From contig NC_083508.1 of assembly GCF_032362555.1 (NCBI RefSeq), positions 3,067,001-3,131,000 on the forward strand: a stretch of DNA of 64,000 bases. Direction: 5' to 3'. The stretch comes from Amyelois transitella. Lineage: Eukaryota > Arthropoda > Insecta > Lepidoptera > Pyralidae. Positions within the stretch are counted from its first letter, which is position 1, and each line of letters starts with the position of its first letter. The position numbers were made by a program, and so were the translations under genes. A model generated the notes under the pieces. That model had not been told where the DNA came from. It saw only the letters and a program-made list of their open reading frames with translations, and did not search any database. This document shows positions 1 through 64,000 of the stretch, in pieces.

Positions 1-14234
<14,234 letters not shown>

Positions 14235-15848
14235 TTAACTTAGAAGATAAAAAGGATTGTATTGGTGCCGTGTGGTTCCCGGCAATTCCGGCATTTCAAC
14301 TTATAAAAAAATAAAGAAGTGGAGACACCCTCAATTTTTCACATCACCGTCATTTATTACCTATACCTATTACTACAAAAGAGTCATAATATAATATTAG
14401 CAAGAATTACTAGTACTAACGTAACATTAGCATGCTCAAAGCTTCATAATACTTGTTAATTATAAAATAATAATTTTGGCATAATAAACATTTAGTATTT
14501 CTATATATCTAATGAACGCTTTTTTATTAATAGAAATCTTAAAACCTAACCTAATCGTATTCATGATTTAAATATAGCTTAACAAACAAATTCGCGCCAT
14601 TCACATCCCATACACGTCATCCCAAAGAACTACAACACTTGACCTTTAATCCGGGCAGTTAATTAAGCGGCAGAAATAATCGTGTCCACTCCGGGCTCCC
14701 ATTACGGCCCGATTCGGATCCGGTTGGCATAATGAAGTGACAAATGTTGTAACGTGCGTGACGGAGGGCCGGCCCTCGACCGTGTCAGCATGGCCGGCCC
14801 GATAGGGGTGGCTCTAATTTAGTTTTTATCCAAGTGCGAGTTATAAGTAACCAAGTTTAAAAAGGTAAATGACTATAAGTATGAACACTATGTCGGTTGG
14901 GCAAAGTAGTATTTGTCAATTAATACAGTCTATAAAATCCATAGGGCATCCCCCTAAAAATTGAAACATAGACGATTGTCCATGTTAAGAGCGAACTGCT
15001 CTTAATTTCCCGCAACCATAATGGTGATATGGTCATTGAACCGCTTGGACTTCGGTGATTTTTCTACACTGCGTTTAGCAGTAGGTACATGATCGCGCTG
15101 GCACCCCATCACGAAGCAATGTCAGTCACTTCCGTTTTTCCTTCCTGATCTTAGTCTGATCAATACCTAGGAGAGTAATACCAATAGCCCTGTCCATTGC
15201 TCCCCACTTTAGGCAAAAAATCAAGGTTTCTTTAAAACAGCCCTAATTTTTCTAATTCTTTGCCTGCGACAAGCAAAATAACGCTTTCTTTATATTAAAG
15301 ACTTTATTCAAGATATTTTTTTTCTCTCTCTGATGTTAATGTGCTGTATTCCTACTACATGAGACCAAGAAAAACAGAAGTCTCGAATCATTACTGTAAC
15401 ATTTGGCAACCCTACGCGCTGCCGCACTCGACGCCGCGCCGGAGTGGCTGTCACGGCCAGCGTCCGGCTTCCCGCGAAAAACATTCACATCACTACGCCT
15501 CCACTAGCGCAAATTGAATTTGCCGGCGCTCGAGTGACACGCAATGATCCGATGACATTTGACTTGGTAACGAACATCGATTGAAAACAAATCTATTCTT
15601 ACTCGTAATTCGTGTTTCACTTCTGCTTATTAATCTAATCTTTTCGCATGAACAATTGTTTCCTCTTCTTTCTTGATATAATGTGGCATATTATGTACCT
15701 ACTAACTGCCTATAGGTATGTAGTGCCTTCACGAATTATTTTTTTATTATGTGTAAGTTTCTATAATTTCTTACTAGGAAAGAATACAAAATTATTTTTT
15801 CAAAAAAGATTTTTTTTTTGCTATGTTTATAAGGTATAAATTGTTATT

Positions 15849-15882
15849 CATCATACTTAGTATATATATACTAAGTATGATG
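15849..15882. repeat. Perfect 34-bp palindrome
   Basis: The half-site CATCATACTTAGTATAT is followed by its exact reverse complement with no spacer. It is AT-rich and could form a cruciform. The flanks show no element ends. Confidence 0.85.
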
Positions 15883-18184
15883 CATATATACTCGATATAT
15901 ACTATTTTTATCAGAGTAGGTAGGTATCTACCTATTCTATTGTTGTCGTATTGTATTTTAGGTAGTTCATGGGCGTAACACACAATACTTACGACCTATG
16001 ACCCCATTGACGAATAACGCCTTTGATGATCCAATCCTATAAATGGAGTGAGTTGATTTCAATTCTTCAAATCATCTATTATACATAATTGCGTTTAACA
16101 CGGTAGGTATATTTTAAAATTAAGATGATTGCCACTTATTTACGAGTTGCAGACAACGAGTAGTAACATCGATTAAGTTATTCAATAAAAGTAACAGTAA
16201 ATAATGAAATGTATCTACCTAAAATTAACCCGATATTTTCCTCAACACATAACAACATTTTATTTCACCATATACACCAAACATAAATCCTTAAGCCTTA
16301 AATTATTCCGAATTCTACGGGTACAATAGGTTAAGTACGAGTACAATTCCTGTTATAACAATAGTTATGGAGAGTTAATTTTCACTAATTTAACGCTAGG
16401 AAGATTTCTAGGGATATAAAATAAGGGGAGCTGTTAGAGAAAAAAAGCGTGAGCAGCGCACATTTCCAAAATTCGAATCGTTTAACCGGAAGGTTGGAGA
16501 AGCGATAGCATCCAGCCAAAACTTGAGAAAGTAATCGACTTAGATAAGAAACTGGAAACATACAAACGAACGAGCATCACACTTCCTATGTAAGTGCCAA
16601 TCTTTGAAGAATAAAATGTGGCGATTTCACTAACGTCACACGTCATGAGCCAATCACTGTGAGAATCAACTATCTAGGTGGTCTATGCGGCGACATCAAG
16701 CCACACAGCGTGTATGCAAATCGCGATATTAAAGATTCGCGGATTGAAGTCACAACGTCGTCAGAGCCGCGGTTCCCCAGACATATAAAACCTAGCCTGG
16801 CGGAAGACCTTCTTTATGTGCCGGTCGAGCCCAAATCATCGCTCCCGCTTCAACTGTAAATAAAATATTTGGAACGATTGGAATGGAACCTGCCCTTGAT
16901 TGGACCTCGAGTCCAGACACAGAATTAAACAACGAAACTAATAAAAGAGCAATAATCGATGTTATCCTATCCAAATCCTAACTAATATCTCACCGAAACC
17001 ACTTTGTATACAGAAGACGACATAGTACTTGATCGATTTTATCTAAACCTTTTTAATTTAATGTTTTATTAACTAGCTTTTCCTTGCAGCTTTGCCAGCA
17101 CAAATTCAACGCCATCTATACTCGCAAATTTAGCGTACCTACAAAAGAATACAGGTGTTTCGGAAATTCCACGGGAATTAGTAGTTTCTACCAGGATGGA
17201 AAGTTATTTCCTTCTCCAGACTCTCAAAATTACAAGAAGATGAGTTCAAAATTGGTTGAAAACACTCAAATAAACTTACTTTCGCATAATATTATTTGGG
17301 AAGATAAGAAGAGATTGGGTTGGAATACTTTGTACATTTTTTCACAATTATGCACTTTATTTTTTCAAATACTTAAGAGGGGAAGATAGACTCAAATATT
17401 TTAGCAGCGAATTCTTAAAATATTGGAAAATGGCTGCGGCATATGAACGCAAAGACAGACATGGCGAAAGTAAAGGGTCCTGATTTTGCCAATTAGTTAC
17501 GGAATCATAATCATGTTCTCCATTCTACTATTACTTATTATTTTTGTTTTGTTACAAAAAAAGAACGATTTCTCAGTTTCCTATTTATGTGATCCAATTT
17601 TCTTTTCGAAAGGATTTCCATCACGGAACTATCCCTAGAATTGCCGTATGGAATTTTTAACACGCACAAAGCCACGAGCGTACTCCAGTATCTGAATAAT
17701 ACGAATAAATAAAGGAAGAAAAATTTGTAATGCTGTAAAAGATTAACTTTTTAATTTCTGTTCTTGAAAGCCTAAAAAAGAAAAATAAATTTTATTCGTG
17801 TTCAACAAAAAATGATGGTTAAATAAAATAATACTTAAATGCTATCCGAGTATTTATAAATGTAAAAACTAGCCGGGGCGGGTGGCTAGTTATATAAATA
17901 AATGATTCTGAAAATCTGGGCTCAGTAAATTATGTAACGTTGTAAGTAACAATAATATAAAATGTAACAATTCTATAGATTTAAATTTGTATGTAACTGA
18001 TTTATTTTTTTATCTAGATATAATACCGGGACCGCCCCTCACGCGACCCTTAGACCACACAAATAACATACATGGAAAGTTTCAAGTCTCGGCCCATCGA
18101 ATTGGGCTGTGCGGTGATATACTTATCAGTCAATCAGTATAGTTAGTAGTAAACTTAAAAACCCTTTGAATTATATTTAGCACA

Positions 18185-18305
18185 TCGTCTTTATCCCTTG
18201 CGTGGTAGACAGATCCAACAATCTTAGAAAAACTGATAGGCTACGTTCAGCTGCTTAGCTTAATGTTAGAATAATTCAAATAGTGACAGCTTGCTGTCTA
18301 AACTG
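18185..18305 (-). repeat. Family B repeat copy, partial
   Basis: Runs from 'atcccttgcgtggtagacag' through 'attcaaatagtgacagcttg', the reverse complement of the 3' half of the family. Confidence 0.8.
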
Positions 18306-18686
18306 TGGAAACGGCATACAATTTAATTTTGTAGATTTTGTGTGATGTAACAACTACACTGTCAAAGTTCAAAAATTATTGTTTTTTTCCTTATATTTAT
18401 ATTAGGTTTAGATGTGAAATTAAACCCCAATTTTCTTAAATATCCCATAGAGACAAACTTGCAAAAAGATACCGAAACCAAAAGACGATAACAGTTGAAA
18501 ATAAAATCTATTTCCTACAGAAGCACTTCAGAATACATTTCATAATCGTTACCCAAACCGAAAGACAAAAAAATTAAAAAATAACCTATTTATTCCACAA
18601 GTAAACTGAATTGAAACAAGAGTTTCTGAATAAATTTCAAACAGTACCACAACCAAGAGACGATAAAAGTTGAAAAAGCTACTTAC

Positions 18687-18830
18687 GTGCGGTTCGGCGG
18701 GCGGAGATGTCGCGCCATGTCCGCGCGGCGCGGTGCCCGAGGCAGAGTGAGCGTAGCGCGGACGTGGGCTCTCGTAGCCGCTACGGCTTCGTAGCGAGGG
18801 CGGGCCGCGAATTTCAGCCACTCCTTGTTC
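18687..18830 (-). promoter_or_regulatory. CpG-rich candidate 5' UTR exon or promoter of DAT
   Basis: About 140 bp very rich in CG dinucleotides in AT-rich surroundings. It ends on the minus strand at a consensus donor (CCGCAC|GTAAGT at 18686). The DAT coding exon begins at an acceptor 4.5 kb downstream and needs an upstream noncoding exon, and this is the best candidate on that strand. No TATA box is evident. The link to DAT is inferred. Confidence 0.4.
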
Positions 18831-18944
18831 TACGACGCTACGAATGTTCTATATTTGAATTGCTTTTTTTTTCTTCATTTCATACTAATACGAGTAGTAT
18901 TCCAACATACAAATATGCATAACTTACATACATAACTATAATTA

Positions 18945-19090
18945 CGTCCTTATCCTTTACGGGAGACAAAAAGTTGATAATCTTGAATTGACTGGAACGC
19001 CACGTTTAGCTGCATGGCTTGATGATGAAATTGAGATTCAAATAGTGACTGGTCCATCGCCTGAAAGAAAAATTACCAAGTTTATAAATT
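18945..19090 (-). repeat. Family B repeat copy, diverged
   Basis: Contains 'ttgagattcaaatagtgact' and a decayed 3' part ('tatcctttacgggagacaaa'). Confidence 0.75.
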
Positions 19091-19426
19091 GTTTTCCTTG
19101 TTTGGAAGAGAAGCAGCTCTTGAACACGCTATAACTTCTCTTCGCTATCAGACCATAAAAACTACTAATACGCTTGTCGCTGCTAATATAGAAACTACTA
19201 ACTACTAGGAAAGATGATTTTTTTGTAGTGAATATACTTTTATTTTTGGATGAATATTCCTACGGGAGCGAAGCCCCACACATAAACAAGTAGAAGTAGT
19301 TCAGCAGTACCTAGAATATCTCTTTCTGTCTCTATTTCATCTTTGCGTATTTCAAATTGCATCCTTCACCAAAATGCTTCAGGGACTAGGATCAGCTTTT
19401 ACTACATTTATCTTTTCATTTCGTTC

Positions 19427-19688
19427 TGGCCGTGTGGTTCCCGGCACAAATATAAAAAGAATAGGATCACTCCATCTCTTTACCATGGATGTCGTAAAAG
19501 GCGACTAAGGGATAGGCTTATAAACTTGGGATTCTTCATTTAGGCGCTGGGCTAGCGACCTGTCACTATTTGAATCTCAATTCTATTATTAAGCCCAACA
19601 GCTGAACGTGGCCTTTCAGTTTTTCAAGACTCTTGGCTCTGTCTACACCGCAAGGGATATAGATGTGACTTTATGTATGTATGTATGT
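19427..19688 (+). repeat. Family B repeat, near full length
   Basis: The best complete plus-strand copy: head 'gccgtgtggttcccggcaca', then 'ccatggatgtcgtaaaaggc', 'cctgtcactatttgaatctc' and 'ctctgtctacaccgcaaggg', ending in ATGTATGTATGT. It has no protein-coding potential. The 3' end resembles that of the LINE at 58853, which suggests a SINE-like element mobilised by that LINE. Confidence 0.85.
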
Positions 19689-21400
19689 TTCCATTTTCAG
19701 CGTCATCAGCTTTCAGACAGAATTAAAACAAGCAGTGGAAAATATTGTAAGATACTAAAAGTATAAGCAATTTTCCAGCAATTGCAATGTACCGGGAGTG
19801 ATGATTCGGCTCAACCGCCACCAAAAGGAAGATCTTCCGACAGGCTAGGTGTAAGGCCCGGGGAACCGCGGCTCCGACGGTGTTGAGTCGGTGTTGAGTT
19901 TATGCTCCAATCCATGAAATCTTTGTTTGCGCGATTTAAATTATTCGCTGCTATTGGCTGAGCGTAAATTTCTGCGCGATGATTGCCAGTTTGTGTGTGA
20001 CATTAGTGATGTCGCCACAGTACAGTTCCTGTGAACAGTCGCAGACATTTACTTCGTGTAATTACCCAAATTAGCCTAATATATGGTCATAGATGAATTC
20101 AGAGCTTTCACAAGACAAGACGCAATGCCCTTGTGTTAAGCTTTGTGGGAATTTGAAAATAATTTGTTGATCAGTGAATCCTGGGTTTGACTCCCAAAAA
20201 TTTTACCAGCGTTCTTGTATAATTTTTGTTTCAGTAGTTGACGTGACAAATTTTTACCGACTTTGTTATGCAATTACTTTGCCACTTTATGTTTGAAGGT
20301 CTATATTACCGAGGTGATCCCGTAGACTTCTGGTAAAGATTTAATTATTGGAACTTAGACAAATCTAGAGAAACCTTTAAGATTTTCTGATTGAGCGGCG
20401 GAAAGTACTTAGGTACTTAGATATTAGATCAAATTGGTCAGCTGAAATCACTTGCGCAGAGAATTTGTCAATCGATCAAAAGTTACCCAACATACTTAGT
20501 GCTATATGACCTACTTATGATCCATCTTCGTCGATATACCTACATAGGCGTTGTATTTTTGCAAGTAATCAATTAGCGGTGGGCGGTCCGCCCGCCCAGG
20601 CCCGTGGGCGGGGCTCGTGTGACCACGCCCACGCACTCAGCGTGACAATTTCTGATGCGAGGCGCAGATGGAATCCAATCAATACTACATATTTCGTGTC
20701 ACTGTAGATACTTATTATACATATCTTCAATGATGACCTATATGTTTCAATAACCTGATTCTCTACTTCCTTTCTCTCATCCATCATCGTCTTGGAGTTA
20801 GACACGGTGACATTGAAACCTTCTGCAGAGAATCCCGGGATGAGCCCATGACCATAATCCTGAATTGGGTGAGTCAAATAAACCGAAGCGACTCTCATCT
20901 GACCTCCACAACCTTTCCAGGGGAACCTTACCCATATTGGATATCACATCCAACTGTCTTCTTGTGCAAGTATTTTCACCACAATTTCGATCCCTTACCG
21001 TCAGAGTATAGGTTTGTACCTAATGAAACAAATGTACCTATACATACATTAGTACCCAGAAAATGTGTCATTAAATACGTGGCTAGTGTACAATTTGAAC
21101 CAGTGTAATCACGCTTTTTAGCAGTGCACCGTAATCATTTCCATGTCTTTCCCATGTACTCGTATGTCGGACTAGTACTTAGATCTCTGCAGAAAAATTA
21201 TACAAGTATGTTGTTGGTACCAGCACTAGCGTATCGGCTAGCTACGGTAGGGAAATCGGTTCTAATAGACTGTATAAGGTTTTATATTATATGACCTACC
21301 AAAAAATGTTCTTGAAATGCCTCATCGAAAAATTTAAAAACTAGGTACTTGTCGAGCTTCATATGAAAGAAGGTACACAGGGTGGAAACTCTCTCACAAA
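19689..21400. other. Gene-free stretch with a GC-box cluster
   Basis: No recognisable gene. About 20578-20645 is GC-rich with several GGGCGG/CCGCCC-like boxes ('gtgggcggggctcg'), and 19800-20030 is also GC-richer. Open frames across 20569-21108 have no family features. Confidence 0.35.
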
Positions 21401-21407
21401 TATATTA

Positions 21408-21785
21408 ATACTAGCTGTGCCCGCGACTTCTTTTCAATTTGAACCAGTAGTTGAGATAAGCGCGTTTAACATATGATAACAAACAAACACTTCAGCTTTA
21501 TAATATGTATTAGCATAGATTGATATATTTTTTACTAGCTGTGCCCGCGACTTCGTCCACATGGAATAGTTATTTTCAAGGATGAATAATTTTACCCGTT
21601 TTTTTTCACATTTTCTTTTATTTCCTCTCTCTAATAGTTGCAGCGTGATGTCATATAGCCTAAAGCCTTCCTCGGTAAATGGTCTATTCAACGCAAAAAT
21701 AATTTTTCGATTCGAACCAGTACTTCCCGAAATTAGCGCGGTCAAACAAACAAACTCTTCAGCTTTATAATATTAATATAAATCT
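21408..21785 (+). repeat. Two adjacent non-LTR-type 3' fragments
   Basis: Two copies start with 'actagctgtgcccgcgactt' (about 21409 and 21536) and end with a 'caaacaaacactcttcagctttataatat'-like tail. The first lacks the middle. This start and tail are common in moth genomes. I assign them to degenerate non-LTR/SINE DNA without a firm family name. Confidence 0.6.
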
Positions 21786-21904
21786 ACCAAGTGACTTTTT
21801 CTATAATATTAATCTTTTGGCGTCTATTTTGTAGTGTGCCTTCAAACTTGTTATAAATACTTATTTGGATAAGATTTGATTGTGATAGGCAACGGTCAGC
21901 ACTA

Positions 21905-22092
21905 ATAGAAATAGAATAGGGCTACTCCATCTCTTTCCCATAGATGTCGAAAAAGGCGACTAAGGGATAGGCTTATTAACTTGGGATTCTTTTAGGCGAT
22001 GGGCCAGCAACCTGTCACTATTTGAATCTCAATTCTATCATCAAGCCAAACAGCTGAACGTGGCTTATAGGTCTTTCAAGACTATTAACTCT
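21905..22092 (+). repeat. Family B repeat, 3' truncated
   Basis: Starts 'aatagaatagggctactcca' and ends at 'ctttcaagactattaactct' without the usual ATGT tail. It stops about 275 bp before the long inverted-repeat element. Confidence 0.85.
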
Positions 22093-22365
22093 GGTGACTC
22101 GTCGTCAAAGTTGTGTGATTGCAAATGCGTCATTCAGCTCACAATGACAATTCGTATTTTGACCTGTTTTAGTAAAATTTCTTTAATTTTGATACGCTGT
22201 ATTATCAAAGAACGCCCGCTGGCCAGGGTTTATTATTCAGCTGTCATCACCGGGATTCAAGGATATGTGAAGTTAAAAAAAATTGACCAATTCGTTAGCA
22301 GAGTTTTGTCATCTTCTTTGCGTCGTTTCGTTTTTACGTGTAAATTCTGATTTATGCATTTATTA

Positions 22366-25300
22366 CCCAAGAAACATTTAGGCGACGATTAGAGCTTATT
22401 TTGTTACTTAGTGGGCTAGAAAGGCATTACAGTAGCAGCACTTATGACTTTTGGCGATAAAGTGGCGTACCAAGTAACGTATATTACTTCTACTTATAAT
22501 ACAGAGTTACAAGCGCGACAATTAGGCGAGCTTAAAGGTTATGGATGTATTATGGCAAATCTTAACACTGTTGTACATGCACAGCATTTTGTGTTATAGC
22601 TTTAAGTGAATCTTAGAACTCTAAGATCTAAATAAGAATAAGAATTAGTTACTACCTCCAAAAGTGCTATGCAGGTGATATTAAACTCTTTACAAGAAAC
22701 TAAAGTTGCACAATAGCGTTAATAAGCGCTACCAGCCTTACAATGGTGTTTATTTAATCTTATATAGAACCAAATGCTTGAAGTTATACAAAACTCTCTT
22801 GCATTACTTTAAGTCAAATAGGAGTATAATTTTTCGCTATAACAGATCCTCTAGCGACTATTGTTACTTTTTTGTGACTAAAGGTAAAGTAATAGCGCTT
22901 AAGGTCACTACTGTATTTCTTATATTGACTACTTGTTTTTGACAATGGCGTCGCAACCAAAGGAAAAAACAAAAATTGTTGTAAATACTTGGAAAAATCA
23001 ATGTAGGACTGGTGGAAATACGCAGAAATTGATCAGAGAATATAATCGCATTTTTAACTCCTCTATTCCTATTGAAAATACGTCCTCTATTCCTATGGAA
23101 AGCAGTGAAGCGCGAGTTTCCTGTGAGCTTGAAGGTTCCGTACATGCTTTTCAAAATGATGATTGTGCTATTACTACAAGTGATAATGAAGATTCCTATG
23201 GAAAGCAGTGAAGCGCAAGATCGCATCGCGCATCGACTAAATCAAAAGATAAATACTGTCTCACGAAAGATAATGATATTGTAGAAATTAAAGAAATTCA
23301 GTCATTGTCACCATTTAATATTATTCATATTCATGGCTATAAAATGAAGAACAAACTCGATATTTTTGTGCTTCCCATGAAGTCATCGTATCTAAATATG
23401 TATTTAGTTGAAGACAGTGCTGTTCTAGTTGATCGTGTTCAGCACTTCCGAAATGCTGCTGGTCTGCGCTGGAACTTGCCTCATTTTCAATATTGTTATT
23501 TTCTACTCTCTGTTCATCTCCTTGTACTTTTGGGTTTTCATTTTTTTTTGCGTTTTTTGTAAGTTTTATACGCTTTCGTCTTATCTGTAAACAAACACGA
23601 TATTTAATAGTCTTATAGTCAGGTTTATAAACCTAATATTGTATTTAAATCATAATATAAAATTAATTGTTAAAACAATATAATAATTTATATCTAGCTA
23701 CTTCTTTGTATTCTACTCGTCCAAAACAGTTAACAGGTGAATAATAACATCAATACATGGTTTAAAGTTTTGAGCACTACGGATCCCTAAATTCGTTTGC
23801 TCGCCATGTTGAGATAATGAAATATTAGATTATGGTTATAAAAACAAATATTTACAAGGTTTCCATGAAGTATTTTGCTTTAGTATGTATTTATATTACT
23901 AGTACAGTATTATAAGATCAATAAGGCAATATTTTAGAACTTTTTTACAAGAAAAATGTGTCACTCCATATTAGACAAAACATTTGTTTTCAGTAAATAA
24001 ACAACATACATCGGGCGCTCGAATTATTTGCCAATAAATATGTAACATATTCACAGTGTACTTACCTTCGCAGCAAAAATACGCTTCCTTTCGCACCATA
24101 AAACAATTTCACTTTTTCTTGTTTAATATAAACATCATTAGGATTATTTTAGCCATTGAAAATAGTATTATATATTATTAGATCGCAAAATTAGAAACAA
24201 TATTTTCCGGGTATCAAAACCTCGTGCGAGTAAGAACTTTATCCCCTTTGTGGATCTTGAATAGCGTTCAGACCGTTACAAAAGACCTATTTACTTCCCT
24301 TTTAGCGCTTGAAAATATAATTAACGCCTTTGTATCTCTACTGTACCGCTTAAGGAGTCAGTTGACGCCTACCTGTTGCCCGCTTAGCACCCATAGAGGT
24401 AATATAAAACCATTTTTGCCATTTTACCGCTAACAGAGTTAATTTTCGCTTATTTACCACTCTTGTATCGCTAAGAGATCCTGTTACCGCTATTTTAACT
24501 TTCTTATAGCATTGATTGTACCTCTTAGCCAACTACCATAACTCTTATATACCGTCATTATCCAACCTTAAGTAATATAAAAATTGTGCCTAATTCGGGG
24601 GTAAAGTAGGGTTAGAGCGCGCTCTAACACTAATTTGAAACACCCATAAACCACTTTAGAATCTAGTTAGCGCTTTTATAGACTTATTATAAATCTTATT
24701 TTAGCGCCTAATTGTTACTTCCCAAGTGAGCGCGCTCTAACATTATCTTTCGTGAGACAGTATTTATCTTTTGATTTAGTCGATGCGCGATGCGATCTTG
24801 CGCTTCACTGCTTTCCATAGGAATCTTCATTATCACTTGTAGTAATAGCACAATCATCATTTTGAAAAGCATGTACGGAACCTTCAAGCTCACAGGAAAC
24901 TCGCGCTTCACTGCTTTCCATAGGAATAGAGGACGTATTTTCAATAGGAATAGAGGAGTTAAAAATGCGATTATATTCTCTGATCAATTTCTGCGTATTT
25001 CCACCAGTCCTACATTGATTTTTCCAAGTATTTACAACAATTTTTGTTTTTTCCTTTGGTTGCGACGCCATTGTCAAAAACAAGTAGTCAATATAAGAAA
25101 TACAGTAGTGACCTTAAGCGCTATTACTTTACCTTTAGTCACAAAAAAGTAACAATAGTCGCTAGAGGATCTGTTATAGCGAAAAATTATACTCCTATTT
25201 GACTTAAAGTAATGCAAGAGAGTTTTGTATAACTTCAAGCATTTGGTTCTATATAAGATTAAATAAACACCATTGTAAGGCTGGTAGCGCTTATTAACGC

Positions 25301-25650
25301 TATTGTGCAACTTTAGTTTCTTGTAAAGAGTTTAATATCACCTGCATAGCACTTTTGGAGGTAGTAACTAATTCTTATTCTTATTTAGATCTTAGAGTTC
25401 TAAGATTCACTTAAAGCTATAACACAAAATGCTGTGCATGTACAACAGTGTTAAGATTTGCCATAATACATCCATAACCTTTAAGCTCGCCTAATTGTCG
25501 CGCTTGTAACTCTGTATTATAAGTAGAAGTAATATACGTTACTTGGTACGCCACTTTATCGCCAAAAGTCATAAGTGCTGCTACTGTAATGCCTTTCTAG
25601 CCCACTAAGTAACAAAATAAGCTCTAATCGTCGCCTAAATGTTTCTTGGG
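22366..25650. mobile_element. 3.3-kb element with 910-bp inverted arms
   Basis: Bases 22366-23275 recur inverted at 24741-25650. All matched landmarks sum to 48016, so there is no insertion or deletion between the arms, and every stretch I compared was identical. The ends are CCCAAGAAAC.../...GTTTCTTGGG. The 1465-bp centre (23276-24740) holds a short open frame (23305-23562) without family features, many short words of type TAGCGCTTA / TTACCGCTA, and a palindrome GTTAGAGCGCGCTCTAAC at 24611. The flanks (...TTATTA and TTGGGT...) show no clear target duplication. This is most simply a long-TIR DNA transposon, probably non-autonomous; I cannot name its superfamily. Near-identity of the arms means recent origin or ongoing arm homogenisation. 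Confidence 0.85.
22945..23211 (+). CDS. 88-aa unknown ORF in the left arm (mirrored in the right arm)
   Basis: Begins MASQPKEKTKIVVNTWKNQC after an ATG and ends at a TGA. An exact mirror lies at 24805-25071 on the minus strand. The basic start and acidic serine-rich end resemble the N-terminal exon of a transposon protein, but no family is recognised. The words 'tcctatggaaagcagtgaagcgc' occur twice 100 bp apart (23090 and 23190), so part of this ORF arose by a small internal duplication. It may be the remnant of a transposase first exon. Confidence 0.35.
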   Translation: MASQPKEKTKIVVNTWKNQCRTGGNTQKLIREYNRIFNSSIPIENTSSIPMESSEARVSCELEGSVHAFQNDDCAITTSDNEDSYGKQ

Positions 25651-26067
25651 TTGGGTAGACTCTAACGCCCAACGATATTTGTGTGAAGTTTAACTAAGTA
25701 GTTACCTTATTATTATTAATTAAAATTTAAGATTGCTCGAATGGTCATTATGCTCTCAAATTTAAAGTTGATCGTAATGACTTAATTTGTGACGACTACT
25801 ACGACCTTGTCTAGTGACTTAATTATAAAAAATCATAAATACTTACTTATCCATAATAAAATTAATAATTAACATAAAATGGTCTGTTTGTAACGCTGAA
25901 TGGACGTCGAGCGTAAAAAAGGTGAGAGAAGTCAATTTTAGGATATAATCTATGTCGTGATTCAGTCAAGTCGATAGTCAGTCCTCTTTTTCAGAAGTAT
26001 AGTCAGTTGTCCTCCGAAAACCGTCATAATAAACCGTCAAATACATAGGTACCTCCATACTTACCTA
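25651..26067. other. Gene-free spacer
   Basis: AT-rich, no recognisable gene, repeat or regulatory element. Confidence 0.4.
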
Positions 26068-26437
26068 CATAAATCACACCTCTTTCTCTGAGGGTAGGCA
26101 GAAACTATATTTTCTACTTGCCATTATCTCTGAATACTTACCTTTCTATAGCATATTTCGGTTTATATACATTCATAACTCTCTTAATGCTAGCTCGGCG
26201 GTTTCGGGTACTCTTGTCCTGACCTTTTGGCAGGAATTTGAATAAGGTACGTTCGTCAAGGCCTTCCCACTCCTACCTTCCCATTAACTCTCCTTGTTTA
26301 TTTGCTTAGTCAGGCTTCCATTCATCCCCTCCTCACGACCAAAGACCATCTTAACATATTTTACCTTTTCTATTCCTGTAACTAACTTCTTTGACACATC
26401 ACAACATTCCCCTAACACATATTTTAATTCTTGCATG
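26068..26437 (-). mobile_element. LINE 3' fragment (same family as 58853-59397)
   Basis: The reverse strand matches, with many small changes, the C-terminal coding part of the LINE at 58853 (for example 'cataactctcttaatgctag', 'tcggcggtttcgggtactct'). Frameshifts make it a dead fragment. Confidence 0.8.
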
Positions 26438-26750
26438 GAAATCGAAATAACATAGGATTATTCCGATTTCTATGATTTACTGCGAATAAGGTAGCGTTTG
26501 CGCTCGAAAATATTTTAGTATATTTTTAACAACTTTTGGCGCGAAACTTAAAAATATTAAATTTTTGCGGAATTGTTTTTTTTCATTCTGGTCTGTGAGC
26601 GAAGAAAGAACATAGCCTGTGACAGTTGCTTCTCTTCCCGTGCAAATTGTAAAACCCTTAAAAAAACTAAAGGTGTCTTCTACATCACGTATATAGATGT
26701 ACTAAATATAAATAGTATAGGTACTTAAAGTTTCAGGATATATTTATTAA

Positions 26751-29099
26751 CACTCTCATCGCCACGTGGTACGCCGGCCACCCACAAAACTTCGAGTGCA
26801 GCCGGCCATTGTAGTATTTTGATTTTGTTTGGGCAAGCCATGTGGGCGGCCGGCGCCCCACAACTTTCTCGCCAAATCACAGCCGAATTGTCTAAGAACT
26901 ATTATTTTTATTACTTATTATGCACGCCATCAGTGTAATTAGGTCAGTTGGCCGCGCGCCGCCCACGTAGCCTGCAGGAAGAGAATTTCGCGCGCTTTTT
27001 TACCCCGCGCGCCGCGTTTTCAAAATGTCGGACTCGGAAAGTGATCCAGACTATCAACCATCGTATTCTTCGCAATCTGCATCATCTAGCGATGAAAGTT
27101 CGTCACATAGTGAAGAAGATGGGCGTCCAATTCAGCCGAGGGCTCCGACGCCGACGTCAAATTGGTATCAATCTGATGGATCTCGACAGAAGCAGTTCCC
27201 ACTGGACATTCAACCAGGTATCAATGTTCCGAACGATTGTGATTCAGAATTGAGTATATACCGACTGTTTCTTACTGAAGACGTGATGGACCTCATGGTG
27301 AATATGACTAATTGTTATGCTAATAAAACTTTAACACTTAATCGTGTCACACGCAATATGAGGCTATCAAAATGGACAGACTGTACTCCAGAAGAAATGC
27401 TGAAATTCCTCGGCCTTCTGATTTACATGGGACTAAAGAAATTACCTAGAATTAGTGACTATTGGAGTAAAAACATTCTTTACGAAAGCAAAGTATGTCG
27501 CCAGGTGATGAGCAGAAATAGATTCGAGTTGTTGCTCAGGTGTTGGCACTTCGAAGACACCATTTTCCTTGGACCTAGTCATGCTGATCGCCTCATAAGG
27601 ATAAGGCGGTTTCTGGAGCTGCTTACAAAAAATTTTCATAATGTGAAAACACCGGGTGAATATGTTACCATAGACGAAAGCATGGTAGCTTTTAGAGGAC
27701 GTATATCATTTATGCAATACATTCCTGGCAAACGCCACAAATACGGAATAAAACTTTTTAAGCTGTGTGACGATGATGGTTATGCGCTCGACATCATTGT
27801 GTACGAAGGAAAAACGGCAAATAGACAGGACAGTGTAGCCACAGACGTAGTGATGAAGCTATGCCAACCTTATTTGGGAGTTGGCAGAAGTGTGGTCACA
27901 GATAACTTTTACACCAGCGTTGATCTAGCAAAAAAGCTTTTGGATAACAATACTCATCTGATTGGCACTCTTCGCAAGAATAGGAAAGGGTTGCCGAAGA
28001 AAGTTATTCAGGAAAAGTTGAAGAAGGGTGAAATGATTGCAATGGAAAATAGTGACGGAATTCTCGTTCTCAAATGGAAAGACAAACGTGAAGTTTTTGC
28101 TTTGTCGACGAAGCACTCCATTGGCTTTGTTAGTTGCAAAAGCAAGAGGAATCCCAACAAGACAGTGTTGAAACACAAGTGTTCCATCGATTTATCTGAT
28201 CAATTGGCGAGTTACTCTAGTCCAGCTAGAAGAAATATTCGTTGGTTTCAGAAACTTGCTGTTGATCTACTGTTTTCTACTGCTGTCACAAATGCTTACA
28301 TCACCTATAAAAAACACAAGAATCTGCACAGCAAGACTTATACCATTACAAAATTTAGGGAGAACCTCTGTCTACAGATGCTGGGAATAAAGGACTCTAA
28401 TCCAGCAGAGAGCTCACTTCGGCAGCCAGAACATAAGTTCAGCAAGTCACTGCTCACAGACCACAGAAGCAGATTAGTTCGTCGTCGGTGCATTCATTGC
28501 TATGAAAAGCATAGATCCGCTGGTTTCTCAGCACTAGAAGCTAGGAATAAAACAAAAAAAGTAAACACTGTCTGTCTTAAGTGTCCGTCCCAGCCAAGCG
28601 TTTGCGCTGAATGCTATGGAGAAATTCATACGCAAATTACGAAAAGAATGTAATTTTTAGAATAAGTAACTTTTTTCATAATTTCATAACAATTTCATTA
28701 CAAATTTCCATTGATATGTGCTAAAATATATAAATATGTTTTTTGATTTGCACTTAATCTTGTTTCATTTCAAGTCTTTTAGTTTTCGTAAATAAAGCTC
28801 AAATTTCGCGGTTTTTTTTTTACTCATAAGTAATTAATCGATTTTCTTGAAAAAAACACTTTGGAGATCCTTATCACGCAAGCCAAAGGCAAAAAAAATA
28901 TATGAAATCGTAGGGTCGCAGCGGACCACACGGCCTGTTGGTAAAGTTTATACCGTGTCCCGCCGGCGTACCACGTGGCGTGCCTCAAAAGATGCTTAAG
29001 ATAGACCATGGCTTGGAGTATAAGACAGGACGTGGGGCGCGAGCAGCCCACGTGGCCAGGTAAAGTGGAAAAATTGTTTGTTTGGTGGCGATGAGAGTG
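26751..29099 (+). mobile_element. Complete piggyBac-like transposon
   Basis: The 2349-bp element is bounded by TTAA on both sides (26747-26750 and 29100-29103). The 15-bp terminal inverted repeats CACTCTCATCGCCAC are exact. A perfect 18-bp subterminal inverted repeat GCCACGTGGTACGCCGGC lies at 26761-26778, inverted at 28962-28979. An uninterrupted transposase gene sits between. TTAA duplication and short inverted ends are hallmarks of piggyBac. Perfect ends plus an open frame make an active or very young copy plausible. Confidence 0.95.
27025..28653 (+). CDS. piggyBac-like transposase
   Basis: A 542-aa DDE/D transposase, the expected length for this family. The N terminus is acidic and serine-rich (1-45). 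The DDE_Tnp_1_7-type core holds YVTIDESMVAF (Asp217), VVTDNFYTS (Asp293) and CSIDLSDQL (Asp389, Asp392), which fit the three catalytic aspartates of piggyBac. The C terminus is a cysteine-rich zinc-binding region (CIHCYEK, CLKC, CAECYGEIH), used in this family to bind the ends. The start ATG follows 'gttttcaaa', and AATAAA is at 28791 inside the element. No frameshift or stop is present. It is closer in style to PGBD-type elements than to the original cabbage looper piggyBac, judged from memory. Confidence 0.95.
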   Translation: MSDSESDPDYQPSYSSQSASSSDESSSHSEEDGRPIQPRAPTPTSNWYQSDGSRQKQFPLDIQPGINVPNDCDSELSIYRLFLTEDVMDLMVNMTNCYANKTLTLNRVTRNMRLSKWTDCTPEEMLKFLGLLIYMGLKKLPRISDYWSKNILYESKVCRQVMSRNRFELLLRCWHFEDTIFLGPSHADRLIRIRRFLELLTKNFHNVKTPGEYVTIDESMVAFRGRISFMQYIPGKRHKYGIKLFKLCDDDGYALDIIVYEGKTANRQDSVATDVVMKLCQPYLGVGRSVVTDNFYTSVDLAKKLLDNNTHLIGTLRKNRKGLPKKVIQEKLKKGEMIAMENSDGILVLKWKDKREVFALSTKHSIGFVSCKSKRNPNKTVLKHKCSIDLSDQLASYSSPARRNIRWFQKLAVDLLFSTAVTNAYITYKKHKNLHSKTYTITKFRENLCLQMLGIKDSNPAESSLRQPEHKFSKSLLTDHRSRLVRRRCIHCYEKHRSAGFSALEARNKTKKVNTVCLKCPSQPSVCAECYGEIHTQITKRM

Positions 29100-29458
29100 T
29101 TAAATTCTTATCTTATATATTATTAAATTCCTTAATCGACCCCCATTTTCTTTTTTTTTTGTATGGGTTGTTGACCCCTGACTAAACTTACCGCCATTTT
29201 TAAAAGTAATAGTGTAGACTGTGGTGTGATAACATACTCAAAGATAGAACACATAAATTATGTCTAGAACTAATTTGTAATCAGTAATCACTCATTCATA
29301 AATACTATTTATTAGAACATAACTAAACTACTAAAATAAAGCGGATATATTTTAAGCCATAAACTGGCAACATTTACTTTTTATTTGTGTTGGTAGCCCC
29401 AAAACATGATTGGTGAATGATTAGTGTGAATCTTTTTCGAGAACCAATCAAAAATCAC

Positions 29459-29623
29459 CAGGCACACAGTATAAAAATGTCGTCGATCTTGTAATTAATA
29501 TTGTAATTTAGCTTTATTTTCCGATTATTTACGCGGGCGTTATCATTTGGAGAAATAATTTCTGACGATTGTGTTCCCTAGTTAGTTTCATTCTCATTTC
29601 CTAAATAATATTCTTATCAAAAG
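29459..29623 (+). promoter_or_regulatory. Candidate promoter and noncoding first exon of SMIM14
   Basis: A TATAAAA at 29470 is followed by a sequence without ORF ending in a strong donor (CAAAAG|GTAAGT at 29624). The next acceptor is the SMIM14 coding exon at 29881. Exon linkage is inferred from splice sites only. Confidence 0.45.
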
Positions 29624-29882
29624 GTAAGTTTCTGTGCAAAAATTACTTTCTCTCTTGACAGATGGTCTACGTCTAATGTTTTTACCAATTTGTAAATAAT
29701 AACAAAGTTTTGGTACATTTGCATTATTATTTACATAATCAGCTGAGTTTGGCTACGTGTCGAAAGCCGGAGCTTCTTTTTTAAATAATTGTTTTGTGGA
29801 GACTAAAATAAGAACTAGATAATTATATTGGGTGTGCCATTAAAAACTGACGATTGATAGAACGTAATTTTTTTGTACAGAA

Positions 29883-32657
29883 ATGGGCGACGAAATGGAT
29901 CCTTGCGAATGCCTTTGGAACCATGAAATGGCCATGAGGCGCCTGATTTCTCTGGTAAGTTATCAGCTGACCTTGGCTCACTTAGTTATAAGAACTCTCC
30001 ACCTCAGCATGTGATAGCAATAGTCCACATGCACTTATCTTTGTCTTAGACAGATAACTACTACCTATATACTGCATTGTTAAACCTTTATTTTGTTAGT
30101 AAGTTAACCATTATTCTGGTGAAACCTATTAATGTTTTTAGATCCATTTATAAACAAATTACAAGAAAGCATTCCACAACAGCAATTCATACAATGCCAA
30201 ATAAGCAATGTGGATGAAAAACATGCAATTTTTTTGCAATGTTAGTTCAACATCCTATTGTTATTCTGTACCTTTTGTTATAGTTTGCTAAAGCCAATTA
30301 TGTATATTCTGTAATTGGTTGTTTTAAACATTTTTACTGCCTAACAATTATATAAAAAATCAAGCCAATTTTAAAAATATTTTTATATTGGATTAAATTG
30401 AAAACTGTCATATAGGAAGTTTGTTCTCAAATACCACTGCTTAACATATTTAAGTTAGTTTATCTTGTTGCAAATGCTAGAATCAGGAGAATGATAATTT
30501 CGCTTATATTAGATGAAAATGAAACATTATTTATATAGGTATTTGACATTAAGGTTTTTTGAAGAATGTTAGAGAGGATCATTATAAATCAATATTCCCT
30601 TGAGGGGTTTCCTAGATTAAATATGAGTTAAACCTTGTCTGATATGTTATCAGTATTTTGCAATAAATTCTGAACTAAATATGCTACTTATCTGAAACTG
30701 GAATGTTTATCAGCTACATACAGTGTTATGTGATATGTATTTACCATAAACACAAAAACATTATTGTTTTGACTGAAAATAATGATAGTAAATTAACCAC
30801 TTATACCTAGTAACAAATACAACTTGATGAGTTAAACCCTGAATTTGGTTTTAGGCTACTAGGTTAGTCTCAAATCCTAAATACGGCAAAGATATTAAAT
30901 AGAATATCTTTTTCATTTTCACAGCTTGTATATTTAGAATTTAGCTATAGGATTAAAAAGTATTTTTCTCCGTTAAAGTTTATTATCATCTTCTTGGTGT
31001 CAATTCCACTTATGTCCTCTTTTTATAGGTAGAAATATGGGTGCATCTGCAGCCATGATTCTGGAGCGGAGTCAGATTTTTACATGAAAAATAACTCCCA
31101 ACTGAATTTGGCAACACTAACCTTCATTTGTTTCCCTCACTGTATGAATATGGGTTATCATTTAAAGTTATATACAGTCACCTGGAAAAGTCCAACATAA
31201 CTTCTTTATAGCAAATGTTTCTAAAGTTTTATTAGGACTTTTACTGATAATTGTACAAACATAAGTCAGGAAGGAGTTAGTTGTTATCATCAACTTAGCA
31301 TGTTCATTAATAACCAATACATGTTATAAAAAATTCTTCCAGCTCCGTCAAGGGCAATCATACTGCACAGATAGTGAATGCCTAGAGCAGCTGCCAGGGC
31401 TGCCGGCTCCACAATCAGCCGGGAACAGCTTCCTCGTGATGTTCCTGATGATGGCCCTCGCCGTCGCCATGTACATGATGCGCCCGCAACGCAACCAGAT
31501 ACAGGATGTCACCAAACCGGACCGCAATCAGGTTTATTCAGTTTATATCTTTTGGCTACAGCTAATAGAAGATAAAATACTGAAATAGGAATCCACATTC
31601 AACTTGGTCATCTACTTTTTTTTACTATTTTATGTTGACTTGAATCCCAAATACTCTAAACTCTCACCTCTTGAAATAACAATAGTGCTAGATTGGTGTG
31701 TATTATTTTTGCATACAAAAACAACGTTATTTTTGTCTCTTATTTAATGATATTTCGCTGATCACATCATATTGTTGTGGATTAAATATCACAGCCACTC
31801 ATTATCGCAACGGATCTGTGGGATGTTATGGAAGATTTAAAAATATTTTCCCAAATCACCGACGAGTTGATTTGCGCCTTGCATTGTTTAATGTACTTTT
31901 AATTGCTTAAAATGTAATTTGTTTATAAACAGGAATGTAAATGCATGATATCAAAACTTGTTTACAGTAATTTAAATTGATAAAATTTTATGAAAGTTAT
32001 AGATACGTTCTTTTATTGCGTTCTTAGTGCAAGTTTACTTACAAGCAATGTATACCTACCGCAATTTGGCTATTAGCGGTATTACCAACGCAGCGGGGCT
32101 TGCGTGTTTTAATGAACGTAGCGCTTTTTATAAACAAGTAGACTATATTTTTTATAAACTATAGCTTTTTATAAACAAGTAGAATATACGACATCCCACG
32201 TCACTCTGAAAAAACTAAATTTTCATCATGACCTAACCGGGAATCGAACACAGGATCCTTTTGTCTCAAACAAAGCCTATAATGCAAGCCCTATAATGTT
32301 GCGCCACAGCGAGGCAAACATACATAAAACAGCAATCAAACAACCATAATGTTTGTTTGCCGACTACATAATTTATAACAAACTTTTGTAAGAAGAAACC
32401 GCCTCCAATCGATATCCTCTTTTCTTGAAGTCGGTCAAATTTCTGAAACCCCGGAAGTGTAACAAAAACTTTCCTGAAAACCGCATCAAAATCAGCTTTG
32501 CGAAATAATCTCGGATAAATATACATACAAACAGGTGAAACTGAGAACCAACTTCTTTTTGAAGACGGTTAAAAATGAGGCGAAATCGTATTTATAAATT
32601 AAAATGATTTGTTCCCAGGACCGTGACGGCGCCCCGCCCACTCCTCCGCGGATCTAA
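29883..32657 (+). CDS. SMIM14: Small integral membrane protein 14
   Basis: Coding exons are 29883-29954, 31343-31531 and 32619-32657, all phase 0 with GT..AG introns, giving 99 aa, the same length as I recall for human SMIM14. The conserved N-terminal region has DPCECLWNHEMAMRRLISL and QSYCTDSECLEQLPG, with paired cysteines. One membrane helix (FLVMFLMMALAVAMYMM) follows, then a short basic, proline-rich tail (PPTPPRI). The vertebrate protein is reported in the endoplasmic reticulum membrane and its function is poorly known. AATAAA is at 32710. The second intron holds a SINE and a LINE tail. Confidence 0.93.
32120..32318 (-). mobile_element. Diverged tRNA-derived SINE
   Basis: The minus strand has an A-box-like TGTGGCGCAAC and a B box TGTTCGATTCCC, then a decayed body. 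It is unlike family A in sequence. It lies in a SMIM14 intron, and the 3' boundary is approximate. Confidence 0.6.
32420..32578 (+). repeat. Non-LTR element 3' tail fragment
   Basis: The end 'gaaactgagaaccaacttct' then 'ttttgaagacggttaaaaat' is a 3' tail I know as widespread in Lepidoptera. It is truncated and noncoding. Confidence 0.55.
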
Positions 32658-32719
32658 TACACAGCCACACAACGGAGGTGCAAAGGATTCCAGTAAATTG
32701 TATTATAATAATAAAGTAT

Positions 32720-34345
32720 TACACGTTGCCCTGTTCGATACACTAAAGGGACGCAATTCTAAGACCTTGTATAGATATATATGTAAAACGTAAGTGGAGA
32801 TTATATTTTATCGATTGATAAAGGATCTGGTTCTCGCCAAAAGTTATATATTCCACTGAAATTTAATATGCGGCAAATTTATTGGTTGATATCTGATGTA
32901 TGTAGTTTTGTGTAAAGTCTAGTTAGACGAACCATTCCATTTCGACAGTATGTCCACTTGTCTGATGTAGGCCCATTCCATAGGATTCGAAATAATGTAA
33001 AACTTTAGTACTACTGAATGTGACGTGCTGTGTTTGAGAGAACAATGAGTTTTTCACATTGCGTCTATATTCAGAAAATGATTTGACAACTCTGCAGAAA
33101 ACTGCATGCGATGCAAGACGGCGACACATTCCTATAGTTTCAAGTACAATATGGCATTTGTTTTGTCTTATATTGTTGCGAATTCTATGTCTCCTTACAA
33201 TCCTCTGTGTGAGAGCTTTCTTCAAACATTAATTTAGAACTGGTGCTATAATTTTATACTTACATTTTGTGCGATCATTTGGATAGAGATGAATAGATCA
33301 TTTAGTATCTCTGAAGTATGTATAAAAATATCTCAAATTCATCACAAGTGCAATATAAATTAAATAACAGATCTGAATTGTAGCGTAAGAAAAATAAATA
33401 ATATTATGTCACAATATAGTAAGTATACTACTTATAATTTTATGATTCTCTTTTGTTCAACATAGCAAATCGCTGTGATCCTTTCTAGTTTAGTTGCAAG
33501 TTTATCATATTCATTTAAATTTTTTAAGTGCACTTATTTTTGCTTGTTTTCACCATGTTATAAGAAAGCGGTCAACTTTAAAATTAAATATTTGGTCCCA
33601 AAACCTAACAACATTAATTCATTGACCTGTTATGTGACCAGTCATTTGGTAACTATAATATCCGATAACTTTTTGTGATAAAAAGATTTGTTTACTATAA
33701 AATCCCCATTTTTGTTTTTTTTTTTTATTGACCGTGGATATTTATTAGTTTTAATTCCACATTTACTTTGGGTTGGGTTTTAAGCTATTTTCATCTCATT
33801 ATTATTTTTGGACACATCATACATTGTATGATATTTAAAACAAAATATTGTTGAATTATTTCTGGATCGATGTACTGAGGTCCATCATTTTTTGTCTAAA
33901 TACTTTGCCATCCTAATGGTTAATGTTAATTAACATTGATTATTCATCATTGGTTAGGTAAGGTAGAAGGTAAGTACTTACATATGGTTTATTAATCATG
34001 TGTACCTTCTCTCTCACCTCAGAGAAAAAGGGGAAAAAAACATATGGCAGCATGTGGCTTATCAATGATTGTGTATAATCTCAGGATGGCTAAACATTTT
34101 TGAAATTCTTTGATTGTTTTTTAAGAGAAATTCCAGCACAGTTTTAGTTATGTTGTATTAGGATGTTTAGTTTTATTTGCAAACAATAAATAACTGACAT
34201 GGATTCTTTTCATTATATAAAACAAATAAAAATGTATATAAAGTAATATGTACTTTTTATTTTTAAAATGCATTTGTTTGACGGTATATTTATAATGGTA
34301 GTTTAGGGGAAAGAAACATTCAAAAAACCTTTTTTTTTACCACAA
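32720..34345. other. Gene-free stretch after SMIM14
   Basis: AT-rich, with possible 3' UTR extension of SMIM14 (a further AATAAA near 34187). Open frames at 32923-33678 are short and featureless. Confidence 0.4.
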
Positions 34346-34349
34346 AATA

Positions 34350-34485
34350 CATACTATCACGTCTATATTCCTCGCGGGGTAGACAGTGCCAACAGTTCAG
34401 CTGTTTGGCTTAATGATAGAATTGAGATTCAAATAGTGGCAGGTTGCCAGCCCATCGCCTAAAGGAATCCCTAGTTTATAAACCT
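34350..34485 (-). repeat. Family B repeat copy, partial
   Basis: Contains 'tcctcgcggggtagacagtg' and 'attgagattcaaatagtggc' on the plus strand, so the element is reversed. It lacks the head. Confidence 0.85.
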
Positions 34486-34519
34486 ATATTGTGTAAAATA
34501 GGTATGGAAATGAAAATGG

Positions 34520-34780
34520 ACAAGAGGAGAGACCAAATCCAATCGCGTACTGGAAAAAGTGGATGAGTACAATTACTTAGGGCGCCAGTTTACATTGGGC
34601 AGAAATTCTATGAAGGCAGAAATAAGTCGTAGAATCCAACTGCTGGTCTGATGACATAAAGACCATGCCGGGGTAACCTGGGCCAGAAAACCCTTATATA
34701 AGATAAAACTAAGAATAAGATATTGGAAAGACATATGCCCAGCAGTGGGAGAAAGCAGCCCAGCAGCTTTGGACAAGTTT
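34520..34780 (+). mobile_element. RTE-like LINE fragment
   Basis: The frame at 34545-34650 reads EKVDEYNYLGRQFTLGR and then MKAEISRRIQ, typical of the stretch after the reverse transcriptase domain of RTE/BovB-like elements ('YLG' box). It is stopped and truncated on both sides. Confidence 0.65.
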
Positions 34781-35168
34781 AAGGTATTTTTACAATTAGT
34801 TAACTTTCTACTTGTAAATTAATTTCATGCGGTTTTTTATTGTAATATTTAGTATATTTCTTCCTCACCCTTCTAACAAGTGCGGCCTGAATAGTAATAA
34901 CTTGAACCATGGACACAAGAAAGTTCCAGAGTTAAATGTTTTAATATCTTCAAGAGACAAGTCCCTTTTTTAACCGTGCAAGCCTTTATCTTCTGCGCGT
35001 TTGACTTACCATATTTTAATTCCTTTTATTGAACTTAATTTTTAAAAAATATTTCCTATCTAACCTATAAATCCATGACGGTGGCAGTACAAAAATACTA
35101 AGAATTAGATATGGTACTTCATAATTAATTGTACGAGAGATCGCCTACAGGGAGGCGACGGGCTCTGA

Positions 35169-38100
35169 TCATGACTCTTGTATTCTATCCACTTCGCTTT
35201 TCACCTTTTTCAACAACTTGCTTATCTGTTTGTACTTCCCTGTTGAATTGGGGAGGTTCTCAAAGTTGATGACGTCACATATATCTTTGGCAAACTTGTC
35301 GTCAGTCGGTAACTTTACGTATGGGGACGCCACATTCATCACTGGGGTCCCGTACATTGTAGTTTTGACGTGTCCTGTCCTCAATTCCATTGTTGATTCC
35401 GAATCAGCATCAGATACAGAAACTGACGCCTTGTCTGAACTCGTGCGCGTGACATCATCCGAAGCCGAAGCAGAGAGTGACGCCTTGTCTGTACTCGTGC
35501 GCGTAACATCATCCGAAGCCGAAGCAAAGAGTGACGACTTGTCTGAACTCGTGCGCGTAACATCATCCGAAGCCGAAGCAAAGAGTGACGCCTTGTCTGA
35601 ACTCGTGCGCGTCACATCATCCGAAGCAAAGAGTGACGCCTTGTCTGAACTCGTGCGCGTAACATCATCCGAAGCAGCGACTGACGCCTTGTCTGAACTC
35701 GTGCGCGTAACATCATCCGAAGCAGCGACTGACGCCTTTTCTGAACTCGTGCGCATAACATCATCCGAAGCAGAGACTGACGCATTTTCTAAACTCGTGC
35801 GCGTAACATCATCCGATTTACTGACATTTGCAGTTCCTTTGTCACTTTCACTGCTAACGACTACAACTTTATTATCTGATTGTTGTTCAGTTTCCTGCGA
35901 GTCATCATATTCGGAATAATCTTCCATTTCTACGTCAGACCCAATCGGAGAAATGTCACCTTCTAGAGCGTCTAACAATTTTTGTTTCTTGTTTTCAAGG
36001 TCATTCAACGTCGGACTGCTGATATGGTATTTGTCATTTACATCGAGTTTCTGAAAACATAATTAGAAAATATAAAATATCGCCATGCCGTGTAGTTCCC
36101 GATACATTTTTAGAATACGATGGAGTGGCCATTTTTCTCCCGTGGAAGTTGTAAAAGGCGAAAGGCTTATAAACTCGTGATCCTACTTTAGGCAATGGGC
36201 TAGCAACCTGTCACTATTTGAATCTCGATACCATCATAAAGCCATACATAAATGAACGTGGCCTTTCAGTTTACGAGATCGTTAGCTCTGTCTATCCCGT
36301 AATGGATAAAGACGTGAGGAAATTTTACAAACATATAATGTAAAATTTCGCTAGACTTTTGTAGGTGGTAAAACGTAAAAACATTGTCCCTAAATCCTCA
36401 TATCTTAAACCTTTCCGAGAGCATTTGACCTGACCTGTCTCCAGAAAATTCCCAGGAAGCTTATTGAGGTTTATTGAGAGAGTTCAGTAACAGGAGTTCT
36501 TCTACTCAGTGAATTCTAATATCTATTAAGTATATCAAAATGATATTGTGCACACCGTAAGATCTTTGGGTCACATTACGAATTAACTCAATCATAGTAC
36601 CTAAAATCAAACCGCAACTGACTTACATCATCACTCAAGGAGTCATCAACCGTCACCAAGCTGACGTTCTGTTCTACGATGACCACGTCAGAATTGTCCG
36701 GGTCAGTCTTGTCGTCCACCGTGATGACGTCACTCTCCGGGGAGTGCGGCGGCGGCGGGGGAGGGGGCGGGGGCGGCCGCGGGGCTTCGGGCGGCGCCTC
36801 GTCCGGAAGCGGTGGATTCCACGGAAATACCGCTGTTTCTGGGAAACAGAAATATGGATAAAAATTATTGTATGGATGAGTTTAGAAATTTCCTCCTTGC
36901 TTTAGTCCCGGTTGCATCGTAACCACTCTGAAGTTGTAGTTAAAATATTTCCCAGGTATATTTTAAAAATCTTCAACAATTACCATACATTTTTGATATG
37001 CTTGGATCATTATCTAGCTAAATGTGGCACTTAAGTCTGTCTAACCCTTAGATAACGGATGAAGACGTTATGTGAGTGGGCGCGGGTCTATACATATAAT
37101 CTTGTACTCTTATGAGAACTACCAAATTTCTAAAAAAAAACTACTTTTTCAAAACTTACCGTCTCCGCTGTCCAGTTCCATCTCAGCCTGCCCTTCCTGA
37201 TTGGTGTTCAGAGAGGCTGACGGGAAGAAAGTCAGCTTCTTTCGTTTATACGCCATCATTGCATTTGGTGCTAGCTTTGCCAACATCACTATCTTGCTGT
37301 CCTGGTCTGACATTGGCGGCAGGTTGTATAAGTGTGCTTCCTGGTGAATGAACAGCGAAAATATTCACGATATTGTATAGGCATAATGATTTATTTTAAC
37401 TTGTTTTATACATATTTATACAAATATATACGGAACAAATTACACTGATTGATTAAGCCTCGCCACATTAGATTAAGTTCGAGACTTGTGTTACGAGATA
37501 CTAACTCAACGATACTATATTTTATAATAAATACTTATATAGATAAAACGTACAAGAGCCTGGCCAATCAGAAAAAGTTCTTTTCTCATCATGCCCTGGC
37601 CGGGATTTGAACCCGGGACCTCCGATGTCACAATCAAGCGTACCACCGCTGCGCCACAGAGGCCATTAATGTGATTGATTTAAAAAAAATCATTATTAAA
37701 AATTTAAATAGAGAAACGAATGTCATAGAAAACGTAAATTAAATACGCTATATAAATACCTCCTTGTACCGCGAACTGGCCTTTACATTAAAACCAGGGA
37801 AATCCAGGATCTTTTTGATGTCGAACTTGTCCTTAGTGCCGAGATCGCACAACTCTCCCTCTTCTTCCTCAGGGTCTTGGATAGCAGTGCCCTGAATTAT
37901 AGGTACATTAAAATTCTTGTAAAGGAAAAGATAATCTTTTTTATGAAAACATAGAATTTTCATTTTCCTATTAATAGAAGATGGTAAAAAATAATCTCAC
38001 ATAACTTTAACCTGTCCTGGGTCAAACCCAGCACATTTATAAGGAAGGACCTTTAGGACGATACATATGTCACATCTTTATTCCTAAAGGAGTACACAGA

Positions 38101-39972
38101 GCCTTATACACAAAACAACTGTTTCTACAATAAAGGTTCAAAAATTAAAATTAGGTCTTCTCATGTGTATTTTCAAAATGAAACAATAATTACTGATGAG
38201 TCAAACATGGTGATTCCGGAATGTGATATCCTGGCTTCCTCCAGCCACCCAGGGGGGTACCCCAACAGTCTCATGCGGTAGATGTGCAGCGGGAGCTCGT
38301 GTCTCTTCAGTCCTAAAGCATGACGGAGCTTCCCGGATATCCTACCCGGAATCAGGTGGCCGTATTTCTGTTCATCTTCGACATGGTATCGTCTGAAACA
38401 GGGAGTATCAAAGATTCAAAGAGATTCTAATAACTTTTTATGACAACTTTTTTACTTATTTTCTGTGGAGCAATCAATAAAAACTCTTTCTTCACAATTT
38501 TCAAATTCCTCCTTGGCGGAATTTGAATTTGAATTTGAAAAAAAAAAATTTTGAATTTGAATTTGAATTTCTCTTCTCACTCCTCTAAGTCACAATACAG
38601 GGGGTCGGCTTTTTCAGTGAACTCAATGGCTAGTAGCTACCTAATAATGACATTTTTGCCAAACTCAATAACAGCATATAACTAACCCAACTCTGGTGGT
38701 CATATTTTTCCTATTCTCTGCTATGCGTGCTTTGTTTTTCGGAGCGAGGCAATCTTGCAACCGATGGCTGCCGTCACAGTTGAAGCATGTCGGACCTCTT
38801 CTCATTGCCATTGGAGGTGTGGGCTCCCGGTCAGGTACATTTGATATTACTGTAGACAGCTGCAAAATTCATATGTATGCTCAAAAAACAATATCAGTAA
38901 TTACCAAAGTCTGAAACGAAACAGCTTAGAGTACACCTAGGTACAGAAGGCCATATAGAAAGGTATATCACGTTTGATATGTCTACAATACAAAAGCGGT
39001 AAAAAAAATTCAGTGAAAACTGAATTATGCAATAATGAAATACATTTTATATGTTATATAAAACAACTATATTTAAGAGAACCTTGCTTTGAGGAAACAC
39101 AATGAAAAATTGTGAATTGTCTAAAATAGTTGCTGTTTGTTTTTATTTTGGTTAATATGGTATGGAAAGCATTTATACATCTTAACCTTTTTCTTAAATC
39201 ACTCTATCTATTATAAAAAGAGCATCAAAATCTTTTGCGTAGTAGATCTAACTTACATTTGTAAAAAAATTACCTGACTATATGTGGGCACTTCCACTGG
39301 TGCATCACAGGGAGCTGTGTCAATAAAAAACAAGTTGTCTTCAGGTTCCTTTTCCACAGGATTAATGAAATCATCCTCGATCAAGTCTTCTGGCCAAATA
39401 TCCAGTTCTAAGTCAGTCTCAGTGTCTGAACTATCCTCACAGTGAAGCTTTATCAGTCTCAACATAAATGCTTTTACTTTTTCCTTATAAACTTTAGCTA
39501 ATTTAATATCATTAAACTTAACAGTCACTAACGGTGTCCTATTAACACATCCAATAGCACCCAAATCACTATTGGACGCAGGAGAATCTATTACAATGTC
39601 TTCGTTGAAAATCATGGTTTTGGTTCCATCCATGGAATTTTTTTTGTCAATATCTACATTATTTTCTAAGTGTTGTACTTGAACTCCGTTATTGTAAACA
39701 GTTTTGTCATCCGAGAAAGTGCTGATGGGAGAAATTTTCCCTCCATTCTTTTCAAGTAAGGGGAGCGTATTTTCCTTATGACTACCAATATCAATACTTT
39801 CTTGGCTATAACTGTCGTCATTTGAATAATGTTTTGTATCACTTACTGGACTTTTTGAGTCTAAACGAAAAATTTTAGCGTCTTTAGCAGCTTCGTCTTC
39901 ACTACTAATTTCGATGTCATCGTTGTCCAATTCGTAAATGATATCATTCACCCCCGCCTTTCTTTTCGACAT
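35169..39972 (-). CDS. ZCCHC8: Zinc finger CCHC domain-containing protein 8 (NEXT complex)
   Basis: The scaffold of the nuclear exosome targeting complex, which links the helicase MTR4 and RBM7 for decay of noncoding RNA. Exons (minus): 39972-39274, 38859-38687, 38392-38194, 37891-37760, 37340-37160, 36838-36627 and 36050-35169. Phases agree and sum to 825 aa. The acidic N terminus (exon 1) contains DIEISSEDEA. Exon 2 holds the CCHC knuckle (CFNCDGSHRLQDC). Exon 3 holds the PSP domain (LPLHIYRMRLLGYPPGWLEE), continued in exon 4 by DFPGFNV. Exon 6 is proline-rich. The last exon ends with the conserved NSTGKYKQISKLLKKVKS, like the C-terminal motif of the human protein. Unusual: this exon also carries eight tandem SDDVTRTSSDKAS-type units. 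Introns hold a family A SINE, a family B copy and a microsatellite. Divergent neighbour: mRpS22. Confidence 0.93.
35416..35815 (-). repeat. In-frame coding tandem repeat in ZCCHC8
   Basis: Eight units of 48-54 bp encode SDDVTRTSSDKAS with a variable tail (VAA, LFA, LFASA, SVSD). The units differ by few bases, so expansion is recent or homogenised. The reverse strand is also open, which creates a false 233-aa frame. The units are rich in Ser/Thr next to acidic residues. Confidence 0.9.
36083..36320 (+). repeat. Family B repeat copy
   Basis: Diverged copy from 'gccgtgtagttcccgataca' to 'ggataaagacgtgagg', in ZCCHC8 intron 6 and antisense to the gene. Confidence 0.85.
37418..37664 (-). mobile_element. 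tRNA-derived SINE (family A)
   Basis: Full-length reverse copy in ZCCHC8 intron 4. The B box has one change (GGTTCAAATCC), and the 3' end is TATATATTTGTA-like. Confidence 0.9.
38518..38571. repeat. GAATTT microsatellite
   Basis: Tandem 'gaattt' units on both sides of a short A-run, in ZCCHC8 intron 2. Confidence 0.85.
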
Positions 39973-40905
39973 TGTTATAGGAAAATTTCATCAAACCAGA
40001 ACACAAGTAATAGTCAGATTTTAGCAAAACTCTCATAAAAATTAAAAACCACAAAATTTCTCTGCTCAACTCGCCTCACGGCCCACGGCCTCAATAAATA
40101 ACATTTATTTTGACAGCGAAGTAAGTGTGACAATGACAGCCACAAACACTAATGGGCCGGCCTGTGAATGATAATCGTAGATGGCGCTCTAATAGCTTGT
40201 TCCCTTGTCATACATACATAAAATCACGCCTCTTTCCCGGAATGGTAGACAGAGATTTACAGCATAACCTAGAATTCTTTATCGGTGTTAGGGATTCGTT
40301 TTACCCGGTAAACCCGCAGCTCGCCTTGTTCCAGAAATGCCCCTATATGGCGGCAATAAAGACTGCGTAAATACGGTCTTTACTTTTGCACTGATAAAAC
40401 GAGACCCCAACAAAACACTACTCAAAAAATGACATTAGAATAAAAGAAACATTTTTAAACCCAACCTTTTTGGTCATCCCTAACAATCAATCAGCTTAAA
40501 TTTTGGAAGACATCTTGCCATGAGTCACTGTCTTAAAATTATATGTCAAAATGTGGTAGGTATCGCACTTTATATTTCGCTACAAATGAAAGAAAACTTT
40601 TCTGTAATTTAAATAATTTATAACTAGATGCTCCACAAAAATAAAATAAATAAATAAGAAAATAGAGATGAAATACGTAGTGAATGAAGTACACAACTTT
40701 AAAATATTTGATTTTAAAACTCACTCTGCAGTGCAGAGTTTTATGAAACACTAAGGTATTTTTTTGTTTGTTTGAAAAAAAAAACAAAAATCTGCCAAAG
40801 AAAATTACATATGTCAATGTCAACAACGGCCTGTAAACAAAATTTGAGGTTATATTATCGAACAATTTATTGATACATAGTTTAAAATTATTTAAATTAA
40901 TTATC
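39973..40905. promoter_or_regulatory. Divergent ZCCHC8 / mRpS22 intergenic region
   Basis: 933 bp separate the two start codons, so both promoters must lie here and may be shared. No TATA box is obvious. A LINE 3' tip ('atcacgcctctttcccggaa', reverse) sits at about 40200-40262 between them. Confidence 0.5.
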
Positions 40906-43462
40906 ATGTCATTGTTAATAAGAAAAGCAGGACAACAACATTTTGGGCGTGTACTTAATAGACAAAATGATGCCCAAATATTTGTTTTATCAAACAGGAA
41001 ACTTAATATTGTTCCATCGTTATATGGTATGTTATAATCCGAACTTCTATCTGTATTACCTACATGCGAAAGTAAGTTTGTTTGTTACTTCTTTACGCCT
41101 AAACCACTGAACCGAACCATAAACTTAGGCATTATGAGTAAGGAAAGGGACACCAAATTACTTTTAAAAATACATATGTTAGTAAATGCCTATACAAAAA
41201 ATGTAATGTGGCATACATTACAATACCTGCCGTTGTAACAAAAAAATCAAGATTTACACTATTCTTCATAAAAAAACTTGATTCCAATTTTCAATCAATA
41301 ACTTTTTAAGTCTTGAAAACATTTAATTCATGCTTGTTTTTATCAAGACACTTTTATATGTAGGGCCATGGTTCATGAATTGATTAACACAAGTTCTATA
41401 TTTCAGATGGAGAACAAGACCCAGCACCAAAATTCTTCTCCCATAATATTCAAGAAATACTCAGGAGGTTGACTCGTCCTAATTTTGATAAAGTGTTCCG
41501 GAAGAGAAGTACCCGTGAGTTTCCAGTACTTCGAGATCCTAAATACAAATTCTTGACTGATGAAGAGCTTAAAACTCAAATTGAGAATACAAATAAGAAA
41601 GCAAGAAAGCTGTTGCAAATGCCTCCTGTAGTTAAGGTATGAACATTGACAACAGTAAACTATTTATTGATATCATAATATCTTGGCAACTATAGACTAT
41701 ATAGGATGAAGCGAAGGAAGTATGCAGAGATTGTGGCAAGTGGAAAGAGGTAGTCTCTGCCTACCCCTCCGGGAAAGAGGTGTGATTTTTATGTATGTAT
41801 GTATAGACTATATAAACTGAATTTTAGAAGGTCCTTAGAGATTGAAAACAGGAACAACGGGATATGCTCTTATACATATAGTTGTAGCAAAAGTTTTATG
41901 GATGGTTTTTAATTGTTGCAGGTTCTACAACCAATCAATGATGTGCTATCCCATGACCCAGCATTGATCGGTTATGACACTTCAAAATATTTGTTCACTG
42001 ATATTTCTTTCGGTGTGGCCAATGAAAAACGTATAATCGTAGAACGGTAACTATTTTTAGCTAGATAAATTTTACACAGTAATTTCAATGGCATTTGGAT
42101 ATATACCTATTTTCTAAAATTCAAGTGTATAAAATTTACATACTCCTTGTCCTTGTCTGGTTTATGGACATAGATTTTAGAGAATTACCACTTGCTCTTC
42201 ATTGATTTTCAGAGATCCTGATGGTACACTTCGCAGCTGCGACCACGATACAAGAAAGAAGTTGAATCAAGTATATTTCCCTTTGAACGGACGCAAATTG
42301 AAGGAACCGTTGATGTTCACTGATGAGGAGAAACTAAACAGTCTACTGGAGAAAGAACAATATGAATTTGTCCTGGACAGAGCTTGTGTGCAATATGAAC
42401 CCAATGAACATTCATACCAAAGAATAACCAGTATAACGTACCAGCATGTTGACATGAGAACCAATTATGACTTGCTAAGGTAATTATTATTCAGGTAATG
42501 GTTTCGTTGTTAGTAGTTTTGCATGTTTAAACATACAGTGACAAATGGTCACTGTATGTTTAAAAAAAAAAACAAAAAAAAAATTGCATCATAAAATATT
42601 CACAAAGCTCTGAGACAAATATCAAGAAGTAAAACATTTTTCATTAAATGTATTACTTTATAACATGGCCATCTGATTTTCTTATCAAGAACTTCTTCCA
42701 ACTTTCATAGATCTGAATGAGGCCTTTCTGCCTTTTCGGGACTGCTTGACTCCGTCAAGCCTGTGGGGTATAAAGACATCATATATATTTATTTATATTC
42801 CCAGATCCACAAGACACTTCGGGCCTCTAACATTCTACCTGACCTGGCACCAGAGCATGGACAATCTGATGCTGGAATTGCTTCAGTCGGGCGTCGTGCG
42901 CGAAGCCGTGTTGTTGACGGCGCTTCGTCAGGAAATACACGGGGACGTCGCCCACGGAGATATTGCGAGAACGCTGACCCAACAAGTAATATATATACAT
43001 GAAAAATTTGCTTATAACTAGGCGTCGTAAGAGGTGTAATAAGGGTAATAGACATAGATATTCATCTAGTGAAGTTTTTATCTAACTCATATCGGATATA
43101 TGAATTAGGTTCCATAAATTTTCTGTATTTTTTGCATGCCATGACTGGTTAAATGCGCGAAATGTATATGCTTTGTAACACCTATAATTGTACCGCATTT
43201 ATAGCAAATAAAGTATTTGTATTAAATTTTACCTCTACACCCTCAGATCCTCCCAACTCCAGTGCAACTTGGGAAGCAGGAGCGTCTCACCGAAGAAGAT
43301 ATAACCCTGGACACGAAATGTGTGGAGTGCATAGACAAGTACATCGTGAGCAATTCCTCCATGAAGAGTCAGCAAGAGCTGGCTTTACAAGGCTTTAGGG
43401 AATATTACCAGCAGCTGGTAGACTTGAACCGCGGCGTGAAGAAAGCCCATGGGAATCTTTGA
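40906..43462 (+). CDS. mRpS22: Mitochondrial small ribosomal subunit protein mS22
   Basis: An animal-specific protein of the mitochondrial small ribosomal subunit. Exons: 40906-41026, 41407-41636, 41922-42046, 42213-42479, 42805-42985 and 43247-43462. Phases match throughout and give 379 aa, near the human length. Conserved parts are MPPVVKVLQPINDVL, YLFTDISFGVANEKRIIVER, VYFPLNGRKL, QFEP-like VQYEPNEHSYQRI, and YDLLRSTRHFGPLTFYL. The N terminus is basic (MSLLIRKAGQQHFGRVL), fitting a mitochondrial import signal. AATAAA is at 43493. Intron 2 holds a LINE 3' end and intron 4 a perfect hairpin. Confidence 0.95.
41045..41140 (+). repeat. Short moth-type repeat fragment
   Basis: 'cctacatgcgaaagtaagtt' then 'tgtttgttacttctttacgc' and 'ctaaaccactgaaccga' form a start I recognise as widespread in lepidopteran introns. 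Element class uncertain. Confidence 0.45.
41703..41802 (+). mobile_element. LINE 3' end fragment
   Basis: 'gatgaagcgaaggaagtatg' to 'gtgtgatttttatgtatgta' matches the last 100 bp of the LINE at 58853-59397, including the ATGT tail. It lies in mRpS22 intron 2. Confidence 0.9.
42526..42564. repeat. Perfect 17-bp stem hairpin
   Basis: TTTAAACATACAGTGAC, loop AAATG, then the exact reverse complement. It lies in mRpS22 intron 4. Confidence 0.85.
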
Positions 43463-43499
43463 AGAGTGTTAGTTAATTAGACTAGTGATTGTAATAAAT

Positions 43500-43964
43500 G
43501 TTTGAATAAGTTATGTTAATGAGTTTCATTAGTTTGAAAAAATTTTCGCTTGAAAATATTGCAAATAAGTACATATGTAACTTTATATTGCAGTTCTCGG
43601 CCCGAAATCCACTATACCTACACTCAAATTCTTATTCAATCTCTTTTTGGTTCCATGTCAAAAACGCATGCTTTTTTAAGATAATTTATTTATTTATAAC
43701 TTTATTGCACAAAAAAAAACTACTCTCTACCAGTCAACCAGCCGACCAAACAGAAAAACTTTTAAGTTGGTGGTGCGATAAAGTGCACAAAAACATAACT
43801 CTCCCACTTGCGAAGTCAAGTAAATATACGTACCGATATAAAATATGAATGTCAGTGTCATAAATGACCTTATCAAATGCAATGTTTTCGATGGTTTTCT
43901 CAGATATTTTAATATATATTTTTGCGAAACAAATCAATACTTGTAGATATCTGGGTGACAAATA
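43500..43964. other. Spacer between mRpS22 and MORN3
   Basis: AT-rich, no gene. It must hold the MORN3 promoter. No TATA box stands out. Confidence 0.4.
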
Positions 43965-46900
43965 ATGCCGTTTTATAGGAAGCCAAAAACCTTTACACCT
44001 TTACTCATAGCAGCTGAAAAGAAAGCGGTGAAAAATGGACTGCACCATGCAATATTTACTTCCAGATTCGATAGATATGTTGGCGATTGGAAACAAGATT
44101 TGAAGGAAGGTGGGATCCTGATAACCATTAATTTCTGATATTTAATTATGCAAAAAACCACCGGGTAAGAAGTCTGTATCCCTTTACATATTATCTCGTC
44201 TTTCTCCTTTACGGGGTAGACAGAGACAACAATTGATAAAAAATAGAAGTCCAAGTTCAGTTGTATAAATTGAGATTCAAATAGTGACAGGTTACTAGTT
44301 TATCGCTTTAAAGAGGAATCCCAAGTTTACCTATAAGCCTTTCCGTATCCTAATCAAGAATTATAAGAAAAACGTAATAATATTCGTTTCAATAAGATTT
44401 GTATTTCTCAGGAAAAGGGCTATTTCGCACTGTTACCGGAAAATTATATGAAGGCGATTGGCATTTAGGATTTAGGTAAAGTATTCATATTTTTAATATA
44501 CATATATAGCCTGTACTAAGGTATTCTAATACCATTTTGTCTGCATAGGTACTAATTAAGTAAATTATACCTACTTAATTAGTTATACACAACTGTCCAC
44601 ATTAAGATACCTACCTGCCTACTACTATAAGTTTCTGTCGTGCATCCGCTGGATATTTACTATTATAACTTTCTATGTAAACCGTCAAAATCGGTCAATC
44701 CGTAAAAAATGAAGATAAGTACGAATCATATGTACCTATCTAAGTTCCATCCACTTCAATTCTCAGCCGTAAATTCGTCAGCTCTCCGTAACCAACCGGT
44801 CTTGGTAGAAATTATTGAGGATATTGGACTAAGTACTAACAGTTATATAAATGGTATCTCATCCATTCAGGCATGGTTTCGGCGCTTTAAGCAAACTTAA
44901 AGAAAATGGAACATACAGTTTAGAGTATCGAGGGGAATGGGTCAGAGGCAAGCCCGAGGGGGTGGGCTGGTGGTATTACGACAATGGAGATGTCTACTTC
45001 GGGTATTTTAAAAAGGGTTTGCGACATGGCTACGGCAAGATGTGGTATAAAGATGGAACTTTCTACGTCGGCTATTGGGACAAGAGTTTGAGACATGGCT
45101 TGGGCATGTTTGTACAAGGTAAAGAAGCTAAACATTTCTAAGCATAATCTCAGCAGCTGTAGACTTACGCGGTAGAGACAATAAGGATTAGGTAGGTACC
45201 TACATGACCCGGCGTAATTACAGTTGATCTATGTGTATCTAGGTATTGTTTATATGGCGTAGATACTTATGACTGACGGCAAAAAATTAGTTAGCACCTT
45301 TGTAGCTAAGTATCAACCATTTTGCTTCAACTTATATTCCTGAGTAAGTATCTATCAATTAAACCTTAAACGCTTTAATTTTCAAATGTGCTTAAGTACC
45401 TATACGCTAAAAATAACGAGACCTTTCATTATTTAGCTGCAAATTACAATGAGGATGTTTCGAAGGTTTATCAAATCCAAATGTATTTTTAGCGTAAATT
45501 GGTCCTGCGACCTCGGTATTAATGAATTATTGTTTCATTGTGCAAATTAGTCGCTAATAGGCTGATTGGCAACTGCAGTTGACATGATTAGTACCTACCT
45601 CCCGTTTACCATTGAACTTCGATCGACTCACTGGGTTTGAAGAGTAGGGGCAACCTATAGCGAATTAGAACCTTGCGATCCAAGCTAGTCAGTGTTCAGA
45701 TTTTAGCAGTCGCTCCATTTTTATCATCTTTGGTCATGGGTGGACGATTGGTTTACGTGATCTTTTGGAATAATGTTGACGCTCCCTAATAAGTTGTATT
45801 CGTTGGTCAGGACAGGGTGAAGAACCGGGAGGCAGTCCGTAAAAAAGATTTCCCCTCCGGAGAAAAAAAAAAGTCAGGACTAACGAAGGCAACAATTTGG
45901 GCGGTTTAGGGATACATCTTGCGCCAAATAAAGATTTTTCTTTCTTTCAACTTAGCTGGAACAGGCGAACCTTGGTAAATGTAATAATAAAATCATTTTC
46001 TTCCAATCAAACTCAATTGAACCGTGTTCACAGATTATAATAGATACTGGTGCCGATAATCAGAATGAGATAAAAAATTTAAAAATTTGTCAGCTAATGG
46101 TAACCGTTACGAAGGCCACTGGGAGGACAACGTGAAGAATGGAGTGGGCCGGTTCTACCACATGCACACGGGGCAGCTGCAGGAAGGCTGCTGGGTCAAC
46201 GATGTCTGCGTCAAGTCCAAGATGTCCGACATTATAATCAGACAGTTCTGCGATTACCCGACGGAGTATCCTATTCCCCCGGTAAGATAACACCTGATAA
46301 CACCTGTTTATCGGAGGGGAAGACTGACACTGCATCTTTCTATCTGGCTATACTAAATAACCGATACCTACTGAGGTATCTGTTATTCACCTTTATCTGT
46401 GTAAGGGTAGATTATTACCGCATAATCTTCGCTTATAAACAGGTAAAAGATAAAAAGGTACCGCTGTAAGGCCGATTCCCCAATCAGGAGTTTACGGCCT
46501 AGTGGCTGTGTACAGTCACTATACAAGAAACCCTTGGTACTATACAGTCATCATACGCAATCAGGCGGATTGCACACTCTCTGATTACGGAATCAAGACT
46601 CATAGCGATAGTAACTCGCTATGAGTCTTCATTCTTTAAAGCATATAATAATTATTCAAAATATTACGTACCTAAAAGGATAACTCTTAAGTTACTGAAC
46701 AAATTTAAAAATGCATAAATCTTGAAATCTCTTCTGGTAGGTACATTGTTTAGGATAAGAATACATACGTAACATTTTATCTCTTCAGAATTCGGTTTTA
46801 ACCTCGCGCACTTAAGTATTTTTATTGTCTCTCAATTGATAGACCGCTGTTTACAAAAACAAAAAATGAAGTTTTAACGTCAATTATGTATTGAGTAAAT

Positions 46901-47716
46901 TAATTTTGAATTGAGTATTTTACGAAAACACGGTATCAGTATCACACCGCAGACTCACTAATGGCTGTCAAATCCAATTACCATTATGACGGTGCTGTGA
47001 TAATGATATACCTATAGGGACACCGGTCAAGCGTAACGTTGACCTGACCAACGTGACCTTCCATTATTCTACTTATTTGCCTAGCACAGGTGTTACTTGG
47101 GTGTTACGTACCTAACTACTTTGTTTTATCGTCATAATCTGGCGTATATCCGATGACCACGATCCCGAAAAAATGGCTGGCCTTATTCGGCTGGTCAAAA
47201 TTTTTCTAGTGATGTTAGTAATTCCTGTACTGAAATATGTATGCGGAGCCTCTTGGAGGCATTTATTAAATCATGGCCCAAAATTGAGGTTTGTTTACTC
47301 CACTAGGTTTGCGCGGGGCTTCGCTCCGGTAGATGTCTCCAGAAAAAAACCTTTGTTACTTTATTAGACTAAGTCTAATCTAAATCACATTTAGTCAAAA
47401 TCGGCCAGTCATTTATAAGATTCTTACAAAAAATGCGAATCTTTTTCTTTATAATATAAGTAGGTAGAGATGGACTAAGACGTAATAACATGTGTACCTA
47501 CTCTTACGTAACATCACAGATTATAATGTTACTTTAAGGACGAGTTGTGAACACACGGCGACGCACATTTTCGGCAGTCATTAACTTCTTGAAAATATTT
47601 TCCAGGAGCAATTACAAGATTCAAGACGAATTTTAGAACTTAGCGAATTATGGTTAAAACAGAAAATTGGCGAAATAGACAAACAACTGAAGTATTGTAT
47701 TGACCAAATGTATTAG
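43965..47716 (+). CDS. MORN3: MORN repeat-containing protein 3
   Basis: Exons: 43965-44109, 44412-44475, 44871-45118, 46094-46281 and 47606-47716, giving 251 aa with matching phases. It holds about seven MORN repeats (YxGxWxxGxxxGxG type): YVGDWKQDLKEGKGLF, YEGDWHLGFRHGFGAL, YRGEWVRGKPEGVGWW, YFGYFKKGLRHGYGKM, YVGYWDKSLRHGLGMF and YEGHWEDNVKNGVGRF. A short C-terminal helix follows (ELSEIWLKQKIGEIDKQL). In vertebrates MORN3 is testis-enriched and linked to sperm and axoneme; its biochemical role is unclear. Donor 1 is a non-ideal GTGGGA. AATAAA is at 47788. Convergent with Orai, as in human. Confidence 0.93.
44190..44340 (-). repeat. Family B repeat copy, partial
   Basis: Contains 'tttacggggtagacagagac' and 'ttgagattcaaatagtgaca'. 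It lies in MORN3 intron 1. Confidence 0.8.
44551..44583. repeat. Perfect 12-bp stem hairpin
   Basis: ACTAATTAAGTA, 9-nt loop, TACTTAATTAGT. It lies in MORN3 intron 2. Confidence 0.75.
45119..46093. other. MORN3 intron 3 with a decayed repeat
   Basis: No gene. About 45740-45955 looks like the end of a dispersed element ('ttgcgccaaataaagatttt' then TCTTTCTTTC), a 3' end I recall from moth retroposons. Confidence 0.45.
46282..47605. other. MORN3 intron 4
   Basis: No gene. It contains a perfect hairpin at 46595-46629 and a decayed non-LTR-type fragment at about 47285-47430 ('gcgcggggcttcgctccggt'). Confidence 0.45.
46595..46629. repeat. Perfect 14-bp stem hairpin
   Basis: AAGACTCATAGCGA, loop TAGTAAC, TCGCTATGAGTCTT. 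It lies in MORN3 intron 4. Confidence 0.8.
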
Positions 47717-47799
47717 ATTTAAACAGATCATAAAACATACACGTATATACTCGTAATACAGATACAAAATTTCATTTATTTATGCACAATAAATTCTTA

Positions 47800-49835
47800 T
47801 GCTAATACTCAACATCTCATTTCATGTCAATGATATATCACAGTCCTTATTGGTTAAGTAACTAATGTACAGTCAATAAATCTATTATTGCTTCGACAAT
47901 ATAAGGGGATCTCTACAGTGAGAATCTCAGCCATTTTTAATTGTAACGACCACAATTTTCAAGGTAAGGTAACTAATTGGCCCTTTTAGCCAATGGCACT
48001 GTACTACAAATACAAAAGATTTCTTTGATTGCTGGAATAAGTCAGATAATTTATGTTTATATTCTTTATATACCAACAAAAAATCCGTTGTATTATGAGC
48101 CGTATGCACTAGACCGTAAGAATAGAAGTGCGATTTCAACGTAAGTATACACACAAATTTACTTTCAATCATATGTTTAAAGAATTTATTTATCATAAAA
48201 ATACACAGACAGAAGAAGCATATTCATTCCAACTTAAGTTTTTTTATTTCACATATATTTTTAGATATATGTGTAAACCATTTATCTACAAGCTGTTACT
48301 CGCATCTCTGCCCACATTAAACTTCGATTGTTGTTTTTCCAAATTTCCAGAAAACATGATATATGCTACTCCTTAAAGTTTATTTATTCTATTACTGTGC
48401 CAATTTTGTCAAAGTCGGTCCAGTAGTTTTTGAATTTATTCATTACAAACTACAAAAACAGATATGATTAGTGTTTCAGTTTTTATCAAGTAAAACAGAA
48501 CACCGCTGTCGAATTGGGAAACGTCTAAGACAAGATCTGTGTTATGCAAAGAGCATTTTGATCAACACAATATTTTTAATTTATTTTATACATAGCACAG
48601 AATATACTTTTTTAGTCTTTGATATAGATATTATAAATATTGACTAATTTTTATAAACGAAATACTGCACAAATGGCTTCGGAAGAATTGTCTTTATAAT
48701 TGAGCGTTACTTTTCAAGGCACTGGAGCCTCGGACTTAATAATAACACGAATACAAACTTATTATAAAGTATTTAAGTAGCGAACATAAGGTGATTTTGA
48801 TTATTAAGTATTGAAAATATGTTATAATGCATAAAATAAGCTTATCAAAACTTATTTAGTCAAATAGAAGACCTCCTTAACAAACGTAAACCTCTAAAAT
48901 AGAGAAAGAGGGATGATAAGGTCGAATAAGGCCCTTGGATACGTTTTAGTTTTATCGCTGAATCAAATTGTGTCTTTTGTACTTGATAAATTTTCGGTAA
49001 ACAAACATAAGTATTAGTATGAATTATTAACCCTGTTATATACATTTCCTTTTTGAAACCATCCAATACAATGGTTATAACTACGAACTTAGCAGCTAAC
49101 TTAATTTTGCCTCTTGCGTTGCGCAATATTGGTTCATTTACATAGCATAATTTGACACCATTGTTTTATTGTTCCATGCTGATGCATTGAAATGAACAAT
49201 AACTATACTACAGTTTTGTCTGCACCAATGGAATACTAAGTGGCTATTATTATTTTTGTCTAGAATAGCACCACTCCATCTTATAATGAAAAAGTATGAC
49301 AGACTGCAGAACAATGTACCTAATATTCTTTCTTTATAGGTAATTTGATGTTGATCGGGATTTCGCTCCCGTGGGAATTTCTTAAACGCCTAGCCTATGT
49401 TACTCCTGACTTTTTATATCTGTACCAAATTGCGTCAAAATAGGTCCAGTAGTTTTCGAGTTTATTCGTTACAAACACACACCTTTTTATAATATATGTA
49501 TGGATAAATAAATGGACATAAAAGTAAAATCTTTAAGTTAGAGATTCCGCCGTCATGTCTCAATATATAAGACCTAAAGTGATTTTTGTATATATTCATT
49601 CTCTAAATATTAATGAAACTTATGATGCTATCAGAACTTTCCATGAATTGATAATAAATAAATATAATTGGCACTTACATAAGTACTATTTCGTATTTCT
49701 TAAACAGTAAGTACTAAGATTAGTGTCGCAATTCACGCATATATTGAGCACTTTTAACCCAGTACTCTTACTAAATCATTTAACATAAGTTATAATAAAT
49801 TATAACGACTCAATTCAACTAACGATAACATATCA
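47800..49835. other. Spacer between the 3' ends of MORN3 and Orai
   Basis: No gene. Two related decayed repeat pieces lie at about 48360-48480 ('gtccagtagtttttgaattt') and 49340-49505 ('gtccagtagttttcgagttt'), ends of a non-LTR-type family. Confidence 0.45.
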
Positions 49836-52800
49836 TCACACCACATGACTTTGGTCCAATAAGGTGAGATTATTCATACGCGCGTCCTGGTCTCCCAATT
49901 CTATCTGCTGTTTTAGCAGTTCCAACTCCTTTATACCGGTGACTGTCACTTCATATTTGTGGGTGGCCAAAGACATATAAAAATGTATGGCGAATGCTAG
50001 GAACACGATCATGACTGGTATAAGAACTACGCACGCGGACCACGCCGCTGTGGCGCTTAAATCGTAGAACTTCACCCAGCAGAGTATAGCTATTTCTATA
50101 AGGAACAAAATAAGGCCCAGTAGGGTTGAGAAGGCCCACGCTATTTCGATGTACCAGTGCAGGCGTTCGTGTGGGGACTCGTGAACCAGCGAGATGCTGT
50201 GGAGGTTGCCCACCGCCTCGATGTTGGGCAGGATGCATGTGCTGATCATGAGAGCGAGCATGTGAACTGCGACCAGTAAGGTGGTGCAAACAGTGAAGGC
50301 GACTAACATTTCCGTGGGCACTTTGGTTTCACTCGGCTGGTTTAGCTGCACCTCTACCATGGCTACCTGCAGGCAATAGGGAGTTTGATACATACACATA
50401 CATATCGTCACGTCTATATCCCTTGCGGGGTAGACAGAGCCAACACCTTCTTGAAAAGACTGAATGGCCACATTTGGCTTAATGATAGAATCCCAAGTTT
50501 GTAAGCCTATCCCTTAGTCGCCTTCTACGACATCCATGGGAAAGGGATGGAGTGGTCCTATTCTTTTTTGTATTGGTGCCGGGAAACGCACGGCAGATTG
50601 ATTCCTTAATAAACTGACTTAGTACGATATTTACACATGTAGGTAAGAATTTAACAAGTGGTCGCTTCATATCTGACTTAATTCCACATTAGTTCGCAAA
50701 GTCGCGGGCGTCTGGAGCCCTTGGGTAGACTGGAAATGGGTCTCCAGAAATGACCCTAACACGGCTTAGTCCAACTTATTAAAAAAAACAGGTGTACCAC
50801 AAACTTACCATAGCAAAACCGGAGAGTAGTGCTGACGTCTTGCTGGAAGCCTTGAGTTTGGCGCGGCTGAGCTGCAGCTTCCTCCATGACAGGTACGCAG
50901 GCGTGTGGAGCCCTTCGGCCGACTGGATGGGGGTCTCGCCCGACATCACGCACTTGTGCTGTCAAACATATTTTTTTGTTACTACTGTACACACCTATTT
51001 AGTCATGTTTATTTTTCTTACGGAATAGACATGAAAAGCTGTGTAAGGAGATGGTATAAAAGTATTAGTCACGGTAAGTACTTGCCTATGGTTGAAAAAA
51101 AAAACATATAATATTTAAATTGAATCTTATTTTTGATAATGCGAATCTAATTACTGTGTATCAAAATAATAATTGCAAAGTATCTTACAATGCCAGCATT
51201 ACCACTTGTAAATTGGACCACAAGTAAATGTTTGAATCATGATGATTAAGCGTAAAAACATAAACTCAATGATACCTAGTGTTTGATACAAAAAAAAGCT
51301 ATATAGATGCCATGACAAACAACATACAATGAGCTCTAGCAGCATTTATTTAAGCTGAAAAAAGATTTTTAATAAAGAATACTTCTCATAAAGATCGTCG
51401 GTTCTACAATTTAGGCGTTGGCGTTCGACAAAAATCCAAACAGGAACAACAAAGGCTACCACAACCCATTACTCGCCCTATGTTAAAGCAGTTTTAAAGC
51501 AACTTTGACTCCGCCAACCATAGTATGTTCTACAGGAGATTGACAATGTTTTCTCTGGGATCTGAAGAGTGATTACTACAATTACGCTTGACTTTCGTGT
51601 TTTAATTGTGGATCCCCATTAAACATTGTGGATATTGAATCCGCACGCGCAAATTAAATTTAGGGCGTGAGAATTTTGAACGAGGGCAGCAATTTTAAAC
51701 CCAGGCCCACATCCGCCAATGAACGTGTAGAGATGTGTTATCGTCAAGATTAGATTCAGATGTTACAAAACTATCGATTAATTTAATTTTGAATTAAATA
51801 TTTACAATGGGTAACCAGGAGAGAGGCGTGATTTTATGTATGTTAATAAACTTCTGTAAATATATTATTCAATTCAGGAAAACCTCTATTAACTTTGAAA
51901 AGTACCAGTACCTACTAGAAATAATTTCGAAATGGATTTTTGAGTGGACATTAAGAAAGGGTCTGCTAGAAGTTCATATAGATACAATTCATAATGAATT
52001 TATAAATTAAATCATAAGCATCCAAGCAGGAGTCAAATAAGAAGCAAGCTGATCTTCAGTAAAAAAAATATTAAAATACTAACCACTGCCAGTTATTTGA
52101 TGAAACCGAACATGACTAAGCAATAACTAGACAAATAGTGAAGTTCACTTATGTATATATTACATGAAGGGTTTCCTTATACTATAATTTTCGTAAGCAA
52201 TGAAAAAACCTAATGTTACTCTAGTTAACATAGCCTCTTCCCGCAAGTCAACAAAGCTAATCCAATTTTTTACATACATATAGTCACTTCCTTCTATCAC
52301 TTGTGGGGTAGAAGGAGCCAACAGCCTTGAAAAGACTTAAAGGCCATATTCAGCTGCATGGTTTATGATGGAATTGAGATTCAAATAGTGACAGGTGGAC
52401 TCGCCTACAAGAGGAATCATGGAAAAGATATGGAGTGATTCTATTCCAAAGTGCCAGAAACCACACGGCACAGCAGCTATAATTTTTTACATAACATACA
52501 TATTTCACTTAAGATGTTATGTACACCATAAACATGAAAGCAAATATCACCTTCCCATAATGAACTACTAAATGAAACAGCATGATTCATCCCATACCCT
52601 TTTCAATAAACATGTACAACTCACTGTATTTGCTACAAAATATTGTAGTCTCTCGCGTCAGCCTATTTCAAAGCCAAATGCTACACGTTACACCTGTTGT
52701 AAATCATATCAGAAACATGTAAAAATATTAATGTATGCAAACGGTCATTATATTTTCAACCGAATTACACGTACCATGGTGGACACATGACTCCTGTGAC

Positions 52801-53872
52801 CAAGGTTGGTCATAATGTCATGAGAAATGGTATGTTCACTTAAATTCCTGCTTGCATCCATTAAAAATCATGCAACACAAAAGTTTAAATGTAAATATAT
52901 TCATATGAAACAATTAAAGTACATTGATGAAAATGTTCCAATTTCTTGTTGATGTATTGTGTAAATATTTACAATGCAATGACATTATTTAGTAAAATAA
53001 GTAATATGATTGTGACTAATGAGGATAATTTAAAATGCACAAAATTATTTTGAGTGCAACCTCTTCTATTCTGCCCTGAATATTAACTATGTATAGTTCT
53101 GTCAACGGTTCTATAGTGCAGGCTGTGCATAATTTGTTTATTTATTAAATACTTTCAGAAATTCTGAAACTTGAATCAGAACCATAACCACCCTGGATCG
53201 TGCAGAGCCCAAAGGTAGCCATCACACTAGTGCTACTCATTTTGCAATAAGGTTTAAAATCATTTAAGAGGGTAGATACCTATAGTGAAATTCTGTTTAT
53301 CTATTAGTGAAGTTAGTGTAGATATCACAAGTAATAACAAAAGGTCAGATAAAACAAAATCACAATTAACATAGTGTGCTAATTAATAATGCTTTTCTAG
53401 TTTGTTATAGATATAGAAAACCTAATACTGGCAATTTAGAACAATAGAACAAAAATTAAAAATATTTAATATGTATGTAACTGTTTATCAAACAATAAAA
53501 ATATAAACATTCCTTACATATCCTGTTTAAAGAGGCACAAGAAATTTGCAATATTTAATTTGAAATATATATATAGCTATTATTTCAAAATATATTCTGT
53601 CCCATTTACTTTACACACTCTTTTGATCGAGCATATTGTCTATTGATGCGTCTTTTGACTACGATAATGTGCTACTAATTAAAAGGCGCTCTATGACATG
53701 ATAACACTAGTACATCGAGTACTTTATGTGACAATAATAGCTAACTTTAGTGATTCAAACATACAAGTATTACCTTGCTCAGTTTTGGGCACCAACTATT
53801 GGATGGATCGTAACGACTGCCTTGTTGCAAACGGTAATTATTTCCAACCGTGCTGGCAGACCAAACCGACAT
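49836..53872 (-). CDS. Orai: Orai, store-operated calcium channel pore subunit
   Basis: Plasma-membrane pore of the CRAC channel, opened by STIM when ER calcium is depleted. Exons (minus): 53872-53774, 50958-50809 and 50366-49836, all phase 0, giving 259 aa. Exon 1 begins [22 protein letters not shown] also starts Drosophila Orai, which supports this start. Exon 2 ends with [18 protein letters not shown] and [10 protein letters not shown] (pore-lining basic stretch and TM1). Exon 3 gives VAMVEVQL with the selectivity-filter Glu, then TM2 ([20 protein letters not shown]), [17 protein letters not shown]3, TM4 and the C-terminal coiled coil ([16 protein letters not shown]) that binds STIM. The N-terminal region is much shorter than in the fly long isoform. 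Intron 2 has a family B copy next to the last exon. Neighbours: convergent with MORN3, divergent from ERK. Confidence 0.96.
50395..50600 (-). repeat. Family B repeat copy with internal deletion
   Basis: 'atcccttgcggggtagacag' to 'gtattggtgccgggaaacgc'; the 'gattcaaatagtgacagg' middle is missing. It ends only about 30 bp from the acceptor of the last Orai exon. Confidence 0.88.
50959..53773. other. Orai intron 1
   Basis: No gene. It holds a LINE 3' tip ('aggcgtgattttatgtatgt') at about 51803-51845 and a family B copy at 52275. The remainder is AT-rich and unremarkable. Confidence 0.45.
52275..52482 (-). repeat. Family B repeat copy
   Basis: Reverse copy including 'gagattcaaatagtgacagg' and the head 'gccagaaaccacacggc'. 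Confidence 0.85.
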
Positions 53873-54735
53873 ACCTAAACAAATTATATGATAGTCCTTG
53901 TCGCGGATTTCTGCGGTTCGTCCCGTACGAGGTCAGATATGAATCGGCTTACAACTACACTCCATGAAAACGTTGGTAATTTGTTTACAGTAGATAAAAT
54001 GGTAACATGATGACCATTTAAAGGACCGTTATAACAATTACGGAATATATCTCAAATTTAGATTTAAAAATGAAGATTACGGTAAGCAAGCTTTTTTATT
54101 TTTTAGTGTTGATTTTTTTCAATAAACGTCAAAGTCATAATCGTCATTCAACACAACAATGTCAACAATACCAACCTTAAACAAGAAATTAAAAAATCAA
54201 AGTGTCTATGATGCTATGAAGATGGTTGATGAAAAAAAATGATGTGAGTTATAGAATCTTGTAATTTTTTCTCGGCACATTTGCTTCAAGACAAACATGC
54301 AACATGGGCAAAAGCTGATTCTAGTTATTTTTTACTATTGTAAAAGAGAAGATACGTGAAATTTTATAAAGGTACCTAACTAACATAGTAAATTAATCCG
54401 AATCAAATCTTAACCAAATCCGAACACATTGTGCACAAAGGATAGATAACCGGCGGCTTGCTCACTCATTTTTGTAACGGTACTGCGTGCGGGAGTGTCC
54501 AACTGTTGTCGGGCAAGTACTGAGGGAATGAGGATGATGATAAGCGAGTGACAAGTGGACGATTTATACGCATAGTGGATAATGTAGGTCGGATTAAATT
54601 AGTTTGTTTTGGTTAATTGTAACATATTTCTTGTGAATTGGGGACTCGGAAGTCCAGTGTCTTCTGTGAGAATTCGTATTGGATTTGGATTTGTGTGCCT
54701 GTAAACAATCTTCTGTGGAAGTTCCAAGCAACGCG
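53873..54735. promoter_or_regulatory. Divergent Orai / ERK promoter region
   Basis: 863 bp between the start codons of Orai and ERK. Neither promoter shows a TATA box I trust. A shared promoter is an inference from head-to-head spacing. Confidence 0.5.
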
Positions 54736-54863
54736 ATGGCTGAGGCTGCTGGTGCCGCGAGCACCAACCCCAATGCGGAGATCGTCCGTGGTCAGGTGTT
54801 CGAAGTAGGCCCAAGATATACAAACCTACAGTACATTGGAGAGGGAGCGTATGGCATGGTTGT
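54736..54863 (+). CDS. rl: ERK-type MAP kinase, first coding exon
   Basis: The ATG at 54736 opens [20 protein letters not shown], followed by [20 protein letters not shown] and MV. This is the start of an ERK1/2-type kinase (Drosophila rolled): the GEGAYGMV glycine-rich loop binds ATP. The exon ends two bases into a valine codon at the donor GTTGT|GTAAGT. ERK acts downstream of Ras-Raf-MEK in growth-factor signalling. I find no further ERK exon up to base 64000, so intron 1 exceeds 9 kb and the rest lies to the right. The frame is open upstream without an ATG, so this Met is the likely start. Confidence 0.95.
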
Positions 54864-55592
54864 GTAAGTATTTAGCTATATAAACAAAGCTTGTGATGAT
54901 GTTTTGTATTTATCCATTCATAGAAGAAGATCATTAGAATTAAAGTTTTCGTTAATTCCAACTTTCCAATTATTTCTTTACTTAATTAAAATGGATATTA
55001 TGTAAAAAATAATAAAACTGAACTAATTTCAATATCACTGGGTATGAGCAAAATAATTACCTATTTAACTTTATATAATATTATTTTCCTGCTATAATGT
55101 TGTAAGAGGTAGGTACTAAGCCACTCATTCGTAACTTAATGATAAAATTGTATTGGAAAGATACTATGTTAGGTTAGATGTGAAAATGTATTACCTACCA
55201 AATGTATCAACAACCACAACATCATAATTTTGCATTAACAAAAACATTAATTAATTTCTGTTATAGCTCATTCTTGTAGTTAGACGGCATAATTATAAAC
55301 TGCAATACTTGAAGAAATGTAAGAAATTATCAACATACACCATTTGAAGTTAGAAAGTTTTGGTTACAAAATAACACTGCTTGACATTTTACAACATAAA
55401 AAGTAAAAGTTATTGCAAATTTAAAACTGCAAAATAAAAGTGAACTTATCCTAAGGGATATTTTTTATTTATCTGGCATTCTAAAGTGATTGCTCAGGGA
55501 ACGGTTACTTAATCAAATTTATATTAGAGTTAAGGTCAAATGGTCCTATTATGCCAGCAGTTCACTATTCATAAAGTACTTCCATTTTTACA

Positions 55593-55820
55593 ACATACAT
55601 ATAATCACGACTATATCCCTTGTGGGGTAGACAGAGCCAATGTTCAGCAGCAGCTTAATGATAAAATTGAGATTCATAAAGTGACAGGTTTCTAGCCCTC
55701 AATAGCTAAAAGAAATACCCAAGTTTGTAAGACTATCCCTTAATCACTATTTAGGAAATCCATGTGAAAGAGATAGGGTGGTCCTATTCTGTTTTCTATT
55801 GGTGCTGGAAACCACATGAC
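55593..55820 (-). repeat. Family B repeat copy
   Basis: 'tatcccttgtggggtagaca' to 'tattggtgctggaaaccaca' with several small deletions. Confidence 0.85.
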
Positions 55821-56394
55821 ATATTTTTACAAATATAGTTTTTTATTGATAAATTAGGTATTTATAAACAATAATGTTTAAAGTATATATAAAAATTGTA
55901 TCCTACATTTCTTTACCTCATCTTGCAGTATCCCAATGGCACCAGGTATAAAGAGAGTTGTGAACCACATTCTGATTTCTAGTATACCAGAATGGTCTTT
56001 CACCACTAAGTATTACGGACAAATCAGTTTTGTTGTGACATGACATGACAAGACTATACTCTTCGAGAGGATATTTAGCATTTGGTTTTGATCATGACAT
56101 AAATATTTTTTACTAAACATGAATTTGTATAAAAACATAATAACTACAGTTACTTAAAAAGTTATAAGTAAAATTAAAACTATAAATTAAACTAAAATAA
56201 ACCTTAATAAAACTGAATAAAGTAATCAATATTAATAATTCTAACTAAATGTAAACCTACAAATACAACTAAATATAAAACGAACACTTATTTACATAAA
56301 GGCAAGTCCCGGCAGATCCAAGTGCCAAGGAAAAGTGCCCAGAGGGCTGGTAACACTGTCATTTTTTACTTACAAACAAGTATTAAGATAAAGA

Positions 56395-56580
56395 GCAACA
56401 CGTGAGTGTCATTGGTCAAACAGTTAAGGTGCTTGAATATAATAGGCTGAGGCTCAGGTTCAAATCCTTTGGTTAAGTATCAGTCTGTCAGAGTTATATG
56501 CGTAACTCTTTACAATGAGAGAAAACATTGTGAGGAAATCTGCACATCGAGGTAACTGGATGTAGGTATAACTATTAATA
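56395..56580 (+). mobile_element. tRNA-derived SINE of a second family
   Basis: B box GGTTCAAATCC in 'gaggctcaggttcaaatcct', and a body with 'gagagaaaacattgtgagga' and 'aatctgcacatcgaggtaac', which I know as a common lepidopteran SINE body. Diverged, no clear tail. Confidence 0.65.
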
Positions 56581-56602
56581 TAAGTTAGCTTATAATGCCA
56601 GC

Positions 56603-56648
56603 CAGTTTCGCTTTTTATTATTTGTTATTATAATAAAAAGCGAAACTG
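56603..56648. repeat. Perfect 18-bp stem hairpin
   Basis: CAGTTTCGCTTTTTATTA, 10-nt loop, then the exact reverse complement. Confidence 0.85.
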
Positions 56649-57104
56649 TATTAATTCTCATGATTATATTATATTAATCCTCATGATTGAGGGTCGTGAC
56701 CACCATAAATTTGAGACAGCGCGGTCTTGTACCTGCTCCATAATTGTGAGTTCTGAAAAAAATTAAATTCGATTTACGTGTAAAATCTTATTAATGTACC
56801 CGGTACAGTACCTACAGGTACCTACTTTAAGCAACCATCAGAGATGTATTACTATGTACAATTTCCACGAGATCAGGATACTAGGAAAAAACTATAAGTA
56901 CCTACCTTTATTTTTTACAAAGTAACTAGTTATTGTGTTTGCGGAAGGCTCAAGGTTACCACGTCGTAACTTAGTAAGGTAATCCTCTCTGAGGCAAGCC
57001 ATCGGCATTATTTCCTTTATAGGTAGATTTAAATGCAATTAAGGCTTGATTCCAGGGTATGCAAATTTGTATGAGCTTAGTTCATTATCTGAATACATAG
57101 AGAA

Positions 57105-57250
57105 ATAAAATTACTTCTTTCCCAGGGAGTTAGGCAGAGACTTCATCCACTTGCCACGATCCCTGCATATTTCTTTCGCTTCAACCACGTTCATGATTCA
57201 TTCTCTTTTATGCCATCTCGTCGGTTGTGGATACTCTTGACCTGACCTGA
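57105..57250 (-). mobile_element. LINE 3' fragment
   Basis: Reverse match to the last coding part of the LINE at 58853 ('gcagagacttcatccacttg', 'ccacgatccctgcatatttc') with small deletions. Confidence 0.85.
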
Positions 57251-57922
57251 AAGGAAAAATACTTCTATTACACGCATTTGTCAGGTGGTAACCATAGAAA
57301 TCAGAATAATGCAAGATAGTAGAAATGCCATACGGTACTTGAAATTGAAACTATAAAAATGATATGTCATTGTCTTACAACGTCTTGTGGCATTATGTCC
57401 ACCTGCTGTACATTTTACGTGCATAAAATTTAAATAAATGAAACGAATGAGCGAAATAGACGCTTTCCAACGCACGCAATTTTCAAGCATGTTGAAAAAT
57501 GGTCAATAAGGTGTAAATTGGTGTAAAAGTTATAATAGGCTATTTGACTGTATTAAAAATATACATTTCTTTTATGTCATCAGTCTTAATATTATTTTTT
57601 TGGAGCGATTTGTAATAACGCGAGATAAAAATATTGCATTATTTAAACAAAATCCGTCTCAGAAAATTAGGTTTTTATATGCAGCTGTCACGTGACTAAA
57701 AACGAACGTGATTGGCTATTTCTATTATGACGTCAATTATCCATAAACAGACTGTGGATCGTACCGTTCCTTAGTGTTCGCTATTATTTTTCAAGATTTT
57801 ATAAGTGTTTGATCGCTCAGGATTACTCAGATAACATAGGTATTTAATAATGGAAACCAATTCCGCGAAAGCTGACAGTCGAAACCTACAAAAAGTGGAC
57901 GCAATACTTAATGGTTGGAAGA

Positions 57923-57963
57923 AGAAATCTGGATTGTCTTTGAAGAAGACAATCCAGATTTCT
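57923..57963. repeat. Perfect 18-bp stem hairpin in a possible exon
   Basis: AGAAATCTGGATTGTCTT, loop TGAAG, AAGACAATCCAGATTTCT. One plus frame after the loop reads EEDNPDFYAAELRNVKTSM up to a donor, so the palindrome may have been created by inverted copying inside a coding exon and broken its frame. Confidence 0.85.
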
Positions 57964-58024
57964 ATGCTGCCGAACTGAGGAATGTGAAAACATCAATGTA
58001 AGTATATCTTGGTAACCACTGATC

Positions 58025-58153
58025 TTAGATCATGATCTGAAACCACTTCTTGCGAATATTCAAATCCATCGGCATAGAAAAAAACAGTTTCGTAGGAGAT
58101 TTTATTGTTGTATTAGTGCATTGACGCACTGTACAACATTTATAGGAACTCAT
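58025..58153 (-). pseudogene. THAP-domain N-terminal fragment
   Basis: A 42-aa frame starting MSSYKCCTVRQCTN and continuing SPTKLFFSMPMDLNIRKKWF. It matches the first half of a THAP zinc finger (first Cys pair and the basic, aromatic PxD..RKKW part). The second half (C..H, AVPTIF) is missing. THAP domains occur in P-element transposases and domesticated proteins; here the inverted ends favour a transposon remnant. Confidence 0.7.
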
Positions 58154-58852
58154 TTTAATAATTTTCACACATATGACGTGGCACAAGTTAAATAAAACAA
58201 GAGACAATCAAAACTTTTCGAAACACCAACAAGCTTTGTATGATATTTACACGAAATTTACGTCACTGCATGCCATGGCCGCCATATTGCTAAAAGTCGC
58301 GTTTTGGCGGCATATTTGAATATTTCATTTTCTTTTTCGATTTTTTAATAAAATAGCTGTAATAAAGGCAGAAAAGTATTTTTGTAGGGCTCCTTATAAA
58401 CAAATAAATACCCTAAGATAGTTTTTAGAACTTTGTCAAATAGCCTATTACTACTGGTGCTAAACATTCACAAATAGTACTTTTAAAGTGTTATTAATGT
58501 AGAATATATCATTCCGAATTCTATGTAGTTACTTAAATAGGGAAGAACTTGAGAAGGTTAAGAAAAGACACGGGAACAAAACAATAGTTTTATGAATTTA
58601 TGAAAAGGTCGAACAAAATGTAGCAACTATTAGAAATTTTAAGTTTAAAATAAAAACTACGTAATCGATTATCAGTTGTGTAAATTGTAGGAAAACATGT
58701 TTTGTAAACGAAACTCGTCCGATACCAACTAACGACCGATTTAGCCATTGATTTTGATTTTATACGTTTTGTTACTTGCCTAACTTTTTAGACCACAACA
58801 CGTGTGTATATGTTACTGTCCTTTCACCCTATCTATGAAAAAAACGTTTTTT

Positions 58853-59397
58853 TTTCAGATATAATATTAAAACTGGCTGTGCACAGGGGCGTGTTGGTCC
58901 CGACATTAATGTATGGGAGTGAAAGTTGGGTATGGCAAAAGAAGCATGAAAGCAGAATAAATGCAGTGGAAATGAGAGCGTTAAGGAGTATGATGGGTGT
59001 GAAATTGAGTGACAGGATAAGGAACAGCGTGATAAGGGAATGTTGTGATGTGAAAGAAGATGTAGTTACAGGAATAGAAAAGGGTATGTTAAGATGGTTC
59101 GGTCATGTGGAGAGGATGAATGAAAGCAGGTTGACTAAGAAGATATACAAGGAGAGTGTGGAGGGAAAGGTCGGAGTGGGAAGACCTAGACGAACGTATC
59201 TTGATCAAATTAAGGACGTCCTGGTAAAGGGTCAGGTCAAAAGTACCCGAAACCGCCGAGCTTGTATGAAGAGAGTTATGAATGTGGACGAAGCGAAAGA
59301 AGTATGCAGAGATCGTGGCAAGTGGAAAGAGGTAGTCTCTGCCTACCCCTCCGGGAAAGAGGCGTGATTTTATGTATGTATGTATGTATGTATGTAT
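58853..59397 (+). mobile_element. 5'-truncated LINE with 3' ATGT tail
   Basis: An open frame to 59367 carries the C-terminal part of a non-LTR reverse transcriptase protein: VPTLMYGSESWVWQKKHESR, RALRSMMGVKLSDRIRN, GMLRWFGHVERMNESRLTKK and GRPRRTYLDQIKDVL. The frame is uninterrupted. The 3' end runs 'ctacccctccgggaaagagg' to GTGATTTT then ATGT repeats. Upstream reverse transcriptase domains are absent (5' truncation). Fragments of the same 3' end occur at 26068, 40200, 41703, 51803 and 57105. The type is RTE/Proto2-like by the box order; uncertain. Confidence 0.85.
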
Positions 59398-59417
59398 AAT
59401 ATTAAAAATCCTATTAT

Positions 59418-59513
59418 ATCTGAATCTCAATTCCATCATTAAGCAACCGAACTAAACGTGGCCTTGTTTTCGAGACTGTTAACTCTGTCTGCCCCGTAAG
59501 TAAGGAAAGCGTG
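59418..59513 (+). repeat. Family B repeat, 3' part
   Basis: 'tctgaatctcaattccatca' to 'ctctgtctgccccgtaagta' then GTGATTTATT. Confidence 0.75.
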
Positions 59514-60574
59514 ATTTATTATATTATTTTCTCCATGGCTACTTGAAAACTGTAAATGCTACAGAAACTTAACTTTAGGGATGCCTGGAGACACCAACAT
59601 AATTCCTATTCCTACTTTCTGAGTTATTACGAGTAAATTAGTATATTTAAGTTAGTTAGAATAATTTGTTACTCCAGGACACTTATTCACGAGTTAATAT
59701 GACATAAGTGTTATTTTCCCGTTCTCTCAATTTTTGAGACAATAGGAAGTGTAAAAGAGGCAGATAATAAGACAGCCTTGTCAACGCTACGAATTAGGGA
59801 GTGGACATTGAATTGTAAACAATATGCTTAAACCCAGTATGATTAAAAGCCCAACCGTCTGTGTCATTTATGTCTGTCACGTTACACAAACTGAAAAACT
59901 CATTTCACACAATTGGTAACGAAAAGGCGTCCATGGGGTTAACCGGGGCGTACCACACTGGTTCGAAAATCGTATATGGTGGACTTAGGGATCAAAGTGC
60001 AGCTATCACGCTGATTTTTTTTTTACATACTCCTTTTAACAATAGCTTTGACTTTTGTTAATAAGGTTTTTGCTAAAAAGTGCATTTTCATATTTAAAAA
60101 AAATACTGTTTATTTTTTTGTATGGAGAAAAAGTAATAATCATAAAAATCTTTGAAATGGTAATACTGTTAGGCAGGGCCTAGTAGGCGTTATAGTCCGC
60201 ACAATTCTCAACATTTTATACCTTGAAGTCATATTCATATGTCTGCCGCTTTGGCGTCCACAGCGCTTGGAAATTTTCCTTATTAAATATATAGGCATCA
60301 TAAACTAAATTACCGTACCCATACTACGTGACCCGTTCAGAGGCGGATGGGGAGTCTTTTAAAATACCCGTACTTGATCATACGAAGGCTGGGGGGGAGG
60401 TCAGGATTACGATGAAATTTTTGATTGAGATGAAATTTCATACTATTAATGATGAAACGATTATCTTTTTAAAGCAAGACCTTTGCGACAAGCACACAAA
60501 ATTTATACCGTGCGAGAATTTTATACATTAGATATTGACTATGTTGCCCAAGAAATATGAAGATATAGATGGTA
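59514..60574. other. Region downstream of the RAG1-like ORF, possible element end
   Basis: No gene. At 59954 CACACTGGTTCGAAAATCG resembles the CAC-type heptamer start of Transib ends, preceded by CGTAC, a possible 5-bp target site. No matching right end is in the window, so this is only a candidate. Confidence 0.3.
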
Positions 60575-60643
60575 GCCCTGAAAAGAGCTTTTGTAGAGCT
60601 CTGAAAAGAGCTGTTGTAAAGCTCTGAAAAGAGCTGTGATATT
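60575..60643. repeat. Three 23-bp tandem units
   Basis: Units begin GCYCTGAAAAGAGCT and are followed by a variable 8 bp. They lie just after the stop codon of the RAG1-like ORF. Confidence 0.85.
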
Positions 60644-60662
60644 GTGCACACTAAAGAGATGA

Positions 60663-62768
60663 TTATTCCAAAGGATTTGTCTTATCCACTGAAACTTCGT
60701 CGATCTCCATTTCTGCTTCTTCCTCTACCGCTGATTCTAATAAGTCAATAGCTTCTGAAAATAATTTTAATTTATTGAATTTTGCATACTTTGGCCTGAT
60801 GTGTGATATATATGGATCCGAAGTTATTAAAAAGTTATGAAGAATGTCTTCATTATTCTGAATCCTTCCCATTTTCCGAGTGTGTTGCTCCCTTGTATTT
60901 CTAAATTCCTTATTTCTTGCTTCGGATGCTTCTTCCGACATTATTCCAATAGGCAGACAAGAGAAATGTCGGCAAATATCAGCCCCATGTATGAGCAGCT
61001 TGTGCACACTTGCTGGCATATTGTACCATGGATAGAGGTGTACAAAAAGTTCAGCTGTCTCTCTGCAATATTCCCGGAATTTCTCGATGTTGATGGCATT
61101 CCCAGAGGATATGACCTGCAAGATCACAGCGAAATGCCTAATGAGATTCTCATCAATCTTCGTAATCTGTGCACTCTTCTGGTATTCTCTGAAAAATTTT
61201 CTTGCAGTGTTGCCATCGTTCGTAGTTCCGAAGCCCTGTTTAACAATATCTATCAAGAGTCCCATCTGCTCTTTGAATTGTTGTTGCGTGAAATCCTTCC
61301 TTGCTTTCTTGAGGTTTTTATTTTCACCTCGTGCACACCACATCTCGAAGTCCATATTGTACGATATGTGCAATAGACACTCCATGCTTCTGATCCACAT
61401 GTGAAGTGTAGAGAGTCCGTACTGGTACACCTCATCCCGAACTGGTCTTGAGAATACTTCTGGTAAGTTATTCATTTCACTGGGTTTTGCCAGACATATA
61501 TTGCAAGTCGCTGCAGATGGAGTATCGGTGATGATTGTAGCTATCTTGCCATCAATCATCGTCATGTGCAGATCATGACTGATCTCGACTTCCCCGCATC
61601 TTGACACAGTCAGGTTTCGGATTTCTTCTTTCATCGCAGCTTCTTCTTGTTTGATGAATTCGCTGGTTTCCTTTGCGAACTGAAACTTCACTGGTCTACA
61701 GTAAAACGTGGAAGAAGGTTTTGGATTTTCCCAGATCAGCACATTGTCAGACTCAAGCTTTAATGGCACAAGACTCGTCATGAATACTGATGAATCATCG
61801 AAGTCAGGTTGCCCGCTTTTCTGTCTGTAATTACTTTGTGCTGAAGATCCGTCGAATCCCCATTTGCTGGTCATTTTTAGATGTCCATCTGGGAGATTTA
61901 GAGGTTCGCCAACAACTTGCAGGATCCTCTGTACAGTCAAATTCAGTAATGACTGCAATTTCACCTTTGCTCCATCTTCAGTTACTTCAATATCAGACGT
62001 ATCCGGATAGCATTTCTTCTTAGCTTTCAACAGTTTGTAGTACGAAGGAAGCTGTGCAGAACCTTCGTAGTTTGTCAAGAAAGCCCTTAGCGTCAAATAT
62101 CTCCATTTTGACAAATCCAGTGAAGTAGCAAGGGCCAAAGCTTGATCTTCCTCGAGAGTTTCCTTCTTCTCCTTGTGAAACAAATATGTTTGAACTTCGT
62201 GTGCTCGTTCTGGGTTTTTCATAAGGTGCCCAATCACTTGGGCAAGGTCGATTTTTCCTTCCGATTTCAGGTTAGAGACGAGAGCAAAAGACAACTCATC
62301 TGCTGTATAGTCAGTTAATGTACCTGACCGTCTTTTTTTTTGCTTGTTTCCCAGGTCAGAAAATGGTTTTCTGACCGGACTTTCTGTAGAAGTGCTCATA
62401 TCCTTTGTAACAGAAGATGTGGATGGAGTGACGTAATCTGTAGGCTCTGGTAGCTGATTTTCTTCCTCTATGGTATCTTCAAAAATCTTCGCGAGATTCA
62501 GGTTATTGCACACAGGCCACTTGATTCTTTCCTCTAACCAGCCCATATGTTTATTCATAAATGTTTTCTGAGTTCTGTTTGCCGCGGTCCATCTGCGATT
62601 CAAGTTGACAGTGATGGATCTTGAAAACTTTAATATTTCTTCAGAATCTTGGTCACAAACACTGAGTGGAATACCAGCCAAAATCGCTTGATGGAGCCTT
62701 TTATAATCCTTGAGGTCGCCTTCTCGTAGAAATATGTAGAAGTCCAAGTTGGTTCCAAATCGAGTCAT
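60663..62768 (-). CDS. RAG1-core / Transib-type transposase
   Basis: A 701-aa uninterrupted frame from the ATG at 62768 (a GTG lies 9 codons upstream). Numbering from that GTG, it keeps the landmarks of the RAG1 core: Asp315 (KWGFDGSSAQ), Asp415 (MTMIDGK), zinc pair CNIC (431, 434), zinc histidines in VHKLLIH (598, 603; RAG1 has HKTLAH) and Glu625 in SEEASEARNKEFRN (RAG1 SEGNESGNKLFRR). Order and spacing fit the DDE plus ZnH2 layout of RAG1 and Transib transposases, which cut at CAC-type ends. The N terminus (1-230) is not recognised beyond a basic Ser/Thr-rich linker; no RING finger is seen. Many insects carry similar unnamed proteins. A LINE abuts its 5' side. A domesticated gene is possible but less likely without introns. 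No stop or frameshift. Confidence 0.8.
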   Translation of the reverse strand: MTRFGTNLDFYIFLREGDLKDYKRLHQAILAGIPLSVCDQDSEEILKFSRSITVNLNRRWTAANRTQKTFMNKHMGWLEERIKWPVCNNLNLAKIFEDTIEEENQLPEPTDYVTPSTSSVTKDMSTSTESPVRKPFSDLGNKQKKRRSGTLTDYTADELSFALVSNLKSEGKIDLAQVIGHLMKNPERAHEVQTYLFHKEKKETLEEDQALALATSLDLSKWRYLTLRAFLTNYEGSAQLPSYYKLLKAKKKCYPDTSDIEVTEDGAKVKLQSLLNLTVQRILQVVGEPLNLPDGHLKMTSKWGFDGSSAQSNYRQKSGQPDFDDSSVFMTSLVPLKLESDNVLIWENPKPSSTFYCRPVKFQFAKETSEFIKQEEAAMKEEIRNLTVSRCGEVEISHDLHMTMIDGKIATIITDTPSAATCNICLAKPSEMNNLPEVFSRPVRDEVYQYGLSTLHMWIRSMECLLHISYNMDFEMWCARGENKNLKKARKDFTQQQFKEQMGLLIDIVKQGFGTTNDGNTARKFFREYQKSAQITKIDENLIRHFAVILQVISSGNAINIEKFREYCRETAELFVHLYPWYNMPASVHKLLIHGADICRHFSCLPIGIMSEEASEARNKEFRNTREQHTRKMGRIQNNEDILHNFLITSDPYISHIRPKYAKFNKLKLFSEAIDLLESAVEEEAEMEIDEVSVDKTNPLE

Positions 62769-62795
62769 GGTATGTAGATGATAATAGAGCGTCAC

Positions 62796-64000
62796 TGATT
62801 TTATGGAGATGTATCTTCTTCAACAGTTCAATTGGTAGTGATTTTTCCATTCTGTCATCCTGCATTTCCGCCGTCAGGCGGAAATGTGGGGTGCTGTTCA
62901 GGGCTTGTGGCCCTCTTCAGCGACTATCATCGCTGCCTGCAGCGGCAGGCAGGTCACTGAGCGTGGCCGTGGCGGCCACTAATTTGGTCTTCCCGCGGGG
63001 TCAACAGGCGCTGCGGGTGCGGCGCCTGCAGTGGTGCTCGCTGTGATGACGGCTTCTCTGGGTGATGGCCAGTGTCTTCGGTCCGGCGGGCGAGCGTGCA
63101 GTGGCGCGATGCCCACGAGATGCGGGTGCGCCGACCTGTCCGCCCTGCCGAACATGTCACTGGCCAGACGCGAGATGAATGCGTCCAGGCCCTCCCATTT
63201 AAGGTCCCGCTGGATCGTCGCGTTCCTCACGTACCGTGGGGCCCCGACGATGTCGCGGAGACTTTGGTTTTCTTGAGCACGGAGGCGACGCCTGTAGGTC
63301 TCCGCGACATAGGCGTACCACGCCGGGGCTGCGTACGTGAGGCGGGATCTGATGTACGTTTTGTAGATCCCGAGCTTCGTCTTCAGCGGGAGGCTGGAGG
63401 AGAGCACTGGACGGAGTCTTCCTTTGGCCGTCTTCACTGCTTGCACCACTGAGTCGACGTGGGTCTTCAGGCGAAGACCACGGTCGATCTTGACCCCGAG
63501 GTACGTGACGTGTGGCTGCCACGCCACGTCCTTCCCGAAGAGCGTCAGGGGCGGCGGTGGGGCGGCGTTCCCGGAGATCAGAGCCTGCGTTTTCGCCACG
63601 TTCACCGACAGTCTCCACTTGTGGAGCCAATCTGGCAGGGCGTCTAGCGCTTTTTGGACTTTCTTGGCGGCGTGCTTCGCGCTCATGGATACCGCGAAGT
63701 ACGCCGCGTCGTCGGCGTAGAGGGCCAGCTTGGCTCCATCTGCGACCGGAATGTCGTCGGTGTACGCGGCGTAGCAGGCCGGGCTCAGGCAGCTCCCCTG
63801 AGGAACGCCAGCCCGGACGGGTTTCTCCGAAGATACGGCGTCTTCGACCGCCACCCTGATCTTCCGCTCGTTCAGGAAGGAGGCCACAATCCTGATGATT
63901 CTTCTTGGAATGGGGCTCTTCGACAGTTTGTATAGCAACCCCTCGTGCCATACTCTGTCGAAGGCCTTTTCGTTGTCTAGGAGCACAACAGCCACGGTCT
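62796..64000 (-). mobile_element. Jockey-like LINE, 3' end, runs off the window
   Basis: Reverse transcriptase ORF plus about 120-180 bp of GC-rich 3' UTR containing a perfect hairpin CATTTCCGCC-GTCA-GGCGGAAATG at 62863-62886. The exact 3' boundary with the RAG1-like element is not visible (no A-tail). High GC and CpG content contrasts with the surroundings, suggesting a young insertion. Confidence 0.8.
62979..63998 (-). CDS. Non-LTR reverse transcriptase, C-terminal part
   Basis: The frame is open to the right edge (N terminus missing), about 340 aa. Reverse transcriptase motifs: LLDNEKAFDRVWHEGLLYKL (motif A region), AGVPQGSCLSPACYAAYTDD (motif B) and ALYADDAAYFAVS with the catalytic Asp pair (motif C), then VTYLGVKIDRGLRLKTHV (thumb). 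This order and wording are those of Jockey-clade elements. After the thumb comes RLTYAAPAWYAYV and an alanine/proline-rich end. No endonuclease part is inside the window. Confidence 0.92.
   Translation of the reverse strand, partial: TVAVVLLDNEKAFDRVWHEGLLYKLSKSPIPRRIIRIVASFLNERKIRVAVEDAVSSEKPVRAGVPQGSCLSPACYAAYTDDIPVADGAKLALYADDAAYFAVSMSAKHAAKKVQKALDALPDWLHKWRLSVNVAKTQALISGNAAPPPPLTLFGKDVAWQPHVTYLGVKIDRGLRLKTHVDSVVQAVKTAKGRLRPVLSSSLPLKTKLGIYKTYIRSRLTYAAPAWYAYVAETYRRRLRAQENQSLRDIVGAPRYVRNATIQRDLKWEGLDAFISRLASDMFGRADRSAHPHLVGIAPLHARPPDRRHWPSPREAVITASTTAGAAPAAPVDPAGRPN

Follow-up and report, generated by a model that had tools for sequence, protein, structure and literature searches.

A nested Transib transposon and LINE in Amyelois transitella, and a recurrent spacing between LINE insertions and TATA motifs

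Target-specific non-LTR retrotransposons recorded up to 2015 fall mostly into early-branching, Tx1 and R1 groups and are directed to rRNA, spliced-leader and tRNA genes, transposons, microsatellites and telomeres, as given in the available portion of PMC4640811. For the Dictyostelium element TRE5-A, the accessible part of PMC5911963 states that the ORF1 protein binds TBP, Brf1 and Bdp1, and non-LTR elements of the trypanosomatid L1Tc group are described in the available text of PMC4748587 as accumulating where polycistronic transcription initiates. The target-specific LINEs that were found described choose either a repeated sequence or Pol III genes; none aimed at Pol II start sites was found described in the open-access literature, where the trypanosomatid elements came nearest, and one may be described elsewhere. 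Among DNA transposons, CAC ends and 5-bp duplications are given for Transib in the available section of PMC7204232, and autonomous Transibs number typically one, and at most a few, per genome in the accessible passages of PMC4411706.

A 64,000-nt stretch of the Amyelois transitella genome, hereafter called the window (C4:3067001-3131000; the genome comprises 33 contigs and 327 Mb), very probably holds a nested pair, in which a Transib was entered by a member of a LINE group (subfamilies A, A2 and B) that targets TATA-driven Pol II start sites. Like R1, Tx1, R2 and Utopia, among whose targets the available portion of PMC4640811 counts transposons, this LINE has a precise target; unlike those elements, which each use one repeated sequence, it enters many unlike sequences with a TATA motif about 33 nt upstream. 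It is a non-LTR element like TRE5-A, and it may share with TRE5-A the use of the transcription machinery to target genes, but TRE5-A integrates in the opposite orientation to Pol III tRNA genes, about 40-54 bp upstream of them, whereas the LINE lies at Pol II promoters, at the putative start site and in the sense orientation. The trypanosomatid elements accumulate regionally and carry their own Pr77 promoter, in contrast to the fixed distance from a TATA box seen here. The Transib differs from the autonomous members covered in the accessible passages of PMC4411706 in being present as 12 nearly identical copies.

A Transib split by a LINE

The following features were assigned in the window.

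59949..59953, no strand assigned: 5-bp target site duplication of the Transib, 3' side, CGTAC on the plus strand and GTACG on the minus strand
59954..60351, minus strand: 3' terminal inverted repeat (TIR) of the Transib, terminus CACACTG
60663..62768, minus strand: predicted Transib transposase ORF, 701 aa, from the first ATG past the putative transcription start site
62769..62846, minus strand: Transib 5' leader, from the LINE junction to the ATG
62836-62846, minus strand: downstream copy of the 11-bp target site duplication of the LINE, AAAAATCACTA
62847..64000, minus strand: LINE, 3' part of a full-length non-LTR retrotransposon, which extends beyond the window as far as C4 3135739
62979..63998, minus strand: LINE ORF2, C-terminal 339 aa (endonuclease and reverse transcriptase)

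Sequence fetched past the window showed the complete LINE to be 5,893 bp long with two long ORFs. The whole ORF2 (910 aa; L031:382-3111:-) matched Pfam PF03372, PF14529 and PF00078 over cut-off, and from this APE-like endonuclease and reverse transcriptase the LINE is identified as an APE-type non-LTR retrotransposon; from its motifs, it is tentatively placed in the Jockey clade. Beyond the LINE the Transib resumes with the rest of its 5' portion, including the 5' TIR, which is flanked by the other copy of the GTACG duplication (C4 3136768-3136772). The original prediction had called the transposase uninterrupted; the ORF is intact, but the transposon is split, and the LINE sits between its promoter and its ORF. 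A LINE within a transposon has a precedent in Tx1L, which lies inside Tx1D. An ERK intron had also been named as the setting. A first exon that we take to be ERK-like is followed by GTAAGT at about 54,838 on the plus strand, and the Transib lies downstream of it in antisense; no further ERK exon was found within the window by motif scan. At 58804-59410 the window contains a truncated tail that looks reverse-transcriptase-like, with TATG tandem repeats after it, probably from a different retroelement.

The full Transib element, taken from copy L002, is 3,908 bp long, and its TIRs are perfect over 398 bp between both ends. A genome search with the transposase gave at least 10 full-frame copies and 2 split-frame copies, and a search for CAC-type ends with the TIR as query gave at least 24 ends, all with CACACTG termini and all pairing into 12 elements, these copy and end counts being lower bounds. 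Exact 5-bp duplications flank 11 of the 12 (TGGCG, CGTCG, CCACG, GTACG, CGCCG, CGTCG, CGCCG, CGACG, CGCAG, CGACG and TGTCG), with L010 offset by one base. Within the gene, L034 has a 1-bp insertion and L035 a 160-bp deletion. Since any two copies differ on average by only 1.6 substitutions across the roughly 2.9 kb from the leader to the 3' end (66 pairs), the family is judged from these sequences to be very young and to have moved very recently, in agreement with the prediction of a mobile or recently mobile element. No non-autonomous derivatives were recovered with an 80-nt TIR query at near-identity, a search that diverged ones would escape. No RAG2-like ORF lies between the transposase stop and the 3' end, where ORFs reach at most 67 aa (the 1.07-kb 5' arm was outside the ORF listing). 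Three 23-bp tandem copies occupy 60574-60642 within the 3' untranslated region.

LINE insertion sites and their TATA register

A genome search with LINE ORF2 returned 50 scored matches from 5,505 first-look candidates. Flanks were fetched for 38 of the 50, which with the four Transib copies made 42 LINE copies, and eight matches were left out. Both junctions were resolved for 25 of the 42, and the duplications at these measure 8-12 bp. The fetched stretch lacked the LINE 5' end in 14 others, and in three the script detected no shared duplication (C32:4307939, C27:161353 and C27:3540872, the last with a duplication that is visible by eye and beyond the script's offset limit); all of these were dropped. 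The 25 resolved insertions represent 19 distinct sites, and at 14 of them a TATA(A/T)A or TATTTAA motif begins 18-25 nt ahead of the duplication, as against a mean of 0.22 and a maximum of 3 in 2000 shuffles. No 8-nt bin outside -28..-13 holds a TATA motif at the 19 sites. At C17:2530363 the motif is on the reverse strand only, and the other reverse-strand matches coincide with a sense match. An extra G or GA is present at the LINE junction in 5 of the 25 and might, speculatively, be cap-derived; the Transib rows were entered minus their extras (AAG in L010 and 65 nt in L008).

Searching the genome for LINE 5' ends gave 31 complete A/A2 and 16 complete B ends, with seven partial ends set aside, and 46 of the 47 complete ends were read for TATA. 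A motif lies 30-38 nt upstream of the 5' end on the sense strand at 29 of the 46 junctions: 16/24 in the first set, 4/4 in the Transib set (L008 being counted by the H3 TATA in its transduced piece) and 9/18 in the later set. This -38..-30 window was chosen after the first sites had been seen, and the 18-site set, read after the idea had formed, is a partial check. With targets collapsed, imperfectly in that H4 was counted as two groups, the figure is 19 of 35, compared with a Markov-shuffle mean of 0.53 and a maximum of 4 in 5000. The interval is without TATA at 17 of the 46 junctions (16 of the 35 targets); among the 35 target representatives, three have the motif at -42 or -43, that is, 4-5 nt further out, and one at -77. 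The remaining targets may be TATA-less starts or off-target insertions. Several promoters were taken repeatedly by different subfamilies: that of the Transib (A, A2 and B), that shared by C23:2454934 and two C32 copies (A and B), that of C17:5810657 and C5:12497855 (A2 and B) and that of C32:480236 and C32:156275 (A2 and B). Some 60 nt downstream of one repeated target there is a TGGTGACCCCG motif, which resembles the primer site of an LTR element.

The same junctions bear on whether the LINE endonuclease reads a short initiator-like sequence, often ending in A, so that the association with TATA would be secondary. Seventeen of the 25 resolved duplications do end in A, and several sites have TCA at the junction. 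The sequences between TATA and insertion are, however, otherwise unalike by eye, and what stays constant is a TATA motif at fixed spacing, which makes a short recognition sequence an unlikely explanation, if one to be taken seriously.

The Transib leader itself was used more than once. The empty site in an uninterrupted Transib copy reads ATATAAAAGAGGCGCGTACGATAAAAAAATCACTACC. No LINE breaks it in eight of the 12 copies, and the other four have each received one at this position, with three subfamilies represented.

L004 (the window copy): subfamily A LINE, duplication AAAAATCACTA, 11 bp
L010: subfamily A LINE, duplication AAAAATCA, 8 bp
L034/L037: subfamily A2 LINE, duplication AAAAATCACTA, 11 bp
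L008: subfamily B LINE, duplication AAAAATCACTA, 11 bp

These four LINEs were judged to be separate insertions because their subfamilies, 5' ends and duplications differ. Had a single LINE-carrying Transib instead given rise to all four through transposition or gene conversion, the identity of the site in all four copies would be expected, and the LINEs of L004 and L010 are of the same subfamily and 98.5% identical. Against such spread, which we regard as very improbable, the Transibs around these LINEs are near-identical whereas the LINEs are of subfamilies A, A2 and B, with differing 5' ends and duplications of 11, 8, 11 and 11 bp, and non-Transib targets have the same TATA register. Compared with the LINE of L008, those of L004 and L010 show about 56-70% protein identity over the longest ORF2 stretches.

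Histone genes form another set of targets. In LINE copies on C27, histone gene starts lie just downstream of the LINE, and from their first residues we take these to be H3 (MARTKQTARKS, L071), H4 (MTGRGKGG, L072 and L100) and H2A (MSGRGKGGKVKG, L113). The LINE of L008 has 65 nt preceding its normal 5' end, 64 of them identical, TATA included, to the H3 promoter that precedes the LINE of L091 (the reported 68-nt match between the two contains four letters of the LINE start). Because 64 nt of H3 promoter were carried along, the parent of this LINE is placed in an H3 promoter, with its RNA beginning upstream of the TATA box, so a simple picture of RNA initiating at +1 fails for this copy. At C27:161353 (L077, L097) the LINE has an H4 promoter as its 5' flank and an H3 leader as its 3' flank, and this copy is read as the product of recombination or of a deletion between histone genes. 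Contig C27 itself opens with telomere repeats of the TTAGG type. In general, transcription of histone genes and of young transposons is plausibly high in the germ line, and hot spots could on that ground arise from the accessible chromatin of active promoters without any specific targeting; the precision of a few nucleotides and the single orientation relative to TATA leave this explanation little credence.

The transposase and its relatives

The transposase frame extends over 60663..62795 on the minus strand and gives 710 aa if translation begins at a GTG, or 701 aa if it begins at the ATG at 62768. The prediction that this is a RAG1/Transib-type ORF was borne out by structure-database and profile searches. 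The closest solved relative of the 701-aa protein was HzTransib (533 bits, E 1e-158, residues 207-685), with far weaker matches to RAG1L (7.5e-4) and RAG1 (0.0017 and weaker) in the same search. We take this entry, PDB 6pqn, to be the Helicoverpa zea Transib; its title in the PDB table is 'putative DNA-mediated transposase'. With a profile built from three Transib families of the genome, the RAG1L match rose to 1.4e-11, and the profile-level alignment covered the DDE block and the C-terminal block of the transposase. The Pfam RAG1 model scored 18.2 bits, under its 25-bit cut-off. A chance ORF was excluded because of the score to HzTransib and the ten full-frame genome copies, eight of them at top score. 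A single-sequence structure model of the 701-aa protein had a mean pLDDT of 34.9 and was set aside. No relatives of the transposase or of LINE ORF2 were found in viral contigs.

The catalytic Asp, Asp and Glu had been predicted to occur in order as Asp315, Asp415 and Glu625 in the 710-aa numbering. The corresponding D306, D406 and E616 of the 701-aa protein are invariant in the alignment of the three families and fall in blocks common to the transposase and HzTransib; by sequence comparison, we take them to be equivalents of the RAG1 triad. The motifs VHKLLIH and SEEASEARNK, also named in the prediction, are both present and identical in HzTransib. The candidate residues of the proposed C2/H2 zinc site (C422, C425, H589 and H594) were all located, the last three being invariant in the three-family alignment and C422 being replaced by Tyr in L013. 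From these comparisons, 60663-62768 on the minus strand is identified as encoding a Transib transposase of the RAG1-like DDE type, and the element is a new member of a known family. By homology, the enzyme would be expected to cut at the CACACTG ends and to make the 5-bp duplications. In its aligned core, its catalytic blocks, its CAC ends and its 5-bp duplications the element is like HzTransib or Transib generally; it differs in its 398-bp TIRs and in about 200 extra N-terminal residues relative to the solved HzTransib chain, which is possibly a construct. Compared with HzTransib, RAG1 and RAG1L (ProtoRAG) are far weaker matches, and no match to the RAG1 nonamer-binding domain was found for the N-terminal region by profile search.

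The original prediction had further proposed that the N-terminal third could define a subgroup. This was not upheld, because two other Transib families in the genome (L013, 660 aa, and L016, 704 aa), which are 42% and 37% identical to the transposase, likewise have long N-terminal regions, in which R59, A63, R65, F70, W77 and L78 are invariant. The possibility of a new domain was also considered and rejected. In the N-terminal profile search only the end of the region aligned, to the start of the HzTransib chain, the rest being three chance-level matches, and Pfam gave no match to the N-terminal third of the window protein. The region is read, on its sequence, as a normal, fast-evolving part of longer Transibs. 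That the ORF is a domesticated host gene of Transib origin, as its intact frame would allow, has virtually no probability, given that 12 near-identical copies are dispersed through the genome and bear TIRs and target duplications.

A second young Transib family (L015-L019, on C2, C5, C15, C19 and C27) has five copies with zero mismatch in the matched stretch. Both ends are visible in L017, L018 and L019, with 5-bp duplications CGCTG, CGACG and CGACC; the 5' end is CACAGTG, identical to the RSS consensus heptamer, and the 3' end, read inward, is CACGGTG. Contig C32 (12.4 of 327 Mb) holds 34 of the 64 transposase matches, mostly fragments, and may be a W or similar degenerate chromosome. The young family around the window's element would be useful as a possible active RAG1 relative with a long N-terminus and very long TIRs.

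A proposed route to the promoter

Within this one genome, the LINE insertions mostly lie about 33 nt downstream of TATA, are sense-oriented and recur at the same nucleotide across subfamilies, and the spacing suggests that the insertion positions are transcription start sites. In the proposed sequence of events, an autonomous cut-and-paste Transib of about 3.9 kb, with a TATA box, a leader and a single transposase gene, would have inserted at GTACG, and a LINE would then have entered the Transib transcription start, about 34 bp past the TATA box, with its orientation matching that of the Transib. The 8-12 bp duplications would end about at +1, with the first nucleotide of the LINE following the start site. 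The region from about -9 to +1 melts when transcription begins. Since the duplications correspond approximately to this region, the LINE endonuclease may nick the melted DNA. Alternatively, a LINE ORF protein could contact TBP, by analogy with TRE5-A ORF1 at Pol III genes. No TBP- or TFIIB-binding domain was recognisable in LINE ORF1 by Pfam and PDB comparison, which gave a sub-threshold PRE_C2HC match, a weaker Jiv90 match and PDB matches at E 0.0098-0.062.

On either route, we infer that targeting proceeds via the promoter machinery (TBP and the pre-initiation complex, or nicking of the melted start) and not via one fixed sequence. A new copy beginning at a host transcription start would probably be transcribed from the host promoter and, as a likely benefit, from its first base. 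A counter-argument is that the LINE may have its own internal promoter. With moderate confidence, we favour a LINE lineage whose landing pad is the Pol II pre-initiation complex or open promoter and which inserts in the sense orientation at +1 of TATA promoters, among them those of histone genes and other transposons, with its copies driven by the captured host promoter. If this is true, such targeting of Pol II start sites would tie retrotransposition directly to the assembly of promoters, the insertions would show with nearly single-nucleotide accuracy where transcription starts in a genome that lacks annotation, and how the LINE protein finds TBP-bound DNA would become a testable question.
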